The notes below the pieces were generated by a model, which saw only the letters and a list, made by a program, of their open reading frames with translations, made no database searches and was not told where the DNA came from. Position numbers and translations under genes: made by a program. From Prolixibacteraceae bacterium (lineage in GTDB: Bacteria > Bacteroidota > Bacteroidia > Bacteroidales > Prolixibacteraceae), in contig JAIBEY010000087.1 of NCBI GenBank assembly GCA_019459525.1, forward strand, positions 1 through 64,000: a stretch of DNA of 64,000 nucleotides. Direction: 5' to 3'. Shown here in pieces: positions 1-64,000 of this stretch. Positions within the stretch are counted from its first letter, which is position 1; each line of letters opens with the position of its first letter.

Positions 1-117
1 AAATTGTAAGTTCACCTTCATTTCACCCCTCCAAACCTCCCCTGAAGGGGCGGCTTTGAAGTCCCCTTCAGGGGATTTAGGGGTTTTAACAGTATCTGTA
101 CTTTCAAATTGTAAGTT
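1..117. repeat. Intergenic inverted-repeat element with flanking direct repeats
   Basis: Two self-complementary words, CCCCTGAAGGGG (39-50) and CCCCTTCAGGGG (63-74), can pair within themselves or with each other. The 12-mer AAATTGTAAGTT occurs at 1-12 and again at 106-117, so it brackets the hairpin block. Similar C-rich hairpins are common between genes in Bacteroidota. The left boundary may lie outside the window. Confidence 0.6.
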
Positions 118-165
118 TTTGAAAAAACATAATCACTTTTGATACAGCCTCCTAAAATTTATTCT

Positions 166-290
166 ACCACAGATTACACGGATTTACACCGATTAAAATA
201 TAAGGTAGCTTTTGAATCTGTGTTTATTCGTGTAATCTGTGGTGCCAACTTTTATTTGTTGAAGCAGCCTTGCTACTTCAACAAGTATTT
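166..290. repeat. Dispersed intergenic repeat with long hairpin
   Basis: ACCACAGATTACACG (166-180) is perfectly complementary to CGTGTAATCTGTGGT (229-243). A second hairpin follows, TTGTTGAAG pairing with CTTCAACAA around 256-285. A shortened relative occurs at 14675-14730, so this is a dispersed element. No ORF is visible in it. Together with 1-117 it fills most of the gap before lepA. Confidence 0.65.
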
Positions 291-378
291 TTGACTCAGA
301 AAAAACACGACGTTATTTCAGTTCTATTGCTTATCTTCAAATCATTCAAAGTTTTATGCCGCGTACAATTCAGCCGAA

Positions 379-407
379 TTGCCATTCCCAAAATTTGAAT
401 ATCTTTG
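379..407 (+). promoter_or_regulatory. Predicted Bacteroidota-type promoter of lepA
   Basis: TATCTTTG at 400-407 matches the TAnnTTTG -7 box of the Bacteroidota primary sigma factor. TTG at 379-381 sits 18 nt upstream, as expected for the -33 element. The start codon of lepA is at 460, leaving a leader of roughly 45-50 nt. Prediction only. Confidence 0.55.
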
Positions 408-459
408 CGCCAAATGCGACTGGAGGATTTGAGTAATAAGGTTTTTAGAACGTTTAGGA

Positions 460-2247
460 ATGAAGAACATACGTAATTTTTGTATTATTGCGCACATCGA
501 TCACGGGAAAAGTACGCTGGCCGACAGGCTGCTGGAATATACCAAAACGGTTGACGGCCGGGCCATGAAAGCCCAGGTTCTCGACAGCATGGACCTTGAA
601 CAGGAACGTGGGATTACAATCAAGAGCCACGCGATACAAATGCAGTACGCCCTTAACGGGCAGGAATATACGCTGAACCTGATTGATACCCCCGGACACG
701 TTGACTTTTCGTACGAAGTTTCGCGCTCGATTGCCGCCTGCGAAGGCGCCCTGCTCATTATCGATGCTACCCAGGGAATCCAGGCACAAACCATTTCCAA
801 CCTTTACCTGGCCATCGAACACGATCTGGAAATTATCCCCATCCTGAATAAAATGGACCTGGACAATGCGATGCCCGAAATTGTTGAAGATCAGATCATC
901 GGGCTGATCGGCTGCAAACGTACCGATATCATTCGCGCCAGCGGGAAAACGGGGATGGGAATTGACGAAATTCTGGAACGTATTGTAAATGTAATTCCGG
1001 AGCCTAAAGGTTCGGAAGATGCACCCCTTCAGGCTTTGATTTTTGACTCGGTATTTAACCAGTTCCGTGGTGTAATTGCCTATTTTAAAGTAGTGAACGG
1101 CACCATCCGCAAGGGCGATATGGTGAAGTTTGTGAATGCTTCGAAAGAATACCTGGCCGACGAAGTGGGCGTGCTGAAACTCGGAATGTTTGAACGGCCC
1201 GAAATGAAGGCCGGCGACGTAGGATACATTATTTGCGGCATAAAAACAGCCAAGGAGGTCAAAGTCGGCGATACCATTACCCATTCAAAAGCGCCTTGCG
1301 AAAAGGCTATTGATGGTTTTGAAGAAGTGAAACCCATGGTTTTTGCGGGGGTGTATCCGATTGATTCGGAAGATTATGAAGACCTCAGGGCATCGATGGA
1401 AAAACTGCAATTAAACGATGCCTCGCTTACTTACGAGCCCGAATCGTCGGCGGCATTGGGTTTTGGGTTCCGTTGCGGTTTCCTGGGGCTGCTGCACATG
1501 GAGATCATTCAGGAGCGGCTCGACCGCGAATACGATATGAACGTGATTACAACGGTTCCCAACGTGTTGTACCATGTGCATACCACCAAAGGCGAAACGA
1601 TAAACGTGTATAACCCGTCGGGGCTTCCGGCCACAACAACCATCGACGACATCGACGAACCGTTTATCCGGGCGAATATCATCACAGCCTCCGATTACAT
1701 CGGGCCCATTATGACTTTGTGCCTCGAAAAACGTGGTACGCTACTGAAACAGGATTACCTGACCACCGACCGCGTGGAGATGGTGTTCGATCTTCCGCTG
1801 GGCGAAATTGTGTTCGACTTTTACGATAAACTGAAAAGCATTTCGAAAGGATACGCTTCGTTCGATTACCACATGCTCGATTTCCGTCCGGCCAAGCTGG
1901 TTCGTTTGGATATTTTGCTGAATGGCGAAATGGTCGATGCGCTGTCAACCCTGATTCACTTTAACAACGCGTATAATTTCGGACGACGGATGTGCGAGAA
2001 ACTGAAAGAGCTGATTCCGCGCCAGCAGTTCGACATTGCCATACAAGCCGCTATTGGCGCCAAAATTATTGCCCGCGAAACGGTAAAGGCGGTGCGTAAA
2101 GACGTAACAGCCAAATGTTACGGTGGCGACATTACCCGTAAGCGTAAGCTGCTCGAAAAACAGAAAAAAGGGAAGAAACGTATGAAACAAGTCGGAAACG
2201 TGGAAGTTCCGCAGAACGCTTTCCTTGCGGTACTCAAATTAGATTAG
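460..2247 (+). CDS. lepA: Elongation factor 4 (LepA), ribosome back-translocase GTPase
   Basis: This is a 595-residue protein, the usual length for LepA/EF4, a cytoplasmic translational GTPase that acts on stalled or mistranslocated ribosomes. All GTPase motifs can be read: the P-loop AHIDHGKST (about residues 11-19), RGIT of switch I, DTPGH of G3, NKMD of G4 and a G5 SGK. The EF-Tu domain II and EF-G-like domains follow, then the LepA-specific C-terminal domain ending in AFLAVLKLD. The ATG at 460 gives the canonical N-terminus [18 protein letters not shown]. It is a single-gene unit, with a predicted promoter at 379-407 and a strong terminator at 2272-2303. Nothing looks anomalous; the base composition is that of a core gene. 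Confidence 0.97.
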
Positions 2248-2271
2248 ATTTTGCAGAGACACATAAATTGT

Positions 2272-2303
2272 AGAGACGCCCAATTTGGGCGTCTCTTTTT
2301 TTT
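2272..2303 (+). terminator. Rho-independent terminator of lepA
   Basis: A 10-bp perfect stem, AGAGACGCCC (2272-2281) with GGGCGTCTCT (2287-2296), has a 5-nt loop and runs into a T-tract to 2303. It lies 25 nt after the lepA stop codon. Confidence 0.9.
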
Positions 2304-2522
2304 GAAATTAGCATCCGAAAAAATCACTTCATGTGCTAAATGCGGCCATTCAAGTAAAATTTCGGCCATTTCAGTTAAATGTTCTAAAAAATAGTTGACA
2401 GATCTGTTTAACTTCTTTAAATTAGTTGTGCAATAGCATCATTTTCAAGGTATTTTATGGGGAGTTTCGTTTCTGCTGTTTGGGTTAGCGGCCGGTAAAA
2501 ATCAATTGCCTGAAAAGATTGC

Positions 2523-2879
2523 GGGTGTATGCTTCCGGAAGTTGTGAATGCCCGTCCGGAGAGTGTAAATGCGCATTTGGACGATGTGAACGTTCATCCG
2601 GAAACAGTTAAAGCTCATCCGGAACATGAAAATGCGCGTTTGGAAAGCGGAAGCATTCGTCCGGAGACTGTTACTGATCATTTGGGACGTTGAACTGCCC
2701 GTTTGGAAAGTTTAAATAGTAATCCGGACGATTGGAAAGGCCATTTTTTGAATGAAAAAGTCAGTCCGGGAGATTGAAAAGTTCATTGGGATGCTTACAG
2801 AAGCCGAAAAGATGGGTAAACAACCCGATTAATACGCACGTAACGGAATCCGGACAGTCGGCTTGGAGAATCGGATAGC
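2523..2879. repeat. Degenerate 21-bp tandem repeat, about 13 clear units
   Basis: From 2523 to 2795 the sequence repeats every 21 bp without an indel. Each unit carries a CCGGA or TTGGA core at unit positions 13-17, often preceded by CAT or CGT. Further decayed units in the same phase can be followed to about 2879 (for example TCCGGAC at 2849-2855). Twenty-one bp is seven codons, and the first eight units stay open in one frame. There are no spacers, so this is not CRISPR. The upstream part, 2304-2522, shows no gene or clear signal. Confidence 0.8.
2529..2693 (+). CDS. Possible 54-residue heptapeptide-repeat ORF (doubtful)
   Basis: An ATG at 2529 opens a frame through the 21-bp repeat, giving MLPEV and then seven 7-residue units of the type V-N-A-H/R-P/L-E/D-x. 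A TGA at 2691 closes it. After that stop the 7-residue pattern continues in the same frame (TARLES, LNSNPDD) until another stop, so a longer repeat protein may have decayed here. There is no clear ribosome binding site or promoter. It could equally be non-coding repeat DNA whose unit length happens to be divisible by three. It is reported because the residue pattern is regular. Confidence 0.25.
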   Translation: MLPEVVNARPESVNAHLDDVNVHPETVKAHPEHENARLESGSIRPETVTDHLGR

Positions 2880-2914
2880 TGATAAGTTAAACGGATACGG
2901 AAATATGAGATAAC

Positions 2915-3042
2915 TGGTTGATTGGAATAGCAACAGCGTTTATGCCGTTGAAAGATGAATAATCTGTATTTCGGCTAAAGCCGGGCTTGGTTCGTTTCTC
3001 ATTTTCCCCGGACCTAAAGGTCGGGGCCATTCATAAACCGAT
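2915..3042 (+). repeat. Dispersed hairpin-rich repeat, copy A
   Basis: The block starts TGGTTGATTGGAATAGCAAC and contains several palindromic modules: a GGCAT/ATGCC-like stem, a CGGCTAAAGCCG stem, and CCCCGGACCTAAAGGTCGGGG near its end. A second copy lies in reverse orientation at 14744-14903, with nearly identical ends and one extra internal hairpin. It has no coding capacity. Confidence 0.8.
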
Positions 3043-3074
3043 AATTCTGAAATTGATTTAGTCAATAGATATCA

Positions 3075-3212
3075 ACGTTCAACTCCCTTTCAGGGCTGAA
3101 CGGGCCCAAAGTCCGAAGGACTTGAATGTGAATAACCTCCGGTGAAACCGGAGGCAAATGAACCAATACGTTTGAGAACCCCGAAGTGCCCGCCTGACGC
3201 GGGCAGGGGTTC
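3075..3212. repeat. Cluster of intergenic hairpins (REP-like)
   Basis: Three stems follow one another: AAGTCC/GGACTT near 3110-3124, CCTCCGGT/ACCGGAGG (3136-3154), and a composite stem GAACCCC...GCCCGC / GCGGGC...GGGGTTC (3176-3212). These are typical intergenic palindromes of Bacteroidota. The last one could also act as a terminator-like structure in front of the gene at 3357. Confidence 0.6.
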
Positions 3213-3356
3213 AATATAAATTTAAACAGTCTTTTGAGAAGCAAAAAAAGAAGTCGAATCGAGGTAAAGTGGGGAAGGTGGTTAAGATTGAAGCAGGTAC
3301 ATCAGCCGAAGACAAGCGCAGTATTCATTATTCATAAATCTTTTAAAACCAATGAA

Positions 3357-4043
3357 ATGGACAAACGTGATGAAAACAAATTGGTGACCATGAAGGCCCT
3401 GCGGAGCTATTTGAATTTGAACAATGCAATCTGGGGGACCTCTGAACCAATGACGACAGCAGTTACCGAGCTCGAAAACCTGATCGGTTTAATTGAAACG
3501 ATCCGAAAAAGCACCGATGTGGACCAATCGGGACTGGTGACCGAAAAGCGGACGATTCGGGCCAATGTGGTGAACAAGACCTTTGAACTGGTATCGCAGA
3601 TGTTTGCGATGGCCAGCAAAACAAAAAATCAGGTTTTACTGGGCAAGATTAGTTTCTCGAAGTCGGAACTGGATGGACAGCGCGACGGGGGACTGGCTTC
3701 GACCTGTAAAACCGTTGTAGATCTGGCCCGCGAAAATCTGGAGGGATTGGCTATTTACGATATAACCGCCGCCGGATTGGAAACACTGGATGGTTTGATT
3801 GTGAAGTACGAAAACAGTTTGCCAACACCACGCCTTTCGGTTTCGGAACGTAAGGCCAACAACGAAAAGATGAAAGGGCTGTTTCGGAGTTCGAAGGAGG
3901 TATTGAACGACCAGATTAAACGCCTGATGATCCGTTACAAGGAAACACATCCCGATTTTTATGCCGGATACCTCAACGCCAGTAAGGTGGTTGATTACGG
4001 CACGCGCTACGATAAACCGGAAGGCCCGGCAATGCCGGAATAG
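3357..4043 (+). CDS. Conserved-looking all-helical protein of unknown function
   Basis: I do not recognise a named family. From the ATG at 3357 the product has 228 residues, starts MDKRDENKLVTMKALRSYL, and reads as helical and charged, with no signal peptide or membrane segment. A C-terminal segment KMKGLFRSSKEVLNDQIKRL could form a coiled coil. An in-frame ATG at 3234 would add 41 residues, but that stretch is basic, low in structure and overlaps repeat DNA, so I prefer 3357. It resembles, by general impression only, small helical hypothetical proteins often seen in Bacteroidota. The gene stands alone between repeat clusters and has its own terminator at 4085-4128. Its base composition is closer to core genes than to the A+T-rich operon that follows. 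Confidence 0.7.
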   Translation: MDKRDENKLVTMKALRSYLNLNNAIWGTSEPMTTAVTELENLIGLIETIRKSTDVDQSGLVTEKRTIRANVVNKTFELVSQMFAMASKTKNQVLLGKISFSKSELDGQRDGGLASTCKTVVDLARENLEGLAIYDITAAGLETLDGLIVKYENSLPTPRLSVSERKANNEKMKGLFRSSKEVLNDQIKRLMIRYKETHPDFYAGYLNASKVVDYGTRYDKPEGPAMPE

Positions 4044-4084
4044 CATAAAAGGCAGCATAGTTTGGTTGACTTATGTTTTTTTCT

Positions 4085-4128
4085 GTGCGAGTCGTTCACC
4101 AGAGCGGAACGACCCGCACCGTTTTTTA
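4085..4128 (+). terminator. Rho-independent terminator of the 3357-4043 gene
   Basis: GTGCGAGTCGTTC (4085-4097) pairs with GAACGACCCGCAC (4107-4119) with one mismatch, followed by TTTTTT at 4122-4127. It lies about 40 nt after the stop codon. Confidence 0.8.
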
Positions 4129-4208
4129 CCGAAGGCAATGCGCTTAACTAAACTTTGGCAACAATTCGTTACTTGGGCAATTGCAAAACAAACAGAGATT
4201 TAAACCGG

Positions 4209-4316
4209 GTATAACAACCACTAAAACAGCGCTGAAAAATTAAAATAAAATATGCTCAATACAAACAAAAACTCAAAAAAGGATTATATATTTGGTGATA
4301 AATACTAGTTAGCGCC
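4209..4316. repeat. Gene-bounding hairpin element, copy 0 (most divergent)
   Basis: The block begins GTATAAC (4209-4215) and ends GTTAGCG (4308-4314). The inner words AGCGC and GCGC(C) near the two ends can also pair. It sits immediately upstream of the defence operon and resembles in layout the elements at 8091, 8659 and 14398, but shares little internal sequence with them. The call is therefore tentative. Confidence 0.35.
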
Positions 4317-4380
4317 TTATTTAAAGACACAATAAACCAACAGTATAACATTGACAATAAAATAGATTCTAAAATAAATT

Positions 4381-5598
4381 ATGAGTTCACCTGACCAAAT
4401 ATTAAGCAAAAAAGACAAAGGAGATGAAACTCAAAATAGATTCAGATATCAAAATGCTTGTGCCTGTTTCATTTCTCTTAATTTACTTTCAGAGGATAGA
4501 AAGTTTAATGAATTATATTGTGAACAACACGAGGATATTTTATTAAAGTTAACCAACGACAAATTTTCTGGTATTCAGATTAAAACAAAAAATTTAGACC
4601 TTACACCATTTGATTTAAATGATGAAGCGATATTTAACTCGTTTAAAAGATTTGTAGAACACAACATTAATTTTCCCGACAAATTCGAATCATACATATT
4701 TGCAACAAATGCTGGTTTATTAAAATCTGACTCAAAAGGAGTAAAAGAATATGTAGAATGGTTAAAATCAATTGATATTGCAGCTCTTGAAAAGAGTAAA
4801 AAAGATTTTGGAAAGTTTACTAAAAAAATTGCCACTGATTTAGATGTATCATTAGAGGTTGTTGCTAATGCATTAATTAAGGTAAAGTTTAGAGAAGGCT
4901 TGCCTCATGATGGAGATATTGATGATAAAATATCAGCAAAACTTGGGACTATAAATGAATGTAAGAGCTCATATGTAAGGGTAATTAACGAAATCACTAA
5001 CAAGCTAATTAAATTACATAATGATGCAAGTTCATTAAAAATTGATTCAGATTATGCATTTCTTTCAGATAATCCTGAAAAAGAATTGACCAAAGAGATA
5101 ATTGAAAAGAAAAGAATTACTCTGGATAAACTACTCGATATAATTGCGGCAGAAATAAAATTCGACAAAAATAACTTGATTAGTGTTCCAATAAATTCAA
5201 CGATTCACTCAATTCCTAAATCCGTTAAAGTACTAGAAAGAAAGATGGATGTTGGCAATATCACAATAGACAATATAAATCTTATTAAAGACCAAAAATA
5301 TGCTTTTGAAGTATTAATAGCAGAAAAGTTTTACAAAGATCAAGATCAAACAGAAAAGGATTATAATCATCTAAGACAAATTGCACTAAGTGAAAGTCAA
5401 ATCTCTTTTGATGAAACTTATGACAATATAAATGCATTTGGTATGCAAATGATCAAAGATTTAAGGAAAAGAATTCATAATAGACATTTAAACAATGCAG
5501 ACACTTTTAGAGGTTGTGAGATCGAACATATTTTTGGTTTGATAGCGATCCTTACTGAAGAATGTAAAGTTTGGTGGAGTGATAAATTTGAATTATAA
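4381..5598 (+). CDS. Cap4-like (DUF4297-type) nuclease effector of an ABC-3C/Lamassu defence operon
   Basis: This 405-residue protein starts with a region typical of the Cap4/DUF4297 nuclease family: GDETQNRFRYQ (residues 14-24), then HEDILL with E51-D52, then QIKTK with Q66 and K68. These match the (D/E)...QxK core of PD-(D/E)XK nucleases. The middle and C-terminal parts are helical and A+T-rich in codon use; the last 100 residues, including EIEHIFGLIAIL, fit the variable C-terminal domain of ABC-three-component effectors. The gene heads a three-gene operon, 3 nt before the next start. By family knowledge, such effectors cut DNA when the SMC-like ATPase partner senses phage or plasmid DNA. 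The exact subtype and substrate are inferred. Low GC relative to neighbours suggests horizontal transfer. Confidence 0.75.
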   Translation: MSSPDQILSKKDKGDETQNRFRYQNACACFISLNLLSEDRKFNELYCEQHEDILLKLTNDKFSGIQIKTKNLDLTPFDLNDEAIFNSFKRFVEHNINFPDKFESYIFATNAGLLKSDSKGVKEYVEWLKSIDIAALEKSKKDFGKFTKKIATDLDVSLEVVANALIKVKFREGLPHDGDIDDKISAKLGTINECKSSYVRVINEITNKLIKLHNDASSLKIDSDYAFLSDNPEKELTKEIIEKKRITLDKLLDIIAAEIKFDKNNLISVPINSTIHSIPKSVKVLERKMDVGNITIDNINLIKDQKYAFEVLIAEKFYKDQDQTEKDYNHLRQIALSESQISFDETYDNINAFGMQMIKDLRKRIHNRHLNNADTFRGCEIEHIFGLIAILTEECKVWWSDKFEL

Positions 5599-5601
5599 AT
5601 C

Positions 5602-6153
5602 ATGGAAATTTATCAAATTTTAAAACTGGTTGAGAATGATCTTAACACACAATTGGCTAGATTAATGATATTAATTTATCACTTGTGTGGAGAAAATAAT
5701 AACAAGAAAATCGATGGGATTAATAAGTTGGCTAAACTTGACTTTCTCTTAAAGTCTCCTAAATTTTTACAAAGAGGTCTATTGAAACAAAACTCAAAAT
5801 CAACTATATCAATTACAAATGCAGAATCAAAAAGTATTGAGATAAAAATGAATGCTTTTCGTTACTTACCTTGGGATGAAAACTATAGAAAATTACTCAA
5901 TGTTATTATTGCAAAAGGACTAGCTAAAATTTCATTTGAGAAAGATGATTATTTTATCCACATAACTACAACGGGAATTGAATTAGTAGAGCAGCTGAAG
6001 AACGATAAATATTTCAATGAGTTTTTCAATCGATCGAGAGTAATAAATACAAATTTCGGATCATATTCTGAGCGATATTTAGATAGTTTTTTTGAAAAAC
6101 ATTTCCCCGAAATTGGATCTTTTAAAACCTTAGACAATGAGAATATACTTTGA
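5602..6153 (+). CDS. ABC-3C/Lamassu middle component (LmuC-like)
   Basis: This is a 183-residue soluble protein with no signal peptide. The stretch INKLAKLDFLLKSPKFLQRGL, followed by PWDENYRKLLNVIIAKGL and TTTGIELVEQL, reads as a winged-helix-like fold and recalls the small middle components that bridge effector and ATPase in ABC-three-component systems. Its place between a Cap4-type nuclease and an SMC-like ATPase supports this more than its own sequence does. It starts 3 nt after the nuclease stop, and its last 17 nt overlap the start of the ATPase gene, so translation is probably coupled. Composition is as A+T-rich as its neighbours. Confidence 0.65.
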   Translation: MEIYQILKLVENDLNTQLARLMILIYHLCGENNNKKIDGINKLAKLDFLLKSPKFLQRGLLKQNSKSTISITNAESKSIEIKMNAFRYLPWDENYRKLLNVIIAKGLAKISFEKDDYFIHITTTGIELVEQLKNDKYFNEFFNRSRVINTNFGSYSERYLDSFFEKHFPEIGSFKTLDNENIL

Positions 6154-8077
6154 AAAATTACTAATAGTATGTAAAAAGAAGATTGAAGAATTAGATTTAT
6201 CTCATCAAATTTCATTCTTCCATGGCAAAATTGGTTCTGGTAAATCAACAATTGCTAGATTAATTGATTTCTGTTTTGGAGGTGAACTAGAAAATACAGC
6301 GGCCATTAATAGTGAATTCATAACAGCTAAGTTATTTTTTACAATTGGAAATTATAATGCAATTATTGAACGAGGACATAAAGAATCAAAGATTTTGGTT
6401 ACATGGAAAATAAATGAAAACATTTATCGACTAGATGCCCCAATAGAGTCAAGTGGATCACCTATTCTCAATGATAATATTTTTTCTTTTAGTGATCTCA
6501 TGTTCTTCTTATTAGAAATGACTCCATTAAAAATTGCAAAAAACAAGCAAACTGATTCTCCGCTGGAAAGACTTTCTATAAGAAACTTCTTTTGGTATTC
6601 ATATTTAAAGCAGGAGAAACTAGATAATACATTTTTTAGATTTGAAGAACCATTTCATGCAAAGAACAGCAAATCAGTGCTTAAATTTGTTCTGGGATAT
6701 TTCACTGAAAGTCTGAATGATTATGAAATAGAACTAGCAACTTTAAGAGAGAAAAGAAAAATTAAGCAATCAACAATCTTCGAGCTCAATATATTCCTTA
6801 ATAAGTTTGATTATTCACTTGAAGAAATAGAATCCCAAATAGAAATAACTAAGAAGGAGCTTTTTCAATATGAAGAAAAAAGAGAAGACTACAAAAAAAA
6901 CTATAAGGATGACACTCATACTTCTGATAAAACTAGAATCAAATTGATAAAGCTAAATGAAAGACTAGACACACTTAATTTACAGCATTCAGAATTATCA
7001 AAAAAAATTGAAATGCAGAAATCATTGAAGGCTGAATTAATTTTGTCGGCATTCAAACTAGATAGGGCAAGCTCTGCGAATAAAGTGTTTGCTGGACTGC
7101 AATTTGAAAAGTGTCCTTGTTGTGGAGAGGATATTGAGGACAAAGATAATGATACAACATGTTCAGTATGTAAGAAACCGATCAAAGAAAAGGAACTTGA
7201 TAATGTTGAGAAATTTCAAATCATTAAGAAGGATGTTGAACTAAGAATAAAAGATGTTGATAATTCCATTTTTAGACATGAGGATGAACTCGAAAAGTCC
7301 AAAAAAGAGATTAAAAAATTAATAGATAAAAGAATAGAACTAAATCAACAATTAAACGAAGAATTATCAGTATATGAATCTGCTCATTTGTCAAATACTA
7401 AAGAGATAGATAATAAAATCTCTCAACTTCGTGAAAGAATTAGAAATTTATTGAAGCAATCAGCTTTGCCAAAAGAAATTGAAAATGTTCAGAAGGCTGT
7501 AAAATTATTACTTATAGAAGAGCAAATTTTGCAAGACAAAATAATTAAAGAAAGAGAAAAGCTTAATAACTCTGACATTCATTTAAAGGAGTTAGAAAAT
7601 GTCTTTGCTGAGACGTTGGATAATGTTGGCATGCCTGGGTTTAATATCAAAACAGACATAGTTAGCATTGATAGAAGAACATGGTCAGTTAAGATTATTT
7701 CAAAAGACAGGGGAAACGATTATGAATGGTGTTTTGACGATGCAGGAAGTGGAGGTAAAAAAACATTATTCAATGTTTGTTTCTTGTTGTCATTACACAT
7801 TGTTGCCGAGACAAATAATTTGCCATTACCTTCATTTATGATCATTGACACACCAATGAAAAACATAGATCATACAGTAAATCAAGAGTTATTTGAGAAT
7901 TTTTATCGCTATTTATATTCAATCGCAAACACGACACTTTCAGATACAAATGTTATTATAATTGACAACTTTATTATAGAACCAACTGTAGATGAAAATA
8001 TTGATTTCACATCTAGATATTTGACACCTGATGAGGATGAGAACCCACCATTAATATCATATTATCGCGGAGCATGA
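6137..8077 (+). CDS. SMC/Rad50-like ATPase (LmuB-like) of the defence operon
   Basis: This 646-residue protein has an ABC ATPase split by a coiled coil. Walker A is GKIGSGKST (residues 30-38). A long charged helix from about 190 is interrupted by a four-cysteine zinc-hook-like turn, CPCC (326-329) and CSVC (342-345), and the helix returns to about 505. A signature-like AGSGGKKT lies at 536-543 and Walker B FMIIDTP has its acidic residue at D571. This is the architecture of Rad50/SMC-type sensors in Lamassu and related ABC-3C systems, where the ATPase recognises foreign DNA and releases the nuclease. The gene overlaps the preceding one by 17 nt and closes the operon; a hairpin element begins 13 nt after its stop. 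All key ATPase residues are present, so the system looks intact. Confidence 0.8.
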   Translation: MRIYFEKLLIVCKKKIEELDLSHQISFFHGKIGSGKSTIARLIDFCFGGELENTAAINSEFITAKLFFTIGNYNAIIERGHKESKILVTWKINENIYRLDAPIESSGSPILNDNIFSFSDLMFFLLEMTPLKIAKNKQTDSPLERLSIRNFFWYSYLKQEKLDNTFFRFEEPFHAKNSKSVLKFVLGYFTESLNDYEIELATLREKRKIKQSTIFELNIFLNKFDYSLEEIESQIEITKKELFQYEEKREDYKKNYKDDTHTSDKTRIKLIKLNERLDTLNLQHSELSKKIEMQKSLKAELILSAFKLDRASSANKVFAGLQFEKCPCCGEDIEDKDNDTTCSVCKKPIKEKELDNVEKFQIIKKDVELRIKDVDNSIFRHEDELEKSKKEIKKLIDKRIELNQQLNEELSVYESAHLSNTKEIDNKISQLRERIRNLLKQSALPKEIENVQKAVKLLLIEEQILQDKIIKEREKLNNSDIHLKELENVFAETLDNVGMPGFNIKTDIVSIDRRTWSVKIISKDRGNDYEWCFDDAGSGGKKTLFNVCFLLSLHIVAETNNLPLPSFMIIDTPMKNIDHTVNQELFENFYRYLYSIANTTLSDTNVIIIDNFIIEPTVDENIDFTSRYLTPDEDENPPLISYYRGA

Positions 8078-8090
8078 AAATAAAAACAAG

Positions 8091-8219
8091 GCATAACATC
8101 AGCTACCCGCCGGGTTTCAGTGCTTTGTTGACAGGAAATTAGTATTTTGGAAGGCAGCTCTTCGTAGACAATTTATCGGGAAACTCCCAGCCTGCGTGTA
8201 GCTTCCTCAGTTATTGCAT
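8091..8219. repeat. Gene-bounding hairpin element, copy 1
   Basis: It begins GCATAACATCAGCTACCCGC and ends GTAGCTTCCTCAGTTATTGC. The 3-prime end is shared with copy 2 (GTAGCTTCCTAGGTTGGC) and, more loosely, copy 3 (TAGCTTCTGAATGTTGGC). An internal GGGAAACTCCC hairpin is present. It separates the defence operon from the RDD gene. Confidence 0.6.
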
Positions 8220-8239
8220 CCAATTAAAAGACAGGAGTT

Positions 8240-8644
8240 ATGATACAAGTAAAATTTCCGGGAGTATTGGACAGAGTGAAAGCAATTGTGACAGACTCAG
8301 TTGTTATGTTGCTTTTTATAATCATTGCAACATATACTTTTTCATTTTTTGACAATGTTCCGGATAACGCGAAAATTGCGGCTTTTGTATTTATTTTTAT
8401 ACTTTATGACCCAATTTTTACAAGTATTTTTGGTGCAACTATTGGACATATGTTGATTGGCATCAGAGTAAAAAGAGAATCGGATGAGACGAGAAATATT
8501 CTATTTCCGTTAGCGATACTGAGATTCATTGTGAAAGCTTCATTAGGTTGGATATCGCTAGTCACCGTTTCAGGAAATAAAAAAGGAAAAGCAATCCATG
8601 ACTATTTAGTTGGCTCTGTAGTAGTCTATGCAAGTCAAGGCTAA
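8240..8644 (+). CDS. RDD-family small membrane protein
   Basis: A 134-residue protein with the marks of the RDD family (the VKAIVTDSVVMLLF N-terminal helix, a second helix IAAFVFIFILYDPIF, and a third around LAILRFIVKASLGWI). GATIGHMLIGIRVK matches the conserved region after the second helix, and the terminal KKGKAIHDYLVGSVVV is typical. RDD proteins are integral inner-membrane proteins of mostly unknown or transport-related function. It is a lone gene between two related hairpin elements (8091-8219 and 8659-8812), which gives it a cassette-like look. It starts 20 nt after copy 1; AGGAG at 8233-8237 just upstream could serve as a ribosome binding site, which is unusual for this phylum. Confidence 0.8.
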   Translation: MIQVKFPGVLDRVKAIVTDSVVMLLFIIIATYTFSFFDNVPDNAKIAAFVFIFILYDPIFTSIFGATIGHMLIGIRVKRESDETRNILFPLAILRFIVKASLGWISLVTVSGNKKGKAIHDYLVGSVVVYASQG

Positions 8645-8658
8645 AAATAAAAACTACT

Positions 8659-8812
8659 GCTAACTTCAGTTATCCGTGCAAGCACGGTAGCGGTGGTTTT
8701 CGGTGGGTATCTTTACGCGCAGGCCCGGTTAACCGGGATTGACAGGAATTGAAAATCGGCGTAAGCCAAACCGCCCGCAAACAACCTTTGTTGGTAGCTT
8801 CCTAGGTTGGCA
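8659..8812. repeat. Gene-bounding hairpin element, copy 2
   Basis: It starts GCTAACTTCAG and ends GGTTGGC. The inner arms GGCGGTTT/AAACCGCC-like and a CCGGTTAACCGG palindrome form a long imperfect stem. About 85 nt of the core (8690-8773) is nearly identical to copy 3 at 14398-14540, in the same orientation. The rest of the gap to 9013 (8813-9013) shows no feature. Confidence 0.8.
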
Positions 8813-9025
8813 GTCAGTTTAATCGCAACTTGAGACTGGATTGGGTTTTAGCGAAATAAATGGAATGTTCTTGATTTGCTACTAACATTTTCGAATTTAT
8901 TTAAATAGGATTTATAAACAGCAAGTGTAAATTTTATTTCGGGTGAACTCATATGCTTATTGGCCAAAACCAAAACGATAGAAAGAGTAAAACTTAAAAA
9001 TGGAATTATCAATATGGAATTTCGA

Positions 9026-12000
9026 ATGAAAAGGAACCTACGCAAAAAAGTAATAAGTGTCGTTTTTGGATTATTAATCAGTCAATTTTTATATTCACAA
9101 AACTTTGCCAACAATTGGGTCCTTGGTGATTTTGGACTCGAATTTCAAAATAACACGGTTAGTCTTCGGCACGATTATTCCTCGTATCTGTACAAAGGGT
9201 TCGGAATTATTAGTGATAAGCAGGGTAAACTATTGTTTTATTCTAACGGACTTGACGTATGGGATAAAAATCGTGGTTTGATGCCCAATGGAAAAGATGT
9301 ATTCTCACCTACCGGTGGTACATTATTACAAGAATCTCTTGTGGTACCCAAGCCTGGCTCAGGTTCTTTATACTACTTGTTTACCGTCGATCCCCAAAAT
9401 GGGGAATCGGGTTCAGGGTTATATTATTCCATTGTTGATATGAGCCTCAATAACGGATTGGGAGATGTCATCCTGAAAGGGAAAAAAATAATGAGTACAG
9501 TTTCGAATAAAATTACTGCGGTTTATCATTCTAACAAGCATGATGTGTGGTTAATAACGCAACAATATAATTCCAATAACTACTATTCGTATTTAATCTC
9601 CGATTCGGGCTTGTCTGACACCCCGGTTATAAGTTCAGTAGGGAAGTCTGTATCATCGTCTTTTGATGGACAATTAAAAGCCTCTCCTGATGGGAAAAGA
9701 GTGGCTTGTAGCTATAATGACTTTAGCAGCGGTGGATTTGACTTATTTGATTTTACTGATTCATCAGGGAAATTATCGAATCCGATGACGTTTACGTTGC
9801 CTGCTTCCGATCGCGGTTGTAATGGGCTCGAATTCTCTCCGGATGCCACCAAGCTATTTGTTATTCAGGAAGGTAGTACTGGAGAAAGTGGATTGTATCA
9901 ATTTGATGTGACTGGCAAAACATACGATCAGATTAATTCTTCACGAGAACTCCTGGCCCGGGAAGTCTTTAATAGCTTTACACAAATGCAGCTCGCACCT
10001 AACGGAAAAATTTACATTACCAAAGGTGGCGGTGGCGGAGGCACCGAATATCTTGGAGTTATAGAGAATCCAAATGAATTGGGTACGAATTGTATTGTAA
10101 AAGAAAATGGGTTGTTTCTTGAAGGTGGAAGTTCTTTTGTTGCCGGAACCCCAAATTTTATACAGAACTACTTTTTCAAAACCAACTTTACTTTTGAAAA
10201 TACCTGTCAGGCTTATCCTGTTGGGTTCAACGTTACGAACACCTACAAATTAGATTCAGTTCGATGGTCTTTTGGTGAAGGAACTTCATCCCAATCGCTC
10301 AATCCGAAATTTCAATACGCTGAAGCAGGTAATTATACTGTTCGGTTATTGGCATTTTATCCCGATAAGACAGATACCATAATTAAGCAAATAACCATTA
10401 ATCCCTTTTCAAAATTCGACTTGGGCAACGATGCCTCAGTTTGTTTTGGTCACGAACTGTCAGTTGCCGAAGGATTTAAATCGTATCGATGGAATACAGG
10501 AGCTATAACCCGATCTATCAGGATAGAGAAGGAGGGGAAATACAAGATAACAGTAGAAAATTCATTCGGATGTTTTTCTTCGGATTCTGTTTTTTTAAAG
10601 GTTATTGATTTGCCGGTAATAAATATGCCCGATTCTGTAGTAATTGGGGCTTCGACATCGGTTAAACTGTCTCCGGGACAATTCAGTTCCTATTCGTGGA
10701 GTACTGGCGAAACAACATCTTCAATCGATGTAAGTAAAGAAGGATGGTATTCTGTTGCAGTAAAAAATGCTTCCGGATGCTTGTCTGCCAAATCTGTTTT
10801 TGTTTCTAAAAGTTCAACCACTGGAAATCAGGAAAAAACAGGTTGGAAATTACTAAATCCACTTCCGTCAGCACGTACCGCTCTGGATGTTTGCTTTATT
10901 AATTCGCAAATTGGGTTTGTTGTTAACGACAAAGAGATTATTGGCACTACTGACGGAGGAAATACATGGAAGGTAAAGATGGAAATTTTATCGGGGAAAC
11001 GAATTGCGTTTAAAAACAGCATTGGTTATGTCATTGGAGATGGTGGATCAATATATAAATCAACTTATTTTGGCGAGGGATGGAACAAAGTCAACACCAG
11101 TTTTACCGATAACTTGAATGCCATCAGTCTTATTCATCAGGATACCGTATTGGTAACAGGCAAGAATAAATTATATGTATCGAATGATGGCGGACAATCG
11201 TGGTTGACACGTAATGTAACCGGGGCAAACAATATCGAAGATTCGTATTTCACAAGCGCAAAGGTAGGTCTTGTGGGTTGCTCTGATGGAACCATACTTA
11301 AAACTATTGATGGAGGGTTGAACTGGAAAGTTACCAGCTCTGTCAGCTATTTTCCGGCCAATATTTTCAGAATCTATTTTGTTGATAAGAATGTCGGATT
11401 TGCATCGCGCGGACATGGTGATATCTTGAAAACTACCGATGGCGGCGAAACCTGGAAGGTGATTCCAAACACAACAGATGCTATTTATTCTTATTACTTC
11501 TTAGATCAACAAAACGGATATATAGCAGGAAGATATGGTGTAATATTTAAAACAAGTAATGGCGGTTCTACCTGGGATTGGGCAGGCTTTCAGAATGGAA
11601 GATATGATGGAACTTCAATTAACAGCCTCTACTTTTTTGATCAGATAACTGGATTTGCTGTTGGCGTAAGTGGACGGATCATGAAAACAATGGATGGCGG
11701 ACAGAACTGGAAGGATTATTCTCCAACGTATGGAAGTGTTAAACAACTTGATTTTGTTACAGATCAGGTTGGCTACGGACTCGTAGGAAATACCTTTTAT
11801 AAAACTTCGGATAGTGGTAAGACTTGGATAAACATGAGTGCTCCAGTGAAAACAGGAAACACAACTCAGTTTGATTTTATTAATGAAAATACAGGTTATT
11901 GCATTGCTGGTGGAAATATGGGCAGCTCGGCAAATGTCAGTAAGGTATATAAAACGATTGATGGCGGTAAAACCTGGATCATCACAAATCAAGGAAAGGA

Positions 12001-14020
12001 TGTAATGAATGAAAATCTTTATACTATTGATTTTGTGAATGAAAGTACAGGATATGTTAGTGGAGGGTATAACGGTGATTCGACGTTTAAAACCATCGAT
12101 GGAGGAAACTCATGGCAGCGGATAAATGATATAAGCTTTGGACAAATGCAATTTATAACCGCTGAAGTTGGTTATGCCAGAAACGTTGGTAACTTGTACA
12201 ATAGAATCTATAAAACCATAGACGGTGGGAAAAATTGGGTTGCGACTTTTGAAATCGAAGATGATATTACATCATTTCACTTCTTGGATGAGAATAACGG
12301 GTATTTTGTAGGTGATAATTCGTTGGCTTATAAAACAAGCGATGGAGGGGAAACATGGCAAAAACTTACCATACCCTATGGTTATTATGCGAAGGTTCGA
12401 TTTTATTCGAACAATGTTGGATACATTACAGGTGAATACGGTGCATTATATAAAACAACAAATGGTGGTGTAAGCTGGGATGCCGTTAATACACCATATA
12501 GTGTTCCAGGCATTGAGATTCTCGGGGAAAATATATTTATATACGGGGGAAGTGGTGTAATTCTAAGAAATACGATTGATTACCAACCCGCATCTCTGTT
12601 CTTAGGTACAGCAACGAATATTTCAAATAGTAGTGTTACGTTAACAGGGTATGCGACATCTAATGGCGGAAAAATCGAAAATATCCGGTTCGAATATGGA
12701 GTTTCATTACTAAATACTGTTGTTTCTGGTGATCCCAATACTGTGAATTCAGGAGCTTCTGTAAATACATCGGCAGTATTGAATAATCTCAGTCAAAATA
12801 CAACTTATAACTATCGAATAAAAGCGACATGCGATGGAGTCGAATATCAGAGCAATATCCTCCAATTTAAAACCTTACCCGACTTTCAGTTAACAATGTA
12901 CCAGGTAAATGACTTCACGTCAGATGAAGTTAATTTATATGGTAATATCACATCAAATTCAGGAGATATCACAAATGTTGAGTTCCAGTATGGAACTGAT
13001 ATGCTTTCCTTAAATCAAAGTATTGAAGCCACTCCCACTATTGTACCAGGTGCAACAACGAAAGAAATTTCAGGAAAATTAAAATCACTGAACCCAGAAA
13101 CGAAATATTTTATTCGAATTAAAGCCATTTATAAAGGAACAGAAATATATAGTTCTATCGTTAACATCACTACTCAACCTGAATATAAAATCAATTTCTA
13201 TGCGACAAATATCGATGGCAGAACAGCATTTTTATCGACCTACATTGCGACCTACAAGGATACAATGAAGCATATTATATTTGAATATGATACAATTCGT
13301 AGTTACAAGAATATGGTATCAGCAACTCCAGATCAAATAATTAAGAACAATTCAGCTATTATTCAAGCACAATTGAAGGACCTGGATAGTAATAAGATCT
13401 ATTATTATCGGATTAAAGCCAAGTTAGGGGATAAAACGATTGTCTCACGTGAAAATATTTTACGAATAACCGGAGGCATTCTTATCATCCCCATTGAAGT
13501 CCAGCCGATATCAGATAGTTCAATCAAGTTACACGGTTTGATTAATGCGAGCGGAAGATCCCTATTCAACATTCAGTTTGAATATGGAACAACCAACGAG
13601 TTTGGCAGTACAACTTCTTCTTCTCCGAATTATTCTTCAGGAATGCAGACAAATACAGTCGAAGCTACTTTAACCGGATTGAAACCAAATACAGAATATT
13701 ATTTCAGAATAAAAGGCACCGATGGTACTACAACATTTTATTCTGATGAAGTTAAATTTACTACTGGAATAAGCACCGGATTAGATATGTCTGAAGATTT
13801 ACATGATGTTCTTATTTTCCCAAATCCGGCTAGTGATTATTTGAACGTAAAATCTTACTACCCGATTGAGAAGATTGAATTTATGGATCTAAATGGAAGA
13901 ATTTTGATTGCAGATAGAAATAAAAATCTATTAAATATTTCAAATTACCCTGCAGGTTTTTATTTTGTGAAGGTTTGCACTAATAAAGGATCAGCAATTA
14001 GAAAAATAATAAAAAAATAA
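9026..14020 (+). CDS. Giant T9SS-secreted protein with PKD, YCF48/BNR and FN3-like repeats
   Basis: From ATG 9026 the product has 1664 residues and opens with a signal peptide (MKRNLRKKVISVVFGLLISQFLYS); ATG 9014 is a close alternative, and the open frame back to a TTG at 8960 is unlikely to be translated. The first 380 residues form a WD40/propeller-like region of the kind seen in Bacteroidota surface proteins. A PKD-like domain follows (WSFGEGTSS... GNYTVRL) and two short Ig-like modules. At least twelve YCF48/BNR blades come next (KTTDGGETWKV and variants), then four FN3-like modules each marked by FEYG or FQYG, and finally a type A sorting domain (FPNPASDYLNVKS... YPAGFYFVKV). It should be exported by Sec, crossed over by T9SS and anchored or released at the surface. 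Substrate unknown. Confidence 0.85.
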   Translation: MKRNLRKKVISVVFGLLISQFLYSQNFANNWVLGDFGLEFQNNTVSLRHDYSSYLYKGFGIISDKQGKLLFYSNGLDVWDKNRGLMPNGKDVFSPTGGTLLQESLVVPKPGSGSLYYLFTVDPQNGESGSGLYYSIVDMSLNNGLGDVILKGKKIMSTVSNKITAVYHSNKHDVWLITQQYNSNNYYSYLISDSGLSDTPVISSVGKSVSSSFDGQLKASPDGKRVACSYNDFSSGGFDLFDFTDSSGKLSNPMTFTLPASDRGCNGLEFSPDATKLFVIQEGSTGESGLYQFDVTGKTYDQINSSRELLAREVFNSFTQMQLAPNGKIYITKGGGGGGTEYLGVIENPNELGTNCIVKENGLFLEGGSSFVAGTPNFIQNYFFKTNFTFENTCQAYPVGFNVTNTYKLDSVRWSFGEGTSSQSLNPKFQYAEAGNYTVRLLAFYPDKTDTIIKQITINPFSKFDLGNDASVCFGHELSVAEGFKSYRWNTGAITRSIRIEKEGKYKITVENSFGCFSSDSVFLKVIDLPVINMPDSVVIGASTSVKLSPGQFSSYSWSTGETTSSIDVSKEGWYSVAVKNASGCLSAKSVFVSKSSTTGNQEKTGWKLLNPLPSARTALDVCFINSQIGFVVNDKEIIGTTDGGNTWKVKMEILSGKRIAFKNSIGYVIGDGGSIYKSTYFGEGWNKVNTSFTDNLNAISLIHQDTVLVTGKNKLYVSNDGGQSWLTRNVTGANNIEDSYFTSAKVGLVGCSDGTILKTIDGGLNWKVTSSVSYFPANIFRIYFVDKNVGFASRGHGDILKTTDGGETWKVIPNTTDAIYSYYFLDQQNGYIAGRYGVIFKTSNGGSTWDWAGFQNGRYDGTSINSLYFFDQITGFAVGVSGRIMKTMDGGQNWKDYSPTYGSVKQLDFVTDQVGYGLVGNTFYKTSDSGKTWINMSAPVKTGNTTQFDFINENTGYCIAGGNMGSSANVSKVYKTIDGGKTWIITNQGKDVMNENLYTIDFVNESTGYVSGGYNGDSTFKTIDGGNSWQRINDISFGQMQFITAEVGYARNVGNLYNRIYKTIDGGKNWVATFEIEDDITSFHFLDENNGYFVGDNSLAYKTSDGGETWQKLTIPYGYYAKVRFYSNNVGYITGEYGALYKTTNGGVSWDAVNTPYSVPGIEILGENIFIYGGSGVILRNTIDYQPASLFLGTATNISNSSVTLTGYATSNGGKIENIRFEYGVSLLNTVVSGDPNTVNSGASVNTSAVLNNLSQNTTYNYRIKATCDGVEYQSNILQFKTLPDFQLTMYQVNDFTSDEVNLYGNITSNSGDITNVEFQYGTDMLSLNQSIEATPTIVPGATTKEISGKLKSLNPETKYFIRIKAIYKGTEIYSSIVNITTQPEYKINFYATNIDGRTAFLSTYIATYKDTMKHIIFEYDTIRSYKNMVSATPDQIIKNNSAIIQAQLKDLDSNKIYYYRIKAKLGDKTIVSRENILRITGGILIIPIEVQPISDSSIKLHGLINASGRSLFNIQFEYGTTNEFGSTTSSSPNYSSGMQTNTVEATLTGLKPNTEYYFRIKGTDGTTTFYSDEVKFTTGISTGLDMSEDLHDVLIFPNPASDYLNVKSYYPIEKIEFMDLNGRILIADRNKNLLNISNYPAGFYFVKVCTNKGSAIRKIIKK

Positions 14021-14397
14021 AGCAATGTTACGGATCCGTTTAGTTGCTCATTGAAACAGCTTTGGTTTTGACAGATTTTTTAAATTGACAGTTCGATCAA
14101 CTTGAGACAAATGAATTCTTTGAGAGATTTATAAAATTGGTTTTTATGTCGGCTCAGTCTGGCAGGTTTTCGCTTTTTGTGACAATTTCGACCAAAACGT
14201 TCATTTTTTAGCTTAACACAGACTGCAATAGGAAACGTATTCACGGACAGGGTTTTTAAATGTTGTGGATACTTCGGCAAAGAAACTGGTTGAGCGAAAT
14301 TTGTAATTTGACTCTGAATTTATTGACTGACAGTATTTACGAACGAATTGCAAAAAGAAAAAATATGTAAATGTTTCGAGTGACAGAAAACCATACC
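14021..14397. other. A+T-rich intergenic stretch without recognisable feature
   Basis: No ORF with plausible coding character, no strong terminator and no repeat seen elsewhere in the window was found here. The gap separates the giant secreted protein from the third hairpin element. Confidence 0.5.
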
Positions 14398-14540
14398 GCT
14401 AACTTCTACGACCTGTTAAACTCGGCAGCGGCGGTTTTCGGTGGGCATCTTTCCGCCCGGTTCCGGTTAACCGGGATTAACAGGAATTGAAAATCGGCGA
14501 AGCCAAACCGCCCCTATGCAATAGCTTCTGAATGTTGGCT
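14398..14540. repeat. Gene-bounding hairpin element, copy 3
   Basis: It opens GCTAACTTC and closes TAGCTTCTGAATGTTGGC. Its core matches copy 2 closely (shared words GGTTTTCGGTGGG, CCGGTTAACCGGGATT, CAGGAATTGAAAATCGGCG, GCCAAACCGCC), in the same orientation 5.7 kb downstream. The two bracket the giant secreted-protein gene. Confidence 0.8.
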
Positions 14541-14568
14541 GTAACGGCAGGAAAAACACTTCAACAAA

Positions 14569-14742
14569 ATGAAAAAATGGCAAGTATTGGAGAAGAGATC
14601 ACACGAAAACTATTTTGTGCTGTGGCTAGAAAGGCTGTTTCCTGATCAGATAAGTAATGAGAACTATTTAAACTATAAGGTCGCTTTTGAATCTGTGGTG
14701 CTCACTTTTACTTGTTGTGCAAAACAAGTATTTTCGGAATGA
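14569..14742 (+). pseudogene. Short chimeric ORF, probably a remnant
   Basis: ATG 14569 to TGA 14740-14742 encodes 57 residues starting MKKWQVLEKRSHENYFVLWL. The first half looks like a genuine, unidentified coding start placed 29 nt after hairpin element 3. The second half is translated from a copy of the dispersed repeat also seen at 166-290 (14675-14730 here), so the frame is chimeric and likely a truncated gene. Alternatively it is chance. Confidence 0.3.
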
Positions 14743-14743
14743 T

Positions 14744-14903
14744 CGGTTTACAGGTTATGAATAGCCCCGACCTTTAGGTCCGGGGAAAAGGGAGACAGAC
14801 GAATCCCGGCTTTAGCCGAAATAATTGATTGTTTTGGCTAAAGCCGGAATACGAAATATTTATCTTTCAACGGCATAAATGCCGTTGCTATTCCAATCAA
14901 CCA
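14744..14903 (-). repeat. Dispersed hairpin-rich repeat, copy B (inverted relative to copy A)
   Basis: Read on the minus strand, it matches copy A at 2915-3042 from TGGTTGATTGGAATAGCAAC through the CCGGACCTAAAGGTCGG hairpin to the shared ATTCATAA end. It differs by an additional CGGCTTTAGCC module. The two copies are about 11.7 kb apart and in opposite orientation. Confidence 0.8.
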
Positions 14904-14923
14904 TTTTTGACCACATTACCGAA

Positions 14924-14959
14924 AATCTAAAATCCCGCTTTTCAGCAGGATTTTAGATT
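14924..14959 (-). terminator. Terminator of the RprXY-like operon
   Basis: AATCTAAAATCC (14924-14935) pairs perfectly with GGATTTTAGATT (14948-14959). On the minus strand the stem is followed by a short T-run. It lies 18 nt beyond the response-regulator stop at 14977. Confidence 0.75.
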
Positions 14960-14976
14960 CCTATTTCGGAGTTGAT

Positions 14977-15666
14977 TTACAAAATCAGTTTGTAGCCTTT
15001 TCCGTGAACATTAATAATTTCAACCTTCGGATCGTCTTTCAGGTGCTTCCGGAGTTTGGTAATATAAACGTCCATACTGCGGGCATTGAAATAATTATCG
15101 TCTATCCAGATGGTTTTCAGTGCGAAGTTGCGTTCCAGCACCTTGTTGGCATTGTTGCAAAGCAAACGCAACAATTCGGCTTCCTTGGTGGTCAGTTTTA
15201 CTTCTTCTTCGCCACCGGTAAGGATTTGTTTACGGGTATCGAACGTGTAAATTCCCAATTTATAAACGGCATCGTCGGGCGAATTCGAATCTTGCATGAT
15301 ACGCCGCATGATGGCTTCGATGCGAAATATCAATTCTTCCATGCTGAACGGTTTGGTGATATAATCGTCGGCACCAATCTTGAAGCCTTCCAGCACATCT
15401 TCTTTCATGTTTTTCGCGGTCAGAAAAATAATAGGAATTTCAGTGTTAATCAGGCGAATATCTTTTGCCAGCGAAATACCATCTTTTTTGGGCATCATGA
15501 TATCCAGGATACACAGGTTATAGGCATTATTTCTGAATCCTTTGTAAGCTACTTCACCATCCGGGTACAAATCGGTATCGTAGCCTTTGGCAATCAGGTA
15601 TTCTTTCAATAACAATCCAAGGTTTTCATCATCCTCGGCCAAGAGTAATTTTACTTTTTTTTCCAT
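14977..15666 (-). CDS. OmpR-family response regulator (RprY-like)
   Basis: A 229-residue regulator with a receiver domain (acidic pocket EDD 11-13, phospho-acceptor D55 in ILDIMMPK, conserved T and K in FLTAK and ITKPF) followed by a winged-helix Trans_reg_C domain ending GKGYKLIL. The start ATG at 15666 (MEKKVKLLLAEDDE) is preferred; an ATG 12 nt upstream is possible. The start lies inside the 3-prime end of the kinase gene, so the two are translationally coupled. The protein closely recalls RprY of Bacteroides. It should bind DNA after phosphorylation by the adjacent kinase; the target genes are not evident here. A hairpin terminator follows. Confidence 0.9.
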   Translation of the reverse strand: MEKKVKLLLAEDDENLGLLLKEYLIAKGYDTDLYPDGEVAYKGFRNNAYNLCILDIMMPKKDGISLAKDIRLINTEIPIIFLTAKNMKEDVLEGFKIGADDYITKPFSMEELIFRIEAIMRRIMQDSNSPDDAVYKLGIYTFDTRKQILTGGEEEVKLTTKEAELLRLLCNNANKVLERNFALKTIWIDDNYFNARSMDVYITKLRKHLKDDPKVEIINVHGKGYKLIL

Positions 15667-17251
15667 GGTTCTCTGCATTTATCGGGAAATATATCATGAA
15701 TTTTGTTCCTTTATTTAGGGCGCTTTCTACTTTGATGTGACCCTGATGGGCATCAACAATCTTTTTTACATAGCTCAACCCAAGACCAAATCCTTTTACG
15801 TCGTGCACGTTTCCGGTGGGCACGCGATAAAAGCGTTCAAAAATCTGGCCAACGTGTTCGTTTTGTATGCCAATGCCATGATCTTTTACCGAAACAACCA
15901 GGAAATGATCTTTCAGCTCGGTTGAAATTATAATTTTGGGTTCATCCTTGCTGTATTTCACCGCATTATCGAGCAAGTTAAATAAAACATTGGTAATATG
16001 CACTTCATCGCCTTTAATGATTGCCGGTTCAGCTTTTAAAACGGAAGTTAATTCGCCGTTTTTCGCTTTTACGCGGAGTTCGAAGTTCAACACCACCGAT
16101 GTGATGAGGGCATTGATGTTTACTTCTTTAATTTTAAGTTTGAGTTTTCCTTCATTAAATACGGCCATTTGCAACACTTTTTCAACCTGCGTGGTTAAAC
16201 GTTTGCTCTCCTGAAAGATAATTCCGGAGATGTGTTCGATGGTTTTGGGCGTATTGGTTACCGTATTGTCGCGCAACATCTGACTGGCAAGCGAAATGGT
16301 TGAAATGGGCGTTTTCAGCTCGTGGGTCATGTTGTTGATGAAGTCATTTTTAATATTCGACAGCTTTTTCTGTTTCAGGATGATCAGAATGGTATAAACG
16401 AATATCCCGATCAACATGGCCGTGAGCACAAACGTTGGGATAACCAGTATCCCGGTTTCTTTCAGCAAAAGGGAATCCTGTTTAGGGAAGTAAAGGTAAA
16501 TGTAATTGGGTTTCCTCAGTTCTTCCAAATCGTTGGGGAAAAGCAGTGTGCGATATTCCTTTTGTTGTTTCGAGTTGTAATTTTTATCGCCAAAAATGAA
16601 CCGTTCTTCACCAGTTGGAAATGTTTTTACGACGTACCTGAAATCCAGGGTTATTCCCTGCCGTTTAAGTTCTGATTTGATAAGCCTGCCCAAAGTGCTG
16701 GGCTTAATGCGTTCTTCGATCGGCAACTCCGATAGTAAGAGAGCCATCGTCCTGAGTTGAAGCATTCGGGCCCGTTGGTCGAGCCTTTCCTGGTACTGCT
16801 GGCTGACATAGCCATCGTATTCGTGGATGATCTCAAAAGCGTTTGGAAAATCGCCAGGGTGTCCCCTTTCATTCTCTATTTCAGGGCTCGGTTGGCTGTA
16901 ATCGATTTTTAGTTCTTCAGTAACGGTATTTCCTGAAGCCTTTTTTGAGTATTCTAATGAAAGCTGGGGCAGTTGCTGATTGAGTGTGCCTGAAATGGAG
17001 TGCTGATTGTTCCCGGGGAAAATGCCGCTCCGGCGAGGGGTCGAAAGCGTTCGGGCATAATCGGACAACATGGAGGCTTCTTCCATTTCGAGTTGATTGG
17101 CAACTTGTATCAAAGCACTTTTTATGGAGGTGTCAAATTGCTCCTGTTTTATTTCAAGCGCTTTTAAAATCGAATTGGTTTGAACCAGGATTAAGCTGGT
17201 CATTACCAATACCATTAGAATGATTAATGTTAAAATTACCCTCCTACTCAT
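15629..17251 (-). CDS. Sensor histidine kinase (RprX-like)
   Basis: A 540-residue inner-membrane kinase. It has an N-terminal helix (about 5-25), a periplasmic domain of about 240 residues with no recognised fold, and a second helix (about 267-292, LVIPTFVLTAMLIGIFVYTILII). Then come HisKA with H310 in THELKTP, an N box NVLFNLLDNAVKY, and G boxes KDHGIGI and GFGLGL. This is the layout of RprX in Bacteroides, partner of the response regulator whose gene overlaps its 3-prime end by 38 nt. It is first in the two-gene operon; the 176-nt gap to rnc should hold the promoter. No residue of the catalytic core is missing. Confidence 0.9.
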   Translation of the reverse strand: MSRRVILTLIILMVLVMTSLILVQTNSILKALEIKQEQFDTSIKSALIQVANQLEMEEASMLSDYARTLSTPRRSGIFPGNNQHSISGTLNQQLPQLSLEYSKKASGNTVTEELKIDYSQPSPEIENERGHPGDFPNAFEIIHEYDGYVSQQYQERLDQRARMLQLRTMALLLSELPIEERIKPSTLGRLIKSELKRQGITLDFRYVVKTFPTGEERFIFGDKNYNSKQQKEYRTLLFPNDLEELRKPNYIYLYFPKQDSLLLKETGILVIPTFVLTAMLIGIFVYTILIILKQKKLSNIKNDFINNMTHELKTPISTISLASQMLRDNTVTNTPKTIEHISGIIFQESKRLTTQVEKVLQMAVFNEGKLKLKIKEVNINALITSVVLNFELRVKAKNGELTSVLKAEPAIIKGDEVHITNVLFNLLDNAVKYSKDEPKIIISTELKDHFLVVSVKDHGIGIQNEHVGQIFERFYRVPTGNVHDVKGFGLGLSYVKKIVDAHQGHIKVESALNKGTKFMIYFPINAENHGKKSKITLGRG

Positions 17252-17427
17252 AGAACAAAGATAAGTTTTAAAAATACGGATAATAACTGCTTAACACTAT
17301 TTAACACAGGTTTATATTCCTTAACACCTGAATTTTTGAGGTTTAACCCATGTGTCTGACCGAATTTTTCTGCTAAATAAACTCGTCAAAGAAACGGAAA
17401 GAGATGGAAATTTACACCGGACGGTGG

Positions 17428-18180
17428 CTACTCTTCGGCAGATTCCGATGATAGCGCCTTTATTTTGTCGATGGCCACTTTGGAGGCGTTTTGTTGCGCC
17501 TCTTTTTTCGAAGTTCCTGAACCTTTTCCCAATAATTCACTGTCAACTTCTATGGTGGCAATAAACCAGGGCTGTTTACCGTCATTTTTACTTTCGTCAA
17601 CGGTGTCAAACGATACGGCTTTTTTGTTTTTTTGCGACCATTCAATCAGCTGGCTTTTGTAGTTTGTGTTGGTATTCTGTACTTCAACCAGATTAACGTA
17701 GTTGTTCAGTAACTTTCGGGTAATAAATTTTTTTGCTTCCAGATAACCTTTATCCAGATAAATAGCCCCAATCAGCGCTTCGAGCGTGTCGCCGTAAATG
17801 TGGCTCGACTCAATGGTTGAGGTGGTGTTCGACTGGATGTAGTGGTTTAGTCCAATCTGATAAGTAAGTTGGGTGAGGAAACTCCGGTTTACGAGCTTCG
17901 AGCGCATTTGAGTCAGGTAACCTTCGTCCTGGTTGGGGAAACGGTTGTACAGAAAATCGGCAATGGCGGCGCCTAAAATGGCATCGCCCAAATATTCAAG
18001 CCGCTCGTTATTCACGTAATTGCCCTGCGAATTAATTTTGGAGGCGGATTTGTGCATGACAGCAATATCGTAAACCCGCAAGTTTGTGGGATAAAATCCC
18101 AACAAGGATCTTAAAAACAAATAAAACTCTTTTCTAGGAGAAGAAAAGAGTTTTATTCTTTGAACGATGGTTCGTATCAC
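17428..18180 (-). CDS. rnc: Ribonuclease III
   Basis: A 250-residue double-strand RNA endonuclease used in rRNA and mRNA processing. The signature NNERLEYLGDAILGA lies near residue 70-85 and the second acidic cluster (GDTLEALIGAIYLDKG) near 130-145. A C-terminal dsRBD runs from YKSQLIEWSQK to the end (GKGSGTSKKEAQQNASKVA). The start codon is GTG at 18180, 5 nt after fabF ends, so it is the last gene of the acpP-fabF-rnc operon. That order is conserved in Bacteroidota. The roughly 25-residue N-terminal extension before the RNase III domain is usual in this phylum. Confidence 0.95.
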   Translation of the reverse strand: MIRTIVQRIKLFSSPRKEFYLFLRSLLGFYPTNLRVYDIAVMHKSASKINSQGNYVNNERLEYLGDAILGAAIADFLYNRFPNQDEGYLTQMRSKLVNRSFLTQLTYQIGLNHYIQSNTTSTIESSHIYGDTLEALIGAIYLDKGYLEAKKFITRKLLNNYVNLVEVQNTNTNYKSQLIEWSQKNKKAVSFDTVDESKNDGKQPWFIATIEVDSELLGKGSGTSKKEAQQNASKVAIDKIKALSSESAEE

Positions 18181-18185
18181 TTGTA

Positions 18186-19427
18186 TTAAATTTTCTTGAA
18201 AATAACAGAAGCGTTGTGCCCACCAAAACCAAATGTATTGCTTAGCGCAGTTTTGATTTTGCGTTCTTTAGCGACATTGAAAGTGAAGTCCATTTTTGAA
18301 TCTACTTCAGGATCGTCGGTAAAGTGATTGATTGTAGGCGGTATGATACCATCCTGGATTGCCAGTATCGAAGCGATTGCTTCAACGGCACCGGCAGCTC
18401 CGAGTAAGTGACCAGTCATTGATTTGGTTGCGCTGATGCTTAATTGGTAAGCATGGTCGCCAAAAACATTTCTGATTGCTTTTGGCTCGGCAATATCTCC
18501 CAGGGGAGTTGAAGTTCCGTGAACATTAATGTAATCAATGTCCTCCGGATTCATGCCGGCATCTTCCAGTGCCCATTTCATGACTAAAGTTGCACCACCG
18601 GCCTCAGGGTCGGGAGCGGTCATGTGGTAAGCATCGGCTGACATTCCTCCGCCAACCATTTCAGCATAAATTTTTGCACCACGTTTTACGGCGTGCTCAT
18701 ATTCCTCCAGAATAAGGGCTCCGGAGCCTTCTCCCATAACAAATCCATCGCGGTCCAGGTCGAATGGACGTGAGGCGGTAAATGGATCATCGTTTCGGGT
18801 AGAAAGCGCACGCATGGAATTAAATCCAGCCAAACCTGCAGGATTGATTGCTGCTTCAGAACCACCGGCAATAAATACGTCAACTTTTCCAAGTCGGATG
18901 TAGTTCATCGCTTCGATGAGTGCATGTGAAGCAGATGCACATGCTGTAACGGTCGTGAAATTCGGGCCTCTGAATCCATAACGGATAGAAAGAAGACCAC
19001 TCGCGATGTTGGCAATCATTTTCGGAATGAAGAACGGAGAATAACGAGGCATCTCGTTTTTATAATTCAGTGTTTCTTCAAAGAAGGTTTGTAAACCTCC
19101 AATACCGGCACCCCATACAATTCCGGCTCTGTCTCTATTGATCTTTTCCAGATCAATACCCGAGTCTTCCATTGCCTGCGCAGCCGTGGCATACGCATAC
19201 AAGGTAAACGGATCGTGCTTCCTGATTTCTTTTTTTTCTACGTAAATAGAAGGATCGAAATTTTTAAGCTCGCAAGCAAAAGTAGTTTTGTGTGTAGTAG
19301 CATCAAAATGAGTGATGGGGCCAGCGCCACTTTTCCCATTTTTTAAGCCTTCCCAGAATTCCTCAATAGAATTACCAAGCGGGTTTACAGTTCCAAGGCC
19401 GGTAACAACTACCCGTTTAAATTCCAT
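18186..19427 (-). CDS. fabF: Beta-ketoacyl-ACP synthase II (FabF)
   Basis: A 413-residue condensing enzyme of fatty-acid elongation, joining malonyl-ACP to acyl-ACP. The active-site cysteine sits in VTACASASHALIEA, and the two histidines lie in VHGTSTPLGD and in KSMTGHLLGAAG. Length and N-terminus (MEFKRVVVTGLGTVNPLG) are standard. It lies 19 nt downstream of acpP, which encodes its carrier-protein partner, and 5 nt upstream of rnc. No anomaly seen. Confidence 0.97.
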   Translation of the reverse strand: MEFKRVVVTGLGTVNPLGNSIEEFWEGLKNGKSGAGPITHFDATTHKTTFACELKNFDPSIYVEKKEIRKHDPFTLYAYATAAQAMEDSGIDLEKINRDRAGIVWGAGIGGLQTFFEETLNYKNEMPRYSPFFIPKMIANIASGLLSIRYGFRGPNFTTVTACASASHALIEAMNYIRLGKVDVFIAGGSEAAINPAGLAGFNSMRALSTRNDDPFTASRPFDLDRDGFVMGEGSGALILEEYEHAVKRGAKIYAEMVGGGMSADAYHMTAPDPEAGGATLVMKWALEDAGMNPEDIDYINVHGTSTPLGDIAEPKAIRNVFGDHAYQLSISATKSMTGHLLGAAGAVEAIASILAIQDGIIPPTINHFTDDPEVDSKMDFTFNVAKERKIKTALSNTFGFGGHNASVIFKKI

Positions 19428-19446
19428 AAATCTTGTTTTGTTATTA

Positions 19447-19683
19447 TTACTTCAAATTTGCTTCGATGTGCGTAATAGCTTCACCTACAGTTGAGATTTT
19501 TTCAGCTTGGTCGTCTGGAATAGCCAAATCAAATTCTTTCTCAAATTCCATGATTAACTCAACGGTGTCAAGTGAATCAGCACCAAGGTCGTTAGTGAAT
19601 GATGCTTCGTTAGTTACTTCACTTTCATCAACTCCTAATTTGTCAACAATAATTGCTTTTACTTTTGCTGCAACGTCAGACAT
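19447..19683 (-). CDS. acpP: Acyl carrier protein
   Basis: A 78-residue acidic carrier protein. The phosphopantetheine attachment serine is S37 in the canonical [10 protein letters not shown] motif. It heads the acpP-fabF-rnc operon; the 194-bp gap to the divergent purN gene should contain both promoters. The product carries growing acyl chains for FabF and other fatty-acid enzymes in the cytoplasm. Confidence 0.97.
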
Positions 19684-19877
19684 AACTCTAAATTTTTGGT
19701 TAATATTAAAATTGTTTCAAAAAATTCGATGCAAAGTAATAAATTTACGCCTGATATTTCAAACAAAAAATGAACTAAATGGGCATATAATGGTTTGATG
19801 AAGCATTTCGCTAAGCTATATTTGAACTAATTATTCTAAAATTCCATTAGACATAAAACAAAATAATTGATTTATAA

Positions 19878-20453
19878 ATGAAACGAATCGCCATCTTTGC
19901 TTCGGGCTCCGGAACTAATGCACAAAAGATAATTGAGTATTTCTCAGCGAGTAAAGAGATCTTTGTTGATTCTCTTTGGTCGAATAATGAGCATGCGTAT
20001 GCATTAATCCGTGCCGAAAAATTGGGTATAGAGACATTCACTTTTGACAGTGACGAGTTTTACCGGTCGAATGAAATTCTGGACAGATTGTACGATCACC
20101 GCATTGATATGATCGTTTTAGCCGGGTTCCTTTGGCTTGTTCCGCGTAATCTGACTGAATTATTTACTGTTATTAATATACATCCGGCCTTGTTGCCTAA
20201 ATACGGCGGGAAGGGAATGTATGGTACGAATGTGCACAAGGCTGTTCTGGCCTCAAAAGATAAAGAATCGGGAATTACCATTCATCAGGTTAACCAGGAT
20301 TACGACAAAGGAAAGGTTATTTTTCAGGCTACCTGCCCGATTGTTTCCGGTGATACGCCCGAAACACTTGCAGCCCGCATTCATGAGCTGGAATACCAGC
20401 ATTATCCAAGGGTTATTGAAGAATTACTCCTTAAAGATGATGACGAAGATTAG
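19878..20453 (+). CDS. purN: Phosphoribosylglycinamide formyltransferase (PurN)
   Basis: A 191-residue enzyme of purine synthesis that formylates GAR using 10-formyltetrahydrofolate. It has the N-terminal ASGSGTNAQKIIEYF motif, the conserved LAGFLWLVP segment, the INIHPALLPKYGGKGMYG catalytic stretch with N-I-H-P, and a downstream D in DYDKGKVIF. It is transcribed divergently from acpP, the usual Bacteroidota arrangement, and is followed by a strong terminator. Confidence 0.96.
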   Translation: MKRIAIFASGSGTNAQKIIEYFSASKEIFVDSLWSNNEHAYALIRAEKLGIETFTFDSDEFYRSNEILDRLYDHRIDMIVLAGFLWLVPRNLTELFTVINIHPALLPKYGGKGMYGTNVHKAVLASKDKESGITIHQVNQDYDKGKVIFQATCPIVSGDTPETLAARIHELEYQHYPRVIEELLLKDDDED

Positions 20454-20484
20454 GTATCGCTTCTGGTTAGTCAAAAAAATACAA

Positions 20485-20519
20485 CTGCTCTGAAAATAGT
20501 TCTTCAGAGCAGTTTTTTT
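20485..20519 (+). terminator. Rho-independent terminator of purN
   Basis: CTGCTCTGAA (20485-20494) pairs with TTCAGAGCAG (20503-20512) and is followed by a seven-T run. It also faces the end of the opposing efflux operon and could serve it weakly in the other direction. Confidence 0.9.
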
Positions 20520-20569
20520 ATGTCCCGATCAATTAGCCGCAGGACAATGGTTGTAATTGTTTAGTCTCA

Positions 20570-21751
20570 TTAAAATGCCAGTCTGATCAGGTTCAGATCG
20601 ACCAGTAGCAAATAATAATCGTGTTCCAGATTCAGCAATTCTTCCTGCATCAGGTAAAAATATTGCACCTCGGTGAGGTAATTGATCAGCGAAATTTCGC
20701 CGGCGCTTAGCGCTTTACCCAGCAGCTCTACCGAGTTCACACTGCTCAGCGTGGATTGCATTTCGTCGAGACTTGCTTTCAGGATAGCCAATTGCGCCGA
20801 TTTTTCGCGGATGCTATTTTCGCGGCTCAACGTTTCTTCGGTTAGCTTTGCCTGCGCAAATTCCCAACCCGACCGGGCTTGTTTCACTCTATTCTTGTTT
20901 TGCCATAATGGAATGGTCATGGCTGCTCCCGGCCCGGCATATTTCACTTCAGGAGTTTTTTCGTAACCGTAGTTGAGTGCTATTTCCGGAAGGTTTTTGT
21001 TTTGTTCCAGCTTAATTTCCTGTGATGCGATGTTTACATTTCCTGAAACTATCCGAAGTTCGGGATCTTTTTCGCGGTAAAGGCGCACCAATTCCTCGGT
21101 ATCGGTATAGGGAAACAGGGGATAATCCAGCGAATTGAATGCAAATGCTTTTCCGGCATTGGCCAAACTTAACTGCTTATCCACCGTATTTTGCTGTGTT
21201 TCAATCATAGCCAGCAGTTTTCGGGCCTGAGCGAATTCCAGTTTCAATTTGTTTACTTCCAGGATATTGGTTTCGCCAGCCTGCTGTTTTTGCTCAAAAG
21301 AATGCAGCAGTTGCTCAGCATTGCTTTTTCGGTCGGCAAACAGTTTATTGGCTTTCAGCAAATAAATACGCTGAATATAGAACCGTGATGCGTCATTTAA
21401 TACGGCTAACCGCTGCGACTGAAATTCAAAATCAGATTGTTCCTGCTGAAGTTTCGACAGTTTATTTTTCTGACTATAAACGGTTGGGAACTCAATCTTC
21501 TGACTGATTTTAAACGTCGTCATATTTCCCATTTCGTCGGCATTGCCGGGTAGGTAGCCAAATTCAACTTCAGGATTATCCGGAGTTAAACCCGTTTGGG
21601 CCCCTATTTTTTTTGCATTCGACCATTCCCTGAATGATTTTAATTTCAGATTATTGGCCTCTACCGATTTCAGAAATTCGTCCAGATCATTGCCGGCAAA
21701 TACGGAAATTGCGGTTAAAATCGATAAGGTAATTAGGATGACCTGTTTCAT
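20570..21751 (-). CDS. TolC-family outer-membrane efflux protein of metal-type RND system
   Basis: A 393-residue secreted protein with signal peptide MKQVILITLSILTAISVFA. Its long alternating helices, with a repeat of the form ...KKIGAQTGLTPDNPEVEFGYLPG... and heptad-like stretches, are typical of TolC/CusC/CzcC channels. It is the third gene of an operon and its ATG overlaps the RND gene by 4 nt (ATGA). It should form the outer-membrane duct for the RND pump and adaptor encoded upstream. It is shorter than classical TolC but normal for CzcC-like members in this phylum. Confidence 0.85.
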   Translation of the reverse strand: MKQVILITLSILTAISVFAGNDLDEFLKSVEANNLKLKSFREWSNAKKIGAQTGLTPDNPEVEFGYLPGNADEMGNMTTFKISQKIEFPTVYSQKNKLSKLQQEQSDFEFQSQRLAVLNDASRFYIQRIYLLKANKLFADRKSNAEQLLHSFEQKQQAGETNILEVNKLKLEFAQARKLLAMIETQQNTVDKQLSLANAGKAFAFNSLDYPLFPYTDTEELVRLYREKDPELRIVSGNVNIASQEIKLEQNKNLPEIALNYGYEKTPEVKYAGPGAAMTIPLWQNKNRVKQARSGWEFAQAKLTEETLSRENSIREKSAQLAILKASLDEMQSTLSSVNSVELLGKALSAGEISLINYLTEVQYFYLMQEELLNLEHDYYLLLVDLNLIRLAF

Positions 21752-24700
21752 GATAGCATCGTTTTTTTCGGTTGGCGTGTTTCCTTCATATAAAATACCA
21801 TAGGCACGATAACCAGATTTAAAAAGGTAGAGGTGAGCAATCCGCCCAGAATGACAACAGCCATTGGACTTTGGATTTCGTTGCCTGAAAGGTCGCCTTT
21901 GAAAGCAAGTGGAATGAGAGCCAAAGCTGCTGTAAGCGCCGTCATCAGGATGGGATTAAGCCGGTCAATCGATCCATGAACCACCGTTTCGTAGATCGAA
22001 TGTCCCTGTTTCAGCAGGGTTTGGTAATGCGAAATGAGCAAAATTCCGTTCCGGGTAGCGATACCAAACAGCGTGATGAATCCAATGATGGCCGGGATGC
22101 TTAGCACTCCGGACGAAAAATAAATGGCAAATACTCCTCCGATTAGCGCCAGGGGGAGGTTGAGTAAAATAATTCCGGCCAGGCTAAAGGTTTTAAATTC
22201 CTGATAAAGTAGCAGAAAGATGATGAAAACCGATAAAAGCGAAGTTAAGAGAAGCGTTTGAGAGGCACGTGCTTCGCTTTCGAACTGACCGCCATACTCA
22301 ATCCGGTAACCTTCGGGCAGGGTAATGTTTTCGGCAACCCTGTCCTGGATCTCAGTAACTACAGTTCGTAAATCGCTTCCGGAAACATTGGCTGAAACGA
22401 CGATTTTGCGCTGCACATTTTCGCGGCTGATTGAGCTGGGGCCTGAAACTGAAACAATTTCGGCAACTTGTTCCAGCGGAACTTTTTTACCATCGTATGT
22501 GCCAATCAACGCCGAGCGAATGCCATCAACAGATTCGGTGTAATCTTTATTAAGTCGCAGAACCAGGTCGAACCGGCGCTGGCCTTCATAGATGTCTGCC
22601 AGTTTTTCGCCACCAAACGAGATGTCGATAAATTCGTTAAACTGTTCGGTGGTAATTCCATAACTGGCTAACATGTCGCGGTTTGCCCTGATTTGAATCT
22701 GGGGTACTTCAACTTGCTGATCGACGTTGACATCAACCAACCCTTCGATTCCGGAGATCTGACCTTTAATTTCGTTCCCGATAGAAAACAGTTTGTTGAG
22801 GTCGGTGCCAAAGAGTTTGATGGCTATATTGGCGCGGGTGCCCGAAAGCATGTGGTCGATGCGATGCCCCAATGGTTGCCCCACAGTTGCTGCAACTCCC
22901 GGTATTCCTGCAAGTCTGGCCCGTACTTCGGTTTTAAACTCTTCGGCAGAACGTTCCTTTAGCGTGAAGGTGACATCAATTTCGGCACTGTTGGCGCTTT
23001 GCGAGTGTTCGTCGAGTTCCCCGCGACCGGTGCGGCGTGCGGTGCTCACTACTTCCGGAATCGACAACAATTCGTTTTCTACCAGATTGCCCAACCGGTT
23101 GCTTTCGTCGAGCGAAGTCCCGGGTTTACAAACGACGGACAGGGTTAACGAACCTTCGTTAAATTCAGGAAGAAAACTACGGCCCAAAGTGGTGAAGGTG
23201 ACGAGCGCCAGGACAAAAAGCGCCAGGGTTGAAGAAATCACCAGCCTTTTGTGGTTCAATGTCCAGCTCAGTAACTTCCCGTATTGCGCGTTAAGTTTTT
23301 GTGTCAGCCACTTTTCTTTTTCATTTTTTGCCAGGTATTTTTCGTCGGAGAGCAACATTTTGCATAGCAGTGGCGTGAGTGTCATGGCCACTATGAGCGA
23401 AACGAATAACGAAACCACGAAGGCGATCCCCAACGGAATTAACATTCGGCCTTCCATTCCGGAGAGAAAAAACAGGGGAAGAAAAGCCACAATAATGATA
23501 AGCGTGGCATTTAGAATGGATGCCCTGATTTCTTTGGATGCTTCGAAAACCACTGTCAGCGCCGGAAGTCGCTCTTCTTCAGGTTTCATGCGGTTTTGCC
23601 GGAGTCGTTTATACACATTTTCCACGTCAATAATGGCGTCGTCAACCAGCGACCCGATGGCAATAGCCATACCTCCCAAACTCATGGTATTGATGTTCAG
23701 CCCGAGGTATTTTAATGCGATGATGGCGCCCAGCAACGATAGGGGAATGGCTGTCAGCGAAATTAAAGTGGTGCGGAAACTTCCTAAAAACAGGAACAGG
23801 ATGATGATGACAAAAATTGAACCTTCGATCAGTGCATTTTTTACATTGTTCACCGAAGTTTCAATAAAATCGGCCTGGCGGAAGATTTTTGTATCCAGTT
23901 TTACATCGGCAGGCAACGTTTTTCGGAGTGTTTCCAGGTTGGCTTCAATTCTTCTGGTCAGGTCGAGCGTGTTGGTATTGGGCTGTTTTGAAACGGAGAT
24001 GATTATACCTGGCCGGGCATTCATGGAGGCATATCCCATTTTTACGGCGCTGCCGATTTTTACCTCCGCCACATCGCCCACACGAATGGGTTTTCCATCA
24101 ATTAACCTGATGAGCGAATTGCCGAGTTCGTCCAGTTGCGAGGTGCGGGCAATCCCGCGTACCACATATTCATTTCCGAACTGGCGAATGACCCCACCGG
24201 TGGAGTTTTGAGAGATTCCGGTACAAACCTCTGCCAGTTCGCTCATCGAAACGCCCAGGTATTTCATTTTTTGCGGATCGGCCAAAACCTGGTATTGTTT
24301 GTATTCGCCACCAATAATGGTTACCTGCGAAACCCCGGTTGTGGCCAGAAGCAGCGGTTTGATGTTCCAGTCGGCAATGGTGCGCAGATCCATCAGGTTG
24401 GTACTGTCGGCCTGAATACCGATGAAAAACATTTCGCCCATGACACTCGATTGCGGCGCGAGCGTAGGCTGGCCAACGCCCAATGGCATTTGTGCCGAAA
24501 TGCTGATCAGCTTTTCACTAACAATCTGGCGGGCTTTAAAAATATCGGTACCCCAGTCGAATTCTACCCAGACAAACGAAAATCCCTGAGACGAATTGGA
24601 ACGGACACGACGAACATCGGTTGCCCCATTCACTGCTGTTTCAATAGGAAAAGTAACCAGGCGTTCAACTTCTTCGGAAGCCATTCCGTGCGCATCGGTC

Positions 24701-24849
24701 ATGATTACGACGGTTGGGGCTGTCAGGTCAGGAAAAACATCCACGTCCATTTTGCTAGCCGTTCGTAGCCCTACGATGGTCAGCACAGCCGCGCACAGCA
24801 AAATCAGAAATTTGTTGTGCAACGAAAATTTGATAATATGATTTAGCAT
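21748..24849 (-). CDS. RND efflux pump inner-membrane subunit (CusA/CzcA-like)
   Basis: A 1033-residue protein with the full RND layout: twelve predicted helices, two large periplasmic loops and the duplicated halves (FSLHNKFLILLCAAVLTIVGL at the N-terminus). The transmembrane-4 stretch reads IGSLVDDAIIDVEN; the paired acidic residues for proton relay are present, although the exact HME motif of E. coli CusA differs. Operon context (His-rich adaptor and a His/Cys-rich small protein upstream) supports a heavy-metal substrate such as Cu or Zn, but drug-type RND pumps of similar sequence exist. It is placed between the adaptor (11-nt gap) and the TolC-like gene (4-nt overlap). Confidence 0.85.
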   Translation of the reverse strand: MLNHIIKFSLHNKFLILLCAAVLTIVGLRTASKMDVDVFPDLTAPTVVIMTDAHGMASEEVERLVTFPIETAVNGATDVRRVRSNSSQGFSFVWVEFDWGTDIFKARQIVSEKLISISAQMPLGVGQPTLAPQSSVMGEMFFIGIQADSTNLMDLRTIADWNIKPLLLATTGVSQVTIIGGEYKQYQVLADPQKMKYLGVSMSELAEVCTGISQNSTGGVIRQFGNEYVVRGIARTSQLDELGNSLIRLIDGKPIRVGDVAEVKIGSAVKMGYASMNARPGIIISVSKQPNTNTLDLTRRIEANLETLRKTLPADVKLDTKIFRQADFIETSVNNVKNALIEGSIFVIIILFLFLGSFRTTLISLTAIPLSLLGAIIALKYLGLNINTMSLGGMAIAIGSLVDDAIIDVENVYKRLRQNRMKPEEERLPALTVVFEASKEIRASILNATLIIIVAFLPLFFLSGMEGRMLIPLGIAFVVSLFVSLIVAMTLTPLLCKMLLSDEKYLAKNEKEKWLTQKLNAQYGKLLSWTLNHKRLVISSTLALFVLALVTFTTLGRSFLPEFNEGSLTLSVVCKPGTSLDESNRLGNLVENELLSIPEVVSTARRTGRGELDEHSQSANSAEIDVTFTLKERSAEEFKTEVRARLAGIPGVAATVGQPLGHRIDHMLSGTRANIAIKLFGTDLNKLFSIGNEIKGQISGIEGLVDVNVDQQVEVPQIQIRANRDMLASYGITTEQFNEFIDISFGGEKLADIYEGQRRFDLVLRLNKDYTESVDGIRSALIGTYDGKKVPLEQVAEIVSVSGPSSISRENVQRKIVVSANVSGSDLRTVVTEIQDRVAENITLPEGYRIEYGGQFESEARASQTLLLTSLLSVFIIFLLLYQEFKTFSLAGIILLNLPLALIGGVFAIYFSSGVLSIPAIIGFITLFGIATRNGILLISHYQTLLKQGHSIYETVVHGSIDRLNPILMTALTAALALIPLAFKGDLSGNEIQSPMAVVILGGLLTSTFLNLVIVPMVFYMKETRQPKKTMLS

Positions 24850-24860
24850 GATGATCCGGA

Positions 24861-26411
24861 TTAATGAACGTGACCTGAATGTGCATCGAGTGCGCCGGAA
24901 GATTGCGCCAACTTAACCAGAATGGCGCCTTTGCTTACCACCCGATCGGTGTTTCCGATTCCCGATTTGATTTCGGTCCGCATTCCATCGGTAGGGCCCA
25001 AAACAACTTCGCGTTTTTCGAATAATTCAGGATTTACCTGAACGAAGACAAAATAATTGCCCTGTTCTTCCATCAGTGCTGTGTTGGGAACCGTCAGTGC
25101 CTGTGTATTTGAAAGTGTTTTCAGAAAGATTTCGACGAAGCTTCCGGCTGTAAAATTTCCGGTGTTGTTTATCTGAAGCGAAACCGGGATCAGGTAATTG
25201 CTGCTGTTGGCGCTTCGTCCGAACGAAAGCACTTTGCCATTCAGTTCTTCCAGTGTATAAGTCCTGTTTTCATGCGGAATCCGAATGATTGCCGATTGAA
25301 CAGTGCTTAACAGCGAAGCGTATTTTTGCTGAACATCGGCCTGAAGCAGCAGTGTCTTGTTTTTGGTAAGCTCAACGAGCGGTTGCCCGGCTTCAACGTA
25401 TTGTCCGTTAGTCACGAGCAATTGCTTAACAAATCCGCTGATGGTCGATTTTACGGATTGCCCTTTGGAACTGAAATTGGTGTTCAGATTGGTATAAATT
25501 GCCTCGGCGTTCTCCAGTTTATTCCTGGCTTCGAGCAGGTCTTTGTCTGATACAATTTTGTCTTTGGCCAACAGGCTCATCCGATCGTAGTCGGTACGGG
25601 CTTTTTCGAAGTTGTTTTTTGCCTCGGAGAATCTGATTTTCGAATTGTTGTCGGCCATTTCATCGCCCGAAATCAGGAATAAACTTTGCCCGGCAGAAAC
25701 ACTCCGGCCTGCCAGGATAGCTGCTCCGGTGAATTTGACGATTCCGCTGGTTTTAGCTGAAACGGTTTCCCCATCTTCAGGAGCTGAATTAACAATAGCC
25801 GTAGTTTTAATAACCTGCCCGAAAGGAATTACCTGCGGAAGTTCGGTCGCAAAATCGATTTTCCACGATTGTTCTTTGGTAAAACCAATGGTGTTTGTTT
25901 TCGGAGTAACTTCATCTTCGGCGCCGTGAATGGCATCGTGTGCGTCGCCAAAAACGTGGATGTCTGGCACAATAATTTCATAGCTGGCCGAATCTGTTTT
26001 GATTGAAAATACCAGTTGTCCGGTTCCTTCTGTTTCGGGTTTGATGTCGAATCTGAAAATTCCTTTACGCGTGGGTTGTTCCAGCGTTTGCTCCACACTT
26101 TTTGCTCCCACTTCTAAACGGGCCGTTATGCTGCCACTTTCAAGGGCTTTAAAATTTTTCAGGTAGGAGAAATGCGCTAAAATTCCTGATGAGTTTCCGA
26201 CCGAGAATGGGTCTGCTTCAGCAAAAACTTCAAAATCGTTACTATAAGCTGTTAACTGGAGCTTTACGTCGCCGTGTTCGTGCGCGTGTTCACTTTCATT
26301 CTCCGTTTCATGTTCGTGGTCATGCTCGTTGTTTGCCGTATTTGGAGTGTGATTGTGACAGCCCAGAAATAGAACAACAAGCAATGACAAAAAAAGATAT
26401 TTTGTCGCCAT
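24861..26411 (-). CDS. Periplasmic adaptor (HlyD/CusB family), His-rich termini
   Basis: A 516-residue membrane-fusion lipoprotein: the signal ends LVVLFLGCHNH with a lipobox cysteine. Just after it lies a run rich in His, Asp and Glu (EHDHEHETENESEHAHEHGD), and the C-terminus ends HSGHVH. The centre shows the lipoyl/barrel-sandwich pattern (TSGIVKFTG... GQSLFLISGDE, GQYVEAGQPLVELTK) around a helical hairpin (FEKARTDYDRMSLLAKDK). It should link the RND pump to the outer-membrane channel. The His clusters suggest metal capture. First of the three pump genes; 101 nt separate it from the small His-rich gene upstream. Confidence 0.85.
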   Translation of the reverse strand: MATKYLFLSLLVVLFLGCHNHTPNTANNEHDHEHETENESEHAHEHGDVKLQLTAYSNDFEVFAEADPFSVGNSSGILAHFSYLKNFKALESGSITARLEVGAKSVEQTLEQPTRKGIFRFDIKPETEGTGQLVFSIKTDSASYEIIVPDIHVFGDAHDAIHGAEDEVTPKTNTIGFTKEQSWKIDFATELPQVIPFGQVIKTTAIVNSAPEDGETVSAKTSGIVKFTGAAILAGRSVSAGQSLFLISGDEMADNNSKIRFSEAKNNFEKARTDYDRMSLLAKDKIVSDKDLLEARNKLENAEAIYTNLNTNFSSKGQSVKSTISGFVKQLLVTNGQYVEAGQPLVELTKNKTLLLQADVQQKYASLLSTVQSAIIRIPHENRTYTLEELNGKVLSFGRSANSSNYLIPVSLQINNTGNFTAGSFVEIFLKTLSNTQALTVPNTALMEEQGNYFVFVQVNPELFEKREVVLGPTDGMRTEIKSGIGNTDRVVSKGAILVKLAQSSGALDAHSGHVH

Positions 26412-26512
26412 TGGGTTAATGGATTAAATTAAAAATTGGAAAGAAATGTTGGGTACGGATTCCTTAAATCTGCACGAAAGCAAGGCAAAACAACATTTCG
26501 TCTTGCTTGAAA

Positions 26513-26920
26513 CTAACCCAATGGAGGACCCCTTAACGAATAGTATTCGGGCGGCGGGGATGTGGTAATCCGCTCGGTATAAGGTGTTATTTGTGTGGGA
26601 AGAACATCAGGATTTTGGAGAACCAAAACTTGCCTGATGACAGCAAGGAGTTGAAAAGAAACATTCTTGATTTTTTCGCTGTTGAAATTGCAGACGTGCG
26701 CATGAGAATCGGGGCTGTGATGCGCATCAGTACAAAAGTCTAACTCCTGGCTGAAATCAACAGAATGGCTGCACGATTGGCATTCAACAGCATGTTGTAT
26801 ATCGATCCGGCATTGCTCCGATTCCGAATCATGGTGATGGTGCGGAATAATTCCATGCAGCAGCAAAGCCAGCATGGCCATCCACAAAAACACAAATGCT
26901 GTATGTTGTTTCATCTTCAT
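26513..26920 (-). CDS. Small His/Cys-rich secreted or membrane-anchored protein, metal-linked
   Basis: A 135-residue protein from ATG 26920 (a GTG one codon upstream and an ATG at 26914 are alternatives). One N-terminal helix (AFVFLWMAMLALLLHGIIP) is followed at once by HHHHDSES, then AVECQSCSHS, DFCTDAHHSPDSHAHVC. The His/Cys pattern strongly suggests metal binding. I recognise no named domain, although short proteins like this often precede metal RND operons in Bacteroidota. A TATATTTG -7 box on the minus strand at 26929-26936 would give a very short leader. It is probably the first gene of the efflux operon, and perhaps a periplasmic sensor or chaperone. Confidence 0.65.
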   Translation of the reverse strand: MKMKQHTAFVFLWMAMLALLLHGIIPHHHHDSESEQCRIDIQHAVECQSCSHSVDFSQELDFCTDAHHSPDSHAHVCNFNSEKIKNVSFQLLAVIRQVLVLQNPDVLPTQITPYTERITTSPPPEYYSLRGPPLG

Positions 26921-27118
26921 CACAGTTGCAAATATAGTAAATTGACGAATTCCAATTACAAATCAGTTGAATAAGAAATCAACGGATAACATATGGCAAT
27001 AAAATTCAGTTGAAAAAGATCATTTCAGACCAATCCCTCGTTTTAATCCTTTAAATTAGTGGCTCAGAAATACGATCAGTGCTCTGTATTCGAACTAAAA
27101 CCCTAAAACTACTCATTT

Positions 27119-27985
27119 ATGAAACAACTACTCATTTCAATGCTAACGTTCTGCCTGTTCGCACCTGCATTGCTTTTTGCACAAGGCGGTACGGTTTCCG
27201 ATAACCTGTCGGTGCCCAGTAAGATTTTGAAAATGGACCGCAAATACGCCATTTATTTACCTGCTGATTATGAAACTTCGCAACGCAGTTATCCGGTGTT
27301 GTATTTATTGCATGGCGCCGGTGACGATCATTCGGGCTGGGTTCAGTTTGGCGAGGTGAAACACATCGCCGATAAAGCCATTGAAGAGGGAAAATCAACA
27401 GCCATGATTATTGTGATGCCTGACGGGAATACCGGACAGCGTGGTTATTTTAACAGCCCGAAAGGCGACTGGAATTACGAAGACTTTTTCTTTCAGGAGT
27501 TTATACCTTTCATCGAAAAAACGTATCGAATCCGGGCTGAAAAACGGTACCGGGCTATTTCGGGTTTGTCGATGGGCGGCGGCGGAACTTTCATGTACGC
27601 CTTGCATCATCCCGAATTGTTTTCGGCTGCCTGCCCTTTGAGCGCTTATTGCGGCCCCATTTCGATGGAAGAAGCTACGACCCGCTGGGGAAAGCAGTAT
27701 CCAGATATTTCGAAAGACGATCTGGCCAAATATTTCAATAGGCACAGCGCGTTGGAACTGGTGAATGCCATGCCCGATGATCAGAAAAAAGCAGTTCGCT
27801 GGTACATCGATTGTGGCGACGACGATTTTCTGTACGAAGGAAATAGTCTGGTACACATTGCCATGCGCAAAAAAGAAATCCCCCACGAATTTCGCATTCG
27901 GGATGGTGCACACAATTGGACATACTGGCGCGAATCGTTGCCAACCGTACTCAAATTTATTTCCAGCGGGTTCCATCAATTTTAA
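27119..27985 (+). CDS. Secreted alpha/beta-hydrolase esterase (esterase D / FrsA-like)
   Basis: A 288-residue protein with a signal peptide (MKQLLISMLTFCLFAPALLFA). The core is an esterase-D/feruloyl-esterase-like alpha/beta hydrolase: YLLHGAGDDHSGW oxyanion region, nucleophile serine in GLSMGGGG, and a terminal histidine in DGAHNWTYW. Its relatives remove acyl groups from polysaccharides such as acetylated or feruloylated xylan. It precedes a sugar-isomerase-like gene by 42 nt in the same orientation, which suggests a two-gene unit for periplasmic carbohydrate processing. The substrate is inferred from family. Confidence 0.8.
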   Translation: MKQLLISMLTFCLFAPALLFAQGGTVSDNLSVPSKILKMDRKYAIYLPADYETSQRSYPVLYLLHGAGDDHSGWVQFGEVKHIADKAIEEGKSTAMIIVMPDGNTGQRGYFNSPKGDWNYEDFFFQEFIPFIEKTYRIRAEKRYRAISGLSMGGGGTFMYALHHPELFSAACPLSAYCGPISMEEATTRWGKQYPDISKDDLAKYFNRHSALELVNAMPDDQKKAVRWYIDCGDDDFLYEGNSLVHIAMRKKEIPHEFRIRDGAHNWTYWRESLPTVLKFISSGFHQF

Positions 27986-28027
27986 TCCTGAAACAGTAAC
28001 CGAAAATCATATAAAAATTAACCAATT

Positions 28028-28933
28028 ATGAATACTTCACGTCGTTCATTTCTAAAAAACAGTGCTGTTCTGCTTGCCGGAACATCGTTATTACCGAATG
28101 CTGCATTTGCGGCAGGCAAACCTTCCGAAATTATTGGACTGCAACTTTACTCGGTTCGCGATGACATGAAAAAAGATCCGGTAGGAACATTAACTCAACT
28201 GGCCAAAATCGGGTACAGACATGTTGAACATGCCAACTATATCGATCGCAAATTTTATGGATATACCGCCAAAGAGTTCAAAAAAATTCTCGATGATCTG
28301 GGCCTGAAGATGCCATGCGGACACACCGTGATGGGTAAAAACCATTGGGATGTTGAGAAAAAAGACTTTACCGATGCCTGGAAATATACCGTTGATGATG
28401 CGGCTTACATGGGCCAGAAGTATGTGATCAGTCCGTGGATGGACGAAAGTATGCGCAAGACATACGACGATCTGGTTCGTTACCTCGATGTTTTCAATCT
28501 CAGCGGAGAACTTTGCCAAAAGTCGGGAATGAAATTTGGTTACCACAACCATTGGGCCGAATTCACCGAGCAGCTAAACGGGATGAAACTGTTCGACATC
28601 ATGATGCAAAAACTGGATGTCAATAAAGTAGTGATGCAGCTCGATATTGGCAACATGTACATTGGCGGAGCAAAAGCGCTTGATGTGATTGGCCAGTATC
28701 CCGGAAAATTCGAGATGATACATGTGAAAGACGAAGTTGCTGTGGATACTGCCGAAAAGTATGAAAGTGCCATTTTGGGTAAGGGCATCATTCCGGTAAA
28801 GGACGTTTTGGATATTTGCCGTAAAACAGGCGGAACTCAGGTTTATATCATCGAACAGGAATCTTATCAGGGCAAAGCACAGTTGGCATGTATGAAAGAA
28901 AACTTTGAGATCATGAAAAACTGGGGCTATTAA
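28028..28933 (+). CDS. Sugar phosphate isomerase/epimerase-like TIM-barrel, Tat-type signal
   Basis: A 301-residue AP-endonuclease-2-type (xylose isomerase-like) TIM barrel. The N-terminus MNTSRRSFLKNSAVLLAG carries an RRSFLK twin-arginine motif, then an A-x-A-like cleavage site. Metal-binding residues are plausible in GYHNHWAEF, QLDIGNMY, IHVKDE and IIEQES (E, D, H, E). Members act on sugars or inositols, often in the periplasm in Bacteroidota. It is downstream of the esterase and has its own terminator-like stem at 28987-29031. The exact substrate cannot be read. Confidence 0.8.
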   Translation: MNTSRRSFLKNSAVLLAGTSLLPNAAFAAGKPSEIIGLQLYSVRDDMKKDPVGTLTQLAKIGYRHVEHANYIDRKFYGYTAKEFKKILDDLGLKMPCGHTVMGKNHWDVEKKDFTDAWKYTVDDAAYMGQKYVISPWMDESMRKTYDDLVRYLDVFNLSGELCQKSGMKFGYHNHWAEFTEQLNGMKLFDIMMQKLDVNKVVMQLDIGNMYIGGAKALDVIGQYPGKFEMIHVKDEVAVDTAEKYESAILGKGIIPVKDVLDICRKTGGTQVYIIEQESYQGKAQLACMKENFEIMKNWGY

Positions 28934-28986
28934 TTGGAGTGTTGGAAGGAGAATGATTGGACTGTTTGCAGTCAGGTTTGTCATAC

Positions 28987-29031
28987 AAAACCTCTTATTT
29001 GGGTGATTAAAAAAGCCTAAAATAAGAGGTT
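28987..29031 (+). terminator. Probable terminator after the isomerase gene
   Basis: AAACCTCTTATTT (28987-28999) pairs with AAATAAGAGGTTT (about 29019-29031). The T-run after it is weak, so its strength is uncertain. Confidence 0.6.
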
Positions 29032-29214
29032 TACTTATTCATTTTTACCTGTACTTTCCCGTAAAAACATGATAAATGTTATCTTTTTCTGAGGTTTTGG
29101 ATTCGATGAGGCTAATTCGTGCAAATTCGGGGTACTTTTGGTAACCTGAATTCCAAAGATTATAAGGCTATAAACTGAAGAGAAGGAAAGTACAAACAAA
29201 TACATTTTACGGAG

Positions 29215-31506
29215 ATGGAAAATTCAAAAAATCAGGAAGCATTAAATTACCACAAAGATGGGCGGCCCGGAAAAATCCAGGTAGTTCCCACCAAACCATA
29301 CAGTACTCAGCGCGATTTGTCGCTGGCCTATTCGCCCGGAGTGGCCATACCTTGTCTCGAAATCGAAAAAGATCAGCAATTAGCCTACGATTATACCGCC
29401 AAAGGAAATTTGGTTGCTGTAATTTCGAACGGAACAGCAGTTTTGGGCTTGGGTGATATTGGCGCCCTGGCCGGAAAACCGGTAATGGAAGGGAAGGGTT
29501 TGTTATTCAAGATTTTTGCCGATATCGACGTGTTCGATATTGAAGTCGATGAAAAAGATCCGGCGAAATTTATTGAGGTGGTAAAAGCCATTTCGTGCAC
29601 ATTTGGCGGGATTAACCTCGAAGACATCAAAGCTCCCGAATGTTTTGAAATTGAAGAAAAGCTGAAAGAGGCGCTGGATATTCCGATTATGCACGACGAT
29701 CAGCATGGTACGGCTATAATATCGGGGGCTGGCCTATTGAATGCACTGGAATTGGTTGGAAAGAAAATAGGAGATGTCCGGATTGTTGTAAATGGCGCAG
29801 GTGCTTCCGCATCGGCTTGCTCGTTGTTGTACATCCGTCTGGGTGCCGATCCCAAAAAATTAGTGATGGTTGACAGTAAAGGCGTTATTTCGGTTCGCCG
29901 TACCGACCTGAACAGCCGGAAAAAGCCATTTGCTACCGAGCTTCCATGCAATACGTTAGAAGAGGCGTTGGCTGGTGCCGATGTTTTCCTTGGTCTTTCG
30001 GTTGCTGATATTCTTACCCAGGATATGGTTCGCAGCATGGCCGATAACCCGATTGTATTTGCGCTGGCCAATCCAAATCCTGAAATTTCGTATGCCGATG
30101 CCGTTGCTTCGCGTCCCGACCTAATTTTTGCAACCGGACGAAGTGACCATCCCAACCAGGTGAACAATGTATTGGGGTTCCCATATATTTTTCGTGGAGC
30201 GCTTGATGTACGGTCAACTGGAATTAACGAAGAAATGAAGGTTGCTGCAGTACGCGCCATTGCAGAGCTCGCAAAAAAGCCTGTTCCTGAAGTGGTAACT
30301 GCCGCCTACAATACTTCGCACCTAAGTTTTGGGCGCCAATACATTATCCCCAAACCACTCGACCCGCGACTGCTGGTTACCGTTGCCCCTGCTGTGGCCA
30401 AAGCTGCCATGGAAAGTGGCATTGCCCGCAAACCAATTACCGATTGGGACAAATATGCTGATGAGCTGCGCCAGCGAATGGGCCTGGACAATAAGCTAAT
30501 CCGCGGATTGACAGAAAAAGCCAAAGAAAATCCGAAACGCGTGGTTTTTGCTGAAGCCAACCACATTAACATGCTGAAAGCAGCCCAGATAGCTCGTTCC
30601 GAAGGGATCTGCGTTCCGATTCTTCTGGGAAATGAAGAGCGGATTGAAAAAATTATTGCTGAAAATACAATAGAATTGGATGGTGTTGAAATCGTCAACC
30701 TGCGCCACGACCGCGAAGATGCCAAGCGCCAGAAATATGCCAAATTGCTGACTGCCAAACGTCAGCGTGAAGGCATGACGTATAGTGAAGCTTACGAAAA
30801 AATGTTCGACCGCAACTATTTCGGGATGATGATGGTTGAAGCTGGTGATGCCGATGCGTTTATTACCGGAGTTTACACCAAATACAACGATGCCATTATT
30901 CCGGCTATCGAGATTGTGGGCATGCGCGAAGGGCTCAACCACATTGCCGGATTAAACATCGTGACCACCAAACTCGGTACGTTCTTTTTTGCCGACACGA
31001 TGGTGAACAATCACCCATCAAAAGAAACGCTCATTGATATTGCCAAGCTGGCTCACGATTCGGTGCAGTTGTTTAATACCGAACCGGTAATGGCTATGCT
31101 TTCGTATTCAAACTTTGGCGAACGTGCTTCAGGAAGCCCGGCGATGGTGCACGAAGCGGTTGATTATTTGCACAGGAATAATCCGGAAATGCTGATTGAT
31201 GGCGAGATGCAAGTGAATTTTGCGCTCGACCGCGATTTACGTCACGATAAATTCCCGTTCTCGAAAATCGACGGGATGAATGTGAATACCCTGATTTTTC
31301 CAAACCTCAGCTCGGCAAGTATTGCTTACAAACTGATGCTCGAAATCGGGATGAGCGAAACGATTGGGCCCATCCAGATGGGATTGAATAAACCCATTCA
31401 TATCCTGAATGTGGAAAGTTCGGTGCGTGATATCCTGAACATGGTTACCATTGCCGTGATTGATGCGCAGGTGGAAGAACAAAAAACACTTCAATTGAAG
31501 AAATAA
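29215..31506 (+). CDS. maeB: NADP-type malic enzyme with C-terminal phosphotransacetylase-like domain
   Basis: A 763-residue protein, the length of MaeB. The N-terminal half is malic enzyme (SLAYSPGVAIPC, AVLGLGDIGALAGKPVMEGK, the Mg-binding MHDDQHGTAIISGAGLLNAL and the NAD(P)-binding GAGASASAC); the C-terminal third from about 430 (RVVFAEANHINMLKAAQ) is a phosphotransacetylase-like domain, which in this family is usually regulatory. It converts malate to pyruvate and CO2, making NADPH. It is a single-gene unit with a strong terminator at 31541-31572. The gap before it (28934-29214) holds the isomerase terminator and the probable promoter. Confidence 0.95.
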   Translation: MENSKNQEALNYHKDGRPGKIQVVPTKPYSTQRDLSLAYSPGVAIPCLEIEKDQQLAYDYTAKGNLVAVISNGTAVLGLGDIGALAGKPVMEGKGLLFKIFADIDVFDIEVDEKDPAKFIEVVKAISCTFGGINLEDIKAPECFEIEEKLKEALDIPIMHDDQHGTAIISGAGLLNALELVGKKIGDVRIVVNGAGASASACSLLYIRLGADPKKLVMVDSKGVISVRRTDLNSRKKPFATELPCNTLEEALAGADVFLGLSVADILTQDMVRSMADNPIVFALANPNPEISYADAVASRPDLIFATGRSDHPNQVNNVLGFPYIFRGALDVRSTGINEEMKVAAVRAIAELAKKPVPEVVTAAYNTSHLSFGRQYIIPKPLDPRLLVTVAPAVAKAAMESGIARKPITDWDKYADELRQRMGLDNKLIRGLTEKAKENPKRVVFAEANHINMLKAAQIARSEGICVPILLGNEERIEKIIAENTIELDGVEIVNLRHDREDAKRQKYAKLLTAKRQREGMTYSEAYEKMFDRNYFGMMMVEAGDADAFITGVYTKYNDAIIPAIEIVGMREGLNHIAGLNIVTTKLGTFFFADTMVNNHPSKETLIDIAKLAHDSVQLFNTEPVMAMLSYSNFGERASGSPAMVHEAVDYLHRNNPEMLIDGEMQVNFALDRDLRHDKFPFSKIDGMNVNTLIFPNLSSASIAYKLMLEIGMSETIGPIQMGLNKPIHILNVESSVRDILNMVTIAVIDAQVEEQKTLQLKK

Positions 31507-31540
31507 CGGGGTTTTTTAGGACGACTATCCAAAATGCAAC

Positions 31541-31572
31541 AAGCCTCGCTGATCATTTCGGCGAGGCTTGTT
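31541..31572 (+). terminator. Rho-independent terminator of maeB
   Basis: AAGCCTCGC (31541-31549) pairs with GCGAGGCTT (31561-31569), followed by a T-rich GTTTGTTT stretch. It lies 35 nt after the stop codon. Confidence 0.85.
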
Positions 31573-31593
31573 TGTTTATCAGAAAAATATTTC

Positions 31594-31758
31594 GGTGCGC
31601 TGCACCTTATATCGAATCTTCACTTCAATATCTACAAATATTAGTGGTGCGCTGCACCTTTTGTTATCTTACTGTTCAATTTTCCTTTTCAAATGGTGCA
31701 GAGCACTAAAATATTTGTAGAAAACTTGTTACATATGAATCTTTAGGTGCCGCGCACC
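31594..31758. repeat. REP palindrome cluster on the left side of the transposase
   Basis: GGTGCGCTGCACC occurs at 31594-31606 and 31646-31658, the degenerate form GGTGCAGAGCAC at 31695-31706, and GGTGCCGCGCACC at 31746-31758. The second and third copies are part of a larger inverted pair: CTACAAATATT (31632-31642) and AATATTTGTAG (31710-31720). This is the layout of REP pairs (BIME-like) accompanying a REP-associated transposase. Confidence 0.8.
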
Positions 31759-31765
31759 GAAATAA

Positions 31766-32245
31766 CTATTCCCAATTATTAACATCATCAAAAAAATCGA
31801 AGACATATTCGTTTTTAAACTCTACTTCATTTTTTCTGAGTATTTCCAAATATTCTTCCCTGAATGTTTTTTTCTGATGATGTTTCTCTTGATTTCTCAC
31901 GTAGTTTACAACAATATCAATCTGCGAGTGAGAATAAGTAAATGCGCCATAACCTTTTTGCCATTCAAATTTGAATTTAGATAGACTTTGCTTTTTGATC
32001 CATTCATTGCTTGATGTCTTTATTTCTTCTACCAGATTAGGAATAAGATGATTGATGTTATACCCAATAAATATATGAATGTGATCTGGCATCGAATAAA
32101 TTGCCAATAATTTGTGCTTGTGATTCTTAATTATTCCGGTAATATACATTTCCAGTTGATTTTTCCAGTTTTTTTTAACTAGCGCATCTCTGTTTTTTAC
32201 AGCAAATACAAGATGAAAATAGCTCTGTGTAAATGTGTTTGCCAA
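31766..32245 (-). CDS. REP-associated tyrosine (Y1 HUH) transposase, IS200-like
   Basis: A 159-residue Y1 transposase. The HUH motif is MPDHIHIFI (H55, H57), and the catalytic tyrosine is Y115 in NYVRNQEKHHQ, preceded by the typical FEWQKGYGAFTYS. These are the residues of IS200/IS605-like TnpA and RAYT proteins, which nick and join single-stranded DNA at hairpins. Matching palindromes lie on both sides. It looks intact. RAYTs are generally domesticated and keep REP palindromes rather than moving themselves; which applies here cannot be seen from one copy. Confidence 0.9.
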   Translation of the reverse strand: MANTFTQSYFHLVFAVKNRDALVKKNWKNQLEMYITGIIKNHKHKLLAIYSMPDHIHIFIGYNINHLIPNLVEEIKTSSNEWIKKQSLSKFKFEWQKGYGAFTYSHSQIDIVVNYVRNQEKHHQKKTFREEYLEILRKNEVEFKNEYVFDFFDDVNNWE

Positions 32246-32261
32246 TGTTGAAATGTATTTT

Positions 32262-32289
32262 GGTGCGCGGCACCTTTTGTTATCCTAAC
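32262..32289. repeat. REP palindrome on the right side of the transposase
   Basis: GGTGCGCGGCACC followed by TTTTGTTATCCTAAC. It is 24 nt upstream of the next minus-strand stop (32314) and upstream of the transposase start, so it may lie in the transposase promoter. Confidence 0.75.
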
Positions 32290-32313
32290 AAAAAACGATT
32301 TGCATTGCGCTTT

Positions 32314-33591
32314 TTATTTCTTCTTCGTAATTAACACCTTGTCGATCTTGTTGTTGTCGATGTCAACTACTTCGATGGTACAGTCGGATAAAACAACTTT
32401 GTCGCCCAATTCCGGAATTTTATTGATCTGGTTAAAAACGTATCCGGCAACGGTTGAGTAGTCAATCTCGTCGAAATCGATATAAAAATCTTCAATCAAA
32501 TCGACCAGCGTTTCAATGGGGGCATCGCCGCTCACCAAAACAGACTGATCATCGCGCACGAACACTTCCGGTTCCGGATTTCCGCCTTCTTCCGGCACGT
32601 TCCCGATGATGTTTTCGATAATATCGTGCAGGGTTATGATTCCCTCGAAACTACCGTATTCGTCCACCACCACAGCCATGTAATTTTGTTTTTCGCGAAA
32701 CAGGTCGAGCACTTTCTGCGCGTCGGCATTTTCCGGAATAACAATCGGTTCGGTGAGCAGCGAATTCAGTGGGGCAGGAGTTGGCGAGTAAAAGTTGATG
32801 AGGTATTCTTTTACTTTCAGTACACCTAAAAATTCGTCGATACTGTTGCGTCCGACAATAATTTTACTGTGCTTGAGACTCAGTATCTCGTTGTGAAATT
32901 CTTCTTTGGTTTGTTCCGTGTCCAGCCATTCCACATCTTTCCGGTGAGTCATAATGTGCTTGGCTTTTTTATCCGAAAAGTAAAATACCTTTTCGTGCAT
33001 CCGGTTTTGCTCTTCCTCAATCACTCCTTCGTTCGAAGCAAATTTCAGCATGTGCCGTAATTCCTGTTCAGTAACCTGTCCTTCCGATTGTTTTATGCCA
33101 ATCAGTTTGTTAATCATATTGGTTGAAAGGGCCAGCAAACGGACAAACGGGTAAAAAACTTTGCTGAAATAAAATATCGTTGGGGCAACGATAACCGCAA
33201 TTTTTTCGGGATTGCTTAACGCGATGGTTTTGGGCACCAGTTCGCCGATCACAATTGAAATGTAGGTGATTGCCAAAACGGTGAGCGAGAGGGCAATTTC
33301 GTGGGCAAACTCGCTGGTAAATTCGAATTGTGTGAAGAAAGGAGTGAGGTCGTCGGCAATGTTTACTCCGCCGTAAACGCCTGTAACAATGCCTATTAAT
33401 GTGATGCCTACCTGAATGGCCGATAAGAATACTTCCGAATTGTCGAGCAATTTCAGGGCAACTTTTGCCCCACTCATGCCTTTTACTTTAAACTGTTCGA
33501 GTCGTGCCCGCTTGCTGGAAATCAAAGCTGCTTCCGACAAGGCAAAAAAGCCATTCAGTAAAATCAGAAATCCAAGTACGATAAGTTCCAT
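32314..33591 (-). CDS. CNNM/CorC-type transporter with CBS pair (HlyC/CorC family)
   Basis: A 425-residue integral membrane protein. The N-terminal DUF21/CNNM domain (about 1-190) has the ALSEAALISSKRARL and GELVPKTIALSNPEKIA motifs. A CBS pair follows (about 205-330; VVDEYGSFEGIITLHDIIENIIG), then a CorC_HlyC domain at the C-terminus. Relatives are linked to Mg or Co efflux and to envelope functions; in Bacteroidota they often accompany gliding or T9SS genes, but none is adjacent here. It lies 17 nt downstream of the peptidase gene, so they may form an operon. Confidence 0.88.
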   Translation of the reverse strand: MELIVLGFLILLNGFFALSEAALISSKRARLEQFKVKGMSGAKVALKLLDNSEVFLSAIQVGITLIGIVTGVYGGVNIADDLTPFFTQFEFTSEFAHEIALSLTVLAITYISIVIGELVPKTIALSNPEKIAVIVAPTIFYFSKVFYPFVRLLALSTNMINKLIGIKQSEGQVTEQELRHMLKFASNEGVIEEEQNRMHEKVFYFSDKKAKHIMTHRKDVEWLDTEQTKEEFHNEILSLKHSKIIVGRNSIDEFLGVLKVKEYLINFYSPTPAPLNSLLTEPIVIPENADAQKVLDLFREKQNYMAVVVDEYGSFEGIITLHDIIENIIGNVPEEGGNPEPEVFVRDDQSVLVSGDAPIETLVDLIEDFYIDFDEIDYSTVAGYVFNQINKIPELGDKVVLSDCTIEVVDIDNNKIDKVLITKKK

Positions 33592-33608
33592 TTCAGAATA
33601 AACTAATT

Positions 33609-35237
33609 TTACAACAAAGGTAATACAGTATCTTCAATCTTTACCGGCTCAATAATTTTATAAACCGGATATGCATTAAATCCACGGCCCCATTGTGGTA
33701 AAAGGTAGCGATCCAGAAAATTCCAGGTCACCAGACCATCGTTACTTTGTGGTTCGAGCAGGTAAGCTGCAATATTGGCCAGGGGCTGAGCCGTGCGCAC
33801 AACAAATGTTCCGGCTTTAAATTCCACATGCTCGTTGGTCCAGATTCCGGAAGCTGTTTGGTTAAAATGTCCCTGATTGAGCCTTGTCGTTGCTTTGAGT
33901 TCAGTCAATTTAAACGTTTCCACCTCAAACGATTGGGCTTTGCTGAGCTGACTTACCCGGATGCCATGTTTCCGAAGCAGGTTAACGGCCAGCGGATCGG
34001 AGATGGCGTAAAGGTAGGCAAACGGGAATTTCACACTCCGGATTGCTTCGTAACGGGCAATATACGGCACCTGAACGGTTTTCTTTCTGTCCGTTTTTTT
34101 ATAGGTTTCGCGTCCTTCCGGGTCAGTAATTACATCAACTTCAAACGTTTTAATCGTTACTTTTTCCTGAATGGGTTTTCCAATGTATTGGATAGGAAAT
34201 GAGTCGGTTGTCGCCGGATTCAATCCCCGGGCAATTGTTTTCTGATCAGCCTTTTGGATCAATTCTCTGACCTCGGTGGCGTGTTGGGCGGCATAGTCGG
34301 CAACGGCATGTAACAGACCATAACAGCCTAAAACACGCGATTTATAATCGGCATAAACGTAATTTTCATTCAAAATGGCCAATCGGTTGCGAACTCCAAT
34401 GTAATTGGTTAGGTATCTGGGTTCCGAGGCATATTCTTCCCAGCCTTTTTCGGGCATTTTCATATCCACGAATTCGCCGTAAAAGCAGTTCTCAACCTTG
34501 TACTCGTTGCGTAAAGTGGTGGCAACCGCAGGCATCATCTGCTTTTCCATATAATCCATAAGCGATCGTTCGCCCGCTGGGTTCATCATCCAGGTAAAAG
34601 TTACCGGTTCTTCGTGGTACGAGCCATTGGTGGTGTGGCAATCAAGGGTAATCTGCGGGTCCCATTTCAGAAGTACATTTTTCATCAACCCATTCATTTC
34701 GGGCGTTTCCAGCTTGAGGGCATCGCGATTTATATCGAGCATTTGCCCGTTATGCCGCAGCCCCACACCGTTTTTCGGACCATTCTGATGTGTCCGGTTT
34801 TTAACACTGATGGCTTCATTTCCGTCGGGATTAAAATTGGGACAAATCAGGACGATCACATTTTTCAAAACCTCCTTTTTCATTCCTGAAATCAAATCGC
34901 GGGCAAACATCAAAGAAGCTTCTTTGCCTTCCACCTCACCGGCATGGATATTCGCCTGTATATATAAAACCACACGCGGATCGGTAGCCAGTTTTTCGGG
35001 TGACTTAATCATCGGATCGGCAATAACCATCAGTTGGATTGGCCGCCCTTCGGTTGAGGTTGCAATCGTTTCAACTTTAATATTGCCCGACTTTTTGCTT
35101 AATTGACGGATAAATTCATTCACATCCTTTTCGTTGGAAGTGGATTCGAAATTGGAACTTTCAGCAACAGTTAATGGCTGCGAAAAAGTAAGTAAGGAGC
35201 AAAACAGGCACAGGATCAGGAGGTAAAATTTCGACAT
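33609..35237 (-). CDS. Secreted M14-family zinc carboxypeptidase
   Basis: A 542-residue protein with signal peptide MSKFYLLILCLFCSLLTFS. The M14 zinc-binding HxxE is in NIHAGEVEGKEA and the third ligand histidine is in LDCHTTNG; R in NRDALKLETPE and a late E are consistent with catalysis. These exported metallocarboxypeptidases cleave peptides or peptidoglycan-derived peptides. The gene sits upstream of the CNNM gene on the same strand. No truncation. Confidence 0.85.
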   Translation of the reverse strand: MSKFYLLILCLFCSLLTFSQPLTVAESSNFESTSNEKDVNEFIRQLSKKSGNIKVETIATSTEGRPIQLMVIADPMIKSPEKLATDPRVVLYIQANIHAGEVEGKEASLMFARDLISGMKKEVLKNVIVLICPNFNPDGNEAISVKNRTHQNGPKNGVGLRHNGQMLDINRDALKLETPEMNGLMKNVLLKWDPQITLDCHTTNGSYHEEPVTFTWMMNPAGERSLMDYMEKQMMPAVATTLRNEYKVENCFYGEFVDMKMPEKGWEEYASEPRYLTNYIGVRNRLAILNENYVYADYKSRVLGCYGLLHAVADYAAQHATEVRELIQKADQKTIARGLNPATTDSFPIQYIGKPIQEKVTIKTFEVDVITDPEGRETYKKTDRKKTVQVPYIARYEAIRSVKFPFAYLYAISDPLAVNLLRKHGIRVSQLSKAQSFEVETFKLTELKATTRLNQGHFNQTASGIWTNEHVEFKAGTFVVRTAQPLANIAAYLLEPQSNDGLVTWNFLDRYLLPQWGRGFNAYPVYKIIEPVKIEDTVLPLL

Positions 35238-35299
35238 AATGGAGTGATGTTATTTCAGAAAAGTTTGTTGCAAATTGGTGTGGTTCGTTTGTTTATTGG

Positions 35300-35932
35300 C
35301 TATTTGACCATATCGAGAATGATGGGTTTAAGCCCGCTGAAAAAGAATTCTACGGCAATCACCATCACGATTAGCCCCATCAGCCGCATCATTACGTTAT
35401 TGCCCGTTTGTCCCAGGTATTTGATGATGCTCGATGAGCTGTATAAAATCAGGTAGGTGATCAGCATGACCAGGCTGATTGATGCAAAAAGTACCATTTT
35501 GAGTTCAAGGGTGGTGGCATCTTCCATCAGAACAATGGCGTTGGTGATGGCGCCGGGGCCGCAAATCATCGGAATGGCCAGTGGGGTGATGGAAATGTCG
35601 CTAACATAACTTTTTACTTCCGATTCTTTAATTTTTACCTGCCCCAATCTCGCCTGAAGCATGTCCATACCCATGATGAAAAAGATAACGCCGCCAACAA
35701 CGCGGAAACTATTCACCGATATTCCGAAGAAATTAAACAGCAATTGCCCCGAAAGAGCGAAAATTACAATGGTAATAAATCCGACAATCGATGCTTTTTT
35801 AGCCGTGGCATTTCGGTGTTTCACATCCAATTCCGAAGTCATGGTCATAAAAATGGGCATGGTTCCCAGCGGATTAATCAGCGTGAAAAATGAGGTAAAA
35901 CAAAGCAGTCCGAATGAAATTGAATCTTGCAT
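35300..35932 (-). CDS. MarC-family integral membrane protein
   Basis: A 210-residue protein with six predicted helices. The MarC-family N-terminus (CFTSFFTLINPLGTMPIFMTM) and the duplicated SITPLAIPMICGPGAI motif are clear. The physiological role of this family is unsettled. It lies 62 nt upstream of the peptidase and 27 nt downstream of the esterase-like gene, all on the minus strand, so it may be co-transcribed with either. Confidence 0.9.
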   Translation of the reverse strand: MQDSISFGLLCFTSFFTLINPLGTMPIFMTMTSELDVKHRNATAKKASIVGFITIVIFALSGQLLFNFFGISVNSFRVVGGVIFFIMGMDMLQARLGQVKIKESEVKSYVSDISITPLAIPMICGPGAITNAIVLMEDATTLELKMVLFASISLVMLITYLILYSSSSIIKYLGQTGNNVMMRLMGLIVMVIAVEFFFSGLKPIILDMVK

Positions 35933-35959
35933 GGAGGTGTTTTTACTTTTGCCAAGTGC

Positions 35960-37255
35960 TTATTTCAGGTAATTATCAACAAACTCATTTTTAGGATTGA
36001 AAACCATGGAGTCCCAGTTTTTGCGCTGTTCGGCGTTGGGCCAAGTGTGTTCGCGGTAAGGAACCGGATAAATAATTTTTTTGCCTTTTGCCTGATTGAT
36101 CGCAGCGTAAATCGACGTGGAAGGGCAAGTCTGATCAACCAAGCCAATTTCGACGACAAGGATTGCTTTGGAGTTTTTCAGGAGATGGGCCGTATCGAAA
36201 TAGGGTAGTGTCTGCTTCATTTTTTCCTGATTCAACGGGCGTTCGAAGGGTTGAGGCCAGCCACCTTTACGATTAACCAAGGTTCCACCCCAATCGCACA
36301 TGGCCGGAACGGTTGCCACTACCGCCGAAACGCGCGGGTCGAGTCCGGCTGCGGCCAGAGCTTGTCCGCCACCCTGACTTTCACCAATTACAATAATGCG
36401 TTTTTTATCCCACTCCGGCTTGCGGGTAAGGAATTCAATTGTACGCATCAGTCGTAAGTACATTCCCCTGAAGTAAAGGTCCTCCCTGTTTTCCAAACCG
36501 CTGACGTAATAGTCCTTCAGTTCTCCGGCCTCCAGGTTGTTGTAGTATTCGTCGGGTTGCCCATTTAGCATTCCATGTGCATTCAGGTCGAAACAAAGTG
36601 CGCCATTCCCTTTTTTTGCATAGTTCAACGCATTGGCAACTTCCGAACGGCACCACGACCCTTTCACACCGGCGGCATGAACAAGCAATACAATAGGAAG
36701 CGACCTCACTCCGGCATGGATTGGTTTGACAAAATAACCGCGTGCCGGTTTAGGGCCGGTGCAGTTAATTTCAATATCCCGGCATTCGTAACCGGGTTCA
36801 TTAATTTCTATTTTTTTTGTTTTCACCTCCATCAGGAGCGAGTTCAGGGTTTGTTTTTCCTGATCCCAATAGGCTGCAAGGTCTTTCGGGCATTCGGTGC
36901 CGGGCAATAATTTTTTAGGAGAAACAATCAGTCCAAGGAGCTGTTTTTTCTCTTTCTGTTTGGCTTCCAGCATAACCGAACAAGGTTCTTTAAACGCAGC
37001 TTCAAAAACAATCATTGGATTGCCAGCAGGAAGAACCGATTTTTCGAACAGAAGTTGGTTGTTATTTTTAAAGACTTTAATAAAAACAGAATCAGCTGAT
37101 TCCGTATCGGGTACAAGCGTAACCCTGATTTTTTCGCCGCTTTTATACACGCCGTTTTCACGGGTTTGTTTCAGGGTAAAGGTTTGTGCCTGAATCGTGC
37201 CAACAAAGCAGAAAAGAAAAATAAACAGAAACAGGCTCTGGAAATTGGTTTTCAT
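35960..37255 (-). CDS. Secreted acetylxylan esterase / cephalosporin-C deacetylase-like hydrolase
   Basis: From ATG 37255 (MKTNFQSLFLFIFLFCFVGTI, a signal peptide) the product has 431 residues; the open frame extends 27 codons upstream but lacks a plausible start. An N-terminal Ig-like or beta-rich domain (TFTLKQTRENGVYKSGEKI) precedes an AXE1-type alpha/beta hydrolase with VLLVHAAGVKG, nucleophile GESQGGGQAL, a late DQTCPS acid and REHTWPNAE histidine. Such enzymes deacetylate sugars such as acetylxylan. The strand and spacing suggest linkage to marC, but the function is independent. Confidence 0.82.
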   Translation of the reverse strand: MKTNFQSLFLFIFLFCFVGTIQAQTFTLKQTRENGVYKSGEKIRVTLVPDTESADSVFIKVFKNNNQLLFEKSVLPAGNPMIVFEAAFKEPCSVMLEAKQKEKKQLLGLIVSPKKLLPGTECPKDLAAYWDQEKQTLNSLLMEVKTKKIEINEPGYECRDIEINCTGPKPARGYFVKPIHAGVRSLPIVLLVHAAGVKGSWCRSEVANALNYAKKGNGALCFDLNAHGMLNGQPDEYYNNLEAGELKDYYVSGLENREDLYFRGMYLRLMRTIEFLTRKPEWDKKRIIVIGESQGGGQALAAAGLDPRVSAVVATVPAMCDWGGTLVNRKGGWPQPFERPLNQEKMKQTLPYFDTAHLLKNSKAILVVEIGLVDQTCPSTSIYAAINQAKGKKIIYPVPYREHTWPNAEQRKNWDSMVFNPKNEFVDNYLK

Positions 37256-37359
37256 GTCGGATAGTTTGTAGATTTCATGGATGTAAAAATACAATAATCC
37301 GAATAGTAAACGAATGACAGCATTGTTTTGGGCCACCTAATTCAGGGGGCATTGATTTT

Positions 37360-39762
37360 TTATTTTTTATTTTCTTCTTCCGGAAATTCTTCAGCCAGTT
37401 CTTTGTCTTCCTCTTCGTTTTCTTCGTAAATTTCGATGATTGGTTCTGTAAATGCTTTGCTTACCAGTCGTTTATCGAGCGTAAGCAACAGCGACGGCAG
37501 AACCATCACATTAAAGAACATGGCAATCAGCAATGTGGTTGAGATAAGGATTCCAAGGGCCTGTGTACCACCAAACTCGGAAACGATGAAAACGCTGAAT
37601 CCCAAAACCAATACGATACTGGTATAAATCATGCTGAACCCGGCTTCGTGCAGGGCATTTAAGGCTGATATTTTAATTGCTCCATTGTTTACTTTCAGCT
37701 CGTGCCGGTAGCGTGAAAGGTACTGAATGGCATTATCGACCGAAATTCCGAGCGCAATACTGAATACAATAATGGTGGACGGTTTAATTGGGATACCGGC
37801 AAAACCCATGATGGCTGCGGTAATCAGCAACGGAATAATGTTTGGAACCATCGAAACCAGTATCATTCGGAAAGAGGTAAATAAGAAAGCCATCAGGATT
37901 GAAATCAGGACAATGGCAATCAGTACCGATTCGAATAAATTTTTGATCAGGAAATTGGTTCCTTTGGCATAAACCACGCTGTTTCCGGTCACTTTTACTG
38001 TATATTTTGCCGGGTCAAAAATACTGTCAACCTGGGGTAAAATATCGGCCATCAGCGAATCCATATGGTTGGTTCCTACGTCGGCCATCTGGAAACTAAT
38101 TCGGGTTGTTTGTTTGGTACTATCCAGGAACGAATTCAGTAAACCACTTCCGTTTCCCTGAACATTCTGTGGAATATAACTGAAAATGAAGTTTTTTTCC
38201 ATCGAACTGGGTAACGAGTATTTGCTTGAATCGCCATTGTAATAAGCTTGCCGCGCAAATTTGAAAACTTCGATTAACGACAGTGGTTTCGAAAATTCAG
38301 GATGTTTCCCTATGGAGTCCTGTAACTGGCTTATTTTCTGAATGGTTGAATAGGTTAATACTCCATTGGGTTTTTTGGTATCGACAGAAATTTCGAACGG
38401 CATTACACCTCCGAAATTGGATTCGAAGAACTTCAGGTCGAGGTAAGTTGGGTCGTCACTCCTGAAATCATCCACCACTTTCCCTGAAGTTTTCATCATG
38501 CTCAGGCCAACAAATCCAATAACGACGAGCCCTCCGGCAATTCCGTAAATTAAGTTTCTGCGGTTGCTGATCAGGTAAATCACTTTATCTAAAACGGCTC
38601 CAAAGAAATTGTTGTCGAGGTGCTTGATGTGTTTGGGAGATGGCGGCGCCAGCAGACTGAGAATAATAGGAAGCAGCACGATGGTCAACACATACAACAC
38701 CATGATGTTGATGGATGTAACAATACCAAATTCGCGCAACATCTGGTTCGGAACCAGGATAAAAGCTGCGAACCCGAGTGCTGTAGCGGCATTGGTCATG
38801 AGCGATGCAAACCCGATGCGATGGATAACTTGCGATAAGGCCCTCATTTTATTGCCGTGGCTACGGTATTCCCAATGGTATTTGTTCAGGATGTAAATAC
38901 AGTTTTCGATCACAATAATTACAATGAGCGACGGAATAACCCCGGTTAAAATGGTGATTTTGTAGTTAAAAAGCACGAGTGTACCCACCACCCAGATGAT
39001 ACTGATGCCCACAATCAACAAAGAACTGGCCACTACGCGTAACGATCTGAAAAACAAAAGCATGATGAAGGCCGCCACCGCAATGCTGATAATGATGAAC
39101 AGGAACAATTCGTGTTTCACCTTTTGCATGGTAACCGTGCGGATGTATGGCATCCCGGAGTAGTGTATCTCGACTTTTGCCTGAGCACGGTAAGCTTCCA
39201 CAGTTTTTACAATGTTGTCAATCAGTGTGATCCGGCTAATGTCGTTTATTTTTTTCTTGTCGAGGGTAATGGTCATCAGCGTGGCCTTTGTTTGGGGATT
39301 GTAGAGCATTCCCTCGTACATTTTCAGGCTAAGTATGGTGTTTTTGAGGCTGTCAACCTCTGCCTGGGTGGTCGGATTTTGAGAAACGACTGGCAGGATG
39401 TTGAATTGATGGGTTTCTTCATTTTTCACCAGATTGATGGCCCTGGTCAGGCTAACCACTTCCAGCACGCCATCAATTTCTTTAATCTGATTGCCCAGGT
39501 TGTTCCATGCGTTAAACTGGTCGAGCGTAAATAAATCGGGATTTATTGCCCCGATTACGATTACATTCCCATCTTCACCAAAAAGTTTCTTAAATTCGAG
39601 GTATTCCATTCTGGTGCTGTCTTTTTCGGGCAACAGCGAGGCATTTTCGTACGAAAGGGCTGCATTTTTGCCTTTATAACCCATGAAGATTGTCAGCAGA
39701 AGGAGTACAACAATCAGGAAAGTTCTGTGTTTGAGGATAAAACGGGATATATGTGTAAACAT
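37360..39762 (-). CDS. MMPL/RND-superfamily exporter
   Basis: An 800-residue membrane protein with two repeats of one helix, a large loop and five helices, the MMPL (patched-like) pattern (KHRTFLIVVLLLLTIFMGY at the start; second half from ISNRRNLIYGIAGGLVVIG). Sterol-sensing-like helices include VFSIALGISVDNAIQYLSRY with the GxxxDNA segment. Relatives export lipids or hopanoids. The C-terminus is highly acidic (EIYEENEEEDKELAEEFPEEENKK). It is a single gene; 290 bp separate it from trkH, which is divergent, and that gap contains no other gene. Confidence 0.85.
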   Translation of the reverse strand: MFTHISRFILKHRTFLIVVLLLLTIFMGYKGKNAALSYENASLLPEKDSTRMEYLEFKKLFGEDGNVIVIGAINPDLFTLDQFNAWNNLGNQIKEIDGVLEVVSLTRAINLVKNEETHQFNILPVVSQNPTTQAEVDSLKNTILSLKMYEGMLYNPQTKATLMTITLDKKKINDISRITLIDNIVKTVEAYRAQAKVEIHYSGMPYIRTVTMQKVKHELFLFIIISIAVAAFIMLLFFRSLRVVASSLLIVGISIIWVVGTLVLFNYKITILTGVIPSLIVIIVIENCIYILNKYHWEYRSHGNKMRALSQVIHRIGFASLMTNAATALGFAAFILVPNQMLREFGIVTSINIMVLYVLTIVLLPIILSLLAPPSPKHIKHLDNNFFGAVLDKVIYLISNRRNLIYGIAGGLVVIGFVGLSMMKTSGKVVDDFRSDDPTYLDLKFFESNFGGVMPFEISVDTKKPNGVLTYSTIQKISQLQDSIGKHPEFSKPLSLIEVFKFARQAYYNGDSSKYSLPSSMEKNFIFSYIPQNVQGNGSGLLNSFLDSTKQTTRISFQMADVGTNHMDSLMADILPQVDSIFDPAKYTVKVTGNSVVYAKGTNFLIKNLFESVLIAIVLISILMAFLFTSFRMILVSMVPNIIPLLITAAIMGFAGIPIKPSTIIVFSIALGISVDNAIQYLSRYRHELKVNNGAIKISALNALHEAGFSMIYTSIVLVLGFSVFIVSEFGGTQALGILISTTLLIAMFFNVMVLPSLLLTLDKRLVSKAFTEPIIEIYEENEEEDKELAEEFPEEENKK

Positions 39763-40052
39763 TATTGGAGGATAATATCTGATTTTACAGGCAGATGATT
39801 AATTTTTGAATTTGAATTGGCGCAAAAATAGTACAATATTTAATACTTTACAAAGCTGGAACTTATAAAAGACGGTTGGCTTAGTTTAGCTGATTTTCAA
39901 TTTAGTATGAGACTAGATGGTGTGGGTTTGGTTTAATTTGCAAGGGTAAATGTTTACATTGATTTAATATGCGTGACTTTTGAAAATAAAAGATGGGTTA
40001 AGTTCTATGTTTGGTAAAACTGGACTAATTTTGCTTCGTTTTTCCTTAAAGT

Positions 40053-41867
40053 ATGATTCTAACTAAACTGTTTGTTCAAAAATTTAACTGGAACAGAAAA
40101 TTACTCAACCTGAAAAGTGCCATCAACTGGGTTTTGCTTCTGTTTACATTTGGTTTATTTCTTTTGGCGATTCAAGACATTGGGTTTCCCGGCACTGAAA
40201 AGGCCACCCAATTTCAGATTCATAACTTGTATTTCAGGATTAGTTACCTGGTTATTGGTGTTTTATACCTGGTTCGATCCATTTTTTTTAAAGGAAGTAC
40301 CGGAAATAAAAAAGTGTTTATTACCCAGCTTATTATCGGTATTTTTCTTGTCCTTTTCTTTTTCCCGATTTTTGTGGTCAGCTACGGCGAAACATTTGAA
40401 TACTATTTGTATCAAACTGCTGCTATCCAGATGCTGGCTTTTGTATTGTTTTTTCTCGAATTATCGAGAATGGAAATCAATATGCTGATTAAAGTGTTAA
40501 ACCCGGCGCAGTTGTTCATGTCGAGTTTTGCCTTTATCATTTTTGCAGGCGCCATGCTGCTGCTGATGCCCATGTCAACTACCGTTCCCATTAGTTTCAC
40601 TGATGCCTTGTTTACTTCAACCAGCGCAGTTTGCGTTACCGGTTTGGCTGTGGTTGACACCGCTACCCGCTACACTTTTTTGGGTAAATTTATTATCCTG
40701 GCGCTCATACAGATTGGCGGAATTGGAGTAATGACCATTACCAGTTTTTTTGGTATTTTCTTCAAGGAAAAATCATCGATACGCGAACAGTCCATGTTGC
40801 GCGATTACCTGAGTGAAGATAGTTTCGATTCGATTATAAAATCGTTGATGAAGGTGGTGTTGATTACTTTGCTGATTGAGGCGATTGGCGCTGCTTTTAT
40901 CTACATGTCACTAGAAAAAAATGCACTCGGCTCCGAAAGTGATAATATCAAGTTTGCCATATTCCATGCTGTTTCAGCATTCTGTAACGCCGGCTTTTCT
41001 ACTTTGACTGACAATTTATACGATATTCGCATCCGGCACAATTACAATGTCCACATCTGGATAGCCAACCTGATTATTTTAGGCGGTATTGGATTTCCGA
41101 TTTTGTTGAATCTGTATCAGTATTGCAGAAGTCAGGTCATCTGGCTGGTGGAGTATTTTCGAACCCGCAAGTCGTATGTGCACCGCGTAAATATGATTAC
41201 TTTGAACTCGAAGATTGTGATGTTTTCCACCTTTTTGCTATTGGTTTTTGGCACTTTAGCTTTCTTTTTCTTTGAAGCCGATCATACCCAACAGGGAATG
41301 GATTTAAAAGGTAAGCTGGCGATGTCGTATTTTCAGAGTGTTACGCCTCGCACGGCCGGATTCAATAACTTTAGCATGTCAGCCTTGTCGATGCCATCTA
41401 TCCTGATTATTACGTTCCTGATGTGGATTGGGGCTTCTCCGGTTTCAACCGGAGGTGGTATAAAAACCAGCACTTTTGCGCTGGCCATTTTAAATAGTAT
41501 TCGTATCATAAAAGGCAAAAATCACATCGAAGTACACCGGTATGAAATACACGAATATTCAGTAAATAAGGCGTTTGCCATCATTACGCTTTCTATATTT
41601 ACCATTATTATAGGAGCTTTTGGAATTTTTATTTTTGACGGAAAATTTGGAATGCTTCGGATTATTTTTGAATGTTTTTCGGCTTATGGTACTGTTGGTT
41701 TATCGCTTGATTTAACGCCCGGCCTTTCTGCCCCGTCAAAATATATCCTCGTAGTGCTGATGTATATTGGTCGGATGGGAAGCATCACCTTGCTTTTATC
41801 GATGGCAAAAGCTTACGGAAGTGCTTCGTTGTACCGCTATCCGAAGGAGAATTTAATTATAACTTAG
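40053..41867 (+). CDS. TrkH/KtrB-type potassium transporter subunit
   Basis: A 604-residue transporter. Four selectivity-filter loops typical of the TrkH family can be read, e.g. STSAVCVTGLAVVDT, AFCNAGFSTLTDNL, TPRTAGFNNF and AYGTVGLSLDLTP. The first 150 residues contain extra helices before the pore module, which explains its length above KtrB. It moves K+ (or Na+/K+) across the inner membrane under control of the cytoplasmic NAD-binding subunit encoded 65 nt downstream. Confidence 0.92.
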   Translation: MILTKLFVQKFNWNRKLLNLKSAINWVLLLFTFGLFLLAIQDIGFPGTEKATQFQIHNLYFRISYLVIGVLYLVRSIFFKGSTGNKKVFITQLIIGIFLVLFFFPIFVVSYGETFEYYLYQTAAIQMLAFVLFFLELSRMEINMLIKVLNPAQLFMSSFAFIIFAGAMLLLMPMSTTVPISFTDALFTSTSAVCVTGLAVVDTATRYTFLGKFIILALIQIGGIGVMTITSFFGIFFKEKSSIREQSMLRDYLSEDSFDSIIKSLMKVVLITLLIEAIGAAFIYMSLEKNALGSESDNIKFAIFHAVSAFCNAGFSTLTDNLYDIRIRHNYNVHIWIANLIILGGIGFPILLNLYQYCRSQVIWLVEYFRTRKSYVHRVNMITLNSKIVMFSTFLLLVFGTLAFFFFEADHTQQGMDLKGKLAMSYFQSVTPRTAGFNNFSMSALSMPSILIITFLMWIGASPVSTGGGIKTSTFALAILNSIRIIKGKNHIEVHRYEIHEYSVNKAFAIITLSIFTIIIGAFGIFIFDGKFGMLRIIFECFSAYGTVGLSLDLTPGLSAPSKYILVVLMYIGRMGSITLLLSMAKAYGSASLYRYPKENLIIT

Positions 41868-41932
41868 CCTTTTGTCTCGTAGTTTATCGCTTGCAAATGC
41901 TTAATGAATGAACAAGAACTAAAAAATATCAC

Positions 41933-42601
41933 ATGAATATTGTTGTAATCGGACTAGGAAATTTTGGCGCCTCGCTGGCAAAAAATCTAACTTCATTAGG
42001 ACATGATGTACTTGGCGTAGATAACGACCTGGGTAAGGTTGAATATTTTAAAGACTCGGTTGCCAATACCATTTGCCTGGATGCTACTGATCCACATGCC
42101 CTGCGAATTTTGCCGCTTAAAGAAGCCGATGCTTTTGTTGTGAGTATTGGAAGCGATTTCGGGATTTCGGTACAAATAGCTGCACTCCTTAAAAAGTTTG
42201 GCGTATCGCGGGTTATTTGCCGCGAGAGTTCATCGATCCATTTTACCGTTCTTAATGCCATTGGTATCACCGAAACCATTAATCCGGAATACGAATCAGC
42301 CAAAATTTTTGCACAGAAACTTCCGCTAAAAGGAATCCAAAACTTGTTTGCAATCACCGATTCTTTTAAAATTTTAGATATGGTTATGCCGGTTTCATTG
42401 ATCGGACAGAAATTCTCACCAGCGCTCTTTCGAAAAGAAACCCATCTTAAAATTGTAGCCCTGAAACGAAATTTCCGGATTGTTTATTCATCGGCTTTGG
42501 CTGCTGAAAACGAAGATAAAAACGAAATAGAATTTAAAGAAAACGATACGCTGGTTTTAGCTGGCGAAATGAAAGACATCAAGCGTTTTTTGCACGAATA
42601 A
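41933..42601 (+). CDS. TrkA/KtrA-type regulatory subunit
   Basis: A 222-residue cytoplasmic protein with an N-terminal RCK domain starting VVIGLGNFGASLAKNL (GxGxxG nucleotide loop; D at VDNDLGKVE) and a C-terminal TrkA_C domain (SPALFRKETHLKIVALKR). It should gate the adjacent TrkH-like pore in response to nucleotides. Only one RCK-TrkA_C unit is present, as in KtrA rather than the double TrkA. Confidence 0.93.
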   Translation: MNIVVIGLGNFGASLAKNLTSLGHDVLGVDNDLGKVEYFKDSVANTICLDATDPHALRILPLKEADAFVVSIGSDFGISVQIAALLKKFGVSRVICRESSSIHFTVLNAIGITETINPEYESAKIFAQKLPLKGIQNLFAITDSFKILDMVMPVSLIGQKFSPALFRKETHLKIVALKRNFRIVYSSALAAENEDKNEIEFKENDTLVLAGEMKDIKRFLHE

Positions 42602-42833
42602 AGACCATTCCCGAATCCGGATTTTAATCAAACATTATTCCGAATGGCGTCAGAAAATGGGTGTGTTTTGTATTTTTAACCCCAAATTAAAAGTTTAGCC
42701 ATGAAATAGCCATAAGAGCTAAAGCACATGCCAACCAAAAATGTTTAAATGGCTATTCCATGAGGTTGAGAATTGAATTGAAAATCTGAAGTTAATGCCA
42801 AATTGTAGGAATCAAAAACGAAAATTTATACGA

Positions 42834-43598
42834 ATGAAACCATATGTTGTAATTGTACTGCTTTTTCTGGGCAATTTAACTGCTCATGCACAACCTTCTG
42901 TTATCGCCCACCGGGGCTCTTCCTTTGCCGCTCCCGAAAACACAGAGGCTGCCGCTAGACTGGCCTGGCAACAAAATGCCGATGCCGTTGAACTGGATAT
43001 ATATCTTTCGAAAGATAACCGGGTTGTGGTTATTCACGACAGCAATACGAAACGCACCACTGGTCAGGACTATAAAGTGGCCGAAACAAGCGCCGAAGTG
43101 CTCAGAACCCTGGATGCCGGTTTATGGAAAGGTGAGCAGTTCAAAGGCGAAAAAATACCATTCCTGGAAGAGATGATTGCAACGGTTCCGGAAGGTAAAA
43201 AGATGGTTGTCGAAATTAAATGTGGTGTGGAGGTTTTGCCTGCACTGCAACAAGTGGCCGATCGGTCGGGCAAAAAAGAGCAGTTAATTTTTATTGCTTT
43301 CGGATGGGAGACTATAGTAGCCACCAAACAATTGTTTCCTGAAAATGCCTGTTACTGGCTAAGCAGTTCGGCTACTGCTGTTCAGGAAAAAATGGAAGAA
43401 GCTGCGAAAAAAGGATTAGACGGGATAAACCTGAATTATAAAATTGTTGACGAGAAAACGGTTGAACAGGCCAAAGCACTTGGGCTTGAGGTTCTTTCGT
43501 GGACTATTGACGATCCGGAAGAAGCCAGGCGCCTCGTAAAAATCGGGGTGACCGGCATTACCACCAATCGCCCCGATTTAATGAAAAGTAGCTTGTAG
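42834..43598 (+). CDS. Secreted glycerophosphodiester phosphodiesterase
   Basis: From ATG 42834 (MKPYVVIVLLFLGNLTAHA signal) the product has 254 residues; an upstream in-frame ATG at 42795 would add 13 basic residues and is less likely. GDPD motifs: IAHRGSSFAAPENT, VELDIYLSKD and VVIHD, with the metal-binding E-x-D pair, then VVEIK and the closing VLSWTIDDPEEA. It hydrolyses glycerophosphodiesters to glycerol-3-phosphate, probably in the periplasm. Single gene between trkA and the opposing apbE-like gene; an AATAGCCAT/ATGGCTATT stem occurs in the gap before it (42705-42757). Confidence 0.9.
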   Translation: MKPYVVIVLLFLGNLTAHAQPSVIAHRGSSFAAPENTEAAARLAWQQNADAVELDIYLSKDNRVVVIHDSNTKRTTGQDYKVAETSAEVLRTLDAGLWKGEQFKGEKIPFLEEMIATVPEGKKMVVEIKCGVEVLPALQQVADRSGKKEQLIFIAFGWETIVATKQLFPENACYWLSSSATAVQEKMEEAAKKGLDGINLNYKIVDEKTVEQAKALGLEVLSWTIDDPEEARRLVKIGVTGITTNRPDLMKSSL

Positions 43599-43606
43599 TC
43601 AGCAGC

Positions 43607-44614
43607 TTATTTTTCTTCGAAAATCATTTTCTTCATCCCCTCAGAGAAAAAAATCTCGTATTCGCCTTGCTGATTGCTGTAAACAAAATAGACTTCAATG
43701 CCCGGAAGTTTTTTTAGCAGTTCTTTGCTTTTGTCAACACCAAGCACCATAAATGCGGTGGCATAAGCATCGGCGGTCATACAATCATCGCAAACAACGG
43801 TAGCGCTCAAAAGCGTATTTCGCGCCGGAAATCCGGTTTTGGGGTCGATGGTGTGCGCATATTTTACTCCGTCTTCAACGAAAAATTTCCGGTAGTTTCC
43901 GGAGGTAGCCAGCGATTTATTGTCGATTTCGATGATTGCCTGCAATTCTTTACCCGGATCCATGTTTCCATCCGAAGGTTTGTCGATGCCAATGTGCCAA
44001 AGCCGGTCTTTGGCATTGGTCCCTTTTCCGCGTAGTTCGCCACCAATCTCAACCAGGTAATTTTTTATGCCTTTACTCTCAAAGAAATCGCAGACTACAT
44101 CTACCGAATAGCCTTGAGCAATGGCATTAACATCAATTTTTACTTCAGGAAAACGTTTGATGACCTTTTGTCCTTCCAGTTTCACTTTTTCCATCCCAAC
44201 AAGCTGTAGTAGGCTGTCGATATGGGCCGAGTCGTGTTTGGCTACCGGGCCGTTGGCAAATCCCCAGGCTTTCACCACCGGACCAACGGTAATGTCGAAT
44301 GCCCCGCCGGATACGGTATAAACTTCGGCCGATTTGTTGAAAACATTCACAAACCATTCGTCGGCCTCAACCGTTGGGTCGTTATTGTTTATCCTCGAAA
44401 TAACAGAGGTCGAATCGTAAATAGAAAGTGAACGATCAAAAGCCTTCAGGATCGAATCGATGGCGTTGGAATAATCTTCGTTTTCCGAATTTTCGTAGGT
44501 GATGCTATAGGTAGTGCCCTGTGCAAACCCTGATATTTTTACATATTCACTTTTTTTTGGTTGGCAGGCCACCAGGAACAGTGCCAGTCCAAGAACGAAT
44601 CCGGTAAATTTCAT
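43607..44614 (-). CDS. apbE: FAD:protein FMN transferase (ApbE lipoprotein)
   Basis: From ATG 44614 the product has 335 residues and a lipoprotein signal (MKFTGFVLGLALFLVAC). The frame is open 33 codons further upstream but without signal-like sequence. ApbE features: GAFDITVGPVVKAWG, VDVNAIAQGYSVDVV, GGELRGKG, TSGNYRKFF, THTIDPKTG-like HTIDPKTGFP and the metal-binding CDDCMTADAYATA. It attaches FMN covalently to proteins such as NqrB/NqrC or RnfG, none of which is in this window. It converges on the GDPD gene. Confidence 0.92.
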   Translation of the reverse strand: MKFTGFVLGLALFLVACQPKKSEYVKISGFAQGTTYSITYENSENEDYSNAIDSILKAFDRSLSIYDSTSVISRINNNDPTVEADEWFVNVFNKSAEVYTVSGGAFDITVGPVVKAWGFANGPVAKHDSAHIDSLLQLVGMEKVKLEGQKVIKRFPEVKIDVNAIAQGYSVDVVCDFFESKGIKNYLVEIGGELRGKGTNAKDRLWHIGIDKPSDGNMDPGKELQAIIEIDNKSLATSGNYRKFFVEDGVKYAHTIDPKTGFPARNTLLSATVVCDDCMTADAYATAFMVLGVDKSKELLKKLPGIEVYFVYSNQQGEYEIFFSEGMKKMIFEEK

Positions 44615-44910
44615 ACGTAAATAATTTGTTTTTTTAATTGTCGTATGGAACTCGCATGTCGATATTCTCATATGCTTAGGTGTAAGTATTTTACATGCTC
44701 GTTTCATATGCATTATTTTTACTACACAAATGTAGGATTTTATTGGGCCACAGAACCAACTGGCGCTTCACTTTTTGCCGAATAGAACTGTGAGTACGTT
44801 TGTTCCCGCTATATTTTTGCGAAGAAAGAAGTTTTAACTTATGTGGTTTTACTACCCATTATTTGAAAGGATTGCCTAAATTTGAGAAAAGCAATTCAAG
44901 CACAACGAAA

Positions 44911-45444
44911 ATGAAAAGACGACGGATTGATTACAGGCGGTTGATTGTCATCGTTTTTCTGCTCATCCTCATGACAGTGATTGCTTCACTAACTATTGGG
45001 AAAGACATCTACGAATACAACGAAAACGGAATGTTTTCCTTTGCTTTTGTGAATTTTTCGGGCTATTTGTTCTTTTTCCTGTTCATGCCCATGGAGTTAG
45101 CTTTCATTCTGTACCTGCGAACCGGATACGATCCGTTAACTCTTAATTTAGTAGCCGTTACTACGGCCATGGCTGCGCAGACCGTTGATTACCTGGTTGG
45201 TTATTTTTTTAGTACCGGAATTATTGACCGGCTGATTGGTCGCCGGCGCTATGAACGGGCTGAGGCTGAAATCCGTAAATACGGCAATTGGACCCTTTTT
45301 CTGTCGAACTTGCTTCCGCTTTCCTCACCGGTGATTTCGCTTGCTGCCGGAATGCTGAAATACCGGGTTAAAGAGGCTTTATTTTTTAGTTTCGCCGGAA
45401 TGATTTGCAGGTATTTATTGCTTACACTGCTATTTCACGGATAG
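44911..45444 (+). CDS. DedA/SNARE-associated-like small membrane protein
   Basis: From ATG 44911 (MKRRRIDYRRLIVIVFLLIL) the product has 177 residues; the frame is open from 44800 but the added residues look unstructured. Several helices and the LSNLLPLSSPVISLAAGMLKYRVKEALFFSFAG stretch, with an amphipathic re-entrant loop, match the DedA/VTT (SNARE-associated) family. Members are phospholipid scramblases or flippases. It is shorter than typical DedA proteins. It is transcribed towards the BNR lipoprotein gene, whose stop lies 3 nt away. Confidence 0.7.
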   Translation: MKRRRIDYRRLIVIVFLLILMTVIASLTIGKDIYEYNENGMFSFAFVNFSGYLFFFLFMPMELAFILYLRTGYDPLTLNLVAVTTAMAAQTVDYLVGYFFSTGIIDRLIGRRRYERAEAEIRKYGNWTLFLSNLLPLSSPVISLAAGMLKYRVKEALFFSFAGMICRYLLLTLLFHG

Positions 45445-45447
45445 GTT

Positions 45448-46773
45448 TTATTTTATACCATAAAAAAATGATCTGTTCAACTTGTTAAGCCACCCCATTG
45501 CGACAACACTTCCAGTATGGTCGATGTAAAGGCCATTAATATTCGGTTCACTAAAGAATGTTTCAAATGTTTCAAAATTTAGTGTTTTCAATACACCAAA
45601 TCCTGGGATGGCCATGTAATAAAAAGCTCCAAATTGATGAACGTAACTTTGCATCGAACCGGTATTGAAAGATACCGAACCCGAGAATACCATTTTGTAA
45701 GACTTGCCTAAGTCAGTTGATTTGTAAATTCCTGCATTACTTTGTGTGAAAACGATTATTTCATCATTTTCAGTAACAAAAAGGCTATATGGATAATTCG
45801 GAGTAGTAAGGGGAGTCCATGTTTTCCCATCATCCTCTGATTTCATTACAAATTGTTTTTGGCCAGTAGGATCGCCCAAGGATAAAAGCCATCCGTTTTT
45901 TAACCGGAAGGCACCAGTCATATAATAGTTTTTTCCTGAAACGTTTACCGGATTTAACCAAGTCGTTCCTCCATCTTTGGAATGCCACAAGCCACGTTTG
46001 TTTTGTGTTGCCCATAAATCGCCATCGTTGGTTATCCAGAAATAAAAGTAGTAGGGTCGATCAGGGATTGGATTAGTGCATTTTATCCAGGAAAGTCCAT
46101 GATCAGTACTTTTATATAATTCGCCATACCAGGTTCCAATGTACACAACTCCGTTTTTATCTATTTCAATTTCTCGGGCTCCATTTAGTTTTGGTTCATT
46201 AATTGGCTGCCAATCCAGAAAATTAGATCCTCGTTTGTACACTTTGCTTACCGAAATCATCCAACTTTGGTTATTTATGGTATCCGAAGCTAAATCGGAG
46301 AGCTGGTTAAGCGGTGAATAATCTATTTCGTTCCAAGCGTTGTAAATCATTCCATGTGCGGTTATTTGGGATTCAGGAAACACATTTCCATTGGGATCAG
46401 TAACCCGTGCAGACACCATTTGGGTAAACGAATCGGTTCCTAATTTCCAGCGGGTTGCTGCTTTGCCGCTTTTATTTGTTTTAACAATCTGCTGATCAAC
46501 CGTTCCGCCACCTTTTGTTACCTTGAATTCAATAGTAAATCCGCCTACATCGTTGGGTGTAGCATTGCTATATACCTGAACAAAAATGCTGTCTTTTAAG
46601 TATTCGCCGCCAACCGAAATTTGGTTGTTGTTAAAATAACTAAAGTTATAGCTTGCCAGTGTTTCCACAGAAGGGTCGTTAAAATTGCATGAGATGATCG
46701 TTGAAAGCAAAACGACGAAGACTTGAATTTGCAGTAATTTGCTATTCCTGAATATGTTGGTTGTTTGTCTCAT
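45448..46773 (-). CDS. Surface-type lipoprotein with Ig-like domain and BNR/YCF48 repeats
   Basis: A 441-residue lipoprotein (lipobox STIISC near residue 29). Residues about 50-145 form a Big/invasin-like domain (IFVQVYSNATPNDVGGF... AATRWKLG... SARVTDPNG). The rest is a beta-propeller of BNR blades (YKSTDHGLSWIKC, WHSKDGGTTWLNP, MKSEDDGKTWTPL, YKSTDLGKSYKMV). Nineteen nt upstream lies the twin-barrel outer-membrane protein gene, so the two probably form an operon and may be a surface complex. Blades resemble those of the giant secreted protein at 9026-14020. Function unknown. Confidence 0.75.
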   Translation of the reverse strand: MRQTTNIFRNSKLLQIQVFVVLLSTIISCNFNDPSVETLASYNFSYFNNNQISVGGEYLKDSIFVQVYSNATPNDVGGFTIEFKVTKGGGTVDQQIVKTNKSGKAATRWKLGTDSFTQMVSARVTDPNGNVFPESQITAHGMIYNAWNEIDYSPLNQLSDLASDTINNQSWMISVSKVYKRGSNFLDWQPINEPKLNGAREIEIDKNGVVYIGTWYGELYKSTDHGLSWIKCTNPIPDRPYYFYFWITNDGDLWATQNKRGLWHSKDGGTTWLNPVNVSGKNYYMTGAFRLKNGWLLSLGDPTGQKQFVMKSEDDGKTWTPLTTPNYPYSLFVTENDEIIVFTQSNAGIYKSTDLGKSYKMVFSGSVSFNTGSMQSYVHQFGAFYYMAIPGFGVLKTLNFETFETFFSEPNINGLYIDHTGSVVAMGWLNKLNRSFFYGIK

Positions 46774-46792
46774 TTTGATGGAATTTAGAACG

Positions 46793-48208
46793 TTAGCGGC
46801 TTATAGGTATTTGTAATCCAAACTGAAGGGTAACACTTCCATTTTTTATAGAAACGTCGTCGATGGAGTACCCGCCCGAATTTTCGTCGTTCTTATTGAT
46901 GATTGGAGAAAAGCTACCTGAGTAAACGATTCCCAGATCAAATTTCATATTCTTTCTGAACGGGAATTGAAATCCCATTCCAGTTTGATAACCAAAATCC
47001 ACATCGTGGTAGTATCCTTCAACTGCATCGTTGATGTTTATTCTCCGCAAAGAATAGCCGTAAGAGCTCGACGAAGACTCAATTGCAGTTCCGTGACACA
47101 AGGCGTTTACTTTGAATCCGGTATAGAGGCCAAAATTGAAATAGAATGAGAATGGATCGCCAAAAGAGAATTTGAGGTTCAATGGAATAGTTACATAATC
47201 GAGTTCGGTTTTTGTGTTAACTTTTTTCTCGGCATACCGGAAGTCTGTTGCAACGCGGTGGTAATAAAGGCTACTGTCTGAAAGGGTGTATCCTTTTCGT
47301 TCGAAGAGAATTCCGGATTGAAGCGACAGCGTTTTGTCCAGCCGGTATTCGAAAACAGCTCCCATACTTGAACCTGTTTTATACGAATAGTTTCCCAATT
47401 TTTTTGAAGAAGAATTCCATCCAACCAGTAACCCGGCAACAGGTCTTATATAACACTTTATAAACGAGCTATCGGGTGATGTTTTTATATCGTTGATAAT
47501 ATTTTCTTTTCTGCTTTTGGGCGTATATTTCAATCCAAAGCCAAGTTCGCTGCTCCCATTTTTGCCCTTTAAACTTTCAATAAATACCTTTTGCCCGGTT
47601 GTCAATCTGCTTGTGATAAAAAGTCGGACCTCATTAGTAATTGGATATGAAAGATCGGCTGAAAACAGATAACCCCAGTCATGTGTTGGCGGATAAATTC
47701 TTCGATCTTCCTTTTCTGCGGCATCTCTTTCAGCGTTGGTCAGATCGTCGTTTAGTATGACCGAATAAAATATCCCCCCGCTCAGACCCAATTGCAGCAT
47801 GGTGGGTGTTCTATATCGAATGAATAGGGGGAAGCGCAAAAACGAATAGTCATATTTATTTTGATAATAATAATAAGGATAGTTGATTGAATTCAATGTC
47901 TGGTTGTGAATCAAATCATCATAGTAAGTTGGAACAGTGTACTGACTGTTATAGGTTTTCATTTCATAGTAAAAAGCAACATAGTCAACCTCGGTTTGAA
48001 GCGAAAACGACTTGTTGAGGGAATATTCTATAAATAATCCCGCATTGGGTCCAACTTTGGGTAACCATTTGTTGGATAAAAGATTTCCGTGCAGATTTGA
48101 AAAGTTAACTCCCGTATATTCACCAAACGAAAATCTTTGGGCTAGCGAAACCTGTGATGTTAAAGCGAGAAAGAAGCAAAAGAGTAGGGTTAGTTTGGTC
48201 TTTTTCAT
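46793..48208 (-). CDS. Outer-membrane protein with two PorT-like barrel domains
   Basis: A 471-residue exported protein (signal MKKTKLTLLFCFFLALTSQVSLA). Two similar outer-membrane beta-barrel (OMP_b-brl-type) halves can be aligned: GLFIEYSLNKSFSLQTEVDYV (about 55-75) and GAVFEYRLDKTLSLQSGILFE (about 285-305). Two-barrel fusions are unusual; single PorT-type barrels are about 230 residues. The next gene downstream, 19 nt away, encodes a BNR lipoprotein, suggesting a joint surface complex. Function is not known. Confidence 0.7.
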   Translation of the reverse strand: MKKTKLTLLFCFFLALTSQVSLAQRFSFGEYTGVNFSNLHGNLLSNKWLPKVGPNAGLFIEYSLNKSFSLQTEVDYVAFYYEMKTYNSQYTVPTYYDDLIHNQTLNSINYPYYYYQNKYDYSFLRFPLFIRYRTPTMLQLGLSGGIFYSVILNDDLTNAERDAAEKEDRRIYPPTHDWGYLFSADLSYPITNEVRLFITSRLTTGQKVFIESLKGKNGSSELGFGLKYTPKSRKENIINDIKTSPDSSFIKCYIRPVAGLLVGWNSSSKKLGNYSYKTGSSMGAVFEYRLDKTLSLQSGILFERKGYTLSDSSLYYHRVATDFRYAEKKVNTKTELDYVTIPLNLKFSFGDPFSFYFNFGLYTGFKVNALCHGTAIESSSSSYGYSLRRININDAVEGYYHDVDFGYQTGMGFQFPFRKNMKFDLGIVYSGSFSPIINKNDENSGGYSIDDVSIKNGSVTLQFGLQIPISR

Positions 48209-48280
48209 CGTTGATTTTTGTTGTTAGATGAATATCCTTACGAAAAGGTTGCGCGAATAAAGATATTGATATTGAAAAAC

Positions 48281-48325
48281 AAAAACTCCGGAAAATCTTC
48301 TTTCAGAAGGCTTCCCGGAGTTTTT
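48281..48325 (-). terminator. Terminator of pyrF
   Basis: AAAAACTCCGG (48281-48291) pairs with CCGGAGTTTTT (48315-48325), with a further weaker stem inside. It lies about 45 nt beyond the pyrF stop at 48370; the A and T ends allow activity in both directions. Confidence 0.8.
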
Positions 48326-48369
48326 AGTAAGGGCTTCACTCGAAGTGAAACCCTCAGTTCTTATATTTT

Positions 48370-49203
48370 TTACAGCAAATCGGCTTCCAGCAACAATTCT
48401 TCCATTTCAAGCTGCACATTGATAGCTTCGTTGCGGGCTTTTTCTGCAAAGTCTTCGCCATCTGATGCGTAAATAATCTGGCGCGACGAGTTGACCAGTA
48501 ATCCGCACCTGTCGTTCATGCCATATTTTGCAACTTCTTCCAGGCTTCCGCCTTGTGCACCAACTCCCGGAACCAACAGGAAATGATCGGGAACCAGCTC
48601 GCGAATTTCTTCCAGCTTTTCGGCTTTGGTAGCGCCAACCACATACATCATGTTGTCGGTTGTTCCCCAGGTTTGCGAGGTTTTCAGCACGGTTTCAAAC
48701 AACTGTTCGCCAGTTTCTGAATTTTTCAGATATTGAAAATCAGCGGCCCCTTTGTTCGAAGTCAACGCCAGCAGAATCACCCAACGGTCGAGGTAAGTCA
48801 TGAATGGTTTGATGGAATCTTCGCCCATGTATGGTGCAACGGTTACCGCATCAAAATCCATGTGATCGAAAAATGCGCGGGCATACAGGTTCGACGTGTT
48901 GCCAATATCGCCACGTTTGGCATCGGCAATAATGAATTGCTCCGGATATTTTTCGCGGATGTAATTCACCGTTTTTTCGAGGCTGATCCAACCTGCCACA
49001 CCCTGACTTTCGTAAAAAGCCAGATTGGGTTTGTAGGCAACGCACAAATCCTGTGTAGCATCAATAATTTCCTTGTTAAACGCAAAAATCGGGTCACTGG
49101 TTTCGCTGAGGAAACGTGGGATTTTCAGGATATCAGTATCTAGACCAACGCATAAAAAGGTGCGTTTCAGTTTAATCTGTTCAAAAAGTTGTTCTCTGTT
49201 CAT
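48370..49203 (-). CDS. pyrF: Orotidine 5'-phosphate decarboxylase
   Basis: A 277-residue enzyme of the last step of UMP synthesis. It is the type-2 PyrF of larger size, as in actinobacteria and Bacteroidota, with the catalytic [14 protein letters not shown] (D-A-K-R-G-D) and the phosphate-binding PGVGAQGG. It is the first gene after a REP element, next to prfA, an arrangement common in Bacteroidota, though the three genes are separated by gaps and may each have a promoter. Confidence 0.96.
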
Positions 49204-49342
49204 CCTTTATTTCTTGTTTATTATTTCTTATTGAATATTTAGTATTGGAAATTTCATGAATCTAAATTTAGCCATTCCGTCCGAAAGAGAATTTTTCCTT
49301 CGATCAACAAAATATCGCGGACGGCTTTTTTCCCATTCTTTT

Positions 49343-49389
49343 CCCCGGGTTGAAACCCGGGGCTACAAATATTCCGCTCCTAACGGAGC
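49343..49389. repeat. REP-like double hairpin between pyrF and prfA
   Basis: CCCCGGGTT (49343-49351) pairs with AACCCGGGG (49354-49362), and GCTCC (49376-49380) with GGAGC (49385-49389). This two-stem arrangement is a recurrent intergenic element in the phylum. It ends 9 nt after the prfA stop (read on the minus strand), so it may also terminate prfA transcription. Confidence 0.75.
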
Positions 49390-49397
49390 TTTGAAGA

Positions 49398-50483
49398 TTA
49401 AATTTCTGCTTCTTTCAGTCGTTCTGCGTTTTCTTCTACCTGCAATTTGTCGATAATTTCGTCCAGGTCGCCGCCAATTACCGCCTGAAGGTTATAAATT
49501 GTCAGGTTGATGCGGTGATCGGTAATACGTCCCTGAGGCCAGTTGTAGGTGCGTATTTTAGCCGAGCGGTCACCGGTTGAAACCATGGTTTTACGTTTCG
49601 AGGCAATGGCATCGAGGTACTTTTGGTGTTCCTGGTTGTAAATACGGGTGCGCAACTCAATCATTGCTTTTGCAAGGTTCTTTATCTGCGATTTCTGATC
49701 CTGACAGGTTACTACAATTCCGGTTGGAATGTGTGTCAGGCGAATAGCTGAATAAGTTGTGTTTACCGATTGTCCGCCAGGGCCCGAAGAACAGTACGTG
49801 TCTTTCCGGATATCGCTGTCTTTTACGTCGATATCGAATTCTTCAGCTTCAGGCAAAACCGCCACAGTAGCCGCCGAAGTATGTACACGACCCTGAGTTT
49901 CGGTTTGTGGTACGCGCTGCACACGGTGAACGCCCGATTCGTATTTCATGATTCCGTAAACACCTTCGCCTGTAATGGTGGCCACAATTTCCTTGAAGCC
50001 TCCTGAAGTTCCTTCGCTGGTGTTGGTCACTTCCAACCGCCAGCCTCTGCGTTCGCAGAATTTGGAGTACATGCGGAACAAATCGCCGGCAAAAATACTG
50101 GCCTCGTCGCCACCGGTTCCGGCACGAATTTCGAGAATCGCATTTTTACTGTCTTCCGGATCGGCTGGAATCAGCAAGAGTTTGATTTCCTGTTCCTTTA
50201 ACGGAATCAATGCTTCTGAATTTTCAATTTCTTCGCGAGCCATTTCGCGTAAATCCTCGTCGGTTTCTTCGGCAAGCATTTGTTTGCCCGACTCAATATT
50301 ATCGACCATCGCTTTAAATTCCTTGAAGGCATTGGTCAGCGATTCCAAACGTTTGTATTCCTGGTTTAATTTCACGTAGCGCTTCATGTCGCTCATCACC
50401 GAAGGGTCGGTAATTTGTGAGCCAACTTCTTCGAAACGATACCTGATCGCTTCGTATTTTTCTAATAATGAATAGTCTGCCAT
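49398..50483 (-). CDS. prfA: Peptide chain release factor 1
   Basis: A 361-residue class-I release factor for UAA and UAG stops. The GGQ motif reads GPGGQSVNTTYSA, with the RF1-type anticodon-like region upstream (REI/ PAT-equivalent stretch about 185-195). N-terminal coiled coil and length are normal. No programmed frameshift (that is an RF2 trait) is expected or seen. About 75 nt separate it from purM, on the same strand. Confidence 0.96.
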   Translation of the reverse strand: MADYSLLEKYEAIRYRFEEVGSQITDPSVMSDMKRYVKLNQEYKRLESLTNAFKEFKAMVDNIESGKQMLAEETDEDLREMAREEIENSEALIPLKEQEIKLLLIPADPEDSKNAILEIRAGTGGDEASIFAGDLFRMYSKFCERRGWRLEVTNTSEGTSGGFKEIVATITGEGVYGIMKYESGVHRVQRVPQTETQGRVHTSAATVAVLPEAEEFDIDVKDSDIRKDTYCSSGPGGQSVNTTYSAIRLTHIPTGIVVTCQDQKSQIKNLAKAMIELRTRIYNQEHQKYLDAIASKRKTMVSTGDRSAKIRTYNWPQGRITDHRINLTIYNLQAVIGGDLDEIIDKLQVEENAERLKEAEI

Positions 50484-50560
50484 TTTTGAATGATGAATTT
50501 TGAATGATTAATGATGAATGGGGCACACAGGCGAAGTTTGCCTGAAAAAATGGAGCGTAG

Positions 50561-51730
50561 CTAATATTCGAATTCGCCAAATGGCGATTGGATGGTAAGT
50601 TTTTTGCCGTCGAAGGCTTCAACGCGCCCAACGATGCGGGCTTCGATGTTGTATTTTTCTGAAATAGCGATTACCTGGGCTGCAAATTCAGGAGCCAGAT
50701 AAACCTCGAAACGGTGACCCATGTTGAAAACCTTGTACATTTCAGACCAACTTGTTCCGGATTCTTCCTGAATCATTTTGAAAAGCGGCGGAACATCGAA
50801 CAGGTTGTCTTTAATTACATGTACGTTATCGACAAAATGCAGCACTTTGGTCTGTGCACCGCCCGAACAGTGAATCATTCCGTGAATGTTTTTCCGGAGG
50901 GCTTCCAATAAATCTTTGACTACCGGCGCATAAGTACGGGTAGGAGAGAGTACCAGCTTCCCGGCATCCAGTCCAACACCAGCGATGGCCTCGGTCAGTT
51001 TTTTGTTCCCTGAATAAATGAGTTCAGCCGGAACTTCCGGATCGAAACTTTCAGGATATTTTTGTGCCAGGTAATTGGCAAATACATCGTGGCGGGCCGA
51101 TGTCAGACCGTTGCTGCCCATGCCTCCGTTGTATTCTTTTTCGTAGGTAGCCTGTCCGAATGAGGCCAAACCAACAATCACATCGCCAGCCTGAATGTTG
51201 TCAGCCGAAATCACATCTTCGCGTTTCATGCGGCAAGTCACCGTTGAATCGACAATAATGGTACGCACCACGTCGCCCACATCGGCAGTTTCGCCACCGG
51301 TTGGGTAAATGTTGACACCCATTTCGCGCAGCTCGGCACACAGTTCTTCGGTTCCGTTGATGATGGCGGCAATCACTTCGCCCGGAATCCGGTTTTTGTT
51401 GCGGCCAATGGTTGACGATAACAAAATGTTATCAGTTGCGCCCACGCAAAGTAAATCGTCGAGATTCATGATAATAGCATCCTGAGCAATGCCTTTCCAT
51501 ACAGAAATATCGCCGGTTTCTTTCCAGTACAGGTAAGCCAGCGACGATTTGGTGCCTGCGCCATCGGCATGCATAATGTTGCACCAAGCCGGATCGCCCC
51601 CCAAGATATCGGGGATGATCTTGCAAAAAGCTTTGGGATACAAGCCTTTGTCGATGTTTTTAATGGCATTGTGCACGTCTTCTTTCGAAGCCGAAACACC
51701 ACGCGCCATATATCGGTTATCTGCTGACAT
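50561..51730 (-). CDS. purM: AIR synthase / phosphoribosylformylglycinamidine cyclo-ligase
   Basis: From ATG 51730 (MSADNRYMARGVSASKED) the product has 389 residues; the frame is open another 41 codons to 51853, crossing a palindrome, so the later start is chosen. PurM features: GDPAWCNIMHADGAGTKSSLAY, ISADNIQAGDVIVGLAS, and the GRVEAFDGKK end. It makes AIR from FGAM in purine synthesis. It precedes prfA and pyrF on the same strand. The Bacteroidota version is somewhat longer and diverges at the N-terminus from E. coli PurM. Confidence 0.93.
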   Translation of the reverse strand: MSADNRYMARGVSASKEDVHNAIKNIDKGLYPKAFCKIIPDILGGDPAWCNIMHADGAGTKSSLAYLYWKETGDISVWKGIAQDAIIMNLDDLLCVGATDNILLSSTIGRNKNRIPGEVIAAIINGTEELCAELREMGVNIYPTGGETADVGDVVRTIIVDSTVTCRMKREDVISADNIQAGDVIVGLASFGQATYEKEYNGGMGSNGLTSARHDVFANYLAQKYPESFDPEVPAELIYSGNKKLTEAIAGVGLDAGKLVLSPTRTYAPVVKDLLEALRKNIHGMIHCSGGAQTKVLHFVDNVHVIKDNLFDVPPLFKMIQEESGTSWSEMYKVFNMGHRFEVYLAPEFAAQVIAISEKYNIEARIVGRVEAFDGKKLTIQSPFGEFEY

Positions 51731-51804
51731 ATTATCTGAATTTCCGGAATATTTAAAGTGCGGCAAAGTTAATATTTTTGGGGAAATAATTTGGAGGGGA
51801 GTTT

Positions 51805-51844
51805 TATAGCCCTGACAGGTTTTCGAAAACCTGTCAGGGCTATA
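51805..51844. repeat. Perfect 40-bp palindrome upstream of purM
   Basis: The sequence reads identically on both strands from TATAGCCCTG at the left through the central TTCGAA to CAGGGCTATA at the right. No T-run follows, so it is not an obvious terminator. Such palindromes recur between genes in Bacteroidota; it may mark a REP-type element or influence mRNA ends. Confidence 0.85.
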
Positions 51845-51978
51845 AATGTTCAAGTCTTTGTTTGATTTACCGAATCGATAAAATACGGATTGGATAGGGA
51901 TTTGTCGGTTGCCAAATCTAGCTGGCGTTGAAATAGGTTTTTAAATTATCATTCAGGAAGGATTTATTGATTTTTTTT

Positions 51979-53178
51979 TTACTCACTCCAGTTTGCTGCG
52001 TACCGGCATAATTCCCGTTTCATATCGGTAATTTTAAACAGGTAGGGACCAAACAGTTGCCGCCCGACATTTGTATTGATATACAGAATGGTATGGTTGT
52101 CGGGAACAAAAAAGACTTGAGTTGAGCAACCGATGCCATCACCTTCATGCCCAAACTGAGGTGTTGAACCTTCGTTAAACTGCCAGTATTCAAAACCCTC
52201 GCCATACTCTGGTTCGGTTGAGGTTTTTCCGCTAATCCATGTTTTCATTTCCTGAAGTGACGATGCCGAAACAACTTTTCCTTTTACGAGGGCATCGTAA
52301 AATTTTACGACATCGGCCGGGGTTGAGGCAATGCCGCCATAGCCATCGCTGGCATTAGCCAGGGCATTGTTCCATGTCGTGATATTTTCGAGCTGCTCGT
52401 TGGCATAACGATCGAAATAATAGTTCGGAAGACCCAGATTAACCGCTTGTTGATCGGAAACCTTGAAATAGGTCTGTTCCAGATTGAGGGGCTGAAGAAT
52501 TTCTGATTTTAAAAGTTGTTCGTAGCTTTTCCCGGTAACATTTTCGAGCAAAAGTTGCAACAGCAGATAGTTGGTATTCGAGTACATGAAATCAGTTCCC
52601 GGTTCAAATGCTAATGGGTTCCCTTTAACCATAGCCAAACGTTCTGTAACCGAAGGCTGGTTCAGCGGGTCATTCAACTGGCCAACCATGAATTCGGGCA
52701 GTTCGGTAACATTTACAATCCCGGAGCTATGATTTAAAAGCATGCGGACTGTAATTTTATCACTGCCTTCCAGGTGAATCAAAATACGTTCAGGCAAATA
52801 GTCTTTTAGGAGATTGTCCGGTTCAATCACTTTTTTTTCAATTTGTTTCATCACCAAAGCTGCGGTGTATGTTTTAGTAATGCTGAACAACCAGGAAGCT
52901 CCACCGGGTTTAAACGGACTGTTTGATTCGATTTTGGCCTGACCGCCAGTGACATGTAACCAACCATCGTTGTTTTTCACCACCACCTGAACTCCGGGAA
53001 TGCCTCTTTCTATATACTTCTCAATGATAAATTGGATAGAATCTTTCATCGGATGGTTCGGGTTCGATTCAAATTCATCCAGATTTGGCTGATAATCAGT
53101 GGTAAACGGATCTTTACTGCACGATCCTGCAAGTAGCAGTGCTATGGCTGCGATTAAAATAATTTTAAAAGTTTTCAT
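51979..53178 (-). CDS. Serine hydrolase lipoprotein, class-C beta-lactamase fold
   Basis: From ATG 53178 the product has 399 residues, a lipoprotein (LAGSC, Cys20). The penicillin-binding-protein-like active site is S99-I-T-K102 (LFSITK), the YxN motif is YSN, and the third motif HEGDGIG replaces KTG. Such proteins act as esterases, D-amino peptidases or carboxypeptidases in the periplasm; true lactamase activity is unlikely to be assumed. It starts 14 nt after the barrel gene ends, so both share the promoter with the first CACATnnnnATGTG site (at 53931-53944), here CGCATGGAGATGTG. Confidence 0.82.
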   Translation of the reverse strand: MKTFKIILIAAIALLLAGSCSKDPFTTDYQPNLDEFESNPNHPMKDSIQFIIEKYIERGIPGVQVVVKNNDGWLHVTGGQAKIESNSPFKPGGASWLFSITKTYTAALVMKQIEKKVIEPDNLLKDYLPERILIHLEGSDKITVRMLLNHSSGIVNVTELPEFMVGQLNDPLNQPSVTERLAMVKGNPLAFEPGTDFMYSNTNYLLLQLLLENVTGKSYEQLLKSEILQPLNLEQTYFKVSDQQAVNLGLPNYYFDRYANEQLENITTWNNALANASDGYGGIASTPADVVKFYDALVKGKVVSASSLQEMKTWISGKTSTEPEYGEGFEYWQFNEGSTPQFGHEGDGIGCSTQVFFVPDNHTILYINTNVGRQLFGPYLFKITDMKRELCRYAANWSE

Positions 53179-53192
53179 TTGTTTTCTGTTTT

Positions 53193-53879
53193 TTATTGTT
53201 GATTGAAATGCAATTTTAGCCCAAACATTAGATTTGAGTCGGGCAATGGCGAAAGGTCTGGACTGTAGCGGAATAAGGCCTGCAACTGGTAAGCCACGAA
53301 TGGCCGTATTTCGCATGAGCTAATTTTAACCGAACGATACCCCAGGCTGAACTGAACGGGTACTTGTACCACACCTTTGAATCCTTGTCCATTACCCCAT
53401 TTGTCGCCGTCCCATTTGAGCGGGTTGGTACTGTAAAGCGACAGCCGGTAACCTGCACCCGTGCCAAATCCCAGCTCAAATCTTCTGAAAATTACAGGTG
53501 TAAACTGGGCCAGAAGTTGCAAGCCAACTGCATCGCCCTGAAATTCGTACTGGCTGAATTGTCCATGAATGCCTATTGCGAATTTTTGCTTTTGACCAAG
53601 GAGTTTGTTTATTCCAAGGGAAGCAACAAAATCGGGCTGCCCCCATTTCAGGTTTTCAACAGGTGCATAATACGAATGTATGCCTGTGGAAAGAACGAAC
53701 TGCCAGGGTTGGCTACTGCTGTTATTCCTGGCCGAAGCCTGGATCGTCAGAAAAAGGAGGATAAACGGAATCCAGTTTCTGAATGTTGGATATGGGAGTT
53801 TCAAATGCCGTGAACTGCCTTTCCCGGTTGGTTGGAATGTATGTTTTCCTGATTTCTGATGTAAGCTGAATGGTTTCAT
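53193..53879 (-). CDS. Outer-membrane beta-barrel protein
   Basis: From ATG 53879 the product has 228 residues with an N-terminal hydrophobic helix (TFRNWIPFILLFLTIQASA). Alternating hydrophobic strands, the final aromatic end (LMFGLKLHFNQQ) and GTGAGYRLSLYST motifs fit an eight- to ten-strand outer-membrane barrel. No specific enzyme motif is certain, although acyloxyacyl-hydrolase-like and lipid A-modifying barrels look similar. It is first in a pair with the serine hydrolase gene. Regulation: palindrome 52 nt upstream of the start. Confidence 0.65.
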   Translation of the reverse strand: MKPFSLHQKSGKHTFQPTGKGSSRHLKLPYPTFRNWIPFILLFLTIQASARNNSSSQPWQFVLSTGIHSYYAPVENLKWGQPDFVASLGINKLLGQKQKFAIGIHGQFSQYEFQGDAVGLQLLAQFTPVIFRRFELGFGTGAGYRLSLYSTNPLKWDGDKWGNGQGFKGVVQVPVQFSLGYRSVKISSCEIRPFVAYQLQALFRYSPDLSPLPDSNLMFGLKLHFNQQ

Positions 53880-53930
53880 TGTTTTCTGTTTTATGGTGCA
53901 AAGTTTGTCAATGTCAGACAGTTCAGAAAT

Positions 53931-53944
53931 CGCATGGAGATGTG
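53931..53944 (-). promoter_or_regulatory. Palindromic operator for the barrel/serine hydrolase unit
   Basis: CGCATGGAGATGTG, one of six sites with consensus CACATnnnnATGTG (one mismatch here). On the minus strand TTTG of a -7 box starts after exactly 28 nt (53903-53899 region). No -33 TTG is at the proper distance, consistent with an activator site. Confidence 0.65.
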
Positions 53945-53960
53945 AAATGGTGGTATGGAA

Positions 53961-53993
53961 ACAAAAAAAGATGTGATTAATGACCACATCTTT
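53961..53993 (-). terminator. Terminator of the cytochrome c gene
   Basis: AAAGATGTG (53967-53975) pairs with CACATCTTT (53985-53993), with a T-run on the minus strand. It resembles the hairpins at 54735-54765 and 56993-57019. Confidence 0.8.
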
Positions 53994-54058
53994 GAATCTG
54001 TTATCGAACCCATGATTTGCTCCAACATGGGGTTATGCGCTTTACCGCTTACTGTTGT

Positions 54059-54631
54059 TTAGTTTCCGGACGGCGGAATTGCCATTGGAACAAGGTTGTT
54101 TACTGGTTTAATACTTTTGAGGTAAGCAAAAATGGCTTTTATGTCTTCGTCGTCCATTTGCGAATAGGACTGCCATGGCATCGGAGGTAGTAACTGACGG
54201 CTGTTTTCAAGGCCTTTCCATTTACCTTGCTTCATCGCTCTTAAAAATTGTTCTTCTGTCCAATTCCCGATTCCCGACGGGTCGGGTGTGAGGTTGGCAG
54301 CAAACGAGGTTCCCCATGGGCCAATTGTTGCGGTATTGTTCATGTTGAAAAGAACATACGATTTCAGGATATTGGCATCGTATTCCGGTAACAGTTCATC
54401 AGCCTGGTGCCCCGAAAGTAACCGGAGCGTATCTGGTACGGGACCCATGGCGGTCATCATTTTCGGCGAATGGCAGTCGTTGCATCCGAGGGTATTCACC
54501 AGTTTTTTACCTTTTTCAATCGGATCGACGGCAGGTGTTGGCTGATTGTTGGTTTCCGCATTTTTTGCAGCCGGATTACATGCCAACAACACGACTGAAA
54601 TCACCACCGGAATAAAATAGCTTTTTTTCAT
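54059..54631 (-). CDS. c-type cytochrome lipoprotein
   Basis: From ATG 54631 (MKKSYFIPVVISVVLLAC) the product has 190 residues with lipobox Cys18. The single haem motif is CNDCH (C50, C53, H54), and LLPPMPWQSY carries a probable distal Met. It should sit in the periplasm or outer leaflet and shuttle electrons. The unit carries CGCATAGAAATGTG upstream. The open frame further upstream is repeat-like noncoding DNA shared with the barrel gene promoter. Physiological partner unknown. Confidence 0.85.
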   Translation of the reverse strand: MKKSYFIPVVISVVLLACNPAAKNAETNNQPTPAVDPIEKGKKLVNTLGCNDCHSPKMMTAMGPVPDTLRLLSGHQADELLPEYDANILKSYVLFNMNNTATIGPWGTSFAANLTPDPSGIGNWTEEQFLRAMKQGKWKGLENSRQLLPPMPWQSYSQMDDEDIKAIFAYLKSIKPVNNLVPMAIPPSGN

Positions 54632-54703
54632 GTTTCTGTTTTTAAGATTTATTATTAATCCATATTTTTTGCAAAGTTCATCGATATCAGTCAGTTCTGA
54701 AAT

Positions 54704-54717
54704 CGCATAGAAATGTG
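54704..54717 (-). promoter_or_regulatory. Palindromic operator for the cytochrome c unit
   Basis: CGCATAGAAATGTG, with TTTG 28 nt downstream on the minus strand. The whole segment from terminator to -7 box is homologous to the one at 53880-53993, pointing to duplication of the intergenic module. Confidence 0.65.
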
Positions 54718-54734
54718 AATGTGAAGTATGAAAA

Positions 54735-54765
54735 CAAAAAAAGATGTGATCAACGATCACATCTT
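54735..54765 (-). terminator. Terminator of the hemerythrin-like gene
   Basis: AAGATGTGATC (54741-54751) pairs with GATCACATCTT (54755-54765), perfect 11-bp stem, followed on the minus strand by seven T. Confidence 0.85.
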
Positions 54766-54836
54766 AAACCAAATTAAAACTATAAAGGGCTATTCGACAA
54801 AATTTACATGTACTCCGGTGTAATTTATGGGGTGTT

Positions 54837-55505
54837 TTAATAGTTCGCGGAAGTAATCCACAACTTACTTTTCAGTTTTCTGAAATCGGGTTCGGGCATA
54901 ATTCTTTTCAGTGTTCCCATGAGTGAATCAAAATCCGGAACAGGCATGTTTTTGCTGGTGGCTATTAACATCAGCAGGTTTTCTGTTTCGTTTTGTGCGG
55001 GGATGATGTGCTTGAGCCAAAGAGCATAGGTTTCAATATCCATTTTCTTTACAATTGCCTTGTTTATTGCCATTTGTTCTTCATCAGTCAAATGATCCCA
55101 TATCAGCCCCTGCGTAACTGTTTCTTCCTCGTTTATGTGTTCGAGGTAAAGGCTTTGAAATGCTGCAAATTGTAAATAAAAGTCGTAGGCTTCGCCGGAG
55201 GTAATGGTTGTACCGAACTTTTCGAGCTGATCCTCAAGCTGGCTCTGAATGTGTTCAATTTGGATATGGTCGAGTTTGTCGTGTTCCGTAGAGCCAGGCA
55301 ATTTAGCTTCGAGCGCCGCCAAAATGATTTTATCTTCGTTTTCGGCATGCAAAGTCAACAGGAGAAACAATTCTTTTCCCATGCTTTTTAGTTTTTCAAC
55401 TGCAGCCGTGTCGTTAAAATTGGTTTGTCCGGCCAGTACTGAAAAGTTGGCCATTGTCCTTCTCAGCGCTTTATGAGGGGCTGAGAACATTCTGATTGTT
55501 GTCAT
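54837..55505 (-). CDS. Hemerythrin-like (HHE) domain protein
   Basis: A 222-residue cytoplasmic protein. Histidines and acids are spaced as in hemerythrin-like domains: H11 in APHKALRR, HAENEDK, HDKLDHIQIEH, and EHINEEE. They would form a diiron site that binds O2 or NO. The start (MTTIRMFSAPHKALRR) is only 12 nt after the T9SS gene ends, so the two are one transcript. Presence next to a cytochrome c in one regulon suggests an oxygen- or nitric-oxide-related role, which is inference. Confidence 0.7.
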   Translation of the reverse strand: MTTIRMFSAPHKALRRTMANFSVLAGQTNFNDTAAVEKLKSMGKELFLLLTLHAENEDKIILAALEAKLPGSTEHDKLDHIQIEHIQSQLEDQLEKFGTTITSGEAYDFYLQFAAFQSLYLEHINEEETVTQGLIWDHLTDEEQMAINKAIVKKMDIETYALWLKHIIPAQNETENLLMLIATSKNMPVPDFDSLMGTLKRIMPEPDFRKLKSKLWITSANY

Positions 55506-55517
55506 AAGTTTCCTGAA

Positions 55518-56852
55518 TTATTGTTTAAATACTTTGCTTTGGTGTGATTTCCCGTCAGCCGTTCTGATGGAAAGCACGTACATCCCGCGAATAAATTGTT
55601 CTGTATTTATGGTAGCCGATGAACTGGAAAATGTATCCTGATAGATGGTTTTACCGGCAAGATCGGTGATGTTTACCTGGTAGCTTTTAATGTTTGTATC
55701 GTTGATTGAAATACTTAAAGCATTTTTTACCGGATTGGGGAACGCTTTTATGCTGCTGAGCTTATTCATATCCGGAATGTCGGTTGTAAAATGCAGGAAA
55801 TCGCTGAAATCAAATTTCAATACATTTTCTGGTGCTTCCAGCTCCGGATCCCAGTAGCGAACGGTCATCTGGGTTACATTATTTTGGTTGTCGTAAGCCA
55901 GGTCGAAGAAGTACCGGATATCCAAACTCCAGTTGTTATCGGCCCACGAACTGTATTGAAAACCGGTTGGATTGCCCGAAGCATCAAATGTACTAACGAA
56001 CTTTTCATCTTTTTTCCAGGCTGAATTCTCCCAGGTTTCGGAAACGTTTGCTTCTTCGGTGTTGGTATGTGTATAAATCTGACGCTTACTGTTTACCCAC
56101 TTGTCATTCTCTTGCACTTCTGTCGTTCCTGTATAATTGTCACCTTCGTAAACGGCTGTATATCGTTCATTTTTCATGCCTTCTTTCCAGTATTGAATGG
56201 TGTAGCCTGCCAGTTGTTTCTTTTGCCAATTGTGCCAAACCAAAAGAATGGTCCGGCTATAATCGACCCAACGGGCACCGTCCCATTCCGACGCATGAAA
56301 TTCGGTTGGTATTCCACTGCCATTCAAGGTGTAATAATCTTTTGATTTGTTTTCCCAGGCTCCGTTATGCCAGATTTGCTTTATTTCTTCAGTCAGGTTG
56401 CCATGATCATCATAAGAATACTGAGTTTTTTCTCCTGTAAGGATCATCCATTCGGTGTCGCCCATGATGTAGGAGATTTCTTCAGTAATATTCCCTTTGT
56501 GGTCGTACTTGGTAGATTCCCGCGACAGGTAATGCCCGGTTCCTGCTTCCTGAACAACTTCTTCCAGTATATCACCTTTGGGGTTGTAGGTATAGGCCGT
56601 GTTGGAGGTATGTTCCCATAACTTTGTTTCCTCATTCCAGGTGTAGTCCACACTTTTTCCGGGTACCGAAAGCTGATTTTCTTTCAGGCTGAGGAGCTTC
56701 AGTTGAGGGTTGCTGATTCCCTTTACTAACGATGCGTTTTTGAGTTGCAAAAAATGCAGCTTACTGACTTCTGTGTTTCGTTGGCTGGCATTAATTGTAA
56801 AATCGGCCAGCAACAGAAATGCAACAACTAAAATTGTTTTTCTTGTTTTCAT
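55518..56852 (-). CDS. T9SS-secreted protein with YD-like repeats
   Basis: A 444-residue secreted protein (MKTRKTILVVAFLLLADFTINA). The body is a series of beta-hairpin repeats such as YSYDDHGNLTEEI and YDHKGNITEEI, similar to the RHS/YD pattern. The C-terminus is a type A sorting domain (AFPNPVKNALSISI... FIRGMYVLSIRT). It is the first gene of a two-gene unit with the hemerythrin-like gene. The palindrome CACATGGAAATGTG is 104 nt upstream of the start. The ligand is unknown. Confidence 0.8.
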   Translation of the reverse strand: MKTRKTILVVAFLLLADFTINASQRNTEVSKLHFLQLKNASLVKGISNPQLKLLSLKENQLSVPGKSVDYTWNEETKLWEHTSNTAYTYNPKGDILEEVVQEAGTGHYLSRESTKYDHKGNITEEISYIMGDTEWMILTGEKTQYSYDDHGNLTEEIKQIWHNGAWENKSKDYYTLNGSGIPTEFHASEWDGARWVDYSRTILLVWHNWQKKQLAGYTIQYWKEGMKNERYTAVYEGDNYTGTTEVQENDKWVNSKRQIYTHTNTEEANVSETWENSAWKKDEKFVSTFDASGNPTGFQYSSWADNNWSLDIRYFFDLAYDNQNNVTQMTVRYWDPELEAPENVLKFDFSDFLHFTTDIPDMNKLSSIKAFPNPVKNALSISINDTNIKSYQVNITDLAGKTIYQDTFSSSSATINTEQFIRGMYVLSIRTADGKSHQSKVFKQ

Positions 56853-56955
56853 GTTGATAAAATTTAACCAATGGTAATTTTTAATGATTCTTGTTTTCTG
56901 AATTGTTTCGAACTATGCGAAAGCAAAATAATGATGAATGTCAGTATGTTACAAT

Positions 56956-56969
56956 CACATGGAAATGTG
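56956..56969 (-). promoter_or_regulatory. Palindromic operator for the T9SS/hemerythrin unit
   Basis: A full-consensus site CACATGGAAATGTG with TCA/TGA flanks. TTTG starts 28 nt downstream on the minus strand. Confidence 0.7.
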
Positions 56970-56992
56970 AAACTTTCTGCCTGTAAACGAAG

Positions 56993-57019
56993 AAAGATGT
57001 GATTGCTGATCACATCTTT
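56993..57019 (-). terminator. Terminator of the S41 protease gene
   Basis: AAAGATGTGAT (56993-57003) pairs with ATCACATCTTT (57009-57019). The T-run is short and broken (TTTCTTC), so it is weaker than the other two. Confidence 0.7.
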
Positions 57020-57099
57020 CAAATTCCTGTTTTCTGTAAAATGTTTAAATTCAGTTTATTGGTGTCTTGAGTCAGGGAGAAATAATGCCGCGGCTACGA

Positions 57100-58539
57100 T
57101 CAGTCGTTTTGGATTAGTTTCGTACAAAAGTTAAGGACAGGGTCCTCTCCGGATAGGATTTGATTAACGGTTGGCTCAACTTTGTAATCAGGAATAACGC
57201 CCCGGTCGTTGAATGGATAACCACTTACGGCAGTGTAATAAGCCACCATGGGAATTCCAACGTTGAGCTTGCTGTTTGGCAGAGTTACAATTGCAAAAGT
57301 GCCGCTGTTATTTCCGTAATAGGCCCCACCGGTTTCTTCCCCGATAAAAGTTGCACGCTTAAGGAAATGTGTTACCGCTGCAAATTCAGCAGTAACCGAG
57401 AAACTGGCGCCATTAATCAGCACATAAACATCGCCTGAAAAGTTATTCTTTTGCGGTTTCTGTACTTTCAGGTTTTTGTTGTGATTCCAGCGGTAACTGC
57501 CATCATTTCCCTTTGAAATCAGGTGCCTGTAAATCCCATAAAATCCGGGTAAACGTGCTTGTTTGGCAAATGAGTATTTTTTACGGGTTGTTACTTCAAG
57601 CCGGTCGTAATAGCTAAATTCCCGGTCCATTAAATACGAAAGTAACAGCGAACCACGTCGGTCAATTCCACCTTCATTGTTTCGGAGATCGATAACCAGA
57701 TTTTTCACTTTCTTTTGGTTTATCGCTTCGAAAGAATTCTTAAGGAATTGTTTGTATTTTTTCTCCGTTCCTTCCCAAAACGATGGGATGGACAGCAGGG
57801 CCATTTTGTCCTCCCGGAAATTAATCCTGCTCAGAGGTTTGTTATTGGCCACTTCAGCCAGGCGTTTCTCGTACAGCTCAATCTTCTCATGCGAAACAGA
57901 AGGAATTTTAGTTTCAGCAATACCCTGCCCGTTCCGATATTTGACAGTGAATGTATCCGGACCTTCAAACAGATTGGCATAGTAGGCGCTAAAATAATGG
58001 CTCATTTCTATGTACTTAAAGGTGGTGTTATTCCCATCTGAACAAAAGGAATTCAGCATTTTATCCATGATATCCGAAACGGAGTTCCCGTTAATCTCAA
58101 GCACTTCCGATCCTGCCGGAATGGGACTCGTATCTTCGTAATTTCCAATTTCATAAGCTTTTTTGTCCTGAAAAAACAACCGCAATGGGAAAACTTTCTC
58201 TGTATTGTAATAAAAGTTTGTTGACCAATTGCTGTTGGGATGGAATTTGGTATGCCCGCATTTGATTTGAACAACCAGTGGCAGCAACAGTTTATAAAAC
58301 TCCTGCTGACTCATTTCACAATCTATCAGACCATTTGTTTTTGCGAATAGGCTGTCGGTGTGAGCTTTGGAATTATACCGGTATAAACCGGGATGCGCCT
58401 CCTGCAAGGCTTGTTCGAAAAGGTCAAAATCAGCTTTTAATTGAGCTACGGTGAATGTTTCCTGTGCTTTCAGGAATTGAACGGACGACAAAAACTGAAG
58501 GCAAATGATCAATAAAACGGCATGAGTCTTTTTTTTCAT
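57100..58539 (-). CDS. Secreted S41-family serine protease
   Basis: From ATG 58539 (MKKKTHAVLLIICLQFLSS signal) the product has 479 residues; the open frame 30 codons upstream has no signal character. S41 core: VKNLVIDLRNNEGGIDRRGSLLLSYL, VLINGASFSVTAEFAAV with the active-site serine (ASFS), and GEETGGAYYGNNSG; a PDZ-like part precedes (GSEVLEINGNSVSDIMDKML). It is probably a periplasmic or surface protease, or a non-proteolytic binding protein. One gene; palindrome 92 nt upstream. Confidence 0.85.
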   Translation of the reverse strand: MKKKTHAVLLIICLQFLSSVQFLKAQETFTVAQLKADFDLFEQALQEAHPGLYRYNSKAHTDSLFAKTNGLIDCEMSQQEFYKLLLPLVVQIKCGHTKFHPNSNWSTNFYYNTEKVFPLRLFFQDKKAYEIGNYEDTSPIPAGSEVLEINGNSVSDIMDKMLNSFCSDGNNTTFKYIEMSHYFSAYYANLFEGPDTFTVKYRNGQGIAETKIPSVSHEKIELYEKRLAEVANNKPLSRINFREDKMALLSIPSFWEGTEKKYKQFLKNSFEAINQKKVKNLVIDLRNNEGGIDRRGSLLLSYLMDREFSYYDRLEVTTRKKYSFAKQARLPGFYGIYRHLISKGNDGSYRWNHNKNLKVQKPQKNNFSGDVYVLINGASFSVTAEFAAVTHFLKRATFIGEETGGAYYGNNSGTFAIVTLPNSKLNVGIPMVAYYTAVSGYPFNDRGVIPDYKVEPTVNQILSGEDPVLNFCTKLIQND

Positions 58540-58630
58540 AAGGTTGGCTTGTTTTCTACAGGTAGGTACTTCTGATGAGATAGATAAAAATCCCGATGTA
58601 AAGTAAAGATTTACAGTTTTATCCGGCAAT

Positions 58631-58644
58631 CACATGAATATGTG
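58631..58644 (-). promoter_or_regulatory. Palindromic operator for the S41 gene
   Basis: CACATGAATATGTG with TCA/TGA flanks; the box 28 nt downstream reads TTTA rather than TTTG. Confidence 0.65.
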
Positions 58645-58706
58645 AAATTATAGGCTGGTAAGATTTGTCCGTATTATTTAGGAGAAAATAACCCGACTGG
58701 TTCTTT

Positions 58707-59339
58707 TTAGATCAGTTTATCTTTAAAGGCTTTGGCCACGGCTTCGCTTTTGCTGTTAACCTGAAGTTTTTCGTATATCTTTTTAATGTGCGAGCGAACA
58801 GTGTCGATGGCAATAAACATATCGTTGGCAATCATTTTATAGCTGTAACCGTTTACGAGCAACTGCAAAACCTGTTTTTCGCGTTCGCTTAAGTTGTATT
58901 CGTTGTTGGCTTGCTGTGGTAATTCGGAGAACATTTTAAGAACCTGTGTAGCGATTGATGAAGTCATAGGCGCTCCGCCGGTAGCAACATCGCCAATATA
59001 TTCCAATAGTTTTGCCGGAGGGGTTTTCTTTAGCAGGTAGCCATTTGCTCCGTTTTTCAAAGCCTCAAAAACATTTTTATTGTCATCAAATACGGTAAGC
59101 ATCAGTACTTTAATGTTCTGGTTCACTTCCCTTATTCTTTTGAGGCCTTCGATCCCGTTTACTCCGGGCATATCAATGTCCATTAAAATGACATCCGGAT
59201 TCCATGCTTCCAGTTCAGGAATGATGTTGTTGCAATTTTTATACGAAGCCACCACACTAAATCCATCACTACCATCAATAAGCATGGTCAAACCTTCTCG
59301 TAACTGCGGGTTATCTTCGTAGATTAATACTTTTATCAT
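58707..59339 (-). CDS. NarL/LuxR-family response regulator
   Basis: A 210-residue regulator: receiver domain with the ED pair at 8-9, phospho-acceptor D54 in ILMDIDMPG and K at LLKKTPP, then a LuxR-type HTH (LSEREKQVLQLLVNGYSYKMIANDM... VRSHIKKIYEKL). It follows the kinase gene by 61 nt. CACATAAATATGTG lies 44 nt upstream of its start, so it is likely autoregulated. It is the best candidate to bind the six palindromes, because it is the only DNA-binding protein encoded among them; this is inference. Confidence 0.9.
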   Translation of the reverse strand: MIKVLIYEDNPQLREGLTMLIDGSDGFSVVASYKNCNNIIPELEAWNPDVILMDIDMPGVNGIEGLKRIREVNQNIKVLMLTVFDDNKNVFEALKNGANGYLLKKTPPAKLLEYIGDVATGGAPMTSSIATQVLKMFSELPQQANNEYNLSEREKQVLQLLVNGYSYKMIANDMFIAIDTVRSHIKKIYEKLQVNSKSEAVAKAFKDKLI

Positions 59340-59382
59340 GACTTTTTTTTACAAAATTACGAATCAAAAACCATTTAGGATA

Positions 59383-59396
59383 CACATAAATATGTG
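59383..59396 (-). promoter_or_regulatory. Palindromic operator for the response regulator
   Basis: CACATAAATATGTG; a perfect TAATTTTG -7 box follows after 27 nt counted to the TTTG. The site starts 18 bp inside the gap from the kinase stop, so the regulator has its own promoter. Confidence 0.7.
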
Positions 59397-59400
59397 GAAA

Positions 59401-62400
59401 TCATGCCTGAACAGGAATATTCAGGAAGACCTCAGTGCCTAGTCCTTGCCAACTACTAATATCAATGGTGCCTTTCAGCGATTCAGCCCGTTTTTGCATG
59501 TTGCCCAATCCATTCCCCCCATCGGCTAGATTTACATTAAATCCCACCCCATTATCGGTTATCGACATGGTAAGTCGTTGATTACTATGTGCTAATTCAA
59601 TTATGGTTGTGGTGCAATGGGCATATTTGGCCACATTATTAACAGCTTCCTTAAATATCAGAAACACATCGCGGCGGGTTTCCATATCCAGTTTTAGTTC
59701 CTGAATGTGTTCGCCTATATTAAAAGTGATTTCCACATCTTTGGGTTCCAGTATTCCTGAAGCATATTCACGCATTCGCGCCAAAATTTTTAACATGCTG
59801 TCGTTGTCAGGTTTAATGCTCCAGACAATATCGTCCATGGCTTCCATCATCTGCTGGCTGTTATCTGTAATCTTACTGAGATAACTGCTGGTTTTTACCG
59901 GGTCGGTATGCATTTTACTTTTTGCCATCGAACTGAGAATGTTGATCGTACTTAACGTCGATCCAATATCGTCATGAAGATCGCGGGCCACTTTATTTCT
60001 CACCCGTTCAATAGCCAGTAGTTTAGTCAACCGCAGGCGATAGATCAAATAGGTTAGCCAGCCAAGCAGTACAAAACCAAGCAGTGCGAACCACCAGGTT
60101 TGATAGAAATGAGGCAATATGGTGAGTGGAAGTGAAGTGATGTGTGCCGATTCCATACCCTGCATATTGATACATTTGACATTGAACATGTACTTTCCGG
60201 GCGACAGTGTGGTGTAATTTGCGGCCATGTCTTGCTCGGCTTTCACCCAATCAGCATCAACCCCATCAAGCTTATAATAGTAAATTAGCTTGTCTTGATG
60301 GGTGTAACTCAGCGAAGAGAAATAAAAGGTAAATGAATTTTGTTCGGGTTTTAAGATCACTTTTTTCGAAGCCATTAACGAGTCTAACGGAATATATTTA
60401 TTAAATATCTTAAAATCGGTTAACGTTACTTCAGGCGCCGCCGTGTTTCGTTTCAGTTCTTCCGGAACAAAACCAAACAAGGAGTTTTCTCCGCCAAACC
60501 ATAGCTCTCCGTTGCGCATCTCGAATTTGGCATAAGGTGATTTTTCGGCCATAATAACCCCGTTCTTATCGTTGTACGATGCAAATATATTTTTCGGATA
60601 GTTGTAGCTACCTAGTCCATTGTTGTTAATAAACCAAAGGATGTTTTCCTTATCTTTCAAAAGCTGGGTGACGTTTGCTCCGGGAAGTCCATCGTATTGG
60701 GTAAGTGTCTGTACCTTTGCCGATTTCAGGTTTATTAGATTTAAAAACCCCGTACTCACGAAAAAAATGCTGTCGTTGTATTGTTCAATATCATAGACAC
60801 AGTTTCCCATAAATGAAGTTGCCGAGCCTGGCTGCCCGTTAAAGTGGTACAACACATTCTGCCCCGTGTGGTCCATAATGAAAAGTCCCGTATTCCGCGT
60901 TCCAACCCAAATGCGGTCGGATTTATCTTTGAAAAGAATATATATGGAGGAGTTAAAGTCACGTATAATTTCAAAATTTTCGCTGGTCATTTCGGTTCCG
61001 TATTTCCATTTAGCCAGGCGGCCTTTTTGAGTGCCGAAGAATAGACTCCCATCCTTGTCCTCCAGTATTTGCCTTACGGGCGCTTGCTCAAAAACAGGCG
61101 GTTCCAGCAAGTGGACAGGCTTTTTTGCCTGCGGATCAAAAATGGCGATGAGCCCATTCTGGCAGCCCGACCAGATTAAACCCGATTTCGAATGCTGCAA
61201 CATATCCCACACCTGCTTATAATCCATGAGGTTATCGCCTTTCATCGATTTATACAGGTCATCATCAATTCTTTTGAAATATTTATCGTACAACAAAATG
61301 CCGTTTCCAAGAGTGCCAATCCAATTTTCCAGGTCCTTTGTTTCCTGAATAGAGGTTACAACCATATCTTTCCCGTGTTCCATGTCATTGAAAACTGCGT
61401 TATACACACTTTTCTGTCCGGAGGTAACCACATACAAGCCATTATCAGTCGTCAGCCAGATGTTGTTTTCCCTGTCTTCGTAGGTTTGCTTTATTTCCTT
61501 GCACTTGATGTCATACTCGCCCGGAACTGCTTTTTTGTTCTGAATGAAAGCGTTCGATTTGGTATCGTAGCACACGAGCGTGTTAACACCGCCAAGCCAA
61601 ATCTGTCCATTACGGGTTTCATTTATCCAGAAGGTTCCCTCATAATCTGTTCCGGAAGTTTGAATTGCTGAAATATCATCCAGCATTTGATTCTTCAACG
61701 GATCGAAATGTATCAAAACAGGTTCAACCTCTGCCCGGAAATCCCAGCAAATGATCCACCAGGTTCTTCTCGTATCAATAAAAAAAGCATAGACCGATGA
61801 AAAGTTATTGTTTTGAAATACGGGCAGATGCAGCGGATTATTTCGCTTGTAAACGAGTGTTTGTGTTTTGCTCTGATAAACTGCCAGCCCGAAGTCACTG
61901 CATATCCAATAATCACCGGTAATGGTATCTTCAAATAAACTGTTTACGGTCCAACCGTCAGGAACTTTGATCGGAAGATGGTCATCTGTAAATTTATTTT
62001 CAGTCGGATTGTAGCACAGTAATCCGGATTTGTGCGTGCATAGAAAAATATTCCCTTTGCTGTCGCGGAATAAGTTAAATTCTGATTGAAAAAGAAGTTG
62101 ATCTGGTGATTTAACCGGAACCCTCGAATAGGTGAATGAAATCGGGTCAAACTTACCAATCAGGCTGCCCTGTCGTAGCCAAATCTTTCCATCGCCGGCA
62201 TCCAATATCTGATCAATGCCCAGGGGAGGCATGGAATGATCCAGTCCATCTGATTTAAAACTGATAAATTTCCGGCCATCGAAACGCTGAACCCCATTCT
62301 CAGTCCCGACCCATAAAAAACCCTTTTTATCCTGCCAGATACAGTTTACCCTGTTGGTATTTAAACCGTCAGCATTCGAAAGCCGATTAAAAATATTCGA

Positions 62401-62463
62401 CATCTGACCAAGGACAGAAAACGGCAGGGAAAGTACAAAGCAGAGGTAAATAATCCTGATCAT
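59401..62463 (-). CDS. Two-component sensor kinase with propeller and Y_Y_Y domain
   Basis: A 1020-residue kinase. A signal (MIRIIYLCFVLSLPFSVLGQ) leads to a periplasmic series of reg_prop repeats (WQDKKGFLWVGTENGVQRF, ENNIWLTTDNGLY, SDRIWVGTRNTGLF) over about 650 residues. A Y_Y_Y domain follows (LIYYYKLDGVDADW, about 715-770), then one helix at about 790-807. Cytoplasmic HisKA_3 has H830 in ARDLHDDIG, and HATPase_c carries EAVNNVAKYAH and DNGVGF. There is no receiver domain, so it is a classic kinase working with the LuxR-type regulator downstream. Such proteins usually sense an extracellular sugar or polymer; the ligand is not identified. Palindrome 62 nt upstream. Confidence 0.92.
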   Translation of the reverse strand: MIRIIYLCFVLSLPFSVLGQMSNIFNRLSNADGLNTNRVNCIWQDKKGFLWVGTENGVQRFDGRKFISFKSDGLDHSMPPLGIDQILDAGDGKIWLRQGSLIGKFDPISFTYSRVPVKSPDQLLFQSEFNLFRDSKGNIFLCTHKSGLLCYNPTENKFTDDHLPIKVPDGWTVNSLFEDTITGDYWICSDFGLAVYQSKTQTLVYKRNNPLHLPVFQNNNFSSVYAFFIDTRRTWWIICWDFRAEVEPVLIHFDPLKNQMLDDISAIQTSGTDYEGTFWINETRNGQIWLGGVNTLVCYDTKSNAFIQNKKAVPGEYDIKCKEIKQTYEDRENNIWLTTDNGLYVVTSGQKSVYNAVFNDMEHGKDMVVTSIQETKDLENWIGTLGNGILLYDKYFKRIDDDLYKSMKGDNLMDYKQVWDMLQHSKSGLIWSGCQNGLIAIFDPQAKKPVHLLEPPVFEQAPVRQILEDKDGSLFFGTQKGRLAKWKYGTEMTSENFEIIRDFNSSIYILFKDKSDRIWVGTRNTGLFIMDHTGQNVLYHFNGQPGSATSFMGNCVYDIEQYNDSIFFVSTGFLNLINLKSAKVQTLTQYDGLPGANVTQLLKDKENILWFINNNGLGSYNYPKNIFASYNDKNGVIMAEKSPYAKFEMRNGELWFGGENSLFGFVPEELKRNTAAPEVTLTDFKIFNKYIPLDSLMASKKVILKPEQNSFTFYFSSLSYTHQDKLIYYYKLDGVDADWVKAEQDMAANYTTLSPGKYMFNVKCINMQGMESAHITSLPLTILPHFYQTWWFALLGFVLLGWLTYLIYRLRLTKLLAIERVRNKVARDLHDDIGSTLSTINILSSMAKSKMHTDPVKTSSYLSKITDNSQQMMEAMDDIVWSIKPDNDSMLKILARMREYASGILEPKDVEITFNIGEHIQELKLDMETRRDVFLIFKEAVNNVAKYAHCTTTIIELAHSNQRLTMSITDNGVGFNVNLADGGNGLGNMQKRAESLKGTIDISSWQGLGTEVFLNIPVQA

Positions 62464-62524
62464 TGATCACTTTTCCAGTAAAATTACAAAAACATTCTTT
62501 TTAAAATGCCGGAAAGCTAAAAAC

Positions 62525-62538
62525 CACATCTTTATGTG
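62525..62538 (-). promoter_or_regulatory. Palindromic operator for the sensor kinase
   Basis: CACATCTTTATGTG, full consensus core. Spacing to a TTTG (34 nt) is larger than in the other five, so this promoter is the weakest match. Confidence 0.6.
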
Positions 62539-62633
62539 GTGATGGTATTTCCTGTTTGGGCAAGAAATTTTTGGCTGTGTAAGACCTGGCACATTATTTA
62601 TCCTGAAGTCGGTTGACAGGCAGGGTTTGCCCG

Positions 62634-64000
62634 TTATTTCTCAACATCCGGGGCAAAGGTTTCGTGGAAATCGTTGCTCAGCACCCTGAATTCTGTTCGC
62701 CGATTCAGTCCTTTGGCTATTTCCTGTTGCTCGGGTGTAAGTTTCAGGATAAATTCCTCGGTCAGTTCATCGTTACGTTTCAGGAAATCGTATTGTTTGG
62801 CTAATTCGCGGTTCACTTTTTTGGGCCAGGTTTCTCCGTAGCCCTTAGCTACCAACCGGGCCGAATTCACCCCTTTCGAAATCAGGTAATCGACTACCGA
62901 TTGTGCGCGTTTTTGCGAAAGATCGGAGTTAAACTGATCACTGCCAATGTGGTCGGTATGTGCCATCAGTTCAATGGTTATGGTTGGGTTAAGCGTTAGC
63001 AACTGAACAACTGAATCGAGAGCCAACTTTGATTCTTCTGTGATTTGGTAACTTCCCGTGGCATAATTGATGTTGTTCACTTTCACAGGCTCATCGGTTG
63101 GCGATAGCTTAAATTCGAATCTAAATTCTTTACTGTCTTCCAGCCCAACGGTTGATGCCCTGACTTTATCGTTGAGGTAGCCATCTTTAAAAGCAGCAAA
63201 AACATAATCGGTCTGTGGTTTCAGTTTTAGTTGGAAACGTCCGCCATCGGCCCTCATTTTCAGGTTCGTACCGTCGGTTCCGATAATACGGATCATGGCT
63301 CCGTCGATTTTCTGATTGGTTTCTTTGTTGAAGATTTCGCCACTGGCATTAAATACTTTGGGTGGCAGATAAAATGAATAAATATCATCACTTCTCGATC
63401 CTTTCCGGTTCGATGCAAATAATCCTTTTTCAACTTCGCCTTTAATTACCGTAAGTCCAAAATCATCACCGGGCGAATTAATAGGGGCTCTCATGTTTTC
63501 CACAGCCCACTTCCCTTTTTCGTCTTTTTTCGCCTTAAAAATATCGAGTCCGCCAATTCCCGGGTGGTAATTGGATGAAAAATAGAGATCCCCGTTTTCG
63601 CGGATGAAAGGGAACATTTCGTCGCCGGGTGTATTAATTTCAGAACCCATATTTACGGGTTTACCAAAGCCCCCTCCATCGGAAGAAGCCATCCAAATGT
63701 CTTTTCCACCGAAACCGCCCGGTTTATCGGATACAAAATAAAGGGTCGATCCATCGGCGCTTAGCGAGGGGTGAGCAGCAATAATGCTGTCGCCAACCAG
63801 TTCAATTAATGTAGGTTCCGACCATTGCCCTCTCGATTGATTGGCAGCAAACAATTCGGTTCCCAAATCTTTAGATTTGTCGTATCGGGCGCGTGTAAAA
63901 ATCATCAGATCGCCCCTTTCCGAGAGGGTTGCAGCACCTTCATCACTGGTAGTATTGATTAGTTCGTTTTCTTCGAGCAGTTGGGGAGTATCCCATTTTT
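62634..64000 (-). CDS. PorE-like OmpA-family protein with PD40 propeller (5-prime end beyond window)
   Basis: The frame is open to the right edge of the window, so the N-terminus is missing; 455 residues are visible. PD40/WD40-like blades come first (LSADGSTLYFVSDKPGGFGGKDIW, PGIGGLDIFKAKKDEKG), then a carboxypeptidase-regulatory-like domain (ASGEIFNKETNQKIDGAMIRI), then an OmpA_C domain with IELMAHTDHIGSDQFNSDLSQKRAQ and the peptidoglycan-binding NRRTEFRVL. This order matches PorE, an outer-membrane-anchored T9SS component, though other OmpA/PD40 proteins share it. A TPR region would be expected upstream if it is PorE. Confidence 0.75.
   Translation of the reverse strand, partial: KWDTPQLLEENELINTTSDEGAATLSERGDLMIFTRARYDKSKDLGTELFAANQSRGQWSEPTLIELVGDSIIAAHPSLSADGSTLYFVSDKPGGFGGKDIWMASSDGGGFGKPVNMGSEINTPGDEMFPFIRENGDLYFSSNYHPGIGGLDIFKAKKDEKGKWAVENMRAPINSPGDDFGLTVIKGEVEKGLFASNRKGSRSDDIYSFYLPPKVFNASGEIFNKETNQKIDGAMIRIIGTDGTNLKMRADGGRFQLKLKPQTDYVFAAFKDGYLNDKVRASTVGLEDSKEFRFEFKLSPTDEPVKVNNINYATGSYQITEESKLALDSVVQLLTLNPTITIELMAHTDHIGSDQFNSDLSQKRAQSVVDYLISKGVNSARLVAKGYGETWPKKVNRELAKQYDFLKRNDELTEEFILKLTPEQQEIAKGLNRRTEFRVLSNDFHETFAPDVEK

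Follow-up and report, generated by a model that had tools for sequence, protein, structure and literature searches.

In the Bacteroidetes hybrid two-component systems (HTCS) with Reg_prop sensors, a receiver and an AraC-type output are fused to the kinase. To our knowledge, the binding sites of most LuxR-type regulators that are paired with propeller kinases in the Bacteroidota are unknown. Three reports provide points of reference for such a pair: the ComA box consists of two inverted hexamers 4 nt apart, and a further repeat of different topology is found close by in the promoter (PMC4797271); NarL activates from a site at -44.5 and has another at -77.5 (PMC7419079); and in B. fragilis the centres of the -33 TTTG and the -7 TAnnTTTG are separated by 26 nt (PMC7366714).

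The window analysed here is a stretch of 64,000 nt from a Prolixibacteraceae bacterium (GCA_019459525.1, contig JAIBEY010000087.1, positions 1-64,000), whose genome comprises 5.54 Mb. The initial annotation had proposed six copies of a palindrome, two of them with one mismatch, ahead of six consecutive minus-strand units; sites, mismatches, strand and units are all as it described (Table 1), with exact copies at 56956, 58631, 59383 and 62525 and an ATGCG variant at 53931 and 54704. Two of the units encode a sensor kinase and a response regulator. The kinase combines all four domains of the Reg_prop/Y_Y_Y HisKA_3 sensor kinases in one protein, with the HisKA_3 motif DLHDDIG at residue 828. The regulator belongs to the NarL/FixJ (LuxR-type) family, with PF00072 and PF00196 both above cut-off, and its nearest solved structure is NarL (1a04, E 1.7e-32); it is not NarL itself, scoring 153.9 bits against the NCBIfam equivalog cut-off of 250. 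In L091-L093 and G008, homologues of the kinase (57-60% identity) adjoin the same regulator, the regulator orthologue of G008 standing at 91%. Taken together, the comparisons below make it very probable that these genes form an autoregulated, mostly locus-confined two-component regulon of the NarL/ComA type with class-II-type activation. A search of the open-access literature by title and start of abstract, with subscription papers mostly outside its reach, returned no description of the system or motif among the papers listed, and a search of open-access literature by motif strings returned no paper.

Table 1. Features of the two-component locus and its candidate target units (window coordinates).
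Feature	Position	Strand	Basis or remark
Sensor kinase, 1020 aa	59401..62463	-	Pfam: Reg_prop propeller, Y_Y_Y, HisKA_3, HATPase_c
Kinase operator palindrome CACATAAAGATGTG	62525..62538	-	Motif scan
Kinase putative -7 box TAATTTTA	62479..62486	-	+42 from palindrome, kinase-type spacing
NarL/LuxR-type response regulator, 210 aa	58707..59339	-	Pfam: receiver, GerE
Regulator own-promoter operator palindrome CACATATTTATGTG	59383..59396	-	Motif scan, orthologue promoters
Regulator putative -7 box TAATTTTG	59352..59359	-	+27; same +27 layout in G008
S41 operator palindrome, then ATTG	58631..58644	-	Motif scan
S41 unit putative -7 box TTACTTTA	58599..58606	-	+28
S41-family peptidase, start inferred	57100..58539	-	Pfam
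Inverted repeat ATGTGAT-N5-ATCACAT, terminator-like	56997..57015	-	Sequence scan, folding
T9SS/hemerythrin operator palindrome, then ATTG	56956..56969	-	Motif scan
T9SS/hemerythrin unit putative -7 box TTATTTTG	56924..56931	-	+28
T9SS-type protein: Por sorting tail, weak YD/RHS repeat matches	55518..56852	-	Profile matches
Hemerythrin HHE-domain protein, T9SS unit	54837..55505	-	Pfam
Inverted repeat ATGTGAT-N5-ATCACAT, terminator-like	54744..54762	-	Sequence scan, folding
Cytochrome c operator palindrome, ATGCG variant	54704..54717	-	Motif scan
Cytochrome c unit putative -7 box GAACTTTG	54672..54679	-	+28
Lipoprotein-like cytochrome c, start inferred	54059..54631	-	Pfam
Inverted repeat, one arm degenerate (ATGTGGT-N5-ATCACAT), terminator-like	53971..53989	-	Sequence scan, folding
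Barrel/serine hydrolase operator palindrome, ATGCG variant	53931..53944	-	Motif scan
Barrel/serine hydrolase unit putative -7 box AAACTTTG	53899..53906	-	+28
Putative barrel protein, start inferred	53193..53879	-	Initial annotation only, read as outer-membrane
Serine hydrolase, beta-lactamase/AmpH fold, lipoprotein-like, start inferred	51979..53178	-	Pfam

When all 5-mers with spacers of 0-10 nt were ranked as palindromes in 47 loci of Bacteroidota regulator homologues, CACAT-N4-ATGTG was the most frequent, with 71 sites in 36 loci against 3 for the best composition-matched control. The spacer of 4 topped all others, and the outer T/A of tCACAT-N4-ATGTGa proved to be a preference, not an invariant. 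Exact sites number 75 across 53 loci; 61 of them are at most 150 nt from an ORF start and 7 are inside ORFs of at least 150 aa, whereas random positions fall near a start in 19% and inside ORFs in 77% of cases, and 29 control palindromes yielded 28 sites, 3 near a start and 27 inside ORFs. Among 41 close regulator orthologues (at least 71% identity), the regulator's own promoter carries a site with at most one mismatch within 300 nt in 30 cases, compared with 177 of 18,614 shuffled windows; the other 11 have no such site in that span, some of them having a two-mismatch site at the expected place. Kinase promoters possess a site at the same tolerance in 22 of 33 cases, 16 of them exact, and several of the target families of the window carry the palindrome in relatives too.

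The predicted operator fades among more distant regulator homologues. Homologous loci below 63% identity contain an exact site in 6 of 33 cases, two of these no more than 300 nt upstream of the regulator, and in the stretches read of four more distant kinase/regulator loci of the same genus (L069-L072, whose kinases share 29-34% identity across the aligned portion) the palindrome is absent; it is, therefore, not a general property of propeller kinases. Within the recognition helix, site-bearing homologues keep D179, S183 and K186 almost without exception, whereas the remaining homologues vary at these residues. A motif model for genome scans was built from 29 sites, all from other bacteria and none from the window; it had 12 hits in total in 39 relatives without a close orthologue (about 0.3 per genome), compared with 7 in the genome of the window. 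Furthermore, the regulator locus accounts for 14 of 15 matches to the motif model in four genomes and for 13 of the 15 strict composite sites identified across 21 genomes. Such footprinting, co-occurrence and locus confinement support the earlier proposal that the palindromes belong to the LuxR-type regulator, at the level of predicted sites.

The promoter spacings first reported for five units were reproduced exactly. At 53931, 54704 and 56956 a TTTG starts 28 nt downstream of the palindrome, at 59383 the distance is 27 nt, and at 58631 a TTTA follows after 28 nt. The sixth unit, that of the kinase, does have a box, at +42. From centre to centre, palindrome and -7 box are 34-35 nt apart in five of the six units and 49 nt apart at the kinase. 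The five palindromes are thus centred at about -42 (the first estimate was about -45), counted from predicted -7 boxes; by position, they match class-II promoters, in which a site near -41 abuts the -33/-35 element. The assertion that no -33 TTG is well placed holds for the other promoters of the window but fails at 56956 and 58631, where an ATTG abuts the palindrome, 26 nt from the -7 box between centres, the distance given above for B. fragilis. In relatives, ATTG or GTTG abuts the palindrome at 25 of the 36 sites that have a box at +28.

A TAnnTTTG-like box is preferred at 27-28 nt, being present at 14 of 18 regulator sites and on 27 of 61 target sides, 15 of the 61 being the back of a kinase or regulator site; a good +27/28 box is absent from 34 of the 61, and a clear best box from 20. 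Kinase sites have their box at +42-44 in 18 of 23 cases and at +27/28 in none of the 23, and four regulator sites (L109, L110, L113, L114) show the kinase-type spacing. This second conserved geometry suggests that the kinase promoter is controlled in another way.

The predicted targets lie beside the regulator: an S41 peptidase, a T9SS protein, a hemerythrin-like protein, a cytochrome c lipoprotein, a barrel-like protein and a serine hydrolase, a set that would be consistent with an envelope or redox response. In Maribellus, all six families stand in one cluster after the kinase and regulator, including a site-bearing S41 protein downstream of the regulator, a T9SS homologue (42%) with a one-mismatch site, a barrel homologue (52%) with an exact site and a serine hydrolase homologue (66%). 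Site-bearing S41 homologues also occur in Algoriphagus (L119, L121), and hemerythrin-like homologues in L093, L097, L122 and L126. Of 53 loci, 18 have a cytochrome c homologue close to the regulator; most of the other families have a site in just one to three other loci. The putative barrel protein has no Pfam or NCBIfam match. The serine hydrolase scores below the cut-off of the best 25 of the 36 NCBIfam families that it matched, and at 48.7 bits against 415 it does not belong to the class C beta-lactamases.

We envisage that the propeller-type kinase would pass phosphate to the NarL/ComA-like regulator, a dimer of which would bind the 16-bp inverted repeat tCACAT-N4-ATGTGa predicted by footprinting. 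At the target promoters and its own, with the palindrome centred near -42 and abutting a weak or absent -33 box, the regulator would most likely work as an activator of the class-II type, serving promoters whose -7 box is TAnnTTTG-like, while at the kinase promoter the presumed operator would lie 14-16 nt further upstream, near -56.

Could the pattern in the window be due to chance, or merely to a recent duplication of a single promoter? One duplicated promoter cassette is common to the sites at 53931, 54704 and 56956 and to a seventh at C60:9590, which are, therefore, not mutually independent, while the genome-wide total of seven exact copies is near the composition expectation (about 6 by hand estimate). 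With two mismatches allowed, the window holds 26 sites against 29.2 expected; raw frequency was accordingly dropped as evidence, and the signal resides in conservation, in the layout of the promoters and in the way exact sites cluster. Four of the seven exact copies lie within one 5.6-kb stretch of the window. The palindrome is not equally common before unrelated genes, since two of the other three copies, in C32 and C35, are inside reading frames and were for that reason not counted in the regulon, and the third stands before a paralogous target. The model trained without window sites retrieves, at E<=0.05 genome-wide, all six of them and one before a paralogous T9SS gene. Given this recovery and the conservation in other genera, chance or duplication of a single promoter is judged to be already refuted, its probability being negligible. 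A different binding factor is also hard to credit. CRP/FNR operators read TGTGA-N6-TCACA or TTGAT-N4-ATCAA, and a factor of this kind would make the two-component genes merely members of its regulon; the targets are redox-like, and the repeat upstream of some palindromes, ATGTGAT-N5-ATCACAT, resembles a CRP site plus one base but has an N7 core. The main palindrome differs from these operators in half-site orientation and core, which speaks against membership of such a regulon, and the mostly local placement of sites in the regulator locus, together with their covariation with regulator identity and recognition helix, renders this explanation very improbable. Since all 80 comparison loci were picked through homology to the regulator, the locus could conceivably contain another conserved regulator. 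As to the sign of control, the position of the palindrome could also fit a repressor that covers the -33 region, with phosphorylation relieving or strengthening repression, and the shift of 14-16 nt at kinase promoters could mean opposite signs at different promoters. The preferred spacing of 27-28 nt and the position near -42 nevertheless suit an activator, as do the lack of a -33 match at 53931, 54704 and 59383 and the NarL precedent at -44.5 (PMC7419079); repression by the regulator is thus unlikely, and we retain class-II-type activation.

The upstream repeat raises a question of its own. It is made of the palindrome's half-sites, lies 24-28 nt upstream of the palindrome and is present at some target promoters of the window and of three further lineages. 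It is a new element, confined to the regulator locus in the genomes scanned: all five exact copies in four whole genomes searched are located there. Extra half-sites up to 100 nt upstream of target sites number 15 against 3.5 expected, largely owing to this repeat; regulator sites (2 against 1.4) and kinase sites (5 against 2.0) give no indication of a general array. The chances are about even that the repeat does no more than terminate the preceding gene and was duplicated together with the promoter cassette. Indeed, six of seven folded copies reach -11 to -17 kcal/mol, usually with T after them, and the cassettes are clearly duplicated in the window, whereas one Maribellus copy folds poorly (-6.7), the arms are identical in seven copies from four lineages despite a variable loop and outer stem, and the spacing of 24-28 nt and the confinement to the regulator locus also count against this reading. 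Terminator-like sites overall show no excess between 51900 and 62700 (14 against 11.1 in shuffles). More speculatively, the regulator may use two operators built from one half-site, namely the class-II palindrome and, some four helical turns upstream, an everted repeat that would also work as an intrinsic terminator. Occupancy by the regulator could then link activation of the downstream promoter to insulation from the upstream gene or to read-through of it. In that case, the terminator-operator-promoter cassette would serve as the unit of spread when new genes join the regulon.

An uncharacterised signalling system thereby gains a concrete candidate DNA target, through which kinase and regulator appear to control themselves and their neighbours. 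For one orthologous group, an operator can now be predicted, together with two promoter geometries that are conserved and a target set that recurs, and the binding, signal and physiology of the system become directly testable in culturable carriers, among them Algoriphagus lacus, Sediminibacterium salmoneum, Chitinophaga sp. SYP-B3965 and Maribellus sp. YY47. The locus also offers a clean case of apparently activator-dependent Bacteroidota promoters, with a preferred spacing to TAnnTTTG and a weak -33 element.

Compared with the systems outlined at the outset, the locus shares the Reg_prop propeller and Y_Y_Y sensor with the Bacteroidetes HTCS, but it has a HisKA_3 kinase and a separate NarL/GerE regulator; the 1020-aa kinase has no Pfam match to a receiver or AraC-type domain, so that it is not an HTCS, and glycan-use domains are lacking among the nine window proteins covered by the Pfam scan. 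NarX-NarL of Escherichia coli supplies the closest solved structure and the precedent for an activator site at -44.5; its half-site differs, and its regulon is global where the present one is mostly local and served by a propeller-type sensor. With ComP-ComA of Bacillus subtilis, the likeness extends to a LuxR/NarL-type regulator, 6-bp inverted elements with a 4-nt spacer and an extra repeat, and tCACAT-N4-ATGTGa has the ComA/NarL-type operator geometry. The half-site here is TCACAT instead of TTGCGG, the sensor is of the propeller type with no quorum peptide known, and the extra repeat is everted and upstream, where that of ComA is direct and downstream.

The initial annotation had placed six palindromes upstream of six consecutive minus-strand units, and these were recovered with the coordinates and mismatches it claimed: four exact copies and two carrying ATGCG. 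Its spacings for five units were likewise found again. Counted in nt from the palindrome, TTTG of a putative TAnnTTTG-like -7 box starts at +28, +28, +28 and +27 for four palindromes, and TTTA at +28 for a fifth; the kinase unit, which it had left unfitted, has TAATTTTA at +42.

Palindromes, units and upstream repeats in the window
Feature	Position	Description	Evidence
Palindrome	56956	exact CACAT-N4-ATGTG	sequence match
Palindrome	58631	exact	sequence match
Palindrome	59383	exact	sequence match
Palindrome	62525	exact	sequence match
Palindrome	53931	one mismatch (ATGCG)	sequence match
Palindrome	54704	one mismatch (ATGCG)	sequence match
Unit: kinase	59401..62463 (-)	Reg_prop, Y_Y_Y, HisKA_3, HATPase_c	Pfam
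Unit: response regulator	58707..59339 (-)	NarL/GerE type	Pfam
Unit		S41 peptidase	Pfam
Unit		T9SS protein + hemerythrin	Pfam
Unit		cytochrome c	Pfam
Unit		putative barrel-like protein (putative fold; no match in Pfam scan) + serine hydrolase	Pfam for serine hydrolase
Upstream repeat, ATGTGAT-N5-ATCACAT	54744-54762, 56997-57015 (also 53971-53989)	26-27 nt upstream of palindrome; terminator-like	

The genome (5.54 Mb, 116 contigs) contains seven exact palindromes, four of them inside 5.6 kb of the window; the unusual feature is this clustering, because composition alone predicts about six genome-wide (a hand estimate). Two of the three outside the cluster fall within reading frames, and the third, at 9590-9603 of contig C60 (locus L003), lies upstream of a gene; this seventh site has the full cassette, with TTTG at +28, before a paralogue of the window's T9SS protein. 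With one mismatch allowed, 113 palindromic places compare with 68 for a reversed control pattern. A composite of palindrome and TTTG (26-29 nt spacing) occurs three times in the window's own genome, once in a relative, G008, and 11 times among the remaining 59 relatives, with five occurrences of its reversed control in all 61 genomes. Pairwise alignments of the promoters at 53931, 54704, 56956 and C60 extend over 53-191 nt, terminator-like upstream hairpin included, and these promoters look like copies of one cassette before different genes. Not every window palindrome, then, counts as independent.

Across other bacteria, the palindrome follows the regulator. A scan of species genomes supplied loci for comparison, the best 80 of the matches listed (50-91% identity), drawn from genera that include Yeosuana, Maribellus, Algoriphagus, Sediminibacterium and Chitinophaga, all chosen through regulator homology and some closely related to one another, from which the 47-, 53-, 41- and 27-locus subsets derive. 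In the 47 loci of at least 63% identity, CACAT-N4 ranks top by site number among all 5-mers with spacers of 0-10 (71 sites, 36 loci), and its composition permutations reach three sites at most; when loci rather than sites are counted, 16 have it in the 300 nt ahead of the regulator, level with ACATA-N2, a palindrome nested within the CACAT-N4 sites. In the 53 loci of at least 57% identity, 61 of 75 exact sites lie within 150 nt of an ORF start, as called by a crude ORF caller, and seven within ORFs of at least 150 aa, against 19% and 77% of random positions; of the 28 sites found for 29 control palindromes, three are near a start and 27 inside ORFs. Among orthologues of at least 71% identity, a site with no more than one mismatch lies within 300 nt of the regulator start in 30 of 41 cases (13 exact; -57 to -82 in 24 of these 30), compared with 177 of 18,614 shuffled windows; the promoters of 22 of the 33 kinases found beside them also carry one (16 exact). 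Below 57% identity, such a site accompanies three of 27 regulators. Recognition-helix residues D179, S183 and K186 are 94-96% conserved in 52 site-bearing homologues versus 43-64% in 28 others, a contrast for which kinship of the close orthologues accounts in part. We infer, from sequence, that the regulator binds the palindromes and receives phosphate from the kinase.

Within its own genome, the full-length homologues that rank after the regulator share 25-32% identity with it. Of the 60 relatives that make up the 61 genomes together with the own one, G008 alone has a close orthologue (91%, the next best being 47%), and the promoter of this orthologue carries CACATATTCATGTG with TAGCTTTG at +27. 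The T9SS tail, the type of promoter and the relatives place the source of the window in Bacteroidota. The regulator, and likewise the pair, is found in two of 23 genomes of the genus, some of them incomplete. Across this genus, Flavobacteriaceae and Maribellus (own genome G000, G008 and loci L091-L093), the regulators are 89-91% identical among the matches listed, versus just 57-60% for their kinases. Two carriers in the genus, together with such orthologues in Flavobacteriaceae and Maribellus, make horizontal spread of the regulator plausible. L069-L072 contain a propeller kinase/regulator pair that is related yet distinct (regulator 45-47% identical) and lies beside large surface-type proteins; the palindrome was not found there in the stretches examined.

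Homologues of the window's targets were sought near the regulator in the 53 orthologous and 27 distant loci. Cytochrome c occurs in 18 of the former versus one of the latter, and 12 of the 18 have a site that deviates at one position or none. The corresponding counts are seven versus none for the serine hydrolase (one with its own exact site), five versus none for S41 (two with exact sites), four versus two for hemerythrin (exact sites in two of the four), one versus one for the T9SS protein and one (exact site) versus none for the barrel-like protein. Maribellus sp. YY47 has in a row the kinase, regulator, a distant S41 peptidase, T9SS protein, hemerythrin, barrel-like protein, serine hydrolase and cytochrome c, with sites before the kinase, regulator, S41, T9SS and barrel genes; the window shares this order, except that cytochrome c is ahead of the barrel gene. 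Further site-bearing genes encode ApbE, DUF2807, an outer-membrane receptor-like protein and ECF sigma factors. Such a combination points towards a redox or envelope response. In Cecembia, Indibacter and Pararhodonellum, the palindrome is found at a gene from a single ECF sigma factor family (L117 by Pfam; L122 and L126 by similarity), a possible regulatory cascade.

The regulon is compact and mostly local, since matches concentrate in the regulator locus. A sequence model, A2, trained on 29 sites from other bacteria (Maribellus and Yeosuana included, window sites excluded), gave eight window matches with E <0.01, every one at the six palindromes, and two elsewhere with E >2. Genome-wide scoring at E<=0.05 took in the 150 top first-look candidates of each genome. 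In the own genome A2 then matched the six window sites and C60, and in Maribellus it gave six matches at five places of a single 8-kb stretch; over four genomes, 14 of 15 matches fell within the regulator locus. Under stricter filters, 12 matches (E<=0.05) appeared in 39 relatives lacking a close orthologue. A strict composite with TAnnTTTG occurs 15 times in 21 genomes (L115 left out), 13 inside the regulator locus by coordinates, and its reversed pattern is absent from the same 21.

The arms of the upstream repeat are exact regulator half-sites in everted order. Seven copies not overlapping a palindrome occur in the window and the 53 loci (window two, Maribellus two, Yeosuana one, and one each in the related MAGs L095 and L096). 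Six of them have a palindrome of no more than one mismatch 26-28 nt downstream; the Yeosuana copy is 26 nt ahead of the two-mismatch palindrome of its cytochrome c gene. Genome-wide, the own genome and Maribellus each have two exact copies of the repeat and Yeosuana has one, all five in the regulator locus, with none elsewhere in the own genome and none in G008. With imperfect arms allowed, eight of 128 promoter-like sites score 13-14 of 14 at gaps of 24-28, against 0.05 expected from shuffles; most of the 128 are without the repeat. Six of the seven copies folded reach -11 to -17 kcal/mol and one -6.7. The repeat may be a second operator, a terminator or both.

Promoter geometry tends to differ between targets and kinases. 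A match in at least five of six positions was counted as a box, and the mean number of boxes per offset is below one in each class. Such a box stands at +27/28 on 27 of the 61 target sides and at 14 of the 18 regulator sites. Of the 23 kinase sites, 18 have it at +42 to +44 and none at +27/28. Among the target sides, 15 are the reverse side of a kinase or regulator site and 20 are without a clear best box. The regulator sites of L109, L110, L113 and L114 lie 201-262 nt upstream with the kinase-type spacing (+44). In L100, L102 and L105 (Sediminibacterium salmoneum and two MAGs), an extra half-site follows one operator, a possible hairpin between operator and -7 box. ATTG or GTTG directly follows the palindrome in 25 of 36 sites with a box at +28, its centre 26 nt from that of the -7 box, which matches the B. 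fragilis -33/-7 distance (PMC7366714); for Flavobacterium johnsoniae, the same paper reports that no -33 motif was found. These spacings put the centre of the palindrome near -42 at targets and near -56 at kinases, as measured in the window. This shift of 14-16 nt upstream, about 1.5 helical turns, holds at kinase promoters across genera (62525, L092-L127; 18 of 23). The regulator would activate the site-bearing units. In E. coli, NarL drives activation of ogt from positions -44.5 and -77.5 (PMC7419079).
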